This document shows positions 1 through 64,000 of a stretch of 64,000 nt of DNA, one piece after another. The stretch covers positions 1 to 64,000 of the forward strand of contig CADEEL010000017.1 of assembly GCA_902826335.1 (NCBI GenBank), in the 5' to 3' direction. Below the pieces are notes generated by a model. The model saw only the letters and a list, made by a program, of their open reading frames with translations, ran no database searches and had not been told where the DNA came from. The position numbers were made by a program, and so were the translations under genes. This DNA is from an uncultured Alphaproteobacteria bacterium (GTDB lineage Bacteria > Pseudomonadota > Alphaproteobacteria > Caulobacterales > Aquidulcibacteraceae). Each line of letters opens with the position of its first letter. Position 1 is the stretch's first letter.

Positions 1-48
1 GAGCGCGATAGCCAAAAGTGGATGCCGGTTTTGGCGGCCATCGCGCTC
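1..48. repeat. palindromic intergenic element, copy 1 (terminator-like hairpin)
   Basis: Outer arms GAGCGCGAT (1-9) and ATCGCGCTC (40-48) are perfectly complementary. Inner arms CCAAAA/TTTTGG enclose the loop GTGGATGCCGG, and a T-rich run follows at 50-57. The same loop with different, internally complementary arms occurs at 6291-6334, and a related one at 43592-43640. It may also terminate a transcript entering from the left. Confidence 0.7.
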
Positions 49-215
49 TAATTTTTTGAATGAGAGCTTGATTCAATCTCAAACGATCAGGCGCCAGCGT
101 GATTGCGTCATGCGCGAACAATGCTAGACGAAGCTAAGACGCGCGCCGGCTGAACGCCTTGTGGGGCGCACCCCACCGCGCCTGCGATCTCTCATCGGAC
201 ATCCAGGAGGCGATC

Positions 216-2915
<2,700 letters not shown>

Positions 2916-2986
2916 GCCGCAGGGGCGGAAAAGCCGTCACAATGGTGTGAATCGACGCGGCAGCCCGCGTCGGTCAGGGTGGGGCG

Positions 2987-3715
2987 ATGCTGGTGCGCGG
3001 TGCCTTTGTCGCGGCGATATGCGCGGCCTTGTTGTGTGGCGCCGCGGCGGCCCAACAGCCCGCGCTTGAGCGCGCCGGCGGCCCGATCGTGGTCGAGCTT
3101 TACACCAGCCAGGGCTGCGATTTTTGCGATGGCGCCAATCGCTTGCACGGCCAATTGGCGCAAGAGCGCGACATACTCCCGCTCGCCTTTCCCGTCACCT
3201 ATTGGGATTATCTTGGCTGGCGCGACACCTTCGCCCAAAATGATTTCACCCGCCGCCAGCGCGCCTATCGCCGCACCCTGCACGCGCGCGGCCTTGAAAC
3301 CCCGCAATTCATCATCGCCGGCGCCATCGCCGTGAATGGCGCGCGCCGCGCGCGGATGGACGAAGCGGTCTCGAGTGTCCGCGCCGCGCCGGCCGCGCGC
3401 GCGCCGCGCATTACCGTTCAACGCAACGGACTAAGCGCGCGCTTCGACGTCGCATCCGCGCCCGCGCCGGCCGCGCCAGCGGATGTGTGGTTCGTGTCCT
3501 ACGATCCCGGCCCCGTGACGCAATTGGTCCGCGATGGGCCGACGACGCGGCTCGTTGTGCTGCGCAACCTCGTACGTTCAATCCGAAATGTCGGCGCCTG
3601 GTCAGGCGCAAGCCTCACGATAGAGCGGACATGCCGGCGCGGCTGCGCAGTACTCGTGCAGGCGCCCCGCGGCGGGCCCATCCTCGCCGCCGCGGCCACA
3701 ACAAACGATGATTAG
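2987..3715 (+). CDS. DUF1223 thioredoxin-like exported protein
   Basis: The 242-residue protein begins with a signal peptide (hydrophobic stretch about 8-22, AAAQQ cleavage region). It then has the DUF1223 hallmark VVELYTSQGC with a CxxC pair at Cys44/Cys47 (GCDFC). DUF1223 proteins have a thioredoxin-like fold and are presumed periplasmic, but their substrates are unknown. AGGGTGGGG before the ATG serves as ribosome-binding site. It follows acnA on the same strand with a 71-bp gap and overlaps the end of the opposing aldehyde dehydrogenase gene by four bases. Confidence 0.85.
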   Translation: MLVRGAFVAAICAALLCGAAAAQQPALERAGGPIVVELYTSQGCDFCDGANRLHGQLAQERDILPLAFPVTYWDYLGWRDTFAQNDFTRRQRAYRRTLHARGLETPQFIIAGAIAVNGARRARMDEAVSSVRAAPAARAPRITVQRNGLSARFDVASAPAPAAPADVWFVSYDPGPVTQLVRDGPTTRLVVLRNLVRSIRNVGAWSGASLTIERTCRRGCAVLVQAPRGGPILAAAATTNDD

Positions 3716-5151
3716 ACGATCCCGCCGAAATTGATGAATTTCGTGTCGAGATATTCCTCAAGCCCCTCCGCGCCGCCTTCGCGCCCAAGCCCGCTTTCCT
3801 TGACGCCCCCGAACGGCGCCACCTCGTTCGACAAGATGCCGTCATTGATCGACACCATCCCGTAATCGAGCCGCTCCGCCACGCGCCATGCGCGCGAAAC
3901 ATCGCGCGTGAAGAAATAGGCCGCGAGTCCATATTCCGTGTCGTTCGCCAGCGACACCGCATCATCTTCGTTTGAAAACTTCACCAATGGCGCCACCGGG
4001 CCGAATATCTCCTCGCGAAAAACGCCCATGGCCCGCGTCACGCCGGTCAGCACCGTCGGCGCGAAAAATTGCGCGCCCGCGCTGTGTCGTTCTCCGCCCG
4101 CCAGAGCCGTGGCGCCCGCCGCCTGCGCCTCGGCGACCAGGCGTGAGACTTTCTCGATCGCCGCCGCATCGATCAGCGGGCCGACCTGCACGCCTTGCCC
4201 GTCACCTGGGCCGACCTTCAGTGCACGGACAGCTTCCGCCAGCCGCGTCGCAAACGTCTCATAAATCCCATCCTCGACCAGGATGCGATTGGCGCACACG
4301 CACGTCTGCCCGGCGTTTCGGAATTTCGACGCGATGGCGCCGCGCACCGCCAGATCAAGATCAGCGTCGCTGAACACGACGAGCGGCGCATTGCCGCCCA
4401 ATTCCAGGGACAATCGCTTCACCGTGCCCGCGCATTGCGCCGCCAACAGCTTGCCGACCTCGGTCGAGCCCGTGAACGAAAGCTTGCGCACCAACGGGCT
4501 GGCGCACAGCACATCGCCCACCACACGCGCGCGGCTTGTCGTCACCACATTGAAGAGCCCTGCCGGCAGGCCTGCCTCGGCGGCCAGTTCCGCCAACGCC
4601 AGCGCCGTCAGCGGCGTTTGCATCGGCGGCTTCAGCACCACGCCGCAGCCGGCCGCCAGCGCCGGTCCCGCCTTGCGCGTGATCATCGCGGCGGGAAAAT
4701 TCCACGGCGTGATCGCGGCGACAACGCCGATCGGTTGCTTGATCGTCACATAGCGGCGCGACGCCACCGTGGTGGGAATCGTGCGCCCATAGGCGCGCCG
4801 GCCTTCCTCAGCGAACCATTTGATGAAATTGGCGCCATAGAGCACTTCGCCCTTGGCTTCGGCGAGCGGCTTGCCGCCTTCGGCCGTCATCAGCCGCGCC
4901 AACCGGTCCGCGTCGCGCACAATGAGATCGTACCAGCGTTCGAGCACCCGTGCGCGCTCCCCCGCGAGCAGCCCGGCCCAGGCCGGATACGCCGCGTGCG
5001 CGGCCGCGATCGCCGCCTCGGTTTCCTCAGCGCCCAGATCCGGCGCCTCGGCGATCACATCGAGCGTCGCGGGATTGACCACCGCGAACCGCCGCGTCCC
5101 ACCGACCCATTGTCCATTGATGAAGGCGTCAGAACGAATGGGGGCTGTCAT
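3712..5151 (-). CDS. gabD: NAD(P)-dependent succinate-semialdehyde dehydrogenase
   Basis: This 479-residue aldehyde dehydrogenase oxidises a semialdehyde, most probably succinate semialdehyde to succinate (GABA shunt). Visible residues include the PWNF motif (Asn151), Glu250 in LELGGNAP, and the catalytic Cys284 in FRNAGQTC. The sequence style (ITPWNFPAAMITRK, GMVSINDG) is that of the GabD/SSADH group, although a related semialdehyde substrate cannot be excluded. The ATG at 5151 matches the family start (FINGQW about ten residues in); the upstream in-frame extension has no family match. The gene converges on the DUF1223 gene and diverges from the stress-protein gene. Confidence 0.85.
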   Translation of the reverse strand: MTAPIRSDAFINGQWVGGTRRFAVVNPATLDVIAEAPDLGAEETEAAIAAAHAAYPAWAGLLAGERARVLERWYDLIVRDADRLARLMTAEGGKPLAEAKGEVLYGANFIKWFAEEGRRAYGRTIPTTVASRRYVTIKQPIGVVAAITPWNFPAAMITRKAGPALAAGCGVVLKPPMQTPLTALALAELAAEAGLPAGLFNVVTTSRARVVGDVLCASPLVRKLSFTGSTEVGKLLAAQCAGTVKRLSLELGGNAPLVVFSDADLDLAVRGAIASKFRNAGQTCVCANRILVEDGIYETFATRLAEAVRALKVGPGDGQGVQVGPLIDAAAIEKVSRLVAEAQAAGATALAGGERHSAGAQFFAPTVLTGVTRAMGVFREEIFGPVAPLVKFSNEDDAVSLANDTEYGLAAYFFTRDVSRAWRVAERLDYGMVSINDGILSNEVAPFGGVKESGLGREGGAEGLEEYLDTKFINFGGIV

Positions 5152-5239
5152 GTGTGAACACTCCAATTGTGTGCGGTCTCTAACCCATCGCGCGCTAAGT
5201 CCGCTATGGTGCGCGCGCAAATCACACGGAGGCCGCGTC

Positions 5240-6085
5240 ATGAGCTGGAAGGACATCCTCGTTTTCGTGGCCGACATAAAAGAGGACGAAGCCGCCCTCG
5301 CCCTGGGCGAGGAGCTTGCCGCGCGGTTCGACGCGCACATCGCCGCCGCTTCGCTCACCGCGCTGCCGGATGAGCCTCTGGCTTATGAACCGACAGTGGT
5401 CGCTGGCGTCTGGGCGGAATTGCTCGGCCGCGCGCGCGCCCAAGCCGAAAGCGCGCACGCTGCGCTTCAGGCCCGCCTCGCCCGCGCGGCGCGACCTGTG
5501 GAGCTACGCCGCGCCGAAGCGCTGGCGCGCGATCTTGGCCGCGTCGCCGCCGTGCACGCGCGCTATGCGGACATCGCCATCCTCACCCGCCCGGGCGAGG
5601 ACGAGGGCGGTGAGCTCCGCGCCGAGATCATAGAGGGCGTGCTGTTTCATGCGGGCCGCCCGGCGCTGGTCGCCCCGCCCACCTGGCGCGCCGGCGCCAG
5701 CTTCGCCAAGCGCATCGTGATCGCCTGGGATGCAAGCCGCGAGGCCACCCGCGCCTTGGCCGACGCAGGCCCGCTGATCGACGGCGCCGGCGAGGTTACC
5801 ATCGTCACCGTCGATGCACGCCCCAAGCCGTTCGGCCACGGCGAACTGCCCGGCGTCAACATCGCCGCGCATTTGGAGCGCCGCGGCGTCGATGTCTCCG
5901 TGCGCAACATCGACGGGCAGGGCCGTTCGATCTCGCAGGCCTTGTGTGACGAAGTGCGCGCCTTGAACGCGGACCTCGTCGTCATGGGCGGCTACGCCTC
6001 GTCACGCCTGCGCGAATTGGTGTTCGGCGGCGCCACGCGCGACCTCTTGCGCATTTCTGAGGCGCCCATCCTCATGGCGCATTAG
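5240..6085 (+). CDS. universal stress protein (UspA family)
   Basis: A 281-residue protein with two Usp-like halves. The second half carries the ATP-binding signature near the C-terminus (VMGGYASSRLRELVFGGATR, the G-2x-G-9x-G-S/T pattern), while the first half is degenerate. Usp proteins are cytoplasmic nucleotide-binding proteins linked to stress survival; the specific role here is unknown. The ATG at 5240 has a CGGAGG ribosome-binding site 7 bp upstream. The longer open frame upstream overlaps the divergent dehydrogenase gene and is not used. The 88-bp divergent spacer must hold both promoters. Confidence 0.85.
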   Translation: MSWKDILVFVADIKEDEAALALGEELAARFDAHIAAASLTALPDEPLAYEPTVVAGVWAELLGRARAQAESAHAALQARLARAARPVELRRAEALARDLGRVAAVHARYADIAILTRPGEDEGGELRAEIIEGVLFHAGRPALVAPPTWRAGASFAKRIVIAWDASREATRALADAGPLIDGAGEVTIVTVDARPKPFGHGELPGVNIAAHLERRGVDVSVRNIDGQGRSISQALCDEVRALNADLVVMGGYASSRLRELVFGGATRDLLRISEAPILMAH

Positions 6086-6413
6086 GGCATCATCCCTTCA
6101 GATTGAATCGCCTCATCACCGATCCCCGGATTGCGCGCGAGCGCAAGTCCGGGGCCCAAGATCGCAAGCGTTTGCGTTCATGGGCCCCGGGCTCGTTGCG
6201 GAGTTTATCCTCGGGCCGGCCTACGGCCGGACCCGGGGGCGACGCCCCGGGGATCGGTTGTGTTTCCATCCGATCGGGACAATCTCCAAACCGCGTTCAG
6301 GAAAAGTGGATACCGGTTTTCCGTCAGAACGCGGCCTAAATTGTCGGTGATTGCGGTTTTCGCGCGCCCGACCGGTGATCACTCGGCCTGAAACCGCAAT
6401 AGAGCCGCGCGCC
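6086..6413. other. intergenic region made of nested inverted repeats
   Basis: No credible gene is present. Four structures fill the 328 bp. First, an ATTGAATC motif near 6104 resembles, in reverse, one at 70-77. Second, a perfect 12-bp inverted repeat pairs ACCGATCCCCGG (6118-6129) with 6247-6258. Third, a palindrome with loop GTGGATACCGG spans 6291-6334. Fourth, a 10-bp perfect inverted repeat pairs ATTGCGGTTT (6350-6359) with 6391-6400, just beyond the 3' end of the crotonase gene. The convergent genes on both sides fit a terminator or repeat-rich spacer. Confidence 0.7.
6291..6334. repeat. palindromic intergenic element, copy 2
   Basis: Outer arms CCGCGTTC (6291-6298) and GAACGCGG (6327-6334) pair perfectly. 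The inner GGAAAA/TTTTCC arms flank the loop GTGGATACCGG, which differs from copy 1 by one base although the outer arms are unrelated to copy 1. Confidence 0.75.
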
Positions 6414-7214
6414 TCAGATCTCCTCGAAATCGCCCGCGCGCCCCTTGCCCGAGGCGAACCGCGCCGCGCCCGCCTTGCCTTCGAGCGCCACGATCGGCGC
6501 GCCGCGCACGCCTTCGCGGAGCAGCGCGTCGTGCAGATCGCGGCTCCAACTCGCGAACGCCGAGGCCCGATCCGCGCGCAGACACGCCTGCGGAAAGCGC
6601 GCGATCTCGCGCGCCAGCGCAACCGCCGCGTCGAGCGCCGCGCCATCGCGCACCAGGCGGTTGGCGAGGCCCCATTCATAAGCCTCACGCCCGCCCACGC
6701 CGCGCCCGGTGAGGATCATGTCCATTGCGCGCCCTTGCCCGATGATGCGTGGCAGGCGCACCGTGCCGCCGTCGATCAGCGGCACGCCCCAGCGCCGGCA
6801 ATAAACGCCGAACACGGACGAATCCGCCGCCACCCGCAAATCCGCCAGCAGGGCGAGCTCAAGCCCGCCCGCCACCGCATGGCCCTCGACCGCCGCGATC
6901 CACGGCTTGGAGAGGCTGACGCCCGGCTCCGCATGCGCGGTGTCGCTCAGCAGACGTGAGGGCCCCATCGGCCCCGCGCCCACCGCCGCCGGGGTGAACG
7001 GCGTGGCCGAGCCGACCGCCTTCAAATCCGCGCCGGCGCAAAAATGCCCGCCCGCGCCCGTCAGCACGCCGACTGAAAGTGCATCGTCCGCCTCGACATC
7101 GCGGAACGCCGCGAACAAGCCGATCGCCGTCGCCGGATCGATCGCATTGCGCGCCGCGGGCCGATCGATGGTCACGATCGCGATCGCGCCGTCGCGCTCT
7201 ACTTTGATGCTCAT
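6414..7214 (-). CDS. crotonase / enoyl-CoA hydratase family protein
   Basis: A 266-residue crotonase-fold enzyme. It has the oxyanion-hole motif CAGADLKAV (residues 59-67) and the GGLEL helix with Glu119, corresponding to the first catalytic Glu of enoyl-CoA hydratase. The second catalytic Glu region, normally a PE before LGxxPGxGG, reads VYCRRWGVPLIDGGT, so that acid is missing. This suggests a non-hydratase crotonase reaction, or a member of the many crotonases with unassigned activity. The start ATG at 7214 fits the family N-terminus; the upstream extension crosses the divergent SCO1 gene. The substrate is unknown. Confidence 0.85.
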   Translation of the reverse strand: MSIKVERDGAIAIVTIDRPAARNAIDPATAIGLFAAFRDVEADDALSVGVLTGAGGHFCAGADLKAVGSATPFTPAAVGAGPMGPSRLLSDTAHAEPGVSLSKPWIAAVEGHAVAGGLELALLADLRVAADSSVFGVYCRRWGVPLIDGGTVRLPRIIGQGRAMDMILTGRGVGGREAYEWGLANRLVRDGAALDAAVALAREIARFPQACLRADRASAFASWSRDLHDALLREGVRGAPIVALEGKAGAARFASGKGRAGDFEEI

Positions 7215-7257
7215 GCGATGCTCCTGACACCCAATCACCAATGGGCTATGAGGCCTT

Positions 7258-7953
7258 ATGACCGCCTCGCCGCCCCAGCAGAAGCCGCCGCGCGACAGGA
7301 CCAGCTTTGGCGCCGCGCTCGTGATCGCACTCCTCAGCGCCGGGATCGCTGGCGGCGGCGCCTTCCTCCTGCTTGGCCGCGCCCCGCCCGCGCCGCTGGA
7401 AAAACTGGCGGCCGCGCCAGCCGGCTGCATCCTCAATCCCCCCGCGCGCATCGGCGGCGCCGTCTCGCTGATCAATCAGGCCGGCGCGCGCGTCAGCGAG
7501 GCCTCGTTCGCCGGCGCGCCCGCGCTTATCTATTTTGGCTTCACTCGCTGCCCGGACATTTGCCCGACAACTCTGACGCTCATCGCGCAAACACTGCCGC
7601 TGCTTGGCCCAGCGGGTGCACGGCTGCAAACACTGCTCATCACCGTCGATCCCGATCGCGATACGCCCGACGCGCTGGACTCCTATTTGAGCACGGAGGG
7701 ATTTCCCCCCCGCCTCAGCGGCTTGACCGGCACACAGGATGAAATCGCCGCCGCCGCCCGCGCCTTCGCCGTCAATTCTCAGCGCGCCGAGCAGGGAGAC
7801 GATTACACCATGAACCACACATCCTTCGTCTATCTGATGGATGAGGCCTGGCGCCCGCGCGCCATGATGAGCACGGTCGGCCGTTCGCCCGAGGAACTCG
7901 CGGCGTGCCTGCGTGACGGCCTCGCTACGGCGCCCGCCGATCAAAATCGATAG
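7258..7953 (+). CDS. SCO1/SenC copper chaperone
   Basis: SCO proteins deliver copper to the CuA site of cytochrome c oxidase on the periplasmic side. The 231-residue product has an N-terminal membrane anchor (about 16-40) followed by a thioredoxin-like domain. The copper ligands are visible: Cys98 and Cys102 in RCPDICPTTL and His187 in NHTSFVYLMD. No oxidase gene is adjacent. The neighbours are a divergent crotonase gene and, overlapping its last 13 bases, the convergent TonB-receptor gene, which hints at metal-related context but may be chance. Confidence 0.9.
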   Translation: MTASPPQQKPPRDRTSFGAALVIALLSAGIAGGGAFLLLGRAPPAPLEKLAAAPAGCILNPPARIGGAVSLINQAGARVSEASFAGAPALIYFGFTRCPDICPTTLTLIAQTLPLLGPAGARLQTLLITVDPDRDTPDALDSYLSTEGFPPRLSGLTGTQDEIAAAARAFAVNSQRAEQGDDYTMNHTSFVYLMDEAWRPRAMMSTVGRSPEELAACLRDGLATAPADQNR

Positions 7954-10100
7954 CTGATCCCCGCTTGCCACAGCCGCGGCGCGCCCGGCAGCACGCCGCG
8001 CGCCCGGTCCACGATGTAGAGCTCATCCGTGGCGTTTTTGAGCGTCGCGAAGAAAGTCGCGCGCCCGCCGCCGGGCGTGACATTCGCCGTGAGATTGAGG
8101 ATCGTCGCGCGCTCGATCAGGCCGCGCTGCCCATTCGCGGTGGGCGTGATCGTATTGAGATCATCCGTGAACATATCGTCCGTATACTGCACCTCAGCTT
8201 GTAGACTGAGCCAGTCGCCCCGTTCATAGCCGACCGTGACCGATCCGATCCACTCAGGCGCGTAAGGCAGCCGATTGCCGCTCACCGACACGCCGCTGAA
8301 TCCCGAAATATTTGAAAACCGCACGCCAACGAACTCGGCCTCCGCCACATAAGTCAGCGCGCCATGGATATAGATGTCGTCGTGCGTCATCACGCCCATA
8401 TCGCGCAGCGAAGCGCGCACGCTGGCTTCAAGCCCGGTGTGGCGCGTCTCACCCGCGCTGGTCAGCACCGAGCCGACGCCGCCAGCCACCGAGGCGGGAA
8501 CGATTTGGTTATCGAAATCCATCCGAAACAGCGCCACGTCAATGTCCAAGCCGGGCGCGGCCGCGCCGCGCACGCCCAGCTCCCAATTGAGGCTGCGCTC
8601 CGCCTCCAACTCGATGACGCCCCCGGCGTTGGACACCACGTCCTCCACGCGCGGCGGCGAAAAGCCCCGGTGCGCCCCGCCATAGATGACGAAATCATCA
8701 CGCACCGCATAGGTGAAGCCAATCCCGGGGATAACCTCCGTGAGATCGCTCTCGCCCCGCGCGCCCGTCAGACGATTGATGCGCTCATATTCGATCGACT
8801 CGATGCGCACCCCAGGGCTGAGCGTAAAATCGCCGAGTTCGATTGCGCCCATCGCGAAGGCAGAAAGCGCATCCGCATAGCGCAGATTGCTTTCCACGAT
8901 CCCCCCATTGGTCGAAACGCCCGGCGTACGCGCAAACGGCGTATCGGCGTTCACCTGCAGCCTGTTTTGCCGCTCCGTATGCCAGCGCACGCCAGCCTGA
9001 ATCTCGGTTGGAATGGAAAGAATTGTGGTTTCCCACGCCAAGCGCGCATCCACGCCATAATGGTGGTATTCGCGCAGCCGTCCTTCGATGCCGCACGTCG
9101 TGTTGAGATTGGCCATGCCGCCGCACGCCGCGTCGGAGGAATCGTTGGGTCTTTGTCCGGAATTGGATGATTGGCGCCACCAATCCCGCGTGAAATAGAG
9201 CGCATAGAGCGTCGTCGTCAGGTCCACAGAATCGCTGACGCGCCAGCCATGCGTGATCGAGCCCGTGGAGCGTTCGCTGTCGAAGCGATCATTGGCGAAT
9301 GGATTGCCGTACGGATCGGCATCGAACTCGCCTTGCGTAAGGCCGGAATAAGTGAGTTGGCTGTTTTCGCGCGCGCGCCCTACGCGCACCGTGAGTTCAT
9401 GGCCGGGCGCAAGCGTGCGCTCCGCTTTGAAATAAAGATCGTCAAATTGCAGGTTTGTATTGTCGCGCACGCCATCGAACTGCGTGTAATTTCCGTGTGC
9501 AAGCAGGCGCGTGCCGGCCACCTGCCCGCCGAGTGAAGCGTCGAACTCTCCATAGCCGCGCGCGCCAAGCGCCGCCATCACCTCGCCCTCGAACGCTTCC
9601 GGCGCAGGCGGCGTGATGTAATTGATGACGCCGCCCACCGTGTGCGGCCCGAACCGGATCTGGCTCGCCCCGCGCAGAATTTCGATCCGCTTGAAGCGCC
9701 GGATCGGCGGGTGTGAATAGGTGGCGTTGTCCCCATAAGGCGCGTAGGCCACCGGCACGCCGTCCTCCAGCAACAGCACCTTTGAAGAGCGCGTCGGATT
9801 AAGCCCGCGCACGCCGATATTGGGCCGAAGGCCGAGCCCTTCCTCGTCGCGCGGATAGACGCCCGGCGCCTGCCGCAGCGCCTCGTTCACGCTGAGCACG
9901 CGCGCGCGTTCGAGATCCTCGGCTTCGATGGTCGAGCCGGCGCCCGCGATGTGCAGCAGATTGGCCCGTTCGCCGATGACCATGATCTCGTCGCCCGCAA
10001 GCGGCGCCTCCTGGGCGGCGGCCGCGGCCGGCAGACAAACGAACGCCGTCGCCGTGGCCGTAGCCCAAAGCACGCTCCCGCGAACGCTTTTGCAAATCAT
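7941..10100 (-). CDS. TonB-dependent outer-membrane receptor, FecA-like
   Basis: A 719-residue TonB-dependent receptor for an iron chelate. It has a signal peptide (hydrophobic about 8-30, AAAAAQEA), a plug domain with NIGVRGLNPTRSSKVLLLEDG and the IEILRGASQIRFGPHTVGG motif, and a C-terminal barrel strand ending in aromatic F. The plug most resembles Fe(III)-dicitrate receptors (FecA group), but no fecIR genes accompany it. The ATG at 10100 begins the signal peptide; the longer frame upstream lies in the promoter region. Two Fur-like palindromes overlap and precede the start codon, so iron repression is likely. The exact ligand is uncertain. Confidence 0.87.
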   Translation of the reverse strand: MICKSVRGSVLWATATATAFVCLPAAAAAQEAPLAGDEIMVIGERANLLHIAGAGSTIEAEDLERARVLSVNEALRQAPGVYPRDEEGLGLRPNIGVRGLNPTRSSKVLLLEDGVPVAYAPYGDNATYSHPPIRRFKRIEILRGASQIRFGPHTVGGVINYITPPAPEAFEGEVMAALGARGYGEFDASLGGQVAGTRLLAHGNYTQFDGVRDNTNLQFDDLYFKAERTLAPGHELTVRVGRARENSQLTYSGLTQGEFDADPYGNPFANDRFDSERSTGSITHGWRVSDSVDLTTTLYALYFTRDWWRQSSNSGQRPNDSSDAACGGMANLNTTCGIEGRLREYHHYGVDARLAWETTILSIPTEIQAGVRWHTERQNRLQVNADTPFARTPGVSTNGGIVESNLRYADALSAFAMGAIELGDFTLSPGVRIESIEYERINRLTGARGESDLTEVIPGIGFTYAVRDDFVIYGGAHRGFSPPRVEDVVSNAGGVIELEAERSLNWELGVRGAAAPGLDIDVALFRMDFDNQIVPASVAGGVGSVLTSAGETRHTGLEASVRASLRDMGVMTHDDIYIHGALTYVAEAEFVGVRFSNISGFSGVSVSGNRLPYAPEWIGSVTVGYERGDWLSLQAEVQYTDDMFTDDLNTITPTANGQRGLIERATILNLTANVTPGGGRATFFATLKNATDELYIVDRARGVLPGAPRLWQAGISYRF

Positions 10101-10105
10101 CTGCA
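10091..10105. promoter_or_regulatory. Fur-like box overlapping the receptor start codon
   Basis: TGCAAATCATCTGCA has TGCA arms and a near-palindromic core matching the alphaproteobacterial Fur-type pattern TGC-AAT-N-ATT-GCA. It covers the start codon of the TonB receptor gene. Confidence 0.5.
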
Positions 10106-10117
10106 AACTCCTCTCAG

Positions 10118-10134
10118 TTGCGAATAACTCGCAA
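10118..10134. promoter_or_regulatory. Fur-like palindrome upstream of TonB receptor
   Basis: TTGCGA and TCGCAA form a perfect 6-bp inverted repeat around ATAAC, 18 bp upstream of the receptor start codon. It lies where a repressor would block transcription or initiation. Confidence 0.5.
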
Positions 10135-10308
10135 TAACGAGGGGTGCAAGAGCATTTGGAAAATTTGCATCGCCCAGACCGAGGGGAGCGGGGCGGGCGT
10201 GGCCTAGGGGGCACAGTACGGGCGCGTATCCCGCGCAGAGCCCCGCCGCGACGAGCCAAACCGTTAAGCCGCTGGCAAGCTCTTGTAACCTATTCTACAT
10301 TTTCTGTG

Positions 10309-10319
10309 CTGCGTTGCAG
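10309..10319. promoter_or_regulatory. PhaR-type operator before PHB depolymerase gene
   Basis: CTGC-GTT-GCAG, within the longer palindrome TGCTGC-GTT-GCAGCA (10307-10321), exactly fits CTGC-N3-GCAG. That is the pattern described for the PHA-responsive repressor PhaR in Paracoccus. It lies 13 bp before the phaZ start codon and just upstream of its ribosome-binding site. Confidence 0.6.
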
Positions 10320-10332
10320 CATAGGTGGGCCG

Positions 10333-11604
10333 ATGCTGTATTCGCTCTACGAACTCAATCACCTGGCCGTATCGCCGCTGCGGGCCGCCGCCCTGTTCAA
10401 CGGCGCGATGCTGCGGCTCCCGTTCAACCCGGTTTCAAGCACGAATATCGGCCGCAACGCGGCCGCCGCCGCCGACGTGTTCGAAACGGTCACGCGCCGC
10501 TATCGCAAGCCTGAATGGAACCTGCCCTGGACGGCCGTGAACGGCGCGCCTGTCGCGGTCCGGGCCAAGCCGGTGTTCCACGGCAATTGGTGCACGCTCC
10601 TACATTTCGAGCGTGACGAAGCGGCGCTGGAGCGCGCGCGCGGCGAGCCCAATCGCGATCCAAAAGTTCTGCTCGTGGCCCCGATGAGCGGCCATTACGC
10701 GACGTTGCTGCGCGGCACCGTCGAGGCCTTTTTGCCGGATCATGAGGTCTACATCACCGATTGGACTGACGCGCGCATGGCGCCGATCTTCACCGGCAGG
10801 TTCGACCTTGAAGACTATGTCGATCAGATCATGCGCATGCTGCGCCGCATCGGCCCGGGCGCACATGTCGTCGCGGTGTGCCAGCCGGGCCCCGCCGTGC
10901 TCGCCGCCGTCTCGCTCATGTCCGAAGAGAATGATCCAGCCACGCCCGCGAGCATGACCTTCATGGGCTCGCCCATCGACGCGCGCAAATCACCCACGAC
11001 GCCGAATAAGCTGGCCGAGGAGCGCCCGTTCGCCTGGTTTGAGCGCAATATGATTCATACCGTGCCGGCGCTTTATCCCGGCGTCTTCCGCCGCGTCTAT
11101 CCGGGCTTCGTCCAGCTCGCCAGCTTCCTGGGCATGAACCTCGAACGCCATCTGGATGCGCACGGCGACTATTTCTCGAATCTAGTCAAAGGCGACGGCG
11201 ATTCCGCCGCGCGCCACCGCGAATTCTACGATGAATACCTCTCGGTCTGCGATCTCACCGAGGAATTCTATCTGCAGACGATCCGTGACGTGTTCCAGGA
11301 ACACAAACTCCCACGTGGCCTGATGCGCTGGCGTGACCGCGAAGTACGCCCCAGCGCCATCCGCGCCACCGCGCTGATGACCATCGAGGGCGAACTGGAT
11401 GATATTTCGGGGATTGGCCAGACGCAGGCCGCGCACGATCTGTGCAACGCCATTCCAGACTCGCTCCGCGAGGATTATGTTCAGCCGGGCGTGGGTCACT
11501 ACGGCGTGTTCAACGGCAAGAAGTTTCGCACGGAAATTTACCCGCGCTTGAAATCGTTCATTCGCCGGCGCCGCGCGGCGCAGCGTGTGAAGTCACAAGC
11601 CTAG
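10333..11604 (+). CDS. phaZ: intracellular polyhydroxyalkanoate (PHB) depolymerase
   Basis: The enzyme mobilises stored polyhydroxybutyrate granules. The 423-residue product is the length of intracellular PhaZ proteins. It has the cysteine version of the lipase box, VCQPGPA, with Cys183 at the same number as the catalytic Cys of Ralstonia PhaZa1. The C-terminal GVGHYGVFNG segment provides the catalytic His. The ATG at 10333 (MLYSLYELNH) is chosen because the family begins there and an AGGTGGG ribosome-binding site precedes it; the upstream extension crosses the operator region. A PhaR-type palindrome sits just upstream, so the gene is likely derepressed when polymer accumulates. Confidence 0.9.
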   Translation: MLYSLYELNHLAVSPLRAAALFNGAMLRLPFNPVSSTNIGRNAAAAADVFETVTRRYRKPEWNLPWTAVNGAPVAVRAKPVFHGNWCTLLHFERDEAALERARGEPNRDPKVLLVAPMSGHYATLLRGTVEAFLPDHEVYITDWTDARMAPIFTGRFDLEDYVDQIMRMLRRIGPGAHVVAVCQPGPAVLAAVSLMSEENDPATPASMTFMGSPIDARKSPTTPNKLAEERPFAWFERNMIHTVPALYPGVFRRVYPGFVQLASFLGMNLERHLDAHGDYFSNLVKGDGDSAARHREFYDEYLSVCDLTEEFYLQTIRDVFQEHKLPRGLMRWRDREVRPSAIRATALMTIEGELDDISGIGQTQAAHDLCNAIPDSLREDYVQPGVGHYGVFNGKKFRTEIYPRLKSFIRRRRAAQRVKSQA

Positions 11605-11618
11605 CGAGGTGACGCGGC

Positions 11619-12347
11619 ATGGGCACGACAACGCGGCCCGCTGAAATCCAACTGCGGGATGGACGCCGCCTCAAGCTCAAACTCGCCGTCAATCCGCGCG
11701 CCCGGCGCGTTTCGGTGCGCATTGACGCCGCGCGCGGCGAGGCTGTCGCCACCGCGCCGAGCGAACGCCAAGTCAAGCGCGCGCTTAATTTCGCCGCCGA
11801 ACGCGCCGGCTGGATCGAGGCGGAATTGGCGCGCCTGCCCACCACGCAGCCATTCGCGCCGGGCGCGATCGTGCCGATCCGGGGCGCGCCCCATCTGTTG
11901 ATCTTGGAGAATGGCAGGCGCGCGCCGCGCTTCGAATTGGGCGCCTGGCCTGGCCGCTTGATTGTGCAGACATCCGACCCGGCCTTGTTTCCCGCGCGCG
12001 TCAAACGCTTTCTCGCCGCGCAGGCGCGCGCCGATCTTACAGCCCGTGTCGATGCGCATGCGCAAACGCTTGGCGTGCGCGCAAAGTCGATTCAGGTGAA
12101 AGAGACGCGCTCGCGCTGGGGTTCGTGCGCCGAGGATGGCGCGCTCGCTTTCTCCTGGCGGCTCATTTTCGCGCCTGCCTTCGTACTGGACTATCTCGCC
12201 GCGCACGAAACCGCGCACATCCGTGAGATGAACCATTCGCGCCGCTTCTGGGCGCTGGTCGCCAAATGCGCGCCGCGCTGGCGCGAAGGCCGCGCCTGGC
12301 TGCACGAACATGGCGCCACGCTTCACGCCATTGGGCGCGAAGCGTAA
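11619..12347 (+). CDS. YgjP/SprT-like (DUF45) zinc metallopeptidase
   Basis: A 242-residue M48-type protein of the YgjP family. The zinc-binding HETAH motif is at residues 196-200, preceded by the family signature RWGSC at 166-170 and followed by HSRRFW. Family members are cytoplasmic and their substrate is not established. It begins 14 bp after phaZ with GAGGTGA as ribosome-binding site and may be cotranscribed. It nearly abuts the convergent PBP1A gene. Confidence 0.85.
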   Translation: MGTTTRPAEIQLRDGRRLKLKLAVNPRARRVSVRIDAARGEAVATAPSERQVKRALNFAAERAGWIEAELARLPTTQPFAPGAIVPIRGAPHLLILENGRRAPRFELGAWPGRLIVQTSDPALFPARVKRFLAAQARADLTARVDAHAQTLGVRAKSIQVKETRSRWGSCAEDGALAFSWRLIFAPAFVLDYLAAHETAHIREMNHSRRFWALVAKCAPRWREGRAWLHEHGATLHAIGREA

Positions 12348-12353
12348 ATAGCT

Positions 12354-14561
12354 TCAGCCCTCGGGCCCAAAATCCAGCGAACGATCGCCCGCATCCGGCG
12401 GATTGGGAACCGTGCCGGCGGCGGAAGGGCCAAGCGGCGCACCGACCACCGCCCCGCCGCGATCGACGCCTTGCGCGATCACATCCGCCGCCGGGCCAAG
12501 GCCGTAATCGTCCGCGCCGGGCATTTGCAGCGGCTGCGCCGGCAAACGCCGCAGCGCCACCACCATGAAATCATGCCAGATGCGCGCGGGGATCACCCCG
12601 CCGGTGACGCGGTTCATCTGCAGGCGGTGATCGTCATTGCCGACCCACACGCCCGCCACCATGCCCGGCGTGAACCCGATGAACCACGCATCGCGATAAT
12701 CGTTCGCCGTTCCGGTCTTGCCGCCGATCGCCCGCCCGGGGATGCGCGCCAACGTACCGGTGCCCGCCTCCACCACGCGTGACATGATGAGGTTCATATA
12801 GCGCCGCGGGCGATCTTCAATCACGCGCTCTCGCCGCTGCGGGCGCCAGCGCCACACCGTCTCGTTGTTGGCGCGCCGAATGCGCACCACGCCGTGCGGC
12901 TCGACGCGGAAACCCTCCGCCGCCATCGCGCCATAGGACGCCGTGAGGTCGAGCAACGTCACTTCCTGGGCGCCGAGCGACAGCGAATGATAATTATGCA
13001 GCGGCGTGCGAATGCCGAGGCGCCGCGCCACGTCGATCACACGCTGCATCCCCACTTCATGCGCAATGATGATCGCCACCATATTGAGCGAGCGCGCGAA
13101 CGCGCTGGTCAATTCCACGGGGCCGGCATAACCGCCGGAATAATTGCGCGGCGACCAATCCCCGAATGTGACCGGCCCATCCGTACGCACCGTCCACGGC
13201 GTGAACCCGGACTCCATCGCCGCCAGATAAATGAAGAATTTGAACGCCGAACCAGGCTGTCGGCGCGCCTGCGTCACGCGATTGAATTCGCTTTGCCCCG
13301 CGTTGCGGCCATAGGCGCGCCCGCCGATCATGGCGCGCACGCCCCCATCCGCATCCATCGCCACCAGCGCGCCCTGGCTGAAGCGCAGCCGCTCGCCTTC
13401 CTCGGCGATGATCCGGTCCATCGCGCGTTCCCCAGCGCGCTGCGCGATCAGATCGAGCGACGTCTCCACGATGAAATCGTCGCGTTGATCGCCGATGACC
13501 TGGTTCAGCAGCGGATCAATATAGTCCCGGAAATAACCCAGATTGCCGGCCGGATTCTCCCGGCTGATCAGCAGCGGCTCACGCAGTGCGGCGTCATATT
13601 GCGCGCGCGTGATCATGCGCAGCGATAACATCTCGCCCAGCACCGTCACTGCGCGCCGCCGCGCGCCGGCTTCCTGCTGGGCCGGATTAAGCCTTGAGGG
13701 CGCCTTCACAAGTCCGGCCAGCAGCGCCGCCTGGGCGAGCGTCAGCTCCCGCGCCGGCCGGTCGAAATAGCGCTGCGCGGCCGCTTCAATCCCGTACGCG
13801 CTGGCCCCGAAATAAACGCGCGACAAATAAAGCGCGAGGATCTGGTCCTTGGTGAATCGGTTTTCCAGCCAAAACGCCAGCACGATTTCCTGCAGCTTGC
13901 GCCGCCAGGTTCGCTCATTGGTGAGGAAGAGGTTTTTGGCCAGCTGCTGCGTGATCGTCGAGCCGCCCTGCACCACGCGTCCCGCCCGCACATTGGAGAA
14001 CGTCGCGCGCAAGAGGCCGCCGACATCGACCCCCATATGCTGGTAGAAGCGCCGATCCTCGATCGCGATGAAGGCTTGCGGCACATAGGCCGGCAGCGAA
14101 GCGAGTTCGACCGGCCGGGCGTTCTGCGCGCCTTCGATCAGCAGCACATTGCCTTCCCGATCGACAAACGTGATGCTTTGGCCCTGCCGCGCCTCCCACA
14201 CATCGTCGGCGGTCGGCATGCCCCAGGTGACGAAAATCGCGAACGCGGCCACGATCGCGACAAAGCCGGCCGTGCTCCAGCCCGCCCACACCGCCGCCTC
14301 GCGGAAATTGCGCGGCGCGCGCCAGCGGCGCACGCCCTCCCACATCACCACAGCGAATGAAAACACCGCCACCGCGATCATCATCGCGATGGGAACAATG
14401 ATGATCCGCGCGGTTTCCAGGAACGCGCTGACGCGCGCGCCGAAGCTCGGCGCCGCCTCGGGCTCGTCAACCGGGGGGCCGGCCGCACTCGCCGGCTGCG
14501 CGGCGCCTGCCTCGCCAGGCGCTGGCCCGGTTTCAGGTCTCGGATCGGTGTCGTCGCCCAC
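12354..14561 (-). CDS. bifunctional class A penicillin-binding protein (PBP1A-like)
   Basis: This enzyme polymerises and cross-links peptidoglycan in the periplasm. In the 735-residue product the glycosyltransferase domain shows catalytic Glu168 in EDRRFYQH and the GGSTITQQLAKN motif. The transpeptidase domain shows Ser438-x-x-Lys441, SLN (491-493) and KTGT (615-618). The GTG at 14561 is chosen because AAGGAG lies 4 bp upstream; the longer frame upstream is Arg/Ala-rich and lacks such a site. The N-terminus is unusual: an acidic Pro/Ala-rich tail of about 50 residues precedes two hydrophobic segments (about 52-74 and 93-113), where most PBP1A proteins have one. Confidence 0.9.
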   Translation of the reverse strand: MGDDTDPRPETGPAPGEAGAAQPASAAGPPVDEPEAAPSFGARVSAFLETARIIIVPIAMMIAVAVFSFAVVMWEGVRRWRAPRNFREAAVWAGWSTAGFVAIVAAFAIFVTWGMPTADDVWEARQGQSITFVDREGNVLLIEGAQNARPVELASLPAYVPQAFIAIEDRRFYQHMGVDVGGLLRATFSNVRAGRVVQGGSTITQQLAKNLFLTNERTWRRKLQEIVLAFWLENRFTKDQILALYLSRVYFGASAYGIEAAAQRYFDRPARELTLAQAALLAGLVKAPSRLNPAQQEAGARRRAVTVLGEMLSLRMITRAQYDAALREPLLISRENPAGNLGYFRDYIDPLLNQVIGDQRDDFIVETSLDLIAQRAGERAMDRIIAEEGERLRFSQGALVAMDADGGVRAMIGGRAYGRNAGQSEFNRVTQARRQPGSAFKFFIYLAAMESGFTPWTVRTDGPVTFGDWSPRNYSGGYAGPVELTSAFARSLNMVAIIIAHEVGMQRVIDVARRLGIRTPLHNYHSLSLGAQEVTLLDLTASYGAMAAEGFRVEPHGVVRIRRANNETVWRWRPQRRERVIEDRPRRYMNLIMSRVVEAGTGTLARIPGRAIGGKTGTANDYRDAWFIGFTPGMVAGVWVGNDDHRLQMNRVTGGVIPARIWHDFMVVALRRLPAQPLQMPGADDYGLGPAADVIAQGVDRGGAVVGAPLGPSAAGTVPNPPDAGDRSLDFGPEG

Positions 14562-14746
14562 CCTGGCTCCTTGCGCGCGCAATCCTGCGCCGCGCGCGCG
14601 GCGCGAATGAGGCGCTAGCGCGCGCCGGGCCAACACACAAGCGTGCGCCCGCCACCCCACGCCTCCGGAACGCTTGTTCGAGGCCCGCCGAACCGCCATA
14701 TTGCGCCCATGGCGCGCTTCGCTTCGCGCGCGATCTGGAGGATTAC

Positions 14747-15496
14747 ATGAGCGACCAATACAGGGCCGGCTCTATTCCCGCCGGCCGGGCCGATATGGCG
14801 GTCGACGCCGGCCTGCGCAGCTTCATGCTGGGCATCTACAACAAGATGGCGTTGGGCTTGGCCCTGTCCGCGGCCTTGGCCTACGCCTCGATCACCATTG
14901 AGCCGCTGCGGCACTTCTTCTTTGAGACGCCGATGGTGTTCGTGGTCATGTTTGGGCCGCTGGCCTTGATGATCATTTCCATGTTCGCGATGCGCAATCC
15001 CTCTCCGACGGGGGCGAACCTGCTCTATTGGTCCATCGTCAGCCTGATCGGCATCGGCCTGGGCGCGACCTTGATGTACTACGCCGCCGCGCCCAGCGGA
15101 GTCATGGACATCGTCAAGGCGTTCCTGATCACGGCCTTGACCTTCGGCGGCCTCTCGCTCTGGGGCTACACCACCAAACGTGACCTTTCGGGCTGGGGCA
15201 CTTTCCTCATTATGGGCGTGTGGGGCCTCGTCCTGGCGTCCTTGGTCAATTTCGGCGTCGCCGCCTTCACGGGCGCGCCGATCTCCAATTTCTCCTTCAT
15301 CATCAGCATCATCGGCGTGCTGCTCTTTTCAGCGATCACCGCCTGGGAAACCCAGCAGCTGAAATACATGTATTATCAGCTTGGCGGCGAAGCCCGCGCC
15401 TTGTCGGTCGCCACGACCATGGGTGCGCTCAATCTCTACATCACCTTCATCAACCTGTTCCGCTTCATTCTCTCGATCATCTCGCCGAGAGACTGA
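14747..15496 (+). CDS. Bax inhibitor-1 / YccA family membrane protein
   Basis: A 249-residue inner-membrane protein with about seven hydrophobic helices. It carries the family motifs LGIYNKMALGLALSAALAY near the N-terminus and AITAWETQQLKYMYY near the C-terminus. YccA modulates FtsH proteolysis in E. coli, and other members act as pH-sensitive calcium leak channels; the role here is unknown. CTGGAGG before the ATG is a good ribosome-binding site. The gene stands alone, divergent from PBP1A, and is followed by a clear terminator. Confidence 0.92.
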   Translation: MSDQYRAGSIPAGRADMAVDAGLRSFMLGIYNKMALGLALSAALAYASITIEPLRHFFFETPMVFVVMFGPLALMIISMFAMRNPSPTGANLLYWSIVSLIGIGLGATLMYYAAAPSGVMDIVKAFLITALTFGGLSLWGYTTKRDLSGWGTFLIMGVWGLVLASLVNFGVAAFTGAPISNFSFIISIIGVLLFSAITAWETQQLKYMYYQLGGEARALSVATTMGALNLYITFINLFRFILSIISPRD

Positions 15497-15518
15497 CGAA
15501 ACAGCCGTCCTAAGTCAG

Positions 15519-15550
15519 AGCGCCCCGGCCGCAAGGCTGGGGCGCTTTTG
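15519..15550 (+). terminator. rho-independent terminator after the Bax-inhibitor gene
   Basis: AGCGCCCCGGCC pairs with GGCTGGGGCGCT across a GCAA loop and is followed by TTTT. It lies between the convergent Bax-inhibitor and DUF2794 genes and may act in both directions. Confidence 0.85.
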
Positions 15551-15552
15551 CG

Positions 15553-15891
15553 TCAGTTGGCGGCGACCAGCCGCACGATCTGCTTGTCGAAGAGGCTGAG
15601 CACCGCCCCAAGCTCCGCCCCGCGCCTCAGCACCAGCCCGCCCTGCGCCACGATGGAGAACGCGCCCTGTCGCCGCGCCAGCGCCGGCCTTTTCTCGATT
15701 CGGTAGAGAGGCGATTCGCTGCTGCGCCGAAACACGCTGAAAACCGCCCGATCCTTCAAGGAATCAATGGCATAGTCCCGCCATTCACCCGCCGCCACCA
15801 TCCGCCCATAGACCGCCAGGATGCGATCAAGCTCCGGGCGGCGAAAAAATATCCCCAGATGATCTTCGCTGGCGCCTCCCGCTTCTTTCAT
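15553..15891 (-). CDS. DUF2794 family protein
   Basis: A 112-residue soluble protein of the DUF2794 family, which is restricted to alphaproteobacteria and has no assigned function. The signature is clear: VYGRMVAAGEWRDYAIDSLKDRAVFSVFRR in the middle, then LYRIEKRPALARRQGAFSIV. Because it is a lineage marker it supports the taxonomic placement. It is convergent with the Bax-inhibitor gene across a terminator, and upstream of it lies a long gene-free stretch. Confidence 0.88.
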   Translation of the reverse strand: MKEAGGASEDHLGIFFRRPELDRILAVYGRMVAAGEWRDYAIDSLKDRAVFSVFRRSSESPLYRIEKRPALARRQGAFSIVAQGGLVLRRGAELGAVLSLFDKQIVRLVAAN

Positions 15892-16375
15892 CTTTTATCC
15901 TTTAGTTTCAATGCGTTGCGGATAAGTAAGATTAATTTCCCGCCATGAGGCGCCTTGGACACATTATCCGCTTGCCTTCGCCCCAAACGCGAGTGATTTT
16001 GATCTCGTTCCGGTCGGGCGGAGAACGGCGGCGACGCTCAGTATCCATCAGCCCCCCCAGCCCCCTGGGCTTCGTGCCACTTTCGCCTGGCCGGAACACC
16101 TACCCTCCAAGTCCCGCTGATTTCCCAAGTTCCGCAGAGTTCAATGGCCCGCCAATAGCGCGGGCTTTTTGTTGTTGGCGGGTGCGACAACGCAGGGTTC
16201 CGGCGTGGCGTCATTGATTGCCTTCAGCGTCCAGCGCCGCTGATCGAATCACGCCGCGCCGATTTGTTCAACCGGCGACGCGCCAATCGCGCGCGCATCG
16301 TGGCGGCGCCGCTTCCGTTTTGCGAAAGTCCGGCCTAGAAGTCCCGACCCAAACGGCGGGGATTCTCCAGCTCAC
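15892..16375. other. gene-free spacer with a terminator-like hairpin
   Basis: This 484-bp stretch holds no convincing gene; the open frames are short and rich in Arg/Ser/Pro. A hairpin (GCCCG-N9-CGGGC) at about 16148-16166 followed by TTTTTG looks like a rho-independent terminator on the + strand. That would fit a small RNA encoded upstream, or a lost gene. AGCCC/GGGCT near 16049-16070 can also pair. It is not recognised as tmRNA, SRP RNA, RNase P or tRNA. Confidence 0.5.
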
Positions 16376-17104
16376 ATGCTTCTTGAAGTCGACGGCCTAT
16401 CCAAGAGCTTCGGTCGCCGCGCGGCCGTGGATGACATTTCCTTCGCCGTGGATGTCGGCGAAGTGGTCGGCTTTCTCGGCCCCAACGGCGCGGGCAAAAC
16501 GACGACCATGCGCATGATCGCTGGCTATCTCGAGCCCGACGCCGGCCGCGTGCGCGTCTTCAACATTGACGTCGCCGAGGATCGCGCCCGCGCCCAGCAT
16601 CGCGTCGGTTATTTGCCGGAGGGCGCCCCGCTCTATGGCGAGATGACGCCATGGACGTTTCTGCGCTTCATAGCCGAGGCGCGCGGCATGCCGAAGGATG
16701 CGGCCCGCCACGCCGTATCCCGAGCCGCGCAGGACGCCCGCCTGGGCGATAGCATCGAGCGCACGATCGAAACGCTCTCCAAGGGCTATCGCCGCCGCGT
16801 CGGGCTTGCGGCGGCTTTGCTGCACGATCCGCTTCTCTTGGTGCTGGACGAGCCGACCGACGGGCTCGATCCCAACCAGCGCCAAGCCGTGCGCGATCTC
16901 ATTCGGCGCCTCGGCAAGGAACGCGGACTTCTGCTGTCCACCCATTCGTTGGAGGAAGTCGCCGCCGTGTGCACGCGCGCGATTGTCATTCACGAAGGCC
17001 GCATCGTCGCCGATGCGCCGCCCGCCAAGCTGGCCGAGGGCCACGCCGATGGGCTCGAAGGCGCCTTCCGCGCCCTCACCGGCGGCGCGGAGACGGTGCA
17101 ATGA
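16376..17104 (+). CDS. ABC transporter ATP-binding protein, GldA-like
   Basis: A 242-residue ATPase with Walker A GPNGAGKTT (about 34-42), the signature LSKGYRRRVGLA, Walker B LLVLDEPTDGLDP and the H-loop STHS. It belongs to the ABC-2 exporter group, like GldA of the Bacteroidetes gliding machinery and the Nos/Nat-type ATPases. It is the first gene of a four-gene operon whose next gene overlaps by ATGA. The cargo is unknown; the GldA name denotes similarity of layout, not gliding. Confidence 0.88.
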   Translation: MLLEVDGLSKSFGRRAAVDDISFAVDVGEVVGFLGPNGAGKTTTMRMIAGYLEPDAGRVRVFNIDVAEDRARAQHRVGYLPEGAPLYGEMTPWTFLRFIAEARGMPKDAARHAVSRAAQDARLGDSIERTIETLSKGYRRRVGLAAALLHDPLLLVLDEPTDGLDPNQRQAVRDLIRRLGKERGLLLSTHSLEEVAAVCTRAIVIHEGRIVADAPPAKLAEGHADGLEGAFRALTGGAETVQ

Positions 17105-17835
17105 GAAGCCTTCTCGCCGTCTATCGCCGCGAAATCCTGAGCTACGCGACAACGCCGACCGCCTATGTCTTTGTCGCCGTGTTTCTGTTCGCCATCGGCC
17201 TCTTCACCTTTCAGGTCGGCGGCTTTTTCGCCGAGCGGCGCGCCGACCTCTCGGGCTTTTTCGCCTTTCATCCCTGGCTGTTCATGGTGTTCTTGCCAGC
17301 CGTCGCCATGCGCCTATGGTCGGAGGAGGCGCGCTCCGGCGCGCTTGAATTGTTGCTCACCTTGCCCGCGCCCACCTGGGCGCTCGTTGCCGGCAAATTT
17401 CTCGCCGCCTGGACCATCGCGGCCATCGCCCTCGCCCTGACGACGCCGCTCTGGATCACCGTCAATCTCCTGGGCGATCCAGACAACGCCGCCATCCTCA
17501 CGGGCTACATCGCCAGCTTACTGATGGCCGGCGCGTACATCGCCATCGGCTCGGCCATGAGCGCATTGACGCCAAGCCAAGTCGTCGCCTTCGTGCTGGC
17601 CGTACTCGCCGCGTTTCTGCTCACGGCGCTCGGCCTGCCCATGGTCAGCGATTTCGCCACGCCCTTTGTCGGCGGCGCCGTCGCCGAAGCGCTCACGCGC
17701 TTTTCGATCCTGCATCATTTCGACGCCGCCCAGCGCGGTGTGATCGAACTGCGCTCGATCTATTATTTCGGGTCTCTGGCCATTCTGTTTCTCGGCTACA
17801 CATGGCTGGCCATCGATGCACGGCGGGGCGGTTGA
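17101..17835 (+). CDS. ABC-2 type permease, GldF-like
   Basis: A 244-residue membrane protein with six hydrophobic helices, starting LLAVYRREILSYATTPTAYVF, typical of GldF/ABC-2 permeases. The EEARSGALELLLTLPAP loop after helix two is a conserved feature of this permease family. The ATG overlaps the ATPase stop codon (ATGA), so translation is coupled. It pairs with the ATPase to form the exporter core, with the next protein as the probable periplasmic partner. Confidence 0.88.
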   Translation: MRSLLAVYRREILSYATTPTAYVFVAVFLFAIGLFTFQVGGFFAERRADLSGFFAFHPWLFMVFLPAVAMRLWSEEARSGALELLLTLPAPTWALVAGKFLAAWTIAAIALALTTPLWITVNLLGDPDNAAILTGYIASLLMAGAYIAIGSAMSALTPSQVVAFVLAVLAAFLLTALGLPMVSDFATPFVGGAVAEALTRFSILHHFDAAQRGVIELRSIYYFGSLAILFLGYTWLAIDARRGG

Positions 17836-17836
17836 T

Positions 17837-19717
17837 ATGAACGGCCGTCGTTTCGCCCTCATCGTCGCCGCGTGCATCACCACGCTCTTCATCGCGACCA
17901 ATCTGATCGCCAATTCCTGGCTGCGCTTCGCGCGCCTCGATTTGACGGAGCACCACCTCTATTCCCTTTCGCCCGGCACGGCCCAAGTGCTGCGCGAATT
18001 GGAAGAACCGCTTGAGCTCACGTTCTTCTATTCACGCGAGGCCGCCGCGCGCTTTCCGGTTGTGCAGGCCTATGGCGCGCGCGTGCGCGAATTGCTCGCC
18101 GCCTATGCCGGCCGCTCGAACGGCCGCTTGCGCATTGTTGAGCGCGATCCGCGCGCCTTCACCGAAGCCGAGGACCAGGCGGTCGAAGCGGGCGTTCAGC
18201 CGGTGCCCATCCAACAGGGCGCCGATCCGATTTATTTCGGCTTGGCCGGCGCCAACGCCATCGACGATCGCCGCGCCATTCCCTTCTTTTCGCCCGATCG
18301 TGAGCCCTTCCTCGAATATGAGGTGACGCGCCTCGTCTACGAATTGCAGAACCCCGATCTGCCGCGCATAGGCCTCATCACGTCTTTGCCGCTCGATCCC
18401 GCTCTGGCGCAGGCGCAAGCCGCCATGGGCCAGGGCCAATCGCAATTCGCGCTGGAAATGGGCCGCCTGCTCGATGTCGTGGCGCTGGATCCGAGCTTTA
18501 CCTCCATCCCCGCCGACGTGGACGTGCTGGCCATTCTGCACCCCTATCCGCTTCAGCCCGCGCAGTTGTACGCCATCGATCAATTCATGCTGTCGCGCGG
18601 GCGCGCCTTCATCGCGCTCGATCCCGCCTCGATGATGGCGCTGCAGCAAAGCTTCAATCCGATGACGGGCGCGGGCGCGGCTGCGCCCGCCTCCACGCTT
18701 GAGCCGCTGCTCGCGCGCTGGGGTGTCGCCCTCAGCCCCGACATCGTCCTCGATCTGGGCGGCGCGCTGGAAATTCAGGCGCAGGACGCATCCGGCCAGC
18801 AACGCGCCATTCCCCAGCCCATGTTCTTCCGCGTCGAGGCCGAACGGCTTGACCGCGAGGATTTGATGACCGCCTGGCTGCAGCGCGGCATCAATTTCGC
18901 CACCGCCGGCGTGCTCACGATCAGCGAACGCGAAGGCCTCACGGCGCGCACGCTCGCCCGCACCACGGGCGAAACCATGCGCATCCCCGCTGAGATGGCG
19001 ATGTCTCGCCCCAACCCGATTGAACTTCTGCAAGGCTGGGCCTCGCAGAACCGCAGCGAGCCTGTCGCCGTGCGCCTCTCGGGAACCTTGACGACGGCCT
19101 ATCCAAACGGCGCGCCGGAAGGCGCGGCTGTCCCCGGCGCGCGTCTCACGCGCTCGCAGCGCCCCGCGCAGATCGTCATCGTGGCTGACAGCGATTTCCT
19201 CGCTGACGATCTCTACGTTCAGCCCCAGGGCGGCGCCTCGTTCGGCGATAACGGCGCCTTTGCATTGAACGCGCTCGATGTGCTCGCCGGCTCCGATGCG
19301 CTTGTTTCGCTGCGCTCGCGCGCGCCGAGCCTGCGGCGCATGGACGTGCTTGATCGCATGGAGGCGCGCGCCCAGCAGCGCATCCAGCAGCGCCAAAACG
19401 AATTGCAGGGCCAAATGCGCCAGACCGAGGCCCGCCTGCAGGCGCTGCAATCGCGCGGCCAGGGCTCTGGCTACTTCGCCGGAAATCTGGGCGCTGAGCT
19501 CACCCGAGAAGAGCGCGCCGAGATGGATCGCTTCCGCGCCAATCTTGCCGATGTGCGCGGCCAGTTGCGCGCCGTCGGGCGTAATCTGCGCGCCGATGTT
19601 GAACGCCTCGAAGGCTGGACGATGTTCTTCAATCTGTGGCTGCCGCCGCTCCTCGTCGCCGGCGGCGGCATCTTCTTCTTTTGGCGCCGCCAGCGTCGTG
19701 GGCAGGTGAGCCGATGA
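17837..19717 (+). CDS. GldG-like ABC transporter auxiliary protein
   Basis: A 626-residue protein anchored by one N-terminal helix (about 6-26) and one C-terminal helix (about 600-620). The large periplasmic region between them begins RLDLTEHHLYSLSPGTAQVLRELEEPLELTFFYS, the typical GldG/DUF7088 start. The next part is a GldG-type domain with FEYEVTRLVYELQ-like sequence. A Gln-rich coiled coil runs from about 520 to 560. The ATG at 17837 lies one base after the permease stop codon. Such proteins travel with GldF-type permeases in many phyla; the function outside gliding is unknown. Confidence 0.85.
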   Translation: MNGRRFALIVAACITTLFIATNLIANSWLRFARLDLTEHHLYSLSPGTAQVLRELEEPLELTFFYSREAAARFPVVQAYGARVRELLAAYAGRSNGRLRIVERDPRAFTEAEDQAVEAGVQPVPIQQGADPIYFGLAGANAIDDRRAIPFFSPDREPFLEYEVTRLVYELQNPDLPRIGLITSLPLDPALAQAQAAMGQGQSQFALEMGRLLDVVALDPSFTSIPADVDVLAILHPYPLQPAQLYAIDQFMLSRGRAFIALDPASMMALQQSFNPMTGAGAAAPASTLEPLLARWGVALSPDIVLDLGGALEIQAQDASGQQRAIPQPMFFRVEAERLDREDLMTAWLQRGINFATAGVLTISEREGLTARTLARTTGETMRIPAEMAMSRPNPIELLQGWASQNRSEPVAVRLSGTLTTAYPNGAPEGAAVPGARLTRSQRPAQIVIVADSDFLADDLYVQPQGGASFGDNGAFALNALDVLAGSDALVSLRSRAPSLRRMDVLDRMEARAQQRIQQRQNELQGQMRQTEARLQALQSRGQGSGYFAGNLGAELTREERAEMDRFRANLADVRGQLRAVGRNLRADVERLEGWTMFFNLWLPPLLVAGGGIFFFWRRQRRGQVSR

Positions 19718-20739
19718 TGCATCCGCCCAGCCCCGCCGCCGAGCGCCGCCGCAAGCGCGCGTTCACGTTCATCATCGCCGCCGCCGCGAGCCTCTTCATC
19801 GCCGCCGTCACCTTGGGCGTCGAGGCGCGCCTGGCCGCGCCCGACCGCGTCGTCGGCCGCGTCCTGCCCGATCTTGCGCGCCAGTTCGCCGACGCGCGCA
19901 CCATCCGCATCGTCAGCCGCGACGCCAATTACCGCATCGCCCGCACCGCGCAGGGCTGGGCGATGACCGATCGCGGCGATTTTCCCGTGCAAGCGCGCCG
20001 CCTCGCCGAATTGTCCGATGGCCTGCGTGGTCTAGCTTATGTGCGCCGTATGACGGCCGATCCCGCCCAGCATGAGCGCTTGGGCGTGGACGACCCCACT
20101 CAGGCCGGCGCCGGCATTCTGGTGCAAATCGAAAACGCCGAGGGCGGCTTCATCGTCAATCTCATCCTCGGCGTTACGCGCGACGCCATCTATGCGCGCC
20201 GGCCCAATGAAAATCAGGTCTGGGCCGTGCGCGGGGATTTGCCGCCCCTGCGTGACGCGGCGACTTGGCTTGATTTGACGCCGCTCGCGCTTGAAGCGCG
20301 CGAACTGCGCCGTGTGGCGATTACGCCCCCAACTGGCCCCGCTTATGTGCTTGAACGTGCGGATGGTGACGGCGATTTCGCGTTCGCGGGTCCCGCGAGC
20401 GGCCGCACGCCGATTTCAACGGCGACATTAAGCACGACGGCCTCGCGCCTCACCCGCCTCCAGCCCATCGATGTGCTGCCAGCGGCCGCGATCGCCGGCC
20501 CGCCTGCCGCGCGCCTCACGGCGACGACGGCATCCGGCGCGCAATTGAATGCCGAATTCGTGTCGCACGAAAATCGCATCTGGATGCGTTTGACGGCGCA
20601 GGGCGCCGCCGGCCCGGCGCAAACCACGGCGGACGCCGTCAACGCCCGCGCCGGCGCCTGGGCCTTCGCTCTGAGTCAGGCGGAGTATGAAGCCCTCGCG
20701 CCAGCGCTCGACAGCCTCGTGCTCGGTGCAACGCCCTAA
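19714..20739 (+). CDS. DUF4340 domain-containing protein of the Gld-like operon
   Basis: A 341-residue protein with one N-terminal transmembrane helix (about 12-35) and a periplasmic region matching the DUF4340 pattern (WAMTDRGDFPVQARRLAEL, then repeated VTRDAIYARRPNENQVW-like strands). The ATG at 19714 overlaps the stop of the GldG-like gene, and a second ATG follows at once. DUF4340 proteins regularly follow GldG-like genes and probably form part of the periplasmic assembly. It closes the operon and is convergent with the YjbR gene. Confidence 0.82.
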   Translation: MMHPPSPAAERRRKRAFTFIIAAAASLFIAAVTLGVEARLAAPDRVVGRVLPDLARQFADARTIRIVSRDANYRIARTAQGWAMTDRGDFPVQARRLAELSDGLRGLAYVRRMTADPAQHERLGVDDPTQAGAGILVQIENAEGGFIVNLILGVTRDAIYARRPNENQVWAVRGDLPPLRDAATWLDLTPLALEARELRRVAITPPTGPAYVLERADGDGDFAFAGPASGRTPISTATLSTTASRLTRLQPIDVLPAAAIAGPPAARLTATTASGAQLNAEFVSHENRIWMRLTAQGAAGPAQTTADAVNARAGAWAFALSQAEYEALAPALDSLVLGATP

Positions 20740-20751
20740 CCGCTACCCTTA

Positions 20752-21093
20752 CTACTTCTTGGATTTTCTCTTGGGGAGCGGCGCGTTCGCGCGTGCATGC
20801 GCCGCCGCAAGCGCCGAGCGGAACGTCGCTTCATCAACGCTTGTGAGATCGCAGCGCGTTGCGCCCATTTTGCCCCAGCCGCCTGGAACAGGCGCAAACG
20901 CTTCAGGCGCCATCGCGCAATAATGGGCCTGAAGATCGGCGTCGAACATGAGATTCACGTCCGCGCCATCGCCCGCCATCGTCGCGAAGATGCGGCGCGG
21001 CGTGCGAAATGCGACGCGCTCCATGTGCGGCGCTTCGCGCGCGTTCTCGAGACCCAGAGCAAGTTTTCGCACACGGTCGGGCGTCATCGGCAT
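20752..21093 (-). CDS. MmcQ/YjbR family protein
   Basis: A 113-residue YjbR-fold protein, recognised from ENAREAPHMERVAFRTPRRIFATM near the N-terminus and the later GGWGKMGATRCDL segment. The fold is called DNA-binding in databases on structural grounds, but no function is proven. The C-terminus is lysine-rich. It diverges from the TIR-WD40 gene with a 120-bp spacer. Confidence 0.82.
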   Translation of the reverse strand: MPMTPDRVRKLALGLENAREAPHMERVAFRTPRRIFATMAGDGADVNLMFDADLQAHYCAMAPEAFAPVPGGWGKMGATRCDLTSVDEATFRSALAAAHARANAPLPKRKSKK

Positions 21094-21213
21094 GAGCGAA
21101 TAATCTCATGGCTGGCCTGAAATCACCAAGTGCGATAGCGCGCTTGCCGCCCGCCGAGGGCAGCGCGCAGAATGCTCCGCCGCCGCGAGGGGGCGGCGCG
21201 GGGGTTTGGCGAG

Positions 21214-24108
21214 ATGGAAGGCGAGGCCCGCTATCGCGCCTTCATCTCCTATTCCTGGAAGGACAAGGTCTGGGGCGATCGCCTTCATCGCTGGCTGGAA
21301 AATTACCGCGTGCCCGAGGGCGTGCCCGCCGACCTCGGCCCCGCGCGCCGCCTTGGCAAATTCTTCCGTGACGATGAGGATATGGCCGCCGCCGCCGACA
21401 TCGGCGCCCTCGTGCGCGGCGCGATCGAGGACTCGCACAACCTCATCGTTGTCTGCTCGCCGAGTTCAGCCAACTCCAAATGGGTTCAGGCGGAGATAGA
21501 ACACTTCCGCGCCGCCGCGCCGCGCGGCCAGGTGTTCGCGGTCATCGTCGATGGAGAACCCAACGCGGCCGACCCAAGCCGCGAGTGTTTTCCGCCCGCG
21601 CTGCGCGTCTCGTACGATCCGAACAATCCGGCCGCCATGCCCATCGAGCCGGTCGGCATCGATTTGCGGCGGGACGGCCGTGAGCGCGTCTGCGCGCGCC
21701 TCGCGGCTGGCATGCTGCGCGTCAATTTCGATGATCTGTGGGGGCGCGATCGCCGCCGCGCTGAGCGCCGCCAGCGCACGCGCATGACCGTTCTGAGCAT
21801 CCTCACCGCCGTCTTCGCCACCTTGCTTGTTGTGGCCGCGCTGAATGCGCAATCGGCCCACCTCGCGCTCAGCCGCTTCTTCGCCGAGCGCGCCTGGCAA
21901 AGGCTTGAGCAGGGGGAGACTTTGGCTGCCGCGCGCTACGCCATCGCTGGATTTCGTCTCGCACCGCAGAATGAGCCGCTCTACCGCGCCGCGCTCGGCG
22001 CGATCATGCACACGGCCGGAGAAAGCCTGCCCCCGCTTGCCCATGACGGCGCGGTCGCGGACGCAACCCTGTCGCCAGATGGCGCACACGCCGCGACTGC
22101 GGGCCAAGATGGCGTTGTAAGGATCTGGCGAATTGCCGACGCAAATCTTGTCTTAGCGCTGCGCAGCCATGCGGGCCCCGTCACAAGGCTCGCCTATTCC
22201 GCGGATGGCGCACGTCTGGCCAGCGCCGGTGAGGATGGAACCATCCGAATCTGGACCACATCCGACGCACGAGAAAGCGCGGTCCTGCGCGGTCACAGCG
22301 GCGTCGTCGCCCTGAGCTTCCTGCCCGGCGCTCAGCGCGTCATGAGTCTTGGCGAAGACAATTCAATTCGCATCTGGGACATTAGCCGCCCCGCCGCCGT
22401 CTTCACCATTCCCGGCGGCGACACGGAGATCTGGCACGCGGCCGTCTCGCCGAACGGGCGCTGGATCGCGGCCGCGCGCGGCGACGGTGACGTGGTCATC
22501 TGCGATGCGCGCACCGGCGCACGCGTGCGGCGCTTGGCTGGCCATCGCGACGCCGTCTACCGGGCGGCGTTTTCGCCGGACAGCGCACGGCTCGTCACCG
22601 CCGGCGCCGATCGCATCGCAATTGTTTGGGCGATTCCAAGCGGGCGCCGCCTCGCCACGCTGCGCGGCCACGCGCTTGAAGTGTTCGATGCGGCGTTCGC
22701 CCCGGACGGTCGCACGATCGCCACCGCCAGCGTCGATCGTACCGCGCGCTTGTGGCGCGCGCGCGATGGACGCCCGCTCGCGACGCTCGCCGGACACGCC
22801 AATGTCGTCACCCGCGCGATTTTCACGCGCGACGGCGCCCGCGTCATCACGACGGGAGAGGATGGCGCCGCGCGCCTATGGGACGCGCGCGGCGGCGCGC
22901 CGATCGCCGTCCTGCGTGGTCATGCCGGCGCGGTGACCGCGCTTGACGTGTCCCGCAGTGGCGAAACTTTGCTTACCGCCGGCGAGGATGGAAGCGCCCG
23001 GCTCTGGTCAACGCAAGGCATGGGCGCGACCGCTAGATTATCCTTATACGGACAGAACGGATCGAGCGTCGAGTTCTCGCCAGACGGCGCGCGCCTCGCC
23101 GCCGCCGATGCAAGTGGCGCGGTGCGATTGTGGGATGCGCGCACGCTCGCGCCAGGTCGACCGATCCTCGCCCATCCAGGCGGAACAAGCGCGCTCGTCT
23201 TCTCCGCGGACGGGCGCCGCATGCTCACGGCGGGCGCAGATGGACGCGCGCGCCTCTGGGATACGCAAACCCGCCGCATGCTGCGCACGCTTGGCGATGA
23301 CGCGAACCAAGTGTCCGTCGCGAGCCTCTCCCCGGATGGCGCCCGCATCGTCACCGCGCGCCAGGATGGTCGCGCCCAAATCTGGGACGCCGAAAGCGGC
23401 CGGCCGCTTCGTACCCTGCGCGGACACACGGATATCGTGCGCAGCGCCGCCTTTTCCCCCGACGGCCGCTTCATTGTCACCAGCGGCGAAGACATGACCG
23501 CGAGGATTTGGGACGCGGCGACCGGCGCCGAGATATCCTCTCTCGAACAACATCGCCTTGGCGTCGGCGGCGCGGTCTTTTCGCCCAACGGCCAAACGAT
23601 TCTAACCTCGAGCGATGACGGGCTCGCCATTCTGTGGGACGTGCGCAGCCAGAGCGCGCGTGTCACGCTGCGCGGCCACGAGGGCGCGGTGTACAGCGGC
23701 GCATTTTCACCCGATGGCGCGCGCATCGCCACGGCGAGTGAAGATGGCGCGGCGAGAATCTGGGATGCCCGGGATGGGCGCCTGCTGGCCACGTTCGACG
23801 ATTTGGGCGGCGCGGTGTTCGGCGTCGCCTTCTCGCCAGACGCCCAAAGGCTCGCCGCAATCAGCGAGGATGGATTTGTGACCATTCTGAACGTGCGCCG
23901 GCTGAACCAATCATGGGCGGACTTGGCGGCCGACGCCTGCACGACCTTACTTGGCGCGCAGGGGCGTCGTTTCACCGAAACCGAGATCGGGTCCGATCAA
24001 TTGCTGCGCGCGGAGTGGAACAGCGCCCGCCGCGACGTGTGCGCCCGCATCCCGGGCGTTGACCCGATAAACGAGGTCCGCCGCCGCGCTGATCTGCCGG
24101 CCAACTAA
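21214..24108 (+). CDS. TIR domain - transmembrane - WD40 repeat protein
   Basis: A 964-residue protein in four parts. Residues 7-135 form a TIR-like domain (AFISYSWKDKVWGDRLHRWL). Its SPSSANSKWVQAEIEHF helix places Glu94 where NAD-cleaving TIR enzymes have their catalytic Glu. A single transmembrane helix follows at about 192-210, then a short helical linker. Next come 15 WD40 repeats of about 42 residues (276-910), most with GH...SPDG...DG..R.WD, enough for two propellers. A 50-residue tail with two Cys completes the protein. The ATG at 21214 gives the family start; an ATG at 21172 is possible. TIR-WD40 proteins are candidates for stress or anti-phage sensing, which is inference here. Confidence 0.88.
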   Translation: MEGEARYRAFISYSWKDKVWGDRLHRWLENYRVPEGVPADLGPARRLGKFFRDDEDMAAAADIGALVRGAIEDSHNLIVVCSPSSANSKWVQAEIEHFRAAAPRGQVFAVIVDGEPNAADPSRECFPPALRVSYDPNNPAAMPIEPVGIDLRRDGRERVCARLAAGMLRVNFDDLWGRDRRRAERRQRTRMTVLSILTAVFATLLVVAALNAQSAHLALSRFFAERAWQRLEQGETLAAARYAIAGFRLAPQNEPLYRAALGAIMHTAGESLPPLAHDGAVADATLSPDGAHAATAGQDGVVRIWRIADANLVLALRSHAGPVTRLAYSADGARLASAGEDGTIRIWTTSDARESAVLRGHSGVVALSFLPGAQRVMSLGEDNSIRIWDISRPAAVFTIPGGDTEIWHAAVSPNGRWIAAARGDGDVVICDARTGARVRRLAGHRDAVYRAAFSPDSARLVTAGADRIAIVWAIPSGRRLATLRGHALEVFDAAFAPDGRTIATASVDRTARLWRARDGRPLATLAGHANVVTRAIFTRDGARVITTGEDGAARLWDARGGAPIAVLRGHAGAVTALDVSRSGETLLTAGEDGSARLWSTQGMGATARLSLYGQNGSSVEFSPDGARLAAADASGAVRLWDARTLAPGRPILAHPGGTSALVFSADGRRMLTAGADGRARLWDTQTRRMLRTLGDDANQVSVASLSPDGARIVTARQDGRAQIWDAESGRPLRTLRGHTDIVRSAAFSPDGRFIVTSGEDMTARIWDAATGAEISSLEQHRLGVGGAVFSPNGQTILTSSDDGLAILWDVRSQSARVTLRGHEGAVYSGAFSPDGARIATASEDGAARIWDARDGRLLATFDDLGGAVFGVAFSPDAQRLAAISEDGFVTILNVRRLNQSWADLAADACTTLLGAQGRRFTETEIGSDQLLRAEWNSARRDVCARIPGVDPINEVRRRADLPAN

Positions 24109-24109
24109 G

Positions 24110-25015
24110 TCATCGACCCCGCGGCCGCGTTGGCTGCCGGGGCCGCCGCACGACGCGCGCGCCGCCAGAGCCCAGATCATCTCCGCCCGCTTGCGCGCGT
24201 TCGCTGACCTCATCGGGCGCATCGCCCATGAACCAGGCGACCGCTTCATAACACGCTGTGATCTGCCGCGCCGACGGGCTGTAGCGGAACTCCGCGCCCC
24301 CCGCGCCGCACCGTCGCGCCACGAGCGTCACATCGCTTGGCAGATGCACGAACTGCGAAATGTCCTCGGCGGCGTCTTCGAGTATGCCCGTCTCCGCCAG
24401 ATAAGCCTGCGCCGCGCTCAGATTCGCCGGCGCGGTCTCGTAATGCACATGGATTTGACCGCCGTTCGGATCAGCGGGCGGGATAAGACTATCCCCGAAC
24501 CAATCCTCGAGATCGGCGTCCAGCGCCTCATACTCTTCCGAACAATTCGCGGACGCGACGGAATTCCTGAACGCGCGCCCAAGGTCCGCGTAACGGCCGG
24601 GATTCGATCCGTAGAGATAGCAGGCGATCCGCGCCGCGCGCGTGGCGTCATCGGGATAGTGCGGACTTTGCGAGGGCGCCTCTTGCGCGTCCGAGCTGTC
24701 GAGCCAGCCTTGCATGGCGGCGAGAATTTCCTCGTCCTGGTCTGGCTCGTCGGGGTCCGGCAACATCAGCCACGTCGAGATATCGTCGGCTGTTTCCTCC
24801 GCACCAAGACGATCCTGGTGCTGATCCATCTCCAGCAGGAGGTCCATCAGCAAATGGCCGACTTCGTGATAGGTGAGGAACAGGAGATTGCCTTGCACAT
24901 ACCGGTCTTGCGCTTGATCGCCGGGATCGAAGCTCTGCGCAGCAGCTGGCGCGTTTCCGAACGCCAGCCCGCCCGCCAACGCCATCGCCGCCAATGTGGT
25001 CTTAAGCCGCTTCAT
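24110..25015 (-). CDS. exported DUF4344-type putative metallopeptidase
   Basis: A 301-residue protein with a signal peptide (about 1-27, ending AAAQS). Its HEVGH zinc-binding motif lies at 50-54 in FLTYHEVGHLLMDLL. The rest matches the DUF4344 pattern: ETADDISTWLM, then a Cys-containing region and QITACYEAVAWF near the end. The activity is predicted, not known. The ATG at 25015 is favoured by AAGGGGGG just upstream; the longer frame is Arg/Ser-rich. The last about 30 residues are Arg/Pro-rich. The stop lies one base beyond the end of the convergent TIR-WD40 gene. Confidence 0.8.
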   Translation of the reverse strand: MKRLKTTLAAMALAGGLAFGNAPAAAQSFDPGDQAQDRYVQGNLLFLTYHEVGHLLMDLLLEMDQHQDRLGAEETADDISTWLMLPDPDEPDQDEEILAAMQGWLDSSDAQEAPSQSPHYPDDATRAARIACYLYGSNPGRYADLGRAFRNSVASANCSEEYEALDADLEDWFGDSLIPPADPNGGQIHVHYETAPANLSAAQAYLAETGILEDAAEDISQFVHLPSDVTLVARRCGAGGAEFRYSPSARQITACYEAVAWFMGDAPDEVSERAQAGGDDLGSGGARVVRRPRQPTRPRGR

Positions 25016-25229
25016 CTCGCCCCCCTTGTTTGCATTTACTAAGCCGCCTCGCACGGCGAAGTGCAAGGCGCGCGTGAACCATTGGCGCACCAATTGTGGC
25101 GAAGTCGGCGCCGCAATCATCCGAGACCGGGGTGATTTCATGGTCGTGGGCAGAACGGCGCGGCGGGCGTAGCGCCGCTGTTCGCCGCCGGCGCCATCCG
25201 CTAAGCTGACGCACGAAAAGAGGCTTGAA

Positions 25230-25751
25230 ATGCGCGAACGCAAAACCGCCATCGCCTTGCTCGCCCTGGCCGCCTTGACCGCCGGATGCTTGCAAGCACC
25301 CGCCGCGCAAACCGCGCAGTCGCAAGCGGCTGCCGTGCCCCTCACAGCGTCCGGCGCGCCCGTCGTGCATGCGCCGGAAGAAGCGAGCGACACGATCGAC
25401 TGGGCGGCCTCCGTGGTGCGGGTCGATGACATCGCGAACCAGGGCGCGCTCGGCGTGCATCTATTTGGCATCGCTGGCGGCGATCCGGCCATGAACGGCT
25501 TGCGCACTTATATCTCATTCTACGAAAACCCGGCCGAAGGCCATCGCACGTTCATGATTGGAGACGTTCTTGACTATCGCATCCTCTCCAGCGCGCCCGG
25601 GCGCGTGGACTTGGAACTGCGCGAGAGCGTCATGAATGCCGCCGCCGAGATCGGAACGCGCGCGCGCACTGTGATCGTGACATGGACAGCCCCGCCCGAA
25701 GGCGAAGCGCCGGCGTCCATCTCCATCACGCCCGCGCGAGCGGGGGAGTGA
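25230..25751 (+). CDS. predicted lipoprotein of unknown function
   Basis: A 173-residue protein with a lipoprotein signal: positively charged start, hydrophobic core and the lipobox LTAGC (Cys at about residue 20). The mature part begins Ala/Gln-rich and then forms a globular domain with LRTYISFYENPAEGHRTFMIGDVLDYRI. No family is recognised. It is divergent from the metallopeptidase gene (214-bp spacer) and is followed by a palindromic repeat. Confidence 0.72.
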   Translation: MRERKTAIALLALAALTAGCLQAPAAQTAQSQAAAVPLTASGAPVVHAPEEASDTIDWAASVVRVDDIANQGALGVHLFGIAGGDPAMNGLRTYISFYENPAEGHRTFMIGDVLDYRILSSAPGRVDLELRESVMNAAAEIGTRARTVIVTWTAPPEGEAPASISITPARAGE

Positions 25752-25772
25752 GCGCACGATGTGCTTGCCTAC

Positions 25773-25878
25773 CGTCATTCCGGGGCCGCCGCAGGCGGAA
25801 CCCGGAACCCAGAGGCGGGCGTTGCGCCCGACGATCCCCTAGGTTTCGGATCGCAACTTCGTCGCGTCCGGAATGACG
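25773..25878. repeat. intergenic palindromic repeat, CGTCATTCCGG family, full copy
   Basis: CGTCATTCCGG (25773-25783) is perfectly complementary to CCGGAATGACG (25868-25878). Inside are a smaller GCCGC/GCGGA hairpin and GAACCCGGAACCC. A half copy sharing the left end and GAACCCGGAACCC is found at 49566-49604. Confidence 0.75.
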
Positions 25879-25903
25879 AAAGGCCGCATTTCGCCGGAAG
25901 CTG

Positions 25904-26404
25904 TTATACGTTTCGACGCACGGTTTCCGACCAGAATGGAATTTCTTTTGGCGGTTTGTCCGGGTCGATTGGTCTGCCGCTTCCTCCGCGTTCGCGGACG
26001 AGCCAGTCAGCAAGGTCAGCGCCGTAGTAGATGACGTCAGACTGGTACACCGAGAAGACAGGGTTGCCGCGCTCTGTCGGCGTCTCCGGCAGATAGCGGT
26101 GACTGTCCAGCGGAATGAGCTTCGGCACCTGGGCGAAAACTTCCGCTAACCTCGAGCCTTGATCAAACAACGACGCTGGTTTCTGCCCCCATTCGGGCCA
26201 CCACAAGTCGGCCTCTCTCACGTCGAACAAAAACCCTTCGAATGGCCAATCAAGTATCCGCTTGATTTCGGCTGGGTCGGTTTTGAACCAGTCGAAGGAA
26301 TGGAGCAGCGGGCGCTGGGTGCGCATGAGTTCAATCAGGTCGGGAGGAAAGCGCAGCCTCCATCGCTCCTGAATGTCTTCCAGTTCTGCCTGCGAATAGC
26401 CCAC
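25904..26404 (-). CDS. SMI1/KNR4-like (SUKH) hypothetical protein
   Basis: A 166-residue soluble protein whose middle (ELEDIQERWRLRFPPDLIELM, then ILDWPFEGFLFDVREADLWWPEWG, then IPLDSHRYLPE, VFSVYQSDVIYYG) resembles SMI1/KNR4 or SUKH-type domains. These often serve as immunity proteins or as partners in unrelated contexts. The GTG at 26404 is preferred because GAAGAGG lies 5 bp upstream and homology starts there. An ATG at 26509 would add 35 residues and overlap the alanine dehydrogenase gene. No toxin gene is adjacent. Confidence 0.68.
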   Translation of the reverse strand: MGYSQAELEDIQERWRLRFPPDLIELMRTQRPLLHSFDWFKTDPAEIKRILDWPFEGFLFDVREADLWWPEWGQKPASLFDQGSRLAEVFAQVPKLIPLDSHRYLPETPTERGNPVFSVYQSDVIYYGADLADWLVRERGGSGRPIDPDKPPKEIPFWSETVRRNV

Positions 26405-26481
26405 GCTGGCCTCTTCAACGTCTTGTCGATCCGCAAGGTGAACACAGGCGCTTAAGGTCCGCTTGGGGCCAACAATCGCAC

Positions 26482-27594
26482 CTACCCCAACCAGCCCGGC
26501 CTTTTCCACGCCGTGCCCAAATCCTTCGCCACCGCCTCGTGCGCGATGGCGCCCTCAAAGACGTTCAATCCATTCGCCAGATGCGGATCGTCCTGCATCG
26601 CCTGCTTCGCGCCCTTGTTCGCCAACGCCAGGGCGAACGGCAACGTCGCGTTGTTCAGCGCGAACGCGCTCGTGCGCGCCACCGCACCCGGCATGTTCGC
26701 TACGCAATAATGGATGACGCCGTCGACCGTGAAGACGGGATCGGAATGCGTCGTCGCATGCGAGGTCTCGAAACACCCGCCTTGGTCGATGGAGATGTCG
26801 ACCAGCACCGAGCCGGGCCGCATTGTCTTCAACATTGGCTTGGTGATCAGCTTCGGCGCCGCCGCCCCCGCCACCAGCACGGCGCCCACGACGACATCCG
26901 CTTCCTTCACCGCTTCCTCAACCGCCGCGCGCGTTGAATAGACGGTTTCCAAACGCCCGTTGAACTCGCGGTCCAATTCCTCAAGCCGCGCCGGGTTCTT
27001 GTCAAACACCGTCACGCGCGCGCGCATGCCTACGGCGATTTGCGCGGCGTTATAGCCCGCCACACCCGCGCCGAGAATCACCACATCCGCCGGCCTCACG
27101 CCCGGCACCCCGCCCATCAGCACGCCGCGCCCGCCATGCGCCTTTTCCAGATAGTGCGCGCCGACCTGGATCGACATCCGCCCCGCCACTTCGCTCATGG
27201 GCTTCAAGAGCGGCAAGCGCCCGGCCGCGTCCGTCACGGTCTCATACGCGATGCACGTCGCGCCTGATTTCATCAGCCCTTCGGCCTGCGCCGGATCGGG
27301 CGCGAGATGCAGATAGGTGAACAGCGTGTGGTGAGCCTTGAGTCGCGCGATCTCGACCGCTTGCGGCTCCTTCACTTTGACGATCATCTCGGCCTTCGCG
27401 AACACCTCGTCCGCGTTCGGCAGGATTTTCACGCCGACCTTTTCGTACACGCCGTCCGGCGCGCCGATGCCTTCGCCGGCCTTGGTCTCCAGCAGCACCT
27501 CGTGCCCGGCGCGCACCAACTCGGCCGCGCTCTCCGGCGTCAGGCCGACGCGATATTCATGGACCTTGATTTCCTTCGGGCAGCCGATGCGCAT
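26482..27594 (-). CDS. ald: alanine dehydrogenase
   Basis: The enzyme reversibly deaminates L-alanine to pyruvate and ammonia with NAD. The 370-residue product is full length and starts with the family motif MRIGCPKEIKVHEYRVGLTP. It contains the catalytic-region segment HYLEKAHGGRGVLMGG, the NAD fold VVILGAGVAGYNAAQIA and the downstream DQGGCFETS region. It is divergent from acetyl-CoA synthetase; both products feed central carbon metabolism. Confidence 0.95.
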   Translation of the reverse strand: MRIGCPKEIKVHEYRVGLTPESAAELVRAGHEVLLETKAGEGIGAPDGVYEKVGVKILPNADEVFAKAEMIVKVKEPQAVEIARLKAHHTLFTYLHLAPDPAQAEGLMKSGATCIAYETVTDAAGRLPLLKPMSEVAGRMSIQVGAHYLEKAHGGRGVLMGGVPGVRPADVVILGAGVAGYNAAQIAVGMRARVTVFDKNPARLEELDREFNGRLETVYSTRAAVEEAVKEADVVVGAVLVAGAAAPKLITKPMLKTMRPGSVLVDISIDQGGCFETSHATTHSDPVFTVDGVIHYCVANMPGAVARTSAFALNNATLPFALALANKGAKQAMQDDPHLANGLNVFEGAIAHEAVAKDLGTAWKRPGWLG

Positions 27595-27695
27595 GTGCTA
27601 TGTCCTCGGTATTGGAATTGGGCGCCCTTCTAGCGAGGTTTGTCTGGAATGTCCCTGCGTTAATAGTATGAATTGAGCGCTGAGAGGGAGAATCC

Positions 27696-29636
<1,941 letters not shown>

Positions 29637-29663
29637 ACACTGTTGCGCTTGCCGCTCCGTCAA

Positions 29664-29677
29664 TTGATGCGGATCAA
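29664..29677. promoter_or_regulatory. FNR/FixK-type box
   Basis: TTGAT-GCGG-ATCAA is a perfect match to the TTGAT-N4-ATCAA consensus of the Crp/Fnr regulators FNR, FixK and Anr. It lies 64 bp upstream of the monooxygenase start and 27 bp after acsA, in a promoter position for the monooxygenase. Confidence 0.65.
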
Positions 29678-29741
29678 AGTCAACGCGCGCGCATGGCCAA
29701 TCGTGAAGCCGAGGCGCACATAAGCGCCGCCGCCGTCCTGG

Positions 29742-31253
29742 ATGCTCTCAATGCCTGATGCCGCCGTGCAAGCCCGCATGCCAGCCGCCAAGACCGAGCA
29801 CTTCGATGTCCTCATCGTCGGCGCGGGCATTTCCGGCGTCGGCGGCGCCCATCATTTGCGCGAACAATGTCCGGACAAGAGCTTCGTAATTCTCGAAGCG
29901 CTAGAAAGCTTCGGCGGCACCTGGCTCATGCACACCTATCCTGGCATCCGCTCGGACAGCGATCTCTACACCTTCGGCTATCGCTTCAAACCATGGACGG
30001 GCCCGCCCATCGCCACCGCAGCGGAAATCCTCACCTATATGGGCGAAGTGATCGAAGAGAGCGATCTCGCCCCCCACATTCACTACAATCACAAAATCAT
30101 TTCAGCGAATTGGTCGAGCGCCGACAATCGTTGGACGATTGACGCCATGCGCACAGACACTGATGAGCCCGTGCGCTTCACCACGAATTTCCTTTGGATG
30201 TGCCAAGGCTATTATCGCCATGCCGAAGGCTACACGCCCGATTGGCCGGATATGGACAAATTCAAGGGCCCCATCGTCCATCCCCAAACTTGGCCAGAAA
30301 ACCTTGACTATAAAGGCAAGCACGTCATCGTCATCGGCTCCGGCGCGACGGCCGCAACGCTTGCGCCCGCCATCGCTGGCGAGTGCGCGCACGTCACCGT
30401 GCTGCAGCGTTCGCCCACCTATTTCGTTCCCGGCCGCAATGTGAACGACCTCGCTGACATTTTGCGTGACCTAGAGATCGACGAAACCTGGATTCACGAA
30501 ATCGTCCGCCGCAAAACCCTGCACGATCAAGCGCTCTTCACCCGCCGCGCTTTTGAGGAGCCGGAAGCCGTCAAGCAGGAATTGCTTGCCGGCGTCGCCG
30601 CCTTTCTGGGGCCGGACTTTGACATCGCCACGCACTTTACACCGCGCTATCGGCCTTGGCGCCAGCGCATCGCCTTTGTGCCGGACGGCGATCTCTTGCG
30701 AGGCATCGTCGCCGGCAAGGCGTCCATCGTCACCGATGAGATCGAGAGCTTCACAGAAAAGGGCGTCCTGCTCAAATCCGGAAAACTGCTCGAGGCTGAC
30801 ATCATCATTACCGCGACGGGCTTCAATCTCAGCGTCATGGGCGACATCGCCTTCGCCACTAACGGCGCGCCGCTCAATTTCGCCGATACAATCACGTATC
30901 GCGGCATGATGTTCACCGGCGTGCCGAACATGGTGTGGGTGTTCGGCTATTTCCGCGCGAGCTGGACCTTGCGCGCGGACCTGGTCGCCGACTTCGTGTG
31001 CCGCCTGCTCAATCATATGAAGGCGAAGGGCGCCAAACGCGTCGAGGTCGCGCTCCGCCCTGAAGACAAGAACATGCCGCTTCTGCCCTGGATGGACCCA
31101 GAGGATTTCAATCCCGGCTATCTTATGCGCGGCATGCATCTTTTGCCTAAGCGCGGCGATAAGCCCGAATGGCGCCACACCCAGGATTACTGGGCTGAGA
31201 AGGACGCCCTGCCGGCGATCGACCTCAACGACAAGGCGTTCGTCTACGACTGA
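29742..31253 (+). CDS. flavin-containing (Baeyer-Villiger-type) monooxygenase
   Basis: A 503-residue class B flavoprotein monooxygenase that would use FAD and NADPH to oxygenate a ketone or similar substrate. The FAD-binding motif is at 27-32 (GAGISG). The BVMO fingerprint F-x-G-x3-H-x3-W-P is met at 174-185 (FKGPIVHPQTWP), and a second Rossmann motif (GSGATAATLAPA) follows. The substrate is unknown. The start may be the ATG at 29742 or the ATG at 29751. An FNR/FixK box lies upstream, which is curious for an oxygen-using enzyme. The gene end overlaps the convergent aldo/keto reductase gene by ten bases. Confidence 0.88.
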   Translation: MLSMPDAAVQARMPAAKTEHFDVLIVGAGISGVGGAHHLREQCPDKSFVILEALESFGGTWLMHTYPGIRSDSDLYTFGYRFKPWTGPPIATAAEILTYMGEVIEESDLAPHIHYNHKIISANWSSADNRWTIDAMRTDTDEPVRFTTNFLWMCQGYYRHAEGYTPDWPDMDKFKGPIVHPQTWPENLDYKGKHVIVIGSGATAATLAPAIAGECAHVTVLQRSPTYFVPGRNVNDLADILRDLEIDETWIHEIVRRKTLHDQALFTRRAFEEPEAVKQELLAGVAAFLGPDFDIATHFTPRYRPWRQRIAFVPDGDLLRGIVAGKASIVTDEIESFTEKGVLLKSGKLLEADIIITATGFNLSVMGDIAFATNGAPLNFADTITYRGMMFTGVPNMVWVFGYFRASWTLRADLVADFVCRLLNHMKAKGAKRVEVALRPEDKNMPLLPWMDPEDFNPGYLMRGMHLLPKRGDKPEWRHTQDYWAEKDALPAIDLNDKAFVYD

Positions 31254-32197
31254 GCTGTTGGCGCGCCGGCCGCGTCGAGCGCCGCTATGTCTTCCCCCGT
31301 CAGCGCGATGCGCAGCGCGCCCATCAATTCATTCAGTTGAGCAACAGAAGTTGCGCTCGCGATCGGCGCGGCGATCGCGGGCTTGGCCATGATCCAGGCC
31401 AGCGCGATCTGCGCGCACGTTGCGTTTTGCCGCGCCGCGACCGCGTCAAGCGCCGCCAGCACGCCAAATCCGCGTTCGTTGAGATACATGTCCATCCGCG
31501 CGCCGCGCGCGCTTTTGGCCTTGTCCGCCGCGCTGCGGTACTTCCCCGTCAAAAATCCGGATGCGAGCCCATAATAGGGAATGATTGAAACGCCCGAACG
31601 CACACACAGCGCCATGAGGTCGGCCTCAATATCCCGCTTCAGGAGATGATATTCCGGCTGCAGCGTCTCGAATCGCACATGGCTCTTTGCATCGCTCGCA
31701 CCGAGCGCGGCCTCCAGCCGCGCCGCCGTGAAATTCGAGGCGCCCACGGCGCGCACCTTGCCGGCTCTGACAAGCTCATCGAGCGCGCCCATAAACTCCT
31801 CGGCCGGCGTCGCCGCATCGTCCCGGTGCAGTTGGTAGAGGTCGATATAGTCCGTACCAAGACGATGCAGGGAATCCTCGCACGCCGCGATGATGTTCGC
31901 CCGCCCGATTCCGAGCCGCTTCGGCCACATGCCCACTTTCGTCGCGATGATTACATCGTCCCGCCGCCCGCGTCGCTTCAGCCATGCGCCGAGCACGGTC
32001 TCGCTCTCCCCGCCCTGGTGCCCGCTCGCCCACGCCGAATAGACATCCGCCGTATCGATCGCGTTTCCGCCGGCCGCGACGAAAGCATCAAGCACGGCGA
32101 AACTCGTCGCCTCGTCCGCCGTCCAGCCAAACACATTACCGCCCAGCATGAGCGGCGTGATGTTGATATCGGATCGTCCAAGCGCGCGCTTTTGCAT
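31244..32197 (-). CDS. aldo/keto reductase
   Basis: A 317-residue NADPH-dependent oxidoreductase of the aldo/keto reductase family, in the YajO/YghZ-like or AKR11-13 group. It has the TIM-barrel start MQKRALGRSDINITPLMLGG, the catalytic-tyrosine region ADVYSAWASGHQGGESE, the Lys segment IIATKVGMWPK, and the DYIDLYQLHRDD motif. The ATG at 32197 has GGAGG 8 bp upstream and is preferred over the in-frame start at 32236. The physiological substrate is unknown. Confidence 0.9.
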   Translation of the reverse strand: MQKRALGRSDINITPLMLGGNVFGWTADEATSFAVLDAFVAAGGNAIDTADVYSAWASGHQGGESETVLGAWLKRRGRRDDVIIATKVGMWPKRLGIGRANIIAACEDSLHRLGTDYIDLYQLHRDDAATPAEEFMGALDELVRAGKVRAVGASNFTAARLEAALGASDAKSHVRFETLQPEYHLLKRDIEADLMALCVRSGVSIIPYYGLASGFLTGKYRSAADKAKSARGARMDMYLNERGFGVLAALDAVAARQNATCAQIALAWIMAKPAIAAPIASATSVAQLNELMGALRIALTGEDIAALDAAGAPTAQS

Positions 32198-32265
32198 GAG
32201 TGCCTCCGCGCCCCTTCTACCAGCCGCCTCGCGCACCTCAATCCGCTTGACGGGGCGGCGCCAAC

Positions 32266-32366
32266 GCCTAGTGTCCCGCCCGTCTCCGGGGCGCCCGTCT
32301 GGGCTGAGACGTGGGCGCGCCCACGAACCCGCCGAACCTGATCCGGTTCATACCGGCGTAGGAAGA
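32266..32366 (+). promoter_or_regulatory. TPP riboswitch (THI element)
   Basis: The element contains CTGAGA at 32304-32309 and the second conserved block beginning ACCTG at 32336 and ending GGCGTAGG at 32362, the two halves of the thiamine-pyrophosphate aptamer. P1 can form between CCTA (32267-32270) and TAGG (32359-32362). The putative Shine-Dalgarno AGGAAGAG (32360-32367) overlaps the 3' strand of P1, which suggests control of translation initiation at 32373. It governs the small membrane protein gene and, by coupling, thiC. Confidence 0.95.
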
Positions 32367-32372
32367 GCGTTC

Positions 32373-34621
<2,249 letters not shown>

Positions 34622-34660
34622 CGGGCGCAGATCAGCGAGAAACTGACGACGGAGAGGCAC

Positions 34661-35080
34661 ATGCGCAGAGCCATCGCGATCGCATCCTTGGGGGCGCTCG
34701 GCGCGTGTGGATGGACCGAGTCTGCAGGCGACTTCACCTACAGGTGCGCAGACAGCTTCTACCCACTCGACGCACCACACTGCGAACATCAGCTCACTGA
34801 TGACTACCTCCTGCGCTACGGCGAAGGCAGCGGCGACAATGTCGTTCTGGCCTACGAGATCGACGACCTTGGAAGCGCAGGGTTGATCAACGACGCTGCA
34901 GACGACGTCGTTGCGCAACTGGGCCTCGATGAACAGCTCCTTGTAGTTCGACTACGTAGCGGTCGCATCTATGTTGCACCCCCTAGTCCAACTCACCCGC
35001 TCAGCATCGTCGGCCCACTCTCCGAAGAGGAGTTCACAGCGCGCTATCCAGATGCGCCACAATGGCGCGAGGTTCAGTGA
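34661..35080 (+). CDS. small predicted lipoprotein, accessory
   Basis: A 139-residue protein with a short signal and a likely lipobox (LGALGAC, Cys at about 16). The mature part has the pattern DDYLLRYGEGSGDNVVLAYEIDDLGSAGLINDAADDVV. No family is recognised. It sits between the intact thiC end and a displaced copy of the thiC 3' end, so it is probably cargo of an insertion at the thiC terminus. Codon use is less GC-extreme than in flanking genes. Confidence 0.65.
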   Translation: MRRAIAIASLGALGACGWTESAGDFTYRCADSFYPLDAPHCEHQLTDDYLLRYGEGSGDNVVLAYEIDDLGSAGLINDAADDVVAQLGLDEQLLVVRLRSGRIYVAPPSPTHPLSIVGPLSEEEFTARYPDAPQWREVQ

Positions 35081-35091
35081 GCGCAGCGGAT

Positions 35092-35172
35092 GCCCGAGAG
35101 CGCAGCATGGCGGAGATGAGTGCGAGGTCCAAAGAAACTGGCGGCCAAATCGAAGTGCCGGTGAAGGCCTGA
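35092..35172 (+). pseudogene. thiC: displaced remnant of the thiC 3' end
   Basis: The frame from about 35092 to the TGA at 35170-35172 reads ...ERSMAEMSARSKETGG and ends VPVKA. The intact ThiC end reads [16 protein letters not shown]...VPVKS, matching at more than half of about 23 positions. At DNA level only ATGGCGGAGATGAG is identical, so the copy is old or came from a different thiC allele. It has no start codon or upstream ThiC sequence. It marks one border of the accessory segment that starts at the thiC stop codon. Confidence 0.75.
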
Positions 35173-35227
35173 GATTATGCTTAGCTCTGAACTACAATGT
35201 CTTCGCAACTGAGTCGCGGAGAACCAC

Positions 35228-35911
35228 ATGTGGCCCTATCCGATTGACTGGGCGACGACCGGCGTCTGGATGCAAGCTTGGTCGGGATTTGCCGCCGCAA
35301 TTGCCGTCGTGTGGGCCGCCAAGTTCGGCGTCTCCGCCTTTCTTACCCAAAGGCAGATTGAGCGAAAAGTCGCTGCGGCTGAGCGCATAATGACATTTGT
35401 CTACAAGGCAAAAAGAGGGATCGCAGCCATCAGGAATGCGGGCTCGTTCAGCTACGAAAATGACGCCGCCGAAAAGGCCTTGCGAGAGGCGGATCCGAAT
35501 TTCACGAACCTCGACAAGGGTAAACGGAGCAGAATGATCACAGGCCAGGTCATCTACAGTCGCGTGAATGATGCCAAGGAGGTTTGGGCGGAACTGTTTG
35601 AGTGCTTGCCGGTCGCCCGCGCATTCTTCGGGAAAGAGTGTGAGAATAAGATACACGCTCTCTGGGAAGTGCGCGCACAGATCAGAACGAGCGCCCACAT
35701 GTACGGCACGGTGGACCCGAACAGAAACCAACCCAATAGTGAAAAATATGAGGCGGACATGTGGGAGGCGGCTGACGATGGCGGCGTTGGTGGAGTGAAC
35801 GCAAAGCTCGTAGCCGTGATCGAATACATGGAAACGAACGTGCTACCATTGATTGGAGGAGTGTTGCCCAAGCCTAACGACTCAGCCATTCGCACGGCAT
35901 TAGGCGGATAG
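35228..35911 (+). CDS. hypothetical protein with N-terminal membrane anchor
   Basis: A 227-residue protein with one hydrophobic segment (about 14-38) and a soluble, charged cytoplasmic part (QRQIERKVAAAERIMTFVYKAKRGIAAIRN...). It has several Trp and Cys residues and a helical character. No domain is recognised. GGAG precedes the ATG at 35228. Base composition is closer to balanced than in the core genes around it, and it lies between a thiC remnant and a toxin remnant, so horizontal origin is likely. Confidence 0.65.
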   Translation: MWPYPIDWATTGVWMQAWSGFAAAIAVVWAAKFGVSAFLTQRQIERKVAAAERIMTFVYKAKRGIAAIRNAGSFSYENDAAEKALREADPNFTNLDKGKRSRMITGQVIYSRVNDAKEVWAELFECLPVARAFFGKECENKIHALWEVRAQIRTSAHMYGTVDPNRNQPNSEKYEADMWEAADDGGVGGVNAKLVAVIEYMETNVLPLIGGVLPKPNDSAIRTALGG

Positions 35912-35923
35912 CAGGGTCCGTCG

Positions 35924-36115
35924 CGCCGCGTGGCTGCTGGCGGCCACGACATTCCGGAGAATGTCATCCGCCGTCGTTTCGCCAAAAGTCTGAACTACCT
36001 TGAAACCCGTTACAAACCCATCGTTGATGAGTGGTGCATTTGGGATAGTCTGGAAGGCCAGTTTGCCCTGGCCGAAGTGAGCGCGACCCATGACTACGAA
36101 GACCGATCTCAATAA
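35924..36115 (+). pseudogene. C-terminal remnant of a zeta-toxin-like kinase
   Basis: The frame RRVAAGGHDIPENVIRRRF, followed by SLNYLETRYKPIVDEWCIWD, matches the C-terminal part of zeta-toxin/UDP-GlcNAc-kinase-like proteins. In those the GGHDIP and RR(F/Y) segment follows the ATP-binding core. The Walker A half is absent, and an in-frame stop lies at 35909-35911. The 5' part has been lost, probably when the preceding gene was placed here. Confidence 0.7.
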
Positions 36116-36254
36116 AGTCCAGGCCGCGCTCGATCGCGCGGCGAAGAACGCCGTGAGCGGACCGAAGGAAGCCAGAACGGGGCAGTACACGCTCGCTAAG
36201 TCCAAGACAGGTGCGGCGTCATCACCGACCCAAGAGACAACGAAACGGTCCTAA
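36090..36254 (+). CDS. small orphan partner of the zeta-toxin remnant
   Basis: A 54-residue open frame (MTTKTDLNKVQAALDRAAKNAV...) overlaps the 3' end of the toxin remnant in another frame. Small proteins of this kind, with an N-terminal helix of the KVQAALDRAAKNA type, are typically found beside zeta-like toxin genes. It may be the surviving partner gene. Its function as an antitoxin is not established. Confidence 0.5.
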   Translation: MTTKTDLNKVQAALDRAAKNAVSGPKEARTGQYTLAKSKTGAASSPTQETTKRS

Positions 36255-36466
36255 CGCGGCGGCGACGCCCGCACATAGAACCCACCAAAGTCACCCAGCT
36301 CGCGTTGAGCAGCATTCGGCACGCACCGCCGCCGAGACAGACAAGCCCCAACCCCCTTCCCCCTCCGCCCGCGCGCCCCTATCGTTCCGTTCCAAGACGA
36401 ACGAGCCGCTCCAAAGCGGCGCCAAGAAAAACCGCCCCAACGAGGGTCATCAGGGAGAAGCGCGCC

Positions 36467-36500
36467 ATGAGGGCAAAACCCCAATGAGGGCCAAAACCCC
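36467..36500 (+). repeat. tandem 16/17-bp repeat abutting an acyl-CoA ligase start
   Basis: ATGAGGGCAAAACCCC (36467-36482) is repeated as ATGAGGGCCAAAACCCC (36484-36500) directly before the ATG at 36501. No other purpose is visible. The spacer before it (36255-36466) holds no convincing gene. Confidence 0.7.
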
Positions 36501-38084
36501 ATGATCGATATGGAAGGCATCGCCTGCCTCGCGGATGTGCCGCGCGTCCAGGCTCGCCGCCGCCCCGAAGAGATCGCCTTTGTCGCCGGCGCGCGCCGCA
36601 CCAGTTTCGCGGCCTTCGATGCGCTCACCAATCGCGTCGCCGATCGCCTGCTGCTCGAAGGCCTGCGCACGGGCGATCGCATCGCGCTCTTGGCCAAGAA
36701 CAGCGACCTTTTCTACGAACTCCTCTTCGGCGCGATGAAGGCGAAGGTGACGCCCGCGCCGGTCAATCTCCGCCTCGCGCCGCCCGAGATCGCCTTCATC
36801 CTGGGCGATAGCGGCGCCAAGCTCCTCTTCGTCGGCGCCGAGTTCATCGAACTCGCCAAGGCCGCCATCGCGGCGCTCCCCAATCCACCCAAGCTCATCG
36901 CGCTCGAAGGCGGCGCGCCAAGCGGGGAACAATCTGCATGGACGCAATACGAAGCCTGGCGCGCCGAGGGCGCCGCCATCGATCCCATGCTGCCCGCCGC
37001 GGGCGACGACACGGTGCTGCAACTTTATACCAGCGGCACGACTGGCCACCCCAAGGGCGTCGAGCTCAGCAACGAAAATTACATGGGCTTTCTCGGCCTC
37101 GCAGCGGGTGTGCAAGGCTTCGATTACAAGGCCGGCGAAGCCGTGCTGAACGCCATGCCGCTGTTTCACGTGGCGGGCACGAATGTCGGCTTCGCCTCGC
37201 TCGCCAGCGGCGCGCGCACCGTGATCGCGCGCGATCTCGCCCCCGCCCTCGTGCTCGATCTCATCGCGCGCGAGAACATCAACCACGCCTTCTTCGTGCC
37301 GGCCGTCATCCTCATGCTCATGCAGGCGCCGGAAATGGCGGGCGCCGATCTCTCCTCCATGCGCTTCGTCGCATACGGCGCCTCGCCCATTTCCGAGGAT
37401 TTGCTGTTGCGCGCGCAAGAGCGCTTCGGCTGTGGCTTCCTGCAATTTTACGGCATGACGGAAACCACCGGCGCCGGAACCTTCCTGCCACCCGAAGCGC
37501 ATGACCCCTCAAAGGGCAAGCTACGCTCCTGCGGCGTGCCCTGGCCTGGCGTTGAGGTGAAGGTCGTGGATGCGGCGGGCGCCGAAGTCCCGCGCGGAGA
37601 AGTGGGCGAGATTGTCATCAAGGCGCCCATCGTTATGAAATCCTATTGGGCGCGCCCCGAAGCCACCGCCGAAGCCATTCGCGATGGCTGGATGCGCACG
37701 GGCGATGCGGCCTACCAAGACGAGGACGGCTACTTTTTCATCTATGACCGCGTGAAGGATATGATCGTCTCCGGCGGCGAGAACATCTATCCAGCCGAAG
37801 TGGAGAACGCGATCTTCGGCCATCCCGATGTTGCGGATGTCGCCGTCATCGGCGTGCCGGACGAACAATGGGGCGAAGCGGTGAAAGCCATAATTGTGCT
37901 GAAGCCCGGCGCGAGTGAGAACCCCGAAAGCATCATCGCCTGGGCGCGCGAGCGAGTCGCGAACTACAAGGCGCCGAAAAGCGTGGACTTCATCGCCGCG
38001 ATTCCGCGCAACGCCTCCGGCAAAATTCTAAGGCGCGAACTGCGCGTGCCCTATTGGGCCGGCCGCGAACGGATGGTGGGATAA
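36501..38084 (+). CDS. acyl-CoA synthetase (AMP-forming)
   Basis: A 527-residue ligase of the ANL superfamily that activates a carboxylic acid to its CoA thioester. Motifs in order are the P-loop LYTSGTTGHPKGVELS (about 174-189), the YGMTETTGAG region, the GWMRTGDAAYQDEDGYFFIYDR hinge region, and the C-terminal lysine in NASGKILRREL. It resembles fatty-acid-CoA ligases of the FadD3/caiC type. The neighbouring feruloyl-CoA-synthase-like gene four bases downstream suggests a shared aromatic or fatty-acid degradation role. The start may be 36501 or the ATG at 36510. Confidence 0.88.
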   Translation: MIDMEGIACLADVPRVQARRRPEEIAFVAGARRTSFAAFDALTNRVADRLLLEGLRTGDRIALLAKNSDLFYELLFGAMKAKVTPAPVNLRLAPPEIAFILGDSGAKLLFVGAEFIELAKAAIAALPNPPKLIALEGGAPSGEQSAWTQYEAWRAEGAAIDPMLPAAGDDTVLQLYTSGTTGHPKGVELSNENYMGFLGLAAGVQGFDYKAGEAVLNAMPLFHVAGTNVGFASLASGARTVIARDLAPALVLDLIARENINHAFFVPAVILMLMQAPEMAGADLSSMRFVAYGASPISEDLLLRAQERFGCGFLQFYGMTETTGAGTFLPPEAHDPSKGKLRSCGVPWPGVEVKVVDAAGAEVPRGEVGEIVIKAPIVMKSYWARPEATAEAIRDGWMRTGDAAYQDEDGYFFIYDRVKDMIVSGGENIYPAEVENAIFGHPDVADVAVIGVPDEQWGEAVKAIIVLKPGASENPESIIAWARERVANYKAPKSVDFIAAIPRNASGKILRRELRVPYWAGRERMVG

Positions 38085-38087
38085 GAC

Positions 38088-39938
38088 ATGAGTGAAGCCA
38101 TCGCCCGCCAAGCGCTGCCGCCCTTCAAGCCCTTGCCGATGAAGGCGCCGGACGTGTCGGTTGAGCGCCGCGCGGATGGAACCATCTACATCGCGTCAAA
38201 CCACAAGATGGCCGCCCAGCCGCGCTCCATCCCCCATCTCCTCGGTGAGCAGGCGCGCGCGCACCCCGATCGTCCCTATTTGAAGCAGCGCGCGCCGGGC
38301 CACGGTCCCTGGCGCTCGATGACCTACGCGGAAGTTGACTGCGCCTCCGGCGCCGCGGCCGAGAAGCTCTACGCGCTCGGGCTCGGCCCCAACGCCCCGC
38401 TCATGGTGCTCTCCGGCAATTCCATCGCCCATGCCGTGCTCGCCTTCGCCGCCATGAAAATTCGCGCGCCCGTCGCGCCCTTGAGCCCGGCCTATGCGCT
38501 GATGAGCGCTGACTTCGCCAAGCTGAAGCACTGCGTCTCCGTCATCAAACCAAAGGCGATTTTCGTCGAGGCCCGCGCGCCCTTCGAACGCGCCCTCGCC
38601 GCGCTCGATCTTTCCGGCGTCGAGCTCATCACCGCCGATGACGAGCCATCCAACGCAAACCTTCTGTATAAGGATCTTATCGAGGGCGAAGCCGGCGCCG
38701 CCGTCGCCGTTGAGATGGATAAGATCACCGAGCGCACCATCGCCAAATTCCTCTTCACCTCGGGCTCAACCGGCCTGCCCAAGGCCGCGCCGCAATATCA
38801 AGGCATGCTCACCGCGCAAATCGCCGCCCAAGAAGGTTTGCGCGCTGAAGAGTCAGACCCGAACCAAATCCCCGAAGCGCTCGATTGGCTGCCCTGGAGC
38901 CACATCTCCGGCGGCAATGTGAACTTCAACGCCACGCTCGCCGCCGCCGGAACCTATTACATCGACGAAGGCAAGCCGCTGCCCGGCATGTTCGAAACCA
39001 CGATAAAGAATCTCTATGAAGTCAGCCCCATCGTATTCGGCTCCGCGCCCATCGCCTTCGCCATGCTGGCCGACGCGCTGGAGAAGGACGCCAAGCTCCG
39101 CGCCAGTTTCTTCAAGAATTTGCGCTATATGGGCTATGGCGGCGCCACGCTTTCAGACGATCTATATGAGCGCCTGCAAGCCCTCGCCATCGCCGAGACC
39201 GGCCATCGAATTGCGCTGACGACCATGTACGGCGCCACCGAAACCCAAGGCATCACCGTCGTCCACTGGCCAGCCGAGCGCGTCGGCCTCATCGGCCTGC
39301 CGCTGCCCGGCATCACGCTGAAGCTTGTGCCCAACGGATCGAAACTCGAAGTGCGCGTCAAAGGCCCCACCGTCACCACCGGCTATTGGCGCGACGATGA
39401 AAAAACCGCCGCCGCCTTCGATGAAGAGGGCTTCTACAAATTGGGCGACGCCTGCCGCTTTGTGGACGAAGCCGATCCCGCCCAGGGCCTCGTCTTCGAT
39501 GGCCGCGTCACCGAGGATTTCAAGCTGTCGAGCGGCACTTGGGTGTCCGTCGGCGTGCTGCGGCCCGACATCGTCGCGGCGTGCTCGCCTTACGTGTTCG
39601 ACGCCGTCATCGCCGGCCAGGATAAGCCCTTCGCCGCCGCTTTGCTCTGGCCCTCGCCGACGGGCATGGCCGCGCTCGCGGCCGATCCCGCCCCCGGCGC
39701 GCCGCTTGAAAAGCTCGCCGCCATCGTGAAAACGCGCCTCGCCGCCTTCAATGCCGAGGCCGGCGGCTCTTCGCGCCGCATCTTCCGCGCCCTGATCATG
39801 ACGGAATTTCCCTCCATCGACGCTGGCGAAATCACCGATAAGGGCTACGTCAATCAGCGCGCCGTGTTGGAGCGTCGCAAGGACCTCCTCGCCGCGCTCT
39901 ACGCCGAGCCCGCGCCTGACAATGTGATCCAAATTTGA
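38088..39938 (+). CDS. feruloyl-CoA synthase-like AMP-dependent ligase
   Basis: A 616-residue ANL ligase resembling feruloyl-CoA synthase (Fcs), which activates hydroxycinnamates. The long N-terminal region includes YLKQRAPGHGPWRSMTYAEVD. It has the P-loop FTSGSTGLPKAAPQ, the TMYGATETQG motif, and a C-terminal part with the Fcs-like DFKLSSGTWVSVG. The substrate is inferred from similarity only. It follows the previous ligase after three bases and overlaps the next gene by TTGA, so the three genes form an operon. Confidence 0.82.
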   Translation: MSEAIARQALPPFKPLPMKAPDVSVERRADGTIYIASNHKMAAQPRSIPHLLGEQARAHPDRPYLKQRAPGHGPWRSMTYAEVDCASGAAAEKLYALGLGPNAPLMVLSGNSIAHAVLAFAAMKIRAPVAPLSPAYALMSADFAKLKHCVSVIKPKAIFVEARAPFERALAALDLSGVELITADDEPSNANLLYKDLIEGEAGAAVAVEMDKITERTIAKFLFTSGSTGLPKAAPQYQGMLTAQIAAQEGLRAEESDPNQIPEALDWLPWSHISGGNVNFNATLAAAGTYYIDEGKPLPGMFETTIKNLYEVSPIVFGSAPIAFAMLADALEKDAKLRASFFKNLRYMGYGGATLSDDLYERLQALAIAETGHRIALTTMYGATETQGITVVHWPAERVGLIGLPLPGITLKLVPNGSKLEVRVKGPTVTTGYWRDDEKTAAAFDEEGFYKLGDACRFVDEADPAQGLVFDGRVTEDFKLSSGTWVSVGVLRPDIVAACSPYVFDAVIAGQDKPFAAALLWPSPTGMAALAADPAPGAPLEKLAAIVKTRLAAFNAEAGGSSRRIFRALIMTEFPSIDAGEITDKGYVNQRAVLERRKDLLAALYAEPAPDNVIQI

Positions 39939-40447
39939 GTCCCGTACTTCGGCCCACACGCCTTGAAGACATTCCTGCCCTCCAAGCCATGGAGCGTGCG
40001 GCCGCCGAACTCTTCCGCCCACTTGGTCTACTGACCTTGACCGACGATGGCGCCGGTGTTCAAAGCAAAGCGGATCATGCGCGCGCCATCGCGAATGGCT
40101 TGTCTCTGGTGCTGGAGTGCAATGGCGAACGCGCGGGCTTCGCCATGGGCGAGCCCCGCGATCTGGATGTCTATCTTCAGGAAATCGACGTCCATCCGGA
40201 TTTTCAACGCCGCGGGCTCGGCGCCATCCTGCTCAACGCGTTCATTGAGGTTGTGCGCGCGCGCGGCGCGGCGTCAGTGATCTTGTCGACCTTTCGCCAT
40301 GTGCCATGGAATGCGCCCTTCTACGCCAAGCACGGCTTCGCGGAACTTCCGCAGACGGACTATCGCCCCTGGATGCGCGCCATCGAACAAGAGCAGGCGA
40401 AGATGCTGGACCTGTCCACGCGCCTCTTCATGCGGCGTACGCTCTAA
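39935..40447 (+). CDS. GNAT-family N-acetyltransferase
   Basis: A 170-residue acetyltransferase with a full GNAT fold: N-terminal RPTRLEDIPALQAMERAA, the acetyl-CoA-binding motif DFQRRGLGAILLNAF (about 89-103), and a C-terminal FYAKHGFAEL motif. Translation probably starts at TTG 39935, because the next ATG would remove the first strand and helix. The TTG overlaps the stop codon of the upstream ligase gene. The acceptor is unknown; a protein-acetylating role on the preceding ligases is possible but speculative. Its TAA stop lies at the edge of a repeat element. Confidence 0.83.
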   Translation: MSPVLRPTRLEDIPALQAMERAAAELFRPLGLLTLTDDGAGVQSKADHARAIANGLSLVLECNGERAGFAMGEPRDLDVYLQEIDVHPDFQRRGLGAILLNAFIEVVRARGAASVILSTFRHVPWNAPFYAKHGFAELPQTDYRPWMRAIEQEQAKMLDLSTRLFMRRTL

Positions 40448-40755
40448 CAGGCTGTTGAAATAGGTCTTTCATCCCCCCTCAGTCGACTACGTCGACAGCT
40501 CCCCCGCCACCCGATCGCTTCGCGATCGGGCGATATTCCGTTGCCAGAATCGCGAAGCGATTCTGGTGGGGGGAGCAAACCCTCTCTGAATCGATTCCGC
40601 TTTTTCCTCCCCCGTTCACGGGGGCTTCGCAGCGATCAGCAATCGATCCAGTGGATCGATTGCCGCGCAGAAGGCGGAGCGAAGCGGAGCAGGGTGATCG
40701 CGAAGCGATCGGAGGGGGGAATGCCCGTGCAAATCGCAACTTTTTCAACAACCTG
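40448..40755. mobile_element. MITE-like element with terminal inverted repeats
   Basis: The 308-bp intergenic interval is bounded by CAGGCTGTTGAA (40448-40459) and its near complement TTCAACAACCTG (40744-40755), 11 of 12 bases. Both ends are flanked by TA-containing stop codons of the neighbouring genes. Inside are perfect hairpins: CCCGATCGC at 40510-40530, CCAGAATCGC at 40544-40566, and CAATCGATCCA at 40640-40662. There are also two opposed CCCCC/GGGGGAG stretches. There is no coding capacity for a transposase. This fits a miniature inverted-repeat element mobilised in trans. Confidence 0.65.
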
Positions 40756-41352
<597 letters not shown>

Positions 41353-41470
41353 TGTAAAGTCTCCCTGCGCTCATACGCGGAGCGTAGGTCACCAGTTGCG
41401 CCGGCGCTGCAACAAAACTGCGCGGCCGAACGAAGTACGCAAAGCAAGCGCCTCGACGCGGAGATTATGT

Positions 41471-42217
41471 ATGACCGAATCTGAAAGTCCGCCCCCGCCG
41501 CGCCGCTCGCCATGGCGCTTTGCGCCCCTGGTCCTCATCGCGGCGGCGCTGGCCGCCGCGTATGCGTCCGGGCTGCACGAGCACCTCTCGCTCGGCGAAT
41601 TGCGCGCACGCCGGCTTGAGTTGGAAGCCTTCGTGGCGGCGAACTTCATCCTCGCCCTGGCGATGTACATGGCCGTTTATGCGCTCGTCGTCGCCATCTC
41701 GATCCCCGGCGCGCTCTGGCTGACGCTGACGGGCGGCTTCCTCTTTGGCCCATGGATCGGCGGCGGCGGAACCGTCATCGCCGCCACTTTAGGCGCGACC
41801 GCGATTTTCCTCGCCGCGCGCACCGCACTGGGAGACGCACTGCGCGCGCGCGCCGGCGGCTGGCTTTCCCGCCTCGAACAGGGCTTTCAGCGCAACGCCT
41901 TCAATTACCTTTTGGCTCTGCGCCTCTTTCCCGGCGCGCCCTTCTTCATCGTCAATCTGGCGCCGGCGTTTCTCGGCGTATCGCTGCGCGATTACTTCTT
42001 CGCGACCCTGATCGGCATCATTCCCGGCACGCTTGTCTATGCATCGATCGGCAATGGCCTCAGGGCCGCCTTCGCGGCCGGCACGGACGTCGATCCAGCC
42101 GCCGCCGCGCGCGACCTTCTGTTTTCACCGCAAATCCTTTTGCCCATCGTCGGCCTGATCGCGCTGGCGCTGGCGCCGATCATCGTCCGTATGCTGCGCA
42201 ATCGGAGCGCAACATGA
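41471..42217 (+). CDS. TVP38/TMEM64 (DedA-like) membrane protein
   Basis: A 248-residue inner-membrane protein of the TVP38/TMEM64 (SNARE-associated) family, related to DedA lipid-scramblase-like proteins. Features are GALWLTLTGGFLFGPWIGGG, a central FQRNAFNYLLALRLFPGAPFFIVNLAPAFLGVSLRDYF motif and C-terminal hydrophobic helices. The ATG at 41471 starts after the divergent msrA promoter region. Its stop overlaps the start of the flavoprotein gene (ATGA), a pairing also seen in other bacteria. Confidence 0.88.
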   Translation: MTESESPPPPRRSPWRFAPLVLIAAALAAAYASGLHEHLSLGELRARRLELEAFVAANFILALAMYMAVYALVVAISIPGALWLTLTGGFLFGPWIGGGGTVIAATLGATAIFLAARTALGDALRARAGGWLSRLEQGFQRNAFNYLLALRLFPGAPFFIVNLAPAFLGVSLRDYFFATLIGIIPGTLVYASIGNGLRAAFAAGTDVDPAAAARDLLFSPQILLPIVGLIALALAPIIVRMLRNRSAT

Positions 42218-43593
42218 AAAATTTGGATGCCGACATCGCCATCATCGGCGCGGGCTCGGCCGGGCTCTCGGTGGCCTCAGGCGCGGCGCAACTCGGCCTC
42301 AAGGTCATTCTCTTTGAGAAAGGCGAAATGGGCGGCGACTGCCTGAACTATGGCTGCGTGCCGTCGAAAGCGTTGATCGCAGCGGCCGCCGCCGGGCCCA
42401 TGTCCTGGGCGGATGCGCAAGCGCGCGTCAAGGCCGCCATCGCCGCCATCGCACCGCATGACAGCCAGCAACGCTTCGAAGGTCTTGGCGTCACCGTCAT
42501 TCGCGAAGCCGCCCGCTTCGCCGACGCGCGCACGCTCGAATCCGCAAGTATGCGCGTGCGCGCGCATCGCATCGTGGTCGCGACGGGCTCACACGCCATT
42601 GTCCCGCCGATTCCCGGCCTGGAGACGACGCCTTATCTCACCAACGAGACCGTGTTCGATCTCGACCGCCTGCCCGGTCGCTTGATCATTCTTGGCGGCG
42701 GCGCCATCGGCGTCGAGCTTGGCCAGGCCTTTCGCCGCTTGGGCGCGGAGGTGACCATCATCGAAGCCGCGCGCGCGCTGAACGGCTTCGAACCCGAACT
42801 TGCGGCGCCCGTGCTCGCCGCGCTGCGCGCCGATGGCGTTGAACTGTTGGAAGGCTGGCGCGCGACGGCGGCCGCGTCCGCGCCCTCGGGCGTCGCGCTC
42901 ACCATCGAAACCCAAACGGGCGAGCGCCGCACCCTCGAAGGCACGCATCTCCTCCTCGCCGTGGGCCGCCGCCCTTCCTTGAACGGTCTTGATCTGGACA
43001 GAGCGGGCGTGCGCATGGAGAAGGGCCGCCCCATCCTCTCGCCGACCCTGCAAAGCACCAACAAGCGGGTCTTCTTCCTGGGCGATGCGTCCGGCCGCAC
43101 GCTTTTCACCCACGCCGCCGGCTGGCATGCCAGCGCTTTTGTCCGCACCGCGCTGTTCAAGGCGCGCACACCCGCCGACGCCGTCGCCATCCCCGCCGCG
43201 CTCTACACCAAGCCAGAGATCGCCCAGATCGGCATGACGCCCGCGGCCGCGCGCGCGCGCTATGGCGAAAAAGCCATCGCTCTCGCGCGTGCCGAGTTCG
43301 CCGGAAACGACCGCGCCATCTGCGAGCGCGATACGACTGGATTTGCCGAGCTTGTCATTGGCCCCGGCGGAAAAATCCTGGGCGCCGCTGTCGTCGGCGC
43401 CGAAGCGGGCGAACTCATTGCGCCCATGGCCTTGGCGCTCTCCGCGCGCATGACCATCCGTGCACTGACCAGTCCGGTCTTTCCCTATCCGACGCGGTCG
43501 GAAATCTGGAAGCGCGCCGCCAGCGCCTATTTCACGCCGATTGTGTTTTCCCCGCGCACCCGCGCGCTTGTGTCGGTGCTGAAGCGATTTTAG
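42214..43593 (+). CDS. pyridine nucleotide-disulfide oxidoreductase (MerA/Lpd-like)
   Basis: A 459-residue FAD-dependent oxidoreductase with the redox pair Cys43/Cys48 in GGDCLNYGCVPSK. It has an FAD motif at 10-16, an NAD motif around LIILGGGAIGVELGQAF and a dimerisation domain. Near the C-terminus the usual HPTxSE of lipoamide dehydrogenases reads FPYPTRSE, so the catalytic His of that group is missing. A substrate other than dihydrolipoamide is likely. It is coupled to the TVP38 protein by an ATGA overlap, suggesting a membrane-linked redox role. The electron acceptor is unknown. Confidence 0.85.
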   Translation: MKNLDADIAIIGAGSAGLSVASGAAQLGLKVILFEKGEMGGDCLNYGCVPSKALIAAAAAGPMSWADAQARVKAAIAAIAPHDSQQRFEGLGVTVIREAARFADARTLESASMRVRAHRIVVATGSHAIVPPIPGLETTPYLTNETVFDLDRLPGRLIILGGGAIGVELGQAFRRLGAEVTIIEAARALNGFEPELAAPVLAALRADGVELLEGWRATAAASAPSGVALTIETQTGERRTLEGTHLLLAVGRRPSLNGLDLDRAGVRMEKGRPILSPTLQSTNKRVFFLGDASGRTLFTHAAGWHASAFVRTALFKARTPADAVAIPAALYTKPEIAQIGMTPAAARARYGEKAIALARAEFAGNDRAICERDTTGFAELVIGPGGKILGAAVVGAEAGELIAPMALALSARMTIRALTSPVFPYPTRSEIWKRAASAYFTPIVFSPRTRALVSVLKRF

Positions 43594-43640
43594 AGCGGTT
43601 CCCGAAAAGTGTGGAGCGGTTTTCGGACAAGAACCGCTCT
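43592..43640. repeat. palindromic intergenic element, copy 3
   Basis: Outer arms AGAGCGGTTC (43592-43601) and GAACCGCTCT (43631-43640) pair perfectly. Inner CGAAAA/TTTTCG arms enclose GTGTGGAGCGG, a variant of the loop in copies 1 and 2. It begins within the stop codon of the flavoprotein gene. Confidence 0.72.
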
Positions 43641-43652
43641 AACTTTAAGAAC

Positions 43653-43702
43653 AGACCCGTTGTTTCCCGTTTCGTCTGATTCACACGAAACGGGAACGGG
43701 TC
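43653..43702. terminator. long hairpin between convergent genes
   Basis: AGACCCGT...TTCCCGTTTCGT (43653-43675) pairs with ACGAAACGGGA-ACGGGTCT (43684-43702), leaving a 3-base bulge. It abuts the efp stop codon and probably ends transcription from both sides, though it lacks a long T run. Confidence 0.55.
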
Positions 43703-44278
43703 TTAATCCTTCGCCCGCTCCACATAGGCGCCGTCCTCAGTCGACACGACAACGCGCGTCCCCACGTCAATGTGCGGCGGCACCATCGTCTTGGCGCCGT
43801 TCGAGAGCTTCGCGGGCTTATACGATGAGGACGCAGTCTGGCCCTTCACCACCGGCTCCGTCTCCACGATTTCGAGCGTCACCCGCGGCGGCAATTCGAT
43901 TGACAGCGCGATGCCGTCATGCAGCAGCAGGAAGCACTCCATATTTTCGCTAAGATAAACCGCGCTGTCCCCAACCGTATCGCGCGACACGATGACCTGC
44001 TCATACGTCGTTGGGTTCATGAACACGAACCCCGCATTCCCATCGTCAAACAGATAAGTGTGCTTCACTTCCTCGACGAACGCCTTCTCCAGCGCATCGC
44101 TCGTCTTATAGGTTTGCGTCGTCTTCACCCCATCGACGATGCGCCGCATGGTCAGCGTGCTCGTCGGCGTGCCCTTGCCGGGGCGAAACGTCTCGTGGCC
44201 GAGCACGACGTAAAGCTTGCCGTCCTCCAGCTCGAGCACATTGCCCTTGCGCACATCGCTGGCGATGACTTTGACCAT
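43703..44278 (-). CDS. efp: elongation factor P
   Basis: EF-P relieves ribosome stalling at polyproline stretches. The 191-residue product has three beta-barrel domains. The modified lysine sits in the loop RPGKGTP (Lys35), the type that receives R-beta-lysine. EpmA and EpmB, the enzymes that make and attach that group, are encoded just across the divergent spacer (44279-44427), so the modification pathway is complete except for EpmC, which was not seen here. Confidence 0.95.
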
Positions 44279-44427
44279 GAATGCCTCTATCTGTTCGCCG
44301 TGCGGAAGCAGGGCGCCTCTCAGTTCGTGAAGACCGGGAAATCCTCGGCCCGATTGGGCCGATCGCGGCGCGTCATAGCGGCTCCCGCCCGCCGGGCCAA
44401 GCCTCTTCGCTTGGGCGGCAGGTCCCG

Positions 44428-45366
44428 ATGAGCGCGCCGCCGTCGCCCTGGTGGGATAGCGCGCGCCATGCGGATCGCCGCCCTTTCCTGGTCGCGCGAG
44501 CGCGGATCATGGCGGCCCTGCGCGCCTGGTTCGCGCAGCAAGGCTTCATCGAGGCCGAACCCGGCGCCTTGACGCGCGCGCCCGGCGCGGAAACACACAT
44601 CGACGCGTTCGAGACGCGCGGGCTTTACCTTCACACCTCGCCCGAATTCGCCATGAAGAAGCTGCTCGCCGCCGGCGAGGAGAAGATTTTCTTCCTCGGC
44701 AAGGCTTATCGCGCTGGAGAGCGCGGCCCCCTCCACGCGCCGGAATTCACACTCCTCGAATGGTACCGCGCCGGCGCACCCTATGAACGGATCATGGAAG
44801 ACTGCGTCGCGCTCGTGCGCGCCGCGTGCAACGCCATCGGCGCGGATCGTTTGGCCTGGCGTGACGCGAATTGTGATCCGTATGCGGAGGAAGAGCGTCT
44901 CACCGCAGCCGAGGCGTTTTCCGCTCACGCCGGTCATGATCTGCTCGGCGCGGCGATCTCGTCCGAAGCGTTCTCGCGCCTGCTTACGGCGCACGTCGAG
45001 CCGTGCCTCGGCCAAACGCGCCTGACCATGCTGCGCGAATATCCGCTCTCGGAAGCCGCCCTGGCGCGCCGCTGCGCGCACGATCCGCGCGTGGCGGAGC
45101 GATTTGAGCTTTACGCCTGCGGCGTCGAACTCGCGAACGGCTTCGGAGAGTTGACGGACCCTGTTGAGCAGCGCACGCGCCTTGAAGCCGCCATGGCCGA
45201 GAAATTGCGCGTATACGGACAATCCTGGCCGATTGACGAGGATTTCCTCGCCGCCCTCGCTTATATGCCGCCGGCCAGCGGCTGCGCGCTGGGCGTGGAC
45301 CGACTTGTCATGCTTGCATCCGGCGCGACGCACATCGACCAGGTTTTGTGGACGCCCCCGCCATGA
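44428..45366 (+). CDS. epmA: EF-P lysine aminoacylase EpmA (GenX)
   Basis: EpmA is a truncated class II lysyl-tRNA-synthetase-like enzyme that attaches R-beta-lysine to EF-P. The 312-residue product contains the aminoacylation core without an anticodon-binding domain. It has [29 protein letters not shown] (motif 2), the [20 protein letters not shown] segment, and [12 protein letters not shown] (motif 3). The start at 44428 ([10 protein letters not shown]) follows the family; the open frame extends upstream without similarity. It is divergent from efp and its stop overlaps the start of the next gene by ATGA. Confidence 0.93.
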
Positions 45367-45854
45367 TCCGCGACGCCAGCCCCGCCGACTACGCCGCCAT
45401 TCGCGCGGTGCTGACCGCAGCGTTCCCAACGCCCGCCGAAGCCGATCTGGTCGAGCGTCTGCGCGCCGAGGGCGATGCGCGCGTCGAGCTCGTCGCCGAT
45501 GAAGGCGAAGGCCCCATCGGCTGCATTCTCTATTCGCCGTTGCGCATCGAACGCGCCGATCGCGTGCTTGATTGCGCCGCGCTCGCCCCCCTCGCCGTTT
45601 CGCCGGCCTTCCAAAATAAGGGCCTCGGCGGGCGCCTCATCGAAGCGGGAAATGAACGCTGCCGCGCCCTTGGCCTGTGCGCCATCGTCGTGCTCGGCCA
45701 TCCGGTATATTATCCGCGCTTCGGCTTTTCGCCGGAAGCCGCCGAATCATTGGATGCTCCGTTTTCTGGGCGCTCCTTCATGGCCTTGGCGCTCGAACCC
45801 GGCGCGCTCACGGCCGGCGGAAAGGTCCATTACGCCCGCGCTTTTGGAGTCTGA
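45363..45854 (+). CDS. GNAT-family acetyltransferase inside the EF-P modification operon
   Basis: A 163-residue N-acetyltransferase with [21 protein letters not shown], the acetyl-CoA loop FQNKGLGGRLIEAG (about 81-94) and VLGHPVYYPRFGFSPE, the YhbS-like subgroup. Its ATG overlaps the epmA stop and its stop lies one base before the epmB start, so the three genes are translationally coupled. The substrate is unknown. The position suggests, but does not prove, an effect on lysine, beta-lysine or EF-P. Confidence 0.85.
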   Translation: MIRDASPADYAAIRAVLTAAFPTPAEADLVERLRAEGDARVELVADEGEGPIGCILYSPLRIERADRVLDCAALAPLAVSPAFQNKGLGGRLIEAGNERCRALGLCAIVVLGHPVYYPRFGFSPEAAESLDAPFSGRSFMALALEPGALTAGGKVHYARAFGV

Positions 45855-45855
45855 A

Positions 45856-46884
45856 ATGGACGGCTTCGCCGCGATGGACGCAACCGCCGAGGATGACGCG
45901 CTAAAGCGCGTCGCAGCGCGCTACGCCGTCTCCATCACGCCGGCCATGCAGGCCCTGATCGATCCCGCCGATCCCGCCGATCCCATCGCCGCGCAATTTG
46001 CGCCGGACGCGCGCGAACTCATCGTTACGCCAGACGAGCGCGCCGATCCGATTGGCGATGACGCGCACACGCCCTGCGAAGGCGTGGTGCGCCGCTACGC
46101 GGATCGTTGCCTGCTCAAAGTCGTCTCCGTCTGCCCGGTCTATTGCCGCTTCTGCTTTCGCCGCGAAAGCGTCGGCCCGAAATCCGTGACAGGCAAGACG
46201 CCGGCCCTGAGCGCCGAGGCGCTTGAGCGCGCCCTCGCTTACATTGCTCAGCAGGCGGACATTTGGGAAGTGATCCTCACCGGCGGCGATCCCTTCCTCC
46301 TCTCACCGCGCCGCGCCCGCGATCTGACAACGCGTCTCGCCGCCATTCCGCATGTGAAAATCCTGCGTTGGCACACCCGCGTGCCAGCGGTCGATCCCGC
46401 ACGCGTGACCGATGAGTTCGCCGCCGCGCTCAAATCCAAGGACGCAACCACCTATGTCGTCCTCCACATCAATCATCCGCGCGAATTGACGGAAGAAGCG
46501 AAAGCCGCCATCGCCCGCTTGGTGGACGCCGGCGTGCCGATGCTCTCCCAAAGCGTGCTGCTAAAGGGCGTTAATGACAACGCCGAAACGCTCGAGGCGC
46601 TTTTCCGCAGCCTCGTCGAGGCGCGCGTAAAGCCCTACTATCTCCACCACGGCGATCTCGCGCCCGGCACATCGCACCTGCGCACCGACATCGAAACCGG
46701 CCAGGCCTTGATGCAGGACTTGCAAACGCGCGTGAGCGGCCTCTGCCAACCCGCCTATGTGCTCGATATCCCTGGCGGCCACGGCAAAGCGCCCTTGGCG
46801 CCATGCGCGGCTGAAAAAAGCGATACGGGCTGGCGCCTGCGCGGCCGCGACGGAATCTGGCGGTCCTATCGGGACCGTCCCTAA
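45856..46884 (+). CDS. epmB: EF-P beta-lysylation protein EpmB (lysine 2,3-aminomutase-like)
   Basis: EpmB is a radical SAM, PLP-dependent enzyme that converts L-lysine to R-beta-lysine for EF-P modification. The 342-residue product has the radical SAM cluster motif with Cys93, Cys97 and Cys100 (CPVYCRFC). It also shows GGDPFLL, the RWHTRVP segment and a C-terminal YVLDIPGGHGK that carries the PLP-binding lysine. It is short, like EpmB, rather than long like true lysine aminomutase. It follows the acetyltransferase gene by one base. Confidence 0.92.
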   Translation: MDGFAAMDATAEDDALKRVAARYAVSITPAMQALIDPADPADPIAAQFAPDARELIVTPDERADPIGDDAHTPCEGVVRRYADRCLLKVVSVCPVYCRFCFRRESVGPKSVTGKTPALSAEALERALAYIAQQADIWEVILTGGDPFLLSPRRARDLTTRLAAIPHVKILRWHTRVPAVDPARVTDEFAAALKSKDATTYVVLHINHPRELTEEAKAAIARLVDAGVPMLSQSVLLKGVNDNAETLEALFRSLVEARVKPYYLHHGDLAPGTSHLRTDIETGQALMQDLQTRVSGLCQPAYVLDIPGGHGKAPLAPCAAEKSDTGWRLRGRDGIWRSYRDRP

Positions 46885-46939
46885 CGGCGCCTGGACTTCG
46901 CGCCCACGCGCGGCTTTGGTGGCGCCGAAGGAGCCGTTG

Positions 46940-47833
46940 ATGGACCCCGCCAAGCTCATGTTTCGCGATGGCCTCATGAAGGGCGAACGCATCCTCGTCA
47001 CCGGCGGCGGCACCGGCCTTGGCAAGGAAATGGCCGAAGCCTTCCTGAAGCTCGGGGCGGACGTCATCATCTGCGGCCGCCGCGGCGAAGTCCTCAAGCA
47101 AACGGCCGACGAATTGATGGCCCGCCATGGTGGGCGCGTCACGCCCATCGCCTGTGACATCCGCGCCGCCGAAGCCATCAAGGACATGCTCGACGAGATC
47201 TGGGCCGCCGGCCCCTTGACCGGCCTCGTCAACAACGCCGCCGGCAACTTCATTTCGCGCACCGAGGATCTCTCCCCCCGCGCCTTCGACGCCATCGCCA
47301 ACATCGTCTTCCGCGGCTCGTTTTACGTGACGCTGGATGTCGGCAAGCGCTGGATTGCCGAACGGCGCAAAGGCAATGTGATTTCGATCCTCACCACCTG
47401 GGTGTGGAACGGCTCGCCCTTCACCGTGCCCTCCGCAATGTCGAAGGCGGGCCTCAACGCCATGACGCAATCGCTGGCGGTTGAATGGGGCCGTTACGGC
47501 ATCCGCATGAACGCCATCGCGCCTGGACCCTTCCCCACCAAGGGCGCCTGGGAGCGCCTCTCCCCCGGCGAAAGCGCGGACAATGCCGGCCGCGTCGCCA
47601 ACCCGATGGGCCGCGTCGGCGAGATGACCGAATTATGCAACCTTGCGATCTTCCTGATGGCCCCGGGCGCCGCTTATGTGAATGGCCAGACCATCGCCAT
47701 CGATGGCGCCATGTATCAGGCCTCGGGCGGCAATTTCGCGCACCTCGCGGCGTGGGATGATGCGCAATGGGAGGCGGTGCGGTCTATGATCCGCGCCGCG
47801 AACGAAACGGATCGCGCCAAGCGCACGGTATGA
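46940..47833 (+). CDS. SDR oxidoreductase, 2,4-dienoyl-CoA reductase-like
   Basis: A 297-residue short-chain dehydrogenase/reductase with the cofactor motif TGGGTGLGKEMAEAF (about 21-35) and NNAAGNF. In place of the YxxxK of classical SDRs it has PSAMSKAGLNAMTQSLAVEWGRYGIR, the arrangement of 2,4-dienoyl-CoA reductases and peroxisomal trans-2-enoyl-CoA reductases. Fatty-acid oxidation of unsaturated chains is therefore the likely role. GAAGGAG lies before the ATG at 46940. A small monooxygenase-fold gene follows closely. Confidence 0.85.
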   Translation: MDPAKLMFRDGLMKGERILVTGGGTGLGKEMAEAFLKLGADVIICGRRGEVLKQTADELMARHGGRVTPIACDIRAAEAIKDMLDEIWAAGPLTGLVNNAAGNFISRTEDLSPRAFDAIANIVFRGSFYVTLDVGKRWIAERRKGNVISILTTWVWNGSPFTVPSAMSKAGLNAMTQSLAVEWGRYGIRMNAIAPGPFPTKGAWERLSPGESADNAGRVANPMGRVGEMTELCNLAIFLMAPGAAYVNGQTIAIDGAMYQASGGNFAHLAAWDDAQWEAVRSMIRAANETDRAKRTV

Positions 47834-47844
47834 AGGAGAACGTT

Positions 47845-48132
47845 ATGATTGGTGTTGTGGCCCGGCTGACCATCAAGGCTGGCGAGGAAGAGAATTTCAA
47901 AACCGCGATGCGCGGCCTCGCGGCGGCGGTGCGGGCCGATGAGCCCGGAAATCGCGTCTATCAGTGCTTCCAGGCCCGCGAGAATCCGGCCGAGTTTGTC
48001 GTGCTTGAGATTTATGACGATCAGGCGGCGCTCACCGCCCATGGCGCCTCGGCCCATTTCCGCGCCGCCGGCCCCGCCCTGGGGGCGACCTTGGCCAGCG
48101 CGCCCAAGATCGAATACCTTGACGCTTTTTGA
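47845..48132 (+). CDS. antibiotic biosynthesis monooxygenase (ABM) domain protein
   Basis: A 95-residue ferredoxin-like ABM-domain protein of the YgiN/LsrG type, with VARLTIKAGEEENFKTAM, VYQCFQARENPAEFVVLEIYDDQAALTAH and FRAAGPAL. Such dimeric proteins include small quinol monooxygenases, but many have unknown substrates. The ATG at 47845 is preferred because AAGGAG ends 6 bp upstream; an ATG at 47830 overlaps the SDR stop codon. It is probably cotranscribed with the SDR gene. Confidence 0.82.
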   Translation: MIGVVARLTIKAGEEENFKTAMRGLAAAVRADEPGNRVYQCFQARENPAEFVVLEIYDDQAALTAHGASAHFRAAGPALGATLASAPKIEYLDAF

Positions 48133-48251
48133 CGCGCCCGCCGATTAGGTTTGAGCGTTCACCTTTTGGGAGGTGGCGGCCGCTAAGCTCCGCCTCTATG
48201 TTGAAGAGAGCTTGTCGGTCCCGGCCAGCGTCCGCTTTGAAGAAGTCAAAG

Positions 48252-49511
48252 ATGATGAGGCGCCTACTTCTGGCTTGCGCGGTTTCGGGCCTCGCGGGCC
48301 TGCCGGCGGCGGGCAACGCCGAAACGCTGGATGAGGCGACGGCCGCCGCCTTCGAGACTAATCCGAGCCTCGCCGCCGCGCGCGCGCGCCTGCGCGCCAC
48401 ACGAGAGCTTGAACCGCAAGCCTGGTCCGAGGCCTTCCCCGCGCTCGGCCTCAACGCGGACGCAACCCGTGATCGCGGCGATTTGGGCGATACGGAGACT
48501 TGGTCCGCGCGCCTCGAAGCCGAGCAATTGCTGTTCAGCGGCGGGCGTGTCCTGGCCGCGACCCGCCAGGCGCGCGCCAATGTCGCCGGCGCCGTGGCCA
48601 ATTTCTCCGGAACCTCCCAGCAGCTCGCGCTCGATGTCGCCGCCGCTTATGCCGGCGTGCGTCAAGCCGAAGCCATCGTCGCCGCCCGCCAGACCACCGT
48701 ATCGAACCTCCAGCGCCAGTTTGAATACGCGACCGCGCAATTCGAAACCGGCCTCGTCACACGCACGGACGTGGCGCAATCGCAAGCACGCCTTGCCCAG
48801 GCGCGCACGCAATTGGTGCAGGCCCAGGGGCGCTTGTCGGCGGCTGTCGAATCTTATCTTCGTCTCGTTGGCCATCCCCCGGCTGATCTCAGCGCGCCGC
48901 CCGCCGCATCCGGCCTGCCAGCCAGCCTCGATGACGCGCTGGAGCGCGCGGGCCGCGAAAGCCCCACGCTGAACTTCGCGCGCGCCTCCGCCCAGGCGGC
49001 CGATGCGGGAACCGACATCGCCATTGCCAACTTTCTGCCCAACATATCGCTCTTCGCCAATACAACGGTCTCGGACGATTTTGACTCCACGCCCGGCGAT
49101 TTCAACGCCGATCAGGTCGGCGTGCGCGTCGCCTGGTCGCTCTTCACCGGCGGCTTCAATCGCTCGCGCACGCGCCAGCAGCGCGCCTTGAGCGCCGCCG
49201 CGCGCCTGGATGTCTCCGCGGCCGAGCGCTCGGTGCGCGAAACCGTGACCACCTCCTGGACCGGCCTGACCAGCGCACGCGCCGCGGTGGCGAGTGCTCG
49301 TGAGCAAGTCTCCGCCGCCGAACTCGCCTATGAAGGCATCACGCTCGAACAAGAAACCGGCCTGCGCTCCACCATTGACGTGCTTATTCAAGAGCAGGAC
49401 CTGCTCGATGCGCGCCTGGCGCTCGCCCAGGCCGAGCGCGATCTTGTCGTCGCCGAACGCCAATTGCTCGCCGCCATCGGCGCGCTCGCGCCGGACACGC
49501 CTGCCGAGTAG
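48252..49511 (+). CDS. TolC-family outer-membrane efflux protein
   Basis: A 419-residue outer-membrane channel for type I secretion or efflux. A signal peptide (about 1-22, AAGNAE) precedes two OEP repeats with long coiled helices (ATAAAFETNPSLAAARARLRATRE at the start). The repeats show the typical RQAEAIVAARQTTVSNLQRQFEYATAQFETGLVTRTDVAQSQARL and LTYEGITLEQETGLRSTIDVL-like segments. No membrane-fusion or ABC partner is adjacent. The start is at one of two consecutive ATGs (48252/48255); a longer frame from 48129 overlaps the previous gene. Confidence 0.9.
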   Translation: MMRRLLLACAVSGLAGLPAAGNAETLDEATAAAFETNPSLAAARARLRATRELEPQAWSEAFPALGLNADATRDRGDLGDTETWSARLEAEQLLFSGGRVLAATRQARANVAGAVANFSGTSQQLALDVAAAYAGVRQAEAIVAARQTTVSNLQRQFEYATAQFETGLVTRTDVAQSQARLAQARTQLVQAQGRLSAAVESYLRLVGHPPADLSAPPAASGLPASLDDALERAGRESPTLNFARASAQAADAGTDIAIANFLPNISLFANTTVSDDFDSTPGDFNADQVGVRVAWSLFTGGFNRSRTRQQRALSAAARLDVSAAERSVRETVTTSWTGLTSARAAVASAREQVSAAELAYEGITLEQETGLRSTIDVLIQEQDLLDARLALAQAERDLVVAERQLLAAIGALAPDTPAE

Positions 49512-49565
49512 CGCCAACGACCCAATTTGGCGAACTCAAAGTGATCGACGCCATACTCCTCTTCT

Positions 49566-49604
49566 CGTCATTCCGGGGCGGCCTTTGGCCGAACCCGGAA
49601 CCCG
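49566..49604 (+). repeat. partial copy of the CGTCATTCCGG repeat
   Basis: CGTCATTCCGGGGC, then a GGCC-TTT-GGCC hairpin, then GAACCCGGAACCC, corresponds to the left third of the element at 25773-25878. The stem between the conserved blocks differs but still pairs. The right arm is missing. Confidence 0.65.
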
Positions 49605-49671
49605 GGGGCAAACGATGCGCACGGATCAGGGGATGATGCGTCATTGTTTCAGGACGATGGTATAATTTCCC

Positions 49672-50622
49672 ATGCCGCTCGACGCTCGCATCAAGTCTTG
49701 GCTCGCGAAGGCCGCGCCCCCGCAATTCGATTGGAAGGCCGGCGTCGCCGAAGCACGCAACCAATTCTGGCGCACCATGCAGCGCCTCGAAGCCGACGCC
49801 CCGACGCTCCACGGCGTGCGCAATCTCATCGTGCCAAGAACGGAGGCAGGACCCGAGAGCCCGCTGAAGGCGCGTCTGTATGAGCCCTACGCCGCCGGCG
49901 CGGCGCCCGGCGCCGGCCTCATCTATTTTCACGGCGGCGGTTTCGTACTCGGCGATCTGGAGAGCCACGACATGCTTTGCCGGCGCCTTGCCGCCGCCGC
50001 GATGATCCGTGTACTGTCTATTGAATATCGCCTGGCGCCCGAGCATAAATTCCCCGCCGCTGTGGAGGATGCCGCGGCCGCCGTGCGCTGGGCATTCGCC
50101 AACGCTCCTGAACTCGCCTTCGATCCCGCCCGCATCGCAATCGGCGGCGATTCAGCGGGCGGCAATCTCGCGGCGGTGACCGCGCAAGCCTTCAAGAAGG
50201 CCGGCGCGCCGCGGCTGAAGGCCCAACTTCTCTTTTATCCGTGTACGCAGCTTATGTTGATGACGCCTTCACAGATGCGCCTGCGTGAAAGCTATTTCCT
50301 CACCCAGGCCGCGCAGGATTTCTTCAAGGATAAATATCTGCGCACGCGTGAGGACGCGTTTGACGTGCGCTGCTCGCCCCTGCTTGAAAACGATCTCGCC
50401 GGCCTGCCGCCGACTTATCTCGTCACCGCCGGCTTCGATCCGCTTTACGATGAGGGCAAGGCCTATGGCGAAAAGCTCGCCGCCTGCGGCGTGCCGGTCG
50501 CGCACGCGCACTATCCCAAGCAGGTGCACGGCTTTTTCAACATGACAGCCATCTCCCCCGCCGCCCGCGAAGCGATCGAGGCGGCTGGCGCGTGGCTCAA
50601 CTGCCGCCTTGCGCTGGACTGA
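49672..50622 (+). CDS. alpha/beta hydrolase, hormone-sensitive-lipase-like esterase
   Basis: A 316-residue esterase of the HSL (bacterial family IV) group. The oxyanion-hole motif HGGGFVLGD is near residue 84, and the nucleophile Ser lies in GDSAGGNLAAV near 162. The catalytic Asp (GFDPLYDEG) and His (KQVHGFFNM) lie near the C-terminus. It would hydrolyse short-chain esters; the natural substrate is unknown. Its last 26 bases overlap the end of the convergent dioxygenase gene. Confidence 0.9.
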   Translation: MPLDARIKSWLAKAAPPQFDWKAGVAEARNQFWRTMQRLEADAPTLHGVRNLIVPRTEAGPESPLKARLYEPYAAGAAPGAGLIYFHGGGFVLGDLESHDMLCRRLAAAAMIRVLSIEYRLAPEHKFPAAVEDAAAAVRWAFANAPELAFDPARIAIGGDSAGGNLAAVTAQAFKKAGAPRLKAQLLFYPCTQLMLMTPSQMRLRESYFLTQAAQDFFKDKYLRTREDAFDVRCSPLLENDLAGLPPTYLVTAGFDPLYDEGKAYGEKLAACGVPVAHAHYPKQVHGFFNMTAISPAAREAIEAAGAWLNCRLALD

Positions 50623-51589
50623 AGCTGATTGCGCTTTGTCGCGTGCGTATCCATTGCGAAAGCACCCACTTTTCACCGTACGTTGGTGCAAGCCCCGCAT
50701 GGAGGCTAAGCTTGTCAGGAGAGCCGCTCGCGTCCGTATTGAAAAAGATCAGTGCATCGCCAACGCGTGCTTTAAATTTGAAGCCAGCCAACGGAAACGC
50801 CGTCTCGCCCCCTTCATATTCGTCATTGAGGTAAACCAACACAGTGAGCATGCGCTGCCCCTCTACCGCAAGCGTGCGCGACATGGCGCCATCGTCGCTA
50901 TTGAGAAAATCATAATGCGCCTTAAACACCTCGCCGACCGCGTAACGCAAAACCTTGGTGGTCTCGAAACAATCGGTCGTAGTGCGCGTCGCCTCCGCAA
51001 TCCGCGTCTGCAAAAACAGCAACGGAAGATCGGCGTAAAGAAGCGAGAATGTAACTTCGCTGTTCGTCCGTTCGCTTGCCTCGACAAGCGCGCCCGAGTC
51101 GGGATCGTAAACCGTGGCCCGGCGCAGGCCGGGTCGTGCGCGGGCGATCATCCAGGCGCATTCGCGCGGCGTCGCGAACCCGCGCGCGAGGGCGATACGC
51201 GGTGTAGCGCTGACACGATCCCAATTGGCCCCCCGAATCCAGCCGGAAACGTCAATTTGCGCCCGCAGCGCCCGCCAATCTTGGCCTGCGCCGCCGCTTA
51301 AAAACGTCAACTCTTGCTGCGCCGGCATCCAGCCCCGCTCGGCGGCGGCGAGCACATAATCAAGCGCCTCATCCCAATTGCGCGGTCTCAATACACCCGC
51401 GCCAGTGAGCAGAGACATTTGCGCCAATGCTTCTCCATCGCCTCGGCGCGCGGCTTCTGCGATGAATTCAGCCCCCTGCACCGGCGCCAGCGGCGCGCCG
51501 AACCCAACCAGCAGGCGTCGTCCCAATTCAGTCTGCGCGCGTATATCGCCGGTGTCGGCAAGCCTGCGGAGGCGGTCGATATCAAGCAT
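50597..51589 (-). CDS. prolyl 4-hydroxylase-like 2-oxoglutarate/Fe(II) dioxygenase with Sel1-like N-terminus
   Basis: A 330-residue protein. Residues 1-95 contain Sel1/TPR-like helical repeats (AQTELGRRLLVGFGAPL, AAERGWMPAQQEL). The C-terminal P4Hc domain has iron ligands His225 and Asp227 (AHYDF) and His297 (LHAGLAP), plus Lys307 for 2-oxoglutarate. VYLNDEYEGGETAFP is typical of the family. It hydroxylates an unknown protein or amino acid. The ATG at 51589 overlaps the MFS gene end by eight bases. Through the MFS gene it is tied to the 2-oxoglutarate dehydrogenase operon, whose substrate is this enzyme's cosubstrate. Confidence 0.87.
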   Translation of the reverse strand: MLDIDRLRRLADTGDIRAQTELGRRLLVGFGAPLAPVQGAEFIAEAARRGDGEALAQMSLLTGAGVLRPRNWDEALDYVLAAAERGWMPAQQELTFLSGGAGQDWRALRAQIDVSGWIRGANWDRVSATPRIALARGFATPRECAWMIARARPGLRRATVYDPDSGALVEASERTNSEVTFSLLYADLPLLFLQTRIAEATRTTTDCFETTKVLRYAVGEVFKAHYDFLNSDDGAMSRTLAVEGQRMLTVLVYLNDEYEGGETAFPLAGFKFKARVGDALIFFNTDASGSPDKLSLHAGLAPTYGEKWVLSQWIRTRQSAISFSPAQGGS

Positions 51590-52796
51590 CTTTATTTGAC
51601 TGTCGCGCGCGCGCACCCATCCACGCAAGCGCCCACGCCCCCACCAGCAGCGCCGCCCCCACCGCGAACGGCGCGCCGGCGCCCAGCGCATCAAAGATGG
51701 CGCCCGATGTCGCCGGCCCGATGACGCGCCCCAGCGCCCCGGCAGATTGATTGAGCCCCATCACCACGCCGCGCTCATCCTCACCCGCCTGCGCACTGAC
51801 GAGGCTGGTCAGCGCCGGCGTCGCGATCCCGCCGCCGCACGCGAGCACGAAGAGCCCAAGTCCTGCTTGAATTGCGTCGCGCGCGCCAGCGAGGAGCGCG
51901 AGACCAAGCGCAAACGTCGCCAGCCCCACGAGCAGCAAGCGCCGTTCGCCGAAGATGCGCGCCAGGCGCCCCGCGCCGCCGCCTTGCAGCAGCGCCGTCA
52001 GTGCGCCGAGCCCGGTGAACGCAACGCCCACTTCGCGCGGCCCCCAGCCCAGCGCTGCATCCGCCCACAAGCCGAAGGTCGATTCCACCAGCGCCTGCGC
52101 CGTGATCATGACGAGAGCCACGATCAGCAGCCGCGTCAGGATTGGCCGCGCCCGCAGCAGCGCCCAGCGCCGCGCGCGCGGCGCGCCGGCCGTTTTTCGC
52201 GCCGCCGGCGGATGCGATTCGCGAAAGAACGCCGCCGCATAGAGCCCCGCCGCCGCCGTGAACCCGGCCGCCACGAAACAGATGCGGTGATAGCCCTCCG
52301 TGCTCGGATGATCGCCGATGATCAGCGCGCCCACGCCCGGCCCGATGATGAACGCGCCCGCGAACGTCGCGCCCAGAAGGCCCATATTGCGCGCGCGCGT
52401 GCGCTCATCCGCGAGATCAGCTGCCGCCGCGAACGCCGCGCCGATATTGCCGGCCATCAGCCCACCGAAGAGGCGCGCGGCCCCCAGCGTCGCCCAGCTA
52501 TCGGCGAAGGTGAGCAGCACATAGGACATCGCGCCGCCCGCGAGCCCAATGATGAGCACTGGCTTGCGCCCGATGCGATCGCTGAGCCGCCCCCAGGCCG
52601 GCGCGGCGATCAATTGACCGAGCGAATAGGCGCCCATCGCCAGCGTCGTCTGGTGCGCGCTGGCGCCCAGATCGAGCGCCAGGAACGGAAAGATCGGTAT
52701 GAAGATGCCGAAGCCGACAAGCCCCGTGAACACCGTGAGGATAAGCGCGGCGAGCCCCGCGCCCCGCCCGCGCGCCAAGGAGTGAGGCGTAGTCAA
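51582..52796 (-). CDS. MFS transporter, TetA-like drug/H+ antiporter group
   Basis: A 404-residue inner-membrane transporter with 12 predicted helices. It has the MFS motif A in the first cytoplasmic loop (GRLSDRIGRKPVLI) and resembles the TetA/DHA1 group. The substrate is unknown. Translation seems to start at TTG 52796, nine bases after the sucB stop and without a strong ribosome-binding site. This suggests coupling to sucB translation. It overlaps the dioxygenase start by eight bases, so sucA-sucB-MFS-dioxygenase form one transcript by spacing. Confidence 0.87.
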   Translation of the reverse strand: MTTPHSLARGRGAGLAALILTVFTGLVGFGIFIPIFPFLALDLGASAHQTTLAMGAYSLGQLIAAPAWGRLSDRIGRKPVLIIGLAGGAMSYVLLTFADSWATLGAARLFGGLMAGNIGAAFAAAADLADERTRARNMGLLGATFAGAFIIGPGVGALIIGDHPSTEGYHRICFVAAGFTAAAGLYAAAFFRESHPPAARKTAGAPRARRWALLRARPILTRLLIVALVMITAQALVESTFGLWADAALGWGPREVGVAFTGLGALTALLQGGGAGRLARIFGERRLLLVGLATFALGLALLAGARDAIQAGLGLFVLACGGGIATPALTSLVSAQAGEDERGVVMGLNQSAGALGRVIGPATSGAIFDALGAGAPFAVGAALLVGAWALAWMGARARQSNKDA

Positions 52797-52805
52797 GCGC
52801 TGTAC

Positions 52806-53996
52806 TTAAAGATCAAGCAGCAGGCGCTCGGGATCTTCGAGGCCTTCTTTTACGCGCACCAGGAACGTCACCGCCTCCTTGCCGTCGACCAGGCGGTGAT
52901 CATAGGAGAGCGCCAGATACATCATCGGCCGGATCACGACCTGCCCATTGAGTGCGATCGGCCGCTCCTGAATCTTGTGCATCCCCAGAATGCCCGATTG
53001 CGGCGCATTGAGAATGGGCGTCGACATCAGCGAGCCATAGACCCCGCCGTTTGAAATCGTGAACGTCGCGCCTTGCAAGTCCTCGAGTTTCAAATGCCCG
53101 TCGCGCGCCTTAAGGCCCAGCTCGGCGATCTCTTTTTCCACCTCCGCCATGGAGCGTGAATCGCAATCGCGCACCACTGGCACAACCAGACCCTTATCCG
53201 TGCCGACCGCGATGCCGATGTCGTAATAGTTCTTGTAGATCACGTCCTCGCCGTCGATCTCGGCATTGACGTTTGGAATTTCCTTGAGCGCCGCCACGCA
53301 CGCCTTCACGAAAAAACTCATGAAGCCGAGCTTGACGCCGTGCTTCTTCTCGAACCCGTCCTTGTACTTCGCGCGCGCCGCCATGATGGCGGACATGTCA
53401 GCCTCGTTGAACGTCGTCAGCATCGCGGCGTTCGCTTGCGCCTCTTTCAGCCGGCGCGCGATCGTCTGGCGCAGGCGCGTCATGCGCATGCGTTCTTCGC
53501 GCGGCCCGATCGCGCGCGGCGGCAAGGCCGGCAGGGGCGGCGCGGGCCGCGTCGTCGTCAGCGCATTGATCGCATCGCCCTTGGTGATGCGCCCATCGCG
53601 CCCTGCGCCCGTGACGCGCGACAGATCGAGCCCGCTTTCCGCGGCGATGCGTTGCGCGGAAGGCGCCGCCTGCGGCTGAACCGGGCGCGGTGGCGCGACC
53701 GGCGCCGCTGTCTGCACGGGCGCCTGTGCAACGGCGCTCGGCGCGGCGCGTGCGCCGCCCGCGCCGATATGCCCAAGCAGGGCGCCGATCTCTACGGTTG
53801 CGCCTTCGCCGGCGACGATATCGCTGAGCACACCCGCTTCCGGCGCCGACACTTCCACGGACACCTTATCCGTCTCCAGCTCGACGAGCGTCTCATCCTT
53901 GGCGACGGCCTCGCCCGGCTGCTTCATCCAGCGCGCCACCGTCGCCTCGGTGACGGACTCGCCCAAAGTCGGCACTACGATCGCGGTCATGGCCAT
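52806..53996 (-). CDS. sucB: 2-oxoglutarate dehydrogenase E2, dihydrolipoyl succinyltransferase
   Basis: E2 transfers the succinyl group from lipoyl-lysine to CoA. The 396-residue product has one lipoyl domain with the modified lysine in [11 protein letters not shown] (Lys44), an Ala/Pro-rich linker and an E3-binding domain ([26 protein letters not shown]). The catalytic core ends with [13 protein letters not shown], containing the active His and Asp. It follows sucA after four bases. The MFS gene begins nine bases downstream. The gene is also called odhB. Confidence 0.95.
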
Positions 53997-54000
53997 CTCC

Positions 54001-56979
54001 TCACGTCGCCAGAGCTTCGCTGACGAACGCGTCCAATTCCTTCAAATGTTTGCTCATCAAGCCGGTGGCCGTGGAGGCCGTCGCCGGCCGGCCCACATAG
54101 CGCGCGCGCTTGGCCGCGTTCGGCAATTTCTCCAGCGTCAGCGCCAACCAGGGCTCAACGAACGACCACCCGCCCATGTTTTTAGGCTCTTCCTGGCACC
54201 ACACGATCTCCGCCTGCGCGAACCGCGCCAATTCGGTCGACAGTGATTTGATCGGCCACGGATAGAATTGTTCGAGCCGCAATATGTAGATGTCGCTCGC
54301 GCCGCGCTTTTCACGTGCCTCCAGAAGGTCGTAATAGACTTTTCCCGAGCACACGATGACGCGCCGTATCTCCTCATCGGGCGCCAGCGCCAGCGTCGTC
54401 GCGCGGCTCGTCGCGCGCGCATCCCCATCGTCCCACAGCACGCGGTGGAAACTTGAGCCTGGCCCCATATCGTCCAGCGTCGAAACACATCTTTTGTGCC
54501 TGAGCAGGCTCTTCGGCGTCATCACGATCAGCGGCTTGCGGAAATCCCTGTGCAATTGCCGGCGCAGCACATGAAAATAATTCGCCGGCGTCGTGCAATT
54601 GACCACCTGCATATTATCTTCGGCGCAGAGTTGCAGGAAGCGCTCCGGCCGCGCCGAGGAATGTTCCGGTCCCTGCCCTTCATAACCGTGCGGCAACAGC
54701 AGAACGAGCCCGCTCATGCGCAGCCATTTGCGTTCGCCCGAGGCGATGAATTGATCGATCACCACCTGCGCGCCGTTCACGAAATCGCCGAACTGCGCCT
54801 CCCACAGCGTCAGTGTATTGGGATCGGCGAGCGTATAGCCGTATTCGAAGCCGAGCACCGCCTCTTCAGACAGCAGCGAATCGATCACTTCGAAATGCGC
54901 CTGACCCTCGCGCAGCGCGTTGAGCGGCGTGTGCCGCGCCTCCGTGACCTGATGAATGAAATGCGCGTGGCGCTGTGAAAACGTGCCCCGCCCGCTGTCC
55001 TGTCCCGAGAGTCGCACATGAAAGCCTTCGTCGAGCAGCGTGGCGAACGCCAGATGCTCACCCAGCGCCCAATCGATCGAATGGCCGTCCTCGATCGCCT
55101 TGCGCCGCGTTTCGATGACGCGCGCCACCGTTCGATGCATGGCGAAATCACGTGGGATATCCGTGATCTTGAAGCCCAATTCCTTGAGCTTCGCGGCGTC
55201 AACCGCCGTCTTGCCGCGCCGGTCGTCATCCTCCGGTAGTCCGAACCCGGACCATGCTCCGTCAAGCCAATCGGCCTTGTTCGCCTTGTAGGTCTTGCCC
55301 GCTTCGTACTCGGCGTCCAGAAACGCCTCAAAGTCGCGCACCCAGCCCTCGACATCCGCGCGCGTAACGACGCCCTCGCCGATCAGCCGCTCAGCATAGA
55401 GCGAAAGCGTGGACGGATGATCCTTGATCGCCCGATACATGATCGGCTGCGTCATGGTCGGATCATCGCCCTCATTGTGGCCGAACCGGCGATAGCAGAA
55501 CATGTCGATGACGACATCCTTGCCGAACAGCTGCCGGTACTCGGTGGCGATTTTCGCCGCGAACACCACGGCTTCCGGATCGTCCCCGTTCACATGGAAG
55601 ATCGGCGCCTGCACCATCAGCGCCCCATCGCTCGGATAGGGCGAGGAACGCGAGAAGTGCGGCGCGGTGGTGAAGCCGATCTGGTTGTTGACGATGAAAT
55701 GGATGGCGCCGCCCGTGCGATAGCCGCGCAGACCCGAAAGCGCGAAGCACTCCGCCACAACGCCCTGGCCCGCGAACGCGGCGTCGCCGTGAATCAGCAG
55801 CGGCAGTACGCGCGTGCGCAGCTTGAAGAGCGCCGCATCGTCTTCCCGCCACGTCTGCGGTTCGGCCTGCTTGGCCCGCGCCTTGCCGAGCACGACGGGA
55901 TTGACGATTTCAAGATGCGAAGGATTGGCCGTCAGCGAAAGGTGCACATTGTTGCCGTCGAACGCCCGGTCGCTTGATGCGCCCATATGATATTTGACAT
56001 CACCCGAGCCGAGCACGTCCTCAGGCGTGGCCGAGCCGCCGCCGAATTCGTGGAAGATCACCTGATAGGGCTTGCCCATCACCGCCGCGAGAACATTGAG
56101 TCGCCCGCGATGCGGCATGCCGATGACGATCTCGCCAACACCCATCGCCCCGCCGCGCTTGATGATCTGTTCCAGCGCCGGGATCATCGCCTCCCCGCCA
56201 TCGAGCCCGAAGCGCTTCGTGCCCGGATAGCGCTTGTGCAGAAAGCGCTCATACGTCTCGGCTTCGATGAGCTTTTTAAGGATCGACGTCTTGCCTTCCG
56301 GCGTGAAGCTGATCGCCTTGTCGGGCCCTTCGATGCGTTCCTGGAGCCAGCTTTTCTCAGCCGGATCGGTGATGTGCATGAATTCGACGCCGAACGTGCC
56401 GCAATAGGTGCGCTTCAGTACGTCGAGCATTTGCGTGACGCTGGCGTTCTCCAGCCCGAGCACGCCATCGATGAAAATCGGCCGGTCCGTGTCCCCCGGC
56501 CCAAACCCATAGGTCGCGGGATCGAGCTCCGCGCCGTCGCGCGCGCCTTCGATGCCGAGCGGATCGAGCCGCGCCGCCAAATGCCCGCGCGTGCGATATG
56601 CGCGGATCATCATCAGGGCACGGAGCGAATCGCGCGCCATGGATTGCACGTCGGCTTGCGCGGGCGGCGGCGGCGCGATCTGCGCCGGCTTGGTCTTCGC
56701 GGCGGGCTTCGGCCAATTGCCGTCGAGCAGCGCCGTGGCTTCATCGCCCGCGCCGCGCACAATGTCTGGCCGGCCCCAAGAGGGGCCCTCCACCGCCGCG
56801 CGCACCAAGGCCGCAGGATCGCCGACGCTTTGAAAAAACGCGCGCCAGGATGGATCGACCGAATTGGGATCGGCCGCGAAGCGCGCGTACATTTCCTCCA
56901 CATAGAGCGCGTTGGCGCCATAGAGGAAACTGGATTCCAGCATCGCCGCATTGGGCGGGCTGCGACCGTCATCGGCCAT
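54001..56979 (-). CDS. sucA: 2-oxoglutarate dehydrogenase E1 component
   Basis: E1 decarboxylates 2-oxoglutarate with thiamine diphosphate. The 992-residue product has the standard N-terminus ([31 protein letters not shown]), the core with [15 protein letters not shown], and the ThDP-binding region [13 protein letters not shown]. The E1-type C-terminal domain is [17 protein letters not shown] and [33 protein letters not shown]. The ATG at 56979 has GAGG eight bases upstream; a GTG at 56994 is the alternative. A displaced sucD 3' end lies upstream, separating sucA from sucD by about 0.8 kb. Confidence 0.96.
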
Positions 56980-57100
56980 GACGAAAAACCTCACGCGCGC
57001 TGAGCTATTGCGGCGCAGGGCTCGCCGCCGCAGCGCTCCTTCTAGAGTGCGTCGCGGGCGCTTTGAAGGCGCATTCCACGCGCGCCTGATCTGCGCGGCG

Positions 57101-57160
57101 TCAACCCTTGAGCAACGCCTTCATCGTCCGCCCCATCGCCGCCGGGTGGGGCGCGATGAG
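57101..57160 (-). pseudogene. sucD: displaced copy of the sucD 3' end (direct repeat A)
   Basis: Read on the minus strand, this segment encodes [18 protein letters not shown] and a stop codon, the SucD C-terminus with one residue changed (intact gene ends LLAG). At DNA level 57111-57158 matches 57807-57854 at 47 of 48 bases. Upstream of it the frame no longer resembles SucD. It marks the far end of a 696-bp segment containing the toxin-antitoxin pair. Confidence 0.92.
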
Positions 57161-57248
57161 CCCCATTTCTCCTTCAGGCGTTCGTTGGCCGTCTCCAACG
57201 CACGTCTGCGGGAGCTCTCGGGCCGCCAAGTCATCGCCGACGCAGGCG

Positions 57249-57530
57249 TCAGCCCGGCCGGTCCTGCCGCCCATGCCAGACCCGGACGACCACGATCTGA
57301 TCCGGCTCGATCAGGTAGTCGACGAGGTAAGTCGTCCGGTTGATCCGAAAGCTGTGGCGGCGGGTCTCGCCGTCATTCAACAGCCTAAAGGCGCGTGGCC
57401 GCGCGCTGATCCGCCGCTCGGCGGATTGCAGTTGCATTGAGAACCATTTCGCGGCGGATGGGCTGCGTTCCAGCAACCAGTCGTGTAGGCGCGCGACGTC
57501 GCAATCCGCGGCTGGCGCGTAGACGATCAC
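57249..57530 (-). CDS. ParE/RelE-family toxin
   Basis: A 93-residue toxin of the RelE/ParE superfamily, recognised by IVYAPAADCDVARLHDWLLERSPSAAKWFSMQLQSAERRI and the C-terminal TYLVDYLIEPDQIVVVRVWHGRQDR. The ParE group poisons gyrase and the RelE group cleaves mRNA; the pattern here fits ParE better. It starts at GTG 57530, overlapping the antitoxin stop codon (GTGA). The pair is flanked by duplicated sucD 3' ends, so it arrived as insert cargo. Confidence 0.85.
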   Translation of the reverse strand: MIVYAPAADCDVARLHDWLLERSPSAAKWFSMQLQSAERRISARPRAFRLLNDGETRRHSFRINRTTYLVDYLIEPDQIVVVRVWHGRQDRPG

Positions 57531-57766
57531 CCTTGTTCGCGTTGTCGCTTCAGGCGCGCGTGAAGGTCCGCCGCGCTAGTGCCGATTGGATTTGCGCGCC
57601 ACGCTTCAACGCGCGCCGCCAGTTCTTCATCGGAGCCGTCCGGTCCAAAATCGTCGGGCGGCGGCGCGGGAAAATCGAGCCACGCCTCCAAATGATCGGC
57701 CAACTCGTCCTGGTCCGCCGCCGGCAGCGCGCGCGCGCGCTCAATCAGGGCATCGAGCTTAGACAT
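57527..57766 (-). CDS. antitoxin of the ParE-type module
   Basis: A 79-residue acidic, helical protein (MSKLDALIERARALPAADQDELADHLEAWLDFP...) that precedes and overlaps the toxin gene by GTGA, as type II antitoxins do. No strong DNA-binding fold is recognised, but the N-terminal LPAADQDELADHL helix is typical of small antitoxins of this class. The ATG at 57766 is used rather than the in-frame start at 57781, which adds only MLCLG. It begins 30 bases after the sucD stop codon. Confidence 0.75.
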   Translation of the reverse strand: MSKLDALIERARALPAADQDELADHLEAWLDFPAPPPDDFGPDGSDEELAARVEAWRANPIGTSAADLHARLKRQREQG

Positions 57767-57796
57767 GCCTAAACATAGCACGCTTCGCGCCGCCGC

Positions 57797-58681
57797 TCAC
57801 CCCGCCAGCAACGCCTTCATCGTCCGCCCCATCGCCGCCGGATGGGGCGCGATGGCGATGCCCGCCGCCTCCATCGCCGCGACCTTGGAACCTGCATCGC
57901 CCTTGCCCCCGGAGATGATCGCCCCGGCATGGCCCATGCGGCGGCCAGGCGGCGCCGTGCGCCCGGCGATGAAGCCCACGGTCGGCTTCCAGCGTCCCTT
58001 CTTCTTCTCATCGGCCAGGAATTGCGCGGCGTCTTCCTCGGCCGCGCCGCCGATTTCGCCGATCATCACGATCGCCTGGGTCGCGTCATCGGCAAGAAAC
58101 AGCTCCAGCACATCGATGAATTCCGTGCCCTTGACCGGATCGCCCCCGATGCCGACGGCGCTTGATTGGCCAAGCCCTTCCTGCGTCGTCTGAAACACCG
58201 CCTCGTAAGTCAGCGTGCCCGAGCGCGACACCACGCCAACCGAACCCTTGGCGAAGATATTGCCCGGCATGATGCCGATCTTGCATTCGTTCGGCGTCAG
58301 CACGCCGGGACAATTCGGCCCGATAAGCCGCGATTTCGATGTTTCCAGCCGCGCCTTGACGCGCACCATGTCCAGCACCGGAATGCCTTCCGTGATGCAC
58401 ACAATGAGCGCAATCTCCGCCTCGATCGCTTCAAGAATGGCGGCCGCCGCGCCGGCCGGCGGCACATAGATGACGGTGGCGTCCGCGCCGGCTTTGTCCT
58501 TCGCTTCGGCGACCGTATTGAACACCGGCAGCCCGAGATGCGTCTGCCCGCCTTTGCCGGGCGAAACCCCACCCGTCATCCGCGTGCCATAGGCGATCGC
58601 GGCCTCGGAGTGGAACGTGCCGTTCTTGCCCGTGAAGCCCTGGCAGATGACGCGCGTGGCGGCGTTGACGAGAATGGACAT
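57797..58681 (-). CDS. sucD: succinyl-CoA synthetase alpha subunit
   Basis: The alpha subunit binds CoA and carries the phosphohistidine of the enzyme that makes ATP or GTP from succinyl-CoA. The 294-residue product is complete. It begins [33 protein letters not shown] and has the active-site His251 in [10 protein letters not shown]. The 3' end (57807-57854) is duplicated at 57111-57158. The ATG at 58681 matches the family start; the open frame extends upstream without similarity. It is separated from sucC by two unrelated genes, which is unusual. Confidence 0.96.
57807..57854. repeat. direct repeat B within the sucD 3' end
   Basis: These 48 bp match 57111-57158 with a single mismatch (57842 versus 57146), at a spacing of exactly 696 bp. 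With repeat A they bracket the ParE-type toxin-antitoxin genes, as expected for attachment sites or for a terminal duplication made by insertion. Confidence 0.92.
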
Positions 58682-58784
58682 GTGCTGCGCGCGCCCCTGG
58701 GCTGCCTTGACCAATGTGAAGGCCCGGTTGGTAACGCCCCGGGCGCGCAACGCAAGCCGCGCGCCGGCCGCGCGTTCGAATCTC

Positions 58785-58807
58785 AAATCGATCCACTGGA
58801 TCGATTT
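58785..58807. repeat. 23-bp perfect palindrome between sucD and the VOC gene
   Basis: AAATCGATCCA and TGGATCGATTT pair perfectly around one C. The same ATCGATCCA-N-TGGATCGAT core is inside the MITE-like element at 40640-40662, there with C/G instead of A/T at the outermost position. Confidence 0.75.
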
Positions 58808-58826
58808 GCCGCTCCGCGGACGAACT

Positions 58827-59195
58827 TCACCCCATCACGAACGCATTGAGCTTGTTGCCGTCCGGATCGCGGAAATAGGCCGCGTAGAATCCGCCCCCGC
58901 GATCGCCCGGTCCGCCTTCGTCCTGCGCGCCCATGGACATCGCCAGCGCATAGAGCCGATCCACCTGCGCGCGATCCGTGGCCTGTAGAGCGGCCATCAC
59001 GCCATTGCCGACGCTGGCCGCGTTGCCGTCAAACGGCTTGGTGAGCCCGATGCCCGCCGCCCCGCCTGGCACGCCCCAAGCAATGAACGTTTCCGACTCC
59101 ATGAACCGCCCGCACCCCATCTCCTTGGCGATCGCGTCATAGAACGCGGCCGCGCGCGCAAGGTCATTGGTGCCGAGCGTGACATAGCCGATCAT
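58827..59195 (-). CDS. VOC-family (glyoxalase/bleomycin-resistance-like) protein
   Basis: A 122-residue vicinal-oxygen-chelate fold protein: [27 protein letters not shown] at the start and [19 protein letters not shown] at the end, the YaeR/glyoxalase-like pattern. It lies between sucD and a small membrane gene, on the same strand as the TCA genes, but has no known link to them. Metal ligands are partly visible (Glu near the end is replaced by Asn), so its activity is uncertain. Confidence 0.85.
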
Positions 59196-59479
59196 GGCCT
59201 TCTCCTCTTTGATTGGCCGCGCCGCCCTCTGGGCTGTGCGGTCCGTTCGGCGCGTCTTAATCGAACCGCGATCGGGAACAAAATGGAAAAAGACCGGTCG
59301 CCCGCCATCTCCGATGGCGTGCGCGCCGCCTAAGGTCTACGCCGCCGGCATCGGCGAAGCGTCATTTTGATCCCCGCATCGCGCAGGGCTTTTTCGCGCT
59401 GGTGGCGCTTATTTCACTCGTTGCAAATCGGCGGATTGAGTGGACCCTAGCGCGCTGTCGCTCGGCGCCTGCCCCTCAA

Positions 59480-59683
59480 TCACGGGAAAAACGTCTTAAC
59501 CACCACGCCGGCGACGCCTGCCAAAATGAATCCCGTCATCCATTTGAGCACGGGCAAATCGGCGTCGATCTTGGAAAACCGCGCCTCATAATTCGCCAAC
59601 GCTTCCGCCGCCTTGCGCGCCTTGTCCTCCGGCGCGCCCGCCGCCAGGAACGCGTCATAGACTTCTGAAATTATGGTGGACAT
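59480..59683 (-). CDS. small membrane-anchored protein with coiled coil
   Basis: A 67-residue protein: an N-terminal helical part ([39 protein letters not shown]) followed by a C-terminal transmembrane helix (about 48-65, [19 protein letters not shown]). It resembles small proteins related to the DUF1640/coiled-coil group, where the same [14 protein letters not shown] segment recurs. The function is unknown. It sits 69 bases after sucC. Confidence 0.7.
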
Positions 59684-59752
59684 ATGCGCGCGCGCCTTCC
59701 GAATTCGCTTTCAACATAGCCTTAGAACAAATCCGAAACAAGAAGTGCGAGC

Positions 59753-60946
<1,194 letters not shown>

Positions 60947-60991
60947 GCCCGCTTCTTGGCAGGCGCGCCCGCACCGCGCAACCGCGCCGCT

Positions 60992-61315
60992 TTAATCGCG
61001 GGCGAAGGGAACGGCTTCGCGCTCGTTCATGCCGAGGCTGCGCCGGCACAGATCTTCCGGCGAATCTTCCTGGAACCGCGTCGGATCCGTATCGCTCGCC
61101 GCTTGCGCGCGCATGACGCAGCGGTCCCAGCTGCGAATGTCGCGCATACGCTGCGCGCTGGTGCGCGGATCGGCCGGAACCGGCGCCACCGGCCGCGTAA
61201 TCGCGCCCGGCACCACCACTTCCCCGCTCGCGGCCGGCGGGTCCGCCGGCGTCTCCTGCGCCCAGGCGGCCGAGAAGCAGAGCGGCGCGATGAGCGCGAT
61301 AAGCATCACACGCAT
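60992..61315 (-). CDS. small exported protein
   Basis: A 107-residue protein with a clear signal peptide (MRVMLIALIAPLCFSAAWAQ). The mature part is Pro/Val-rich and then has RMRDIRSWDRCVMRAQAASDTDPTRFQEDSPEDLCRRSLGM. Its two Cys could form one disulfide. No family is recognised. It lies 45 bases upstream of sucC on the same strand, so the two may share a transcript. Confidence 0.7.
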   Translation of the reverse strand: MRVMLIALIAPLCFSAAWAQETPADPPAASGEVVVPGAITRPVAPVPADPRTSAQRMRDIRSWDRCVMRAQAASDTDPTRFQEDSPEDLCRRSLGMNEREAVPFARD

Positions 61316-61588
61316 ATGAAATCCCCTGCGCCGCTGCGCGCGCGGCGAGAGCGAAGCTTACCGCCTTGCGCGGCGAAAAGAAGACCTTTCGCGCCGCGTC
61401 CGAATCCGCGCGTTAGGGCCCCAAGGAGGCGCGCCTCGCCAAGTCTTATGTCGCGAATATTGCACGCATGTAAGATGTTTGCCTGGTTTTCACGCGCCGA
61501 CACTTCCCTTTTGCAGTGACAAAGCTTGCCGCCCGGGCGCGCGCGGGCTAGCTGAGCCCTGGGGCGGGCGTCAGCATTGGGTGTCAGA

Positions 61589-62113
61589 ATGCGCTTGGGC
61601 CTCCTCAAAATCCTGGCCGTCGCCGGCCTCTCCTTGGCCGCCGTAAGCTGCGCCAACCGAACCGGCGATCAATCCATCGCCGAATACTGCGCCGAGCCCG
61701 GCCACGCGGACTATGACCTCTGCGAGCAGCACCGCGACATCGAAGGCGTGCGCACCTCCTTGGGCGACCGCATCAACGATCTCTTTGGCCGCACCGAGCG
61801 CGCCCAGTCGACCGCCGATCAGGCCCTCGCGCGCAACCTCACCTGCGCGACGCATACGCTGCGCAATCGCCAGACCGGGTCCTGCACCCAGCCGGGTGCC
61901 ACGCTGACCAGCTGCGTGCAGACGCGCTACACCACGCGCGCCGGCGGCCTCGCCATCCTGCGCTCGATCAACGACACCGAATGCCGCTTCAACACACGCG
62001 TACTCGAAATGCAGGTGCGCTGCTGTCAGGTCGGCGCCGAAACGCCCGACGAAACCACCACCGAGCGCCCGGCGCGTCAGCCCGCGCAGGCGCCGCCGGA
62101 GCGCGTATCGTAA
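61589..62113 (+). CDS. predicted cysteine-rich lipoprotein
   Basis: A 174-residue protein with a lipoprotein signal (MRLGLLKILAVAGLSLAAVSC, Cys at about 21). The mature part contains an acidic stretch, a helical segment (DRINDLFGRTERAQSTADQALARN) and several further Cys including RCCQV. The C-terminal tail is Thr/Ala/Pro-rich. No family is recognised. The ATG at 61589 is preferred over a TTG at 61577. It is divergent from the exported protein gene. Confidence 0.72.
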   Translation: MRLGLLKILAVAGLSLAAVSCANRTGDQSIAEYCAEPGHADYDLCEQHRDIEGVRTSLGDRINDLFGRTERAQSTADQALARNLTCATHTLRNRQTGSCTQPGATLTSCVQTRYTTRAGGLAILRSINDTECRFNTRVLEMQVRCCQVGAETPDETTTERPARQPAQAPPERVS

Positions 62114-62123
62114 CGACAGACGC

Positions 62124-62669
62124 CTACCCCAGCGGATATTCCGCCTCCGAACGATAAAGGCTGGGCGCATTGCGGCGCACTTGGCTTGAATAAAGCCCGA
62201 ACCGCACCACCCGCCAGGGCGCGGCCTCGAACAGCGCGCAGCGCTGCTCGAACGCAATGAGGCGCGCCCGATCGGGATTGTTGAGATAGGCAAGCGTCAC
62301 GTGCGGCGTAAATCCGCGCGCCTCTTTCTTGCGCCCCGCATCGCGCGCGGCGCGCTCGCATAAGCCCGCCAGCGTGGTGAGCGGCGCGGACGGCGCAACG
62401 CCAGCCCACAACGTGTGCGGATCGGCGCCGCCGAACACGCCAACGCCCTTAAGCGTTACGTCGAACGGCGCGATCCGAAGCGCGCCCGCCGCCAGGCTTG
62501 CATCGATATCCTCCGCGACCGGCTCGGCGATCTCCCCGAAAAACCGCAGCGTCAGATGCAAATTCTCGCGCGGCCGCCAGCGCGCGCCCGGAACCCCGCG
62601 CATCAGCGCGGTCAACCGCTCGGCGGCGGCCCCTGGTATGGCGAGCGCGGCGAAGAGACGGAGCGACAT
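62124..62669 (-). CDS. thpR: RNA 2',3'-cyclic phosphodiesterase
   Basis: A 181-residue member of the 2H phosphoesterase family (LigT/ThpR), which hydrolyses RNA 2',3'-cyclic phosphates and can act as an RNA ligase. The two catalytic HxTx motifs are His38-x-Thr40 (NLHLTLRFFGE) and His123-x-Thr125 (TPHVTLAY). The start MSLRLFAALAIP is characteristic. It is convergent with the lipoprotein gene. Confidence 0.92.
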   Translation of the reverse strand: MSLRLFAALAIPGAAAERLTALMRGVPGARWRPRENLHLTLRFFGEIAEPVAEDIDASLAAGALRIAPFDVTLKGVGVFGGADPHTLWAGVAPSAPLTTLAGLCERAARDAGRKKEARGFTPHVTLAYLNNPDRARLIAFEQRCALFEAAPWRVVRFGLYSSQVRRNAPSLYRSEAEYPLG

Positions 62670-62702
62670 GAGCCCCGCCTCTTACCTGTTTCTGGCCGGC
62701 GC

Positions 62703-64000
62703 TCAATTGCCCGGCATCGCCGGCGCCGCCAGGCCCGGCAGCCATTCGGAAGCTGGCGAGGCCGGCATGAACACCAGCACGTCGAACGAGCCGATCGCGC
62801 GCTGCACCTCCGCCGGCAGGTGCGCCCAGCGGCGCGGGCGCAACCGCCACGCGCGCAGATCGAACACGCTGATCGCATTTGGATCGAGATGCGGCGTCAT
62901 GAACGCCCAGTCCCGCGCATATCGCGCCTCTTCGCAGCGCGTGGGCGGCCCCTGATAACTCGCCGTGAACGAACCCGGCCCGCACAGCGCCAGCACGGTC
63001 AAAGTTTCGGTCCCGCGCGCAGCCGCGAATTCGCTGACAAAGCCGCCCAGCCCCTGCACCCAAGTCATCGAGGCGCCGCGATAGGCGTGCGATGCGCCGA
63101 ACTTGAGCATCACGCGCGGCGCGGCGCCATCCGCGCGCTCCGCACGCTGATAGTGTTCGAGAAACAGCCGCCGCATCAGCCGCTCGCGCGCATCATTGGC
63201 GAGATTGGCCTCTCCGCCCGCGCCGCTGAATGGGCCATAGATCGCGCGTGACTCGATCATGGCGTCCACGAGGCGCGCATGCGGCGCATCGCGCCGATCG
63301 GCAAGCGCCGCGCGCAGCGCTGTCAGCCGCGCGGGATCGACGCGCCCGAGCCAGTTGAGATCGCCGCGCGCCTCCTCCGCGAATTGTCCCGCCATGGTCC
63401 GCGCCGCGTTGGAGCGCGCTTGCGTCGCGATCTCGCGCAACAGCCAAGGCGCTGCGCCGAGAAACACCTGGTCCAAGCCCCACAACGTCTCCGTCCGCCC
63501 ACGCCGCGCGCCGCGCACGATCGCGTCCGCCCAACGCGCTTCCGGCGCCCACGAAAAGAACGGCGCGCCCACAGCGCCGCCGCGCGGCGCCAAAAACGCC
63601 GTCCAGCCTTCTACGCCCCCGGCGCGCAGCTCGCGCTCCAGCGCCCGCGCCACCCACGGATCGCTTTCGACGGCGGCGTAATTGAAACCCGCCGCGTTCA
63701 AATCAGCCCAATACGCGGTCGCGAAATCGGCGATGCCCGCATTGCCATGGTCTTCGCCGATCATCACGAACTGCGCGCGCGCGCCGAGCGCACGCAGGAA
63801 ATCGCCGCCCTCGCCGACGAGCCGCCCGTTCTCAATGCGCGCGAGGCGTCGCGAATGCGAAATCAGCGCTGGCAGAAGTTCCGCTGGCGCCGCGTTGGCC
63901 GCCCCGGCGGGCGGCGGCGTCGGCGCAATGTCTTGCGCCAGCGCCGTTCCGCACAGCGCTGCGGCCGCCGCAATGGCGGTGACATATGAACAAAACCTCA
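62703..64000 (-). CDS. exported protein with ChaN/erythromycin-esterase-like start, 5' edge partial
   Basis: The open frame reaches the right edge. Its first visible codons are Arg-Phe-Cys-Ser-Tyr, preceded by TG at 63999-64000, so the start codon (NTG) straddles the edge and only one base is missing. A signal peptide follows (VTAIAAAAALCGTALAQ). Beyond it, GARAQFVMIGEDHGNAGIADFATAYWADLNAAGFNYAAVE resembles the start of ChaN/TraB- or erythromycin-esterase-like proteins. The total would be about 432 residues. An internal ATG at 63767 would delete the signal. The function is not assigned. Confidence 0.72.
   Translation of the reverse strand, partial: RFCSYVTAIAAAAALCGTALAQDIAPTPPPAGAANAAPAELLPALISHSRRLARIENGRLVGEGGDFLRALGARAQFVMIGEDHGNAGIADFATAYWADLNAAGFNYAAVESDPWVARALERELRAGGVEGWTAFLAPRGGAVGAPFFSWAPEARWADAIVRGARRGRTETLWGLDQVFLGAAPWLLREIATQARSNAARTMAGQFAEEARGDLNWLGRVDPARLTALRAALADRRDAPHARLVDAMIESRAIYGPFSGAGGEANLANDARERLMRRLFLEHYQRAERADGAAPRVMLKFGASHAYRGASMTWVQGLGGFVSEFAAARGTETLTVLALCGPGSFTASYQGPPTRCEEARYARDWAFMTPHLDPNAISVFDLRAWRLRPRRWAHLPAEVQRAIGSFDVLVFMPASPASEWLPGLAAPAMPGN

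Follow-up and report, generated by a model that had tools for sequence, protein, structure and literature searches.

To our knowledge, the bacterial TIR defence proteins known so far (Thoeris, SPARTA, and TIR-STAND) sense cytoplasmic events. In the TIR-STAND group, which includes TIR-NB-ARC-WD40 and TPR proteins, an N-terminal TIR domain is combined with C-terminal propeller repeats serving as the sensor, and a NACHT/NB-ARC-type ATPase lies between the two. Animal Toll-like receptors possess one membrane helix, a cytoplasmic TIR domain, and a sensory ectodomain composed of leucine-rich repeats. The 15 WD40 repeats of Apaf-1 are arranged in propellers of 7 + 8 blades. In firmicute phages, TIR genes are paired with SLATT genes, sometimes together with a zincin-like metallopeptidase (PMC9503650), and published work predicts that the nucleotides made by TIR domains are received by SLOG and SLATT domains (PMC9503650, PMC7159879). 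DUF4344 domains occur in type IV secretion effectors of Xanthomonas (PMC6536674).

Here we analyzed a 64,000-nucleotide stretch of DNA (the window), in which the gene at 21214–24108 encodes a membrane-anchored TIR protein with WD40 repeats (the receptor). On our best reading, the receptor is a variant new within bacterial TIR systems and belongs to neither Thoeris nor TIR-STAND. Its features and those of the DUF4344 gene beside it suggest a previously undescribed envelope-sensing alarm module with a Toll-receptor-like layout. No description of this TIR-WD40 membrane architecture was found in the literature searched, most subscription journals being outside its scope, and no article joining a TIR domain, a periplasmic sensor, a transmembrane helix, and a defense system was found there.

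Domain architecture of the receptor

The receptor gene is an uninterrupted ORF on the plus strand, which runs from the ATG at 21214 to the TAA ending at 24108 and encodes 964 residues. An alternative in-frame ATG lies upstream at 21172 and would add 14 residues to give a protein of 978 residues. A scan for promoters and terminators gave nothing above chance. The domain anatomy was computed directly, and all features of the receptor are given on the plus strand. The TIR domain (residues 1–150, 21214–21663) contains the putative catalytic residue Glu94 (codon 21493–21495). The following post-TIR helices and Arg-rich juxtamembrane segment (RDRRRAERRQR; residues 151–190, 21664–21783) constitute the region of highest conservation among the orthologues (mean pairwise identity of 0.76), and the excess of Lys and Arg in this segment marks the TIR side of the membrane helix. 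The single transmembrane helix (residues 192–210, 21787–21843) has a hydropathy of 2.49 and is found at an equivalent place in 56 family members. It is followed by a helical stalk and hairpin (residues 213–268, 21850–22017; helices 172–232, 236–249, and 251–268 in the AlphaFold2 model), a first WD40 propeller (residues 270–602, 22021–23019), a second WD40 propeller (residues 604–897, 23023–23904), and a C-terminal helical tail (23905–24105). The tail has no Pfam match and contains C909 and C943, for which a disulfide is predicted; both are invariant among the 13 orthologues with 15 WD40 repeats, in which no other cysteine column beyond the membrane helix is conserved.

In Pfam, 14 stretches of the receptor matched WD40 (PF00400). 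The full-length AlphaFold2 model (pLDDT of 86.8) displayed a long helix through the predicted membrane span, then a helical hairpin, and then 15 four-strand WD40 repeats. Residues 270–602 superpose on ODA16, Rsa4, and TBLR1, which are 8-bladed propellers (approximately 330 residues, rmsd of 1.7–2.3 Å), and residues 604–897 superpose on the 7-bladed WRAP-T and WDR5 (Z of 43–47). Because of these superpositions, we read the 15 repeats of the model as an 8-bladed propeller followed by a 7-bladed one, that is, as a predicted double propeller in which both rings are closed. Apaf-1, which was among the top full-length Foldseek matches, likewise has 15 repeats in two propellers. In contrast to Apaf-1, the receptor has neither CARD nor NB-ARC, and its blade order is 8 + 7; the two double propellers are likely to be independent.

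Neither Pfam nor the full-length model disclosed a NACHT, NB-ARC, or other STAND ATPase between the TIR domain and the propellers. The Pfam search of residues 1–269 returned TIR families only, and the model has the transmembrane helix and the hairpin in the place of the ATPase. The receptor resembles the TIR-STAND (NLR-like) proteins in its N-terminal TIR domain and C-terminal propeller repeats, but differs in having a transmembrane helix where they have the ATPase, and membership in that group was rejected for this reason. The original prediction, made from the nucleotide sequence, had proposed one transmembrane helix, 15 WD40 repeats, a conserved-looking tail with cysteines, and the absence of a STAND ATPase, all of which agree with the present analysis.

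TIR domain and putative catalytic residue

Residues 1–269 exceeded the cut-offs of three Pfam families: TIR_2 (PF13676; 49.3 bits, cut-off 28), ThsB_TIR (PF08937; 34.8 bits, cut-off 21.2), and TIR (PF01582; 23.2 bits, cut-off 21.3). The AlphaFold2 model of residues 1–185, built from an alignment of 50 natural sequences, had a pLDDT of 88.5 and matched TIR domains with NADase activity, namely those of SPARTA TIR-APAZ (Z = 15.4), SARM1 (Z = 14.4), and AbTir (Z = 13.9). E94 is one of the five positions that are invariant in 50 TIR modules, whose identity to the window protein goes down to 34%, and W90 is nearly invariant in the same set. A profile alignment with PDB chains placed W90-x-x-x-E94 on the W-C-x-x-E of the flax L6 TIR domain (SxWCxxE), in which the Glu is catalytic. 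The TIR-like domain and the plausible catalytic Glu94 of the original prediction were supported by these results, and a TIR domain lacking the NAD pocket was not indicated at the level of the fold and the catalytic residue. The TLR2 TIR domain also has a Glu at the position equivalent to E94, and we know of no NADase activity of TLR2. Because TLR2 carries this Glu, E94 is compatible with enzyme activity and does not prove that the receptor is an NADase. The receptor TIR domain is probably an NAD+-cleaving enzyme.

The likeness to Thoeris ThsB, SPARTA TIR-APAZ, and AbTir-type proteins lies in the TIR fold, the position of the catalytic Glu, the best structural matches of the TIR model, and the PF08937 score above the cut-off. 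Unlike these proteins, the receptor is membrane-anchored, has predicted periplasmic propellers and a secreted-peptidase partner, and is accompanied by neither ThsA nor an Argonaute. Membership in Thoeris was rejected, as no ThsA-like SLOG effector stands beside the TIR gene in the window, where its neighbours are the YjbR and DUF4344 genes.

Membrane topology

The original prediction had left open on which side of the membrane the TIR domain lies. Across 56 family members with a recognizable membrane helix, Lys and Arg together average 5.9 in the 20 residues that precede the helix and 2.7 after it, and of the 47 cases in which the two sides differ in net charge, 45 have the higher value on the TIR side. 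Of the 56 proteins, 50 have an even number of cysteines after the helix, and so do 20 of the 21 clusters of different C-terminal types (p = 2e-5 on clusters), as expected of disulfide-bonded exported domains; before the helix, on the TIR side, the number is even in 28 proteins and odd in 28. In addition, the head composed of the TIR domain and the membrane helix is fused to an MlaD/MCE domain, a periplasmic family, at locus L098 and to an FGE-sulfatase domain at L047. Because of the charge bias, the even-cysteine signature, and the MlaD and FGE fusions, we strongly favour a single inner-membrane pass with the TIR domain predicted in the cytoplasm and the propellers in the periplasm. The partner peptidase, with its signal-peptide-like N-terminus, is predicted to be exported to the periplasm as well. 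We found nothing in favour of the reverse topology, with an exported TIR domain and cytoplasmic propellers, and it is scarcely credible: it conflicts with the charge bias, the cysteine parity, the interchangeable MlaD and FGE domains, the export signal of the partner, and the cytoplasmic location of NAD+.

With a single membrane pass between the TIR domain and the sensor propellers, the receptor-like layout proposed originally was retained. The predicted arrangement of one membrane helix, a cytoplasmic TIR domain, and a sensory ectodomain, to which the helix, the charge bias, and the cysteine parity point, is also that of the animal Toll-like receptors. In the receptor, however, the TIR domain is N-terminal and probably enzymatic, and the ectodomain consists of WD40 instead of leucine-rich repeats. 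A Toll-like receptor by descent was rejected on account of the WD40 ectodomain and the N-terminal TIR domain; the resemblance is one of layout, not of membership.

A convergent DUF4344 metallopeptidase gene

The neighbours of the receptor gene had been described as housekeeping genes, a description that failed for the gene adjacent to its 3′ end. This gene (24110–25015, minus strand) encodes a 301-residue protein with a PF14247 (DUF4344) match (E = 8e-24), a signal-peptide-like N-terminus, a YHEVGH motif, and four cysteines. The Pfam match and the HExxH zinc motif assign it to the DUF4344 zinc metallopeptidases as a secreted member with a putative proteolytic role. The C-terminal tail of the protein includes LGSGGARVVRRPR and, as in others of its type, ends in a ..LGSGGARVVRRPRQ stretch, and a ribosome-binding-site-like AAGGGGGG precedes the ATG at 25015. 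The gene lies one base from the stop codon of the receptor gene and converges with it; a shared operon is ruled out because the two genes are convergent. The protein shares the Pfam family and HExxH with the Xanthomonas effectors (PMC6536674), but it is a stand-alone secreted protein and is paired with a TIR receptor. DUF4344 was scarcely mentioned in the literature searched, and the partner had no match in PADLOC.

Gene calling at the orthologous loci showed that the sole unchanging neighbour is an opposite-strand YHExGH gene with a signal-peptide-like N-terminus, which ends at, or shortly past, the end of the TIR gene. A convergent DUF4344 gene was found at 16 of 16 intact loci with 15 WD40 repeats (the window, 14 loci from the genome_contigs set, and that of genome G106), whereas the other neighbours vary. 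The gap between the two genes ranges from −4 to 603 nt (window and 14 intact loci), and YHExGH and a downstream E..AD are invariant in 15 DUF4344 partners. Among 150 related genomes, 11 possess PF14247; it is present in eight of the nine genomes with a TIR-WD40 gene and in three of the 141 others (Fisher p = 2.8e-10). The eight are those in which the close TIR-WD40 gene is intact. In the exception, G044, the TIR-WD40 gene (L148:7776–11074) is broken by a frame change, and no HExGH ORF was found in the 18 kb around it.

The pairing itself was computed directly. It could arise if the two genes merely travelled together on a small transferable segment with no functional interaction, for a tail-to-tail pair, overlapping by 4 nt at some loci, would transfer as a unit. 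That explanation appears very improbable, since the pairing survives deep divergence, variable spacing, and different flanks, and since the genome with the frame-broken receptor gene also has no partner. The pairing holds where the TIR-WD40 proteins are approximately 45% identical and the DUF4344 proteins approximately 30% identical. The pairwise distances of receptor and partner correlate (r = 0.87–0.92), which does not by itself prove that they are in contact, as co-inheritance alone predicts such a correlation. Divergence is greater in the WD40 region (0.53) and in DUF4344 (0.56) than in the TIR domain (0.32), a pattern expected if recognition is the task of the propellers and the peptidase.

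At loci of the Hyphomonas type, an additional small ORF for a secreted acidic product, ending in ..PGGSTRPGTTPD, lies between the receptor and DUF4344 genes. An ORF of this kind, of low complexity, follows the DUF4344 gene in the gap to the TIR gene at L037, L039–L044, and L046, where most end in PGSTEES.PGGSTRPGTTPD or similar, and a variant with PGSSGTGGTGGNGRPVQDPDK occurs at L036 and L038.

Distribution and genomic context

A close TIR-WD40 orthologue is present in nine of the 150 related genomes, including the broken copy, and in one of the four sampled genomes of the same genus, and the flanks vary between loci. As computed from these genomes, the receptor is not a single-copy core gene, and the receptor and DUF4344 genes are best read as a patchily distributed accessory two-gene module. 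Association with defence islands was not borne out: a PADLOC scan of 87 neighbouring ORFs yielded no assembled defence system and no defence island around the loci, with scattered single-family matches only (ZorB/MotB-, QatD-, BrxH-, AriA-, and mad-like). Searches of phage records and of viral contigs yielded no close relative, and plasmids gave distant partial matches only (35–45% identity). Elsewhere in the window, an ABC transporter gene with GldG-like and DUF4340-like genes, identified by eye as a gliding-type ABC cluster, occupies 16376–20739 just upstream of the receptor gene and is not kept at the orthologous loci, and a TPP riboswitch (32277–32381; Rfam, 72.4 bits) precedes a thiC-like gene.

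The main rival of our best explanation is a role in envelope homeostasis or stress with no part in defence, in which the TIR domain would be a scaffold or a slow NAD enzyme in a quality circuit with DUF4344. The absence of a defence island fits this rival, as does a partner that is a secreted peptidase and has no counterpart in PADLOC, and a scaffold function of TIR domains is common among animal receptors. Patchy occurrence in the genus and the order, differing genomic positions, and the broken copy in G044 nevertheless fit an accessory conflict gene better, and the invariance of E94 in 50 divergent modules also argues against the rival, which we consider unlikely.

Proposed mechanism

Our preferred explanation, to which we assign a probability of approximately 0.5 as a whole chain, leads from the periplasmic propellers and DUF4344 through clustering of the receptor and NAD+ cleavage by its TIR domain to defence of the envelope. 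The receptor would be a single-pass inner-membrane protein with a cytoplasmic TIR domain and, in the periplasm, the 8 + 7 WD40 double propeller and the tail with the predicted disulfide, and it would work together with the secreted zinc metallopeptidase encoded tail to tail with it. We infer that the propellers bind the DUF4344 peptidase, its product, or a target cut by it, the state of which would be altered by a disturbance of the envelope or the periplasm. The altered state would cluster the receptors, and the TIR domains could then assemble via the membrane-proximal helices and cleave NAD+, resulting either in starvation of the cell or in an ADP-ribose-type messenger. The purpose would most likely be defence against phage or another attack on the envelope; such a role is likely, though unproven. 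Against this explanation we count the Glu that TLR2 shares, the outcome of the PADLOC, phage, and plasmid searches, the convergent orientation of the two genes, and the fact that co-inheritance alone would give a high distance correlation, and its topology is derived from sequence statistics. If the explanation is true, a TIR enzyme linked across the inner membrane would allow a response to an envelope attack before or during entry, and the Toll-receptor layout would have a counterpart in bacteria. A concrete entry point is provided by the conserved DUF4344 partner.

Related TIR-membrane heads and a SLOG-like neighbour

The TIR-membrane head is present in 54 of the 150 relatives and is joined to many C-termini: 15 WD40 repeats, other propellers, TPR, FGE-sulfatase, MlaD, DUF4350, and unnamed types. 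A genome of the same genus, G001, has a 608-residue ORF (L070, G001:C15) with an Arg-rich stub, the membrane helix, the stalk seen in the receptor, and WD40 repeats; because these occur there without the TIR domain, the head and the sensor behave as modules. A broader reading, which we consider less likely than not, is that bacteria possess a whole class of membrane-spanning TIR receptors with a Toll-receptor-like layout, in which a fixed cytoplasmic TIR-membrane head would carry a periplasmic sensor that can be exchanged (WD40 double propeller, other propellers, TPR, FGE-sulfatase, MlaD/MCE, or DUF4350). At least some members would have a dedicated secreted partner (the DUF4344 peptidase or a DUF3472 protein) and some would signal by an NAD-derived messenger to a SLOG-like two-TM membrane protein, and the member in the window would guard a periplasmic zinc peptidase against envelope attack. 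The interchangeable sensors offer natural variants for probing what is sensed. At L150 (7896–10185) and L151 (minus strand), a gene for a DUF4350-like TIR-membrane protein is followed by a secreted DUF3472 gene; flanked by a divergent SLOG-like gene, this pair is a possible sister module.

A family of 640–690-residue proteins with a GVTGHR motif at the N-terminus (SLOG-like) and two membrane regions is often encoded beside varied TIR genes (L032:883–2907, L033:5903–7936, L035:5904–7934, L047:5495–7546, L150, L151, L153, L154, and L155). The gene for a 675-residue member lies 62–65 nt upstream of the receptor gene in three orthologues (G041, G045, and G016). In other genomes the SLOG-like gene is 86–97 nt (G038 and G044) or approximately 2.4 kb (G083) from a TIR gene; it is a few kb from one at L047 and stands beside a different TIR-FGE protein in G010. 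The Pfam matches of the family are weak and below the cut-offs (DUF4231, 21.1 bits, cut-off 24.7; SLATT_1, 14.3 bits, cut-off 26.3), and the SLOG assignment was made from the motif only. A profile search of the PDB gave chance antibody matches only, and PADLOC had no match to the family.

These neighbours raise the possibility of a Thoeris-like system, in which a cyclic ADP-ribose-type signal made by the TIR domain would be sensed by the SLOG-like two-TM protein, opening a pore. The closely spaced genes in three orthologues and those near other TIR fusions speak for such a system, and TIR-SLATT pairs are known in firmicute phages (PMC9503650). Both those neighbourhoods and the receptor link a TIR gene to a membrane protein and sometimes to a metallopeptidase, but the receptor TIR protein itself spans the membrane, its peptidase is a convergent DUF4344, and the SLOG-like gene accompanies it in only some relatives. 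The genome of the window has one short weak match (approximately 100 residues) and no full-length homologue, and the gene is absent from most orthologues; these absences and the motif-based assignment make a Thoeris-like messenger a distinctly improbable account of the receptor as a whole. Because the match in the window genome is so short and weak, the receptor–DUF4344 pair there would have to function by itself or rely on a receiver encoded at an unlinked site. Under the preferred explanation, the adjoining SLOG-like protein could respond to an ADP-ribose-type messenger in some relatives.

The window genome (G000, 2.9 Mb) contains 13 TIR_2 matches, of which 12 exceed the curated cut-off, on contigs C3, C10, C15, C17, C18, C19, C27, C30, C33, C36, C37, and C50, and the relative G004 contains 16. 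In several of the G000 proteins, a TIR-membrane head is likewise joined to TPR or to another C-terminus.
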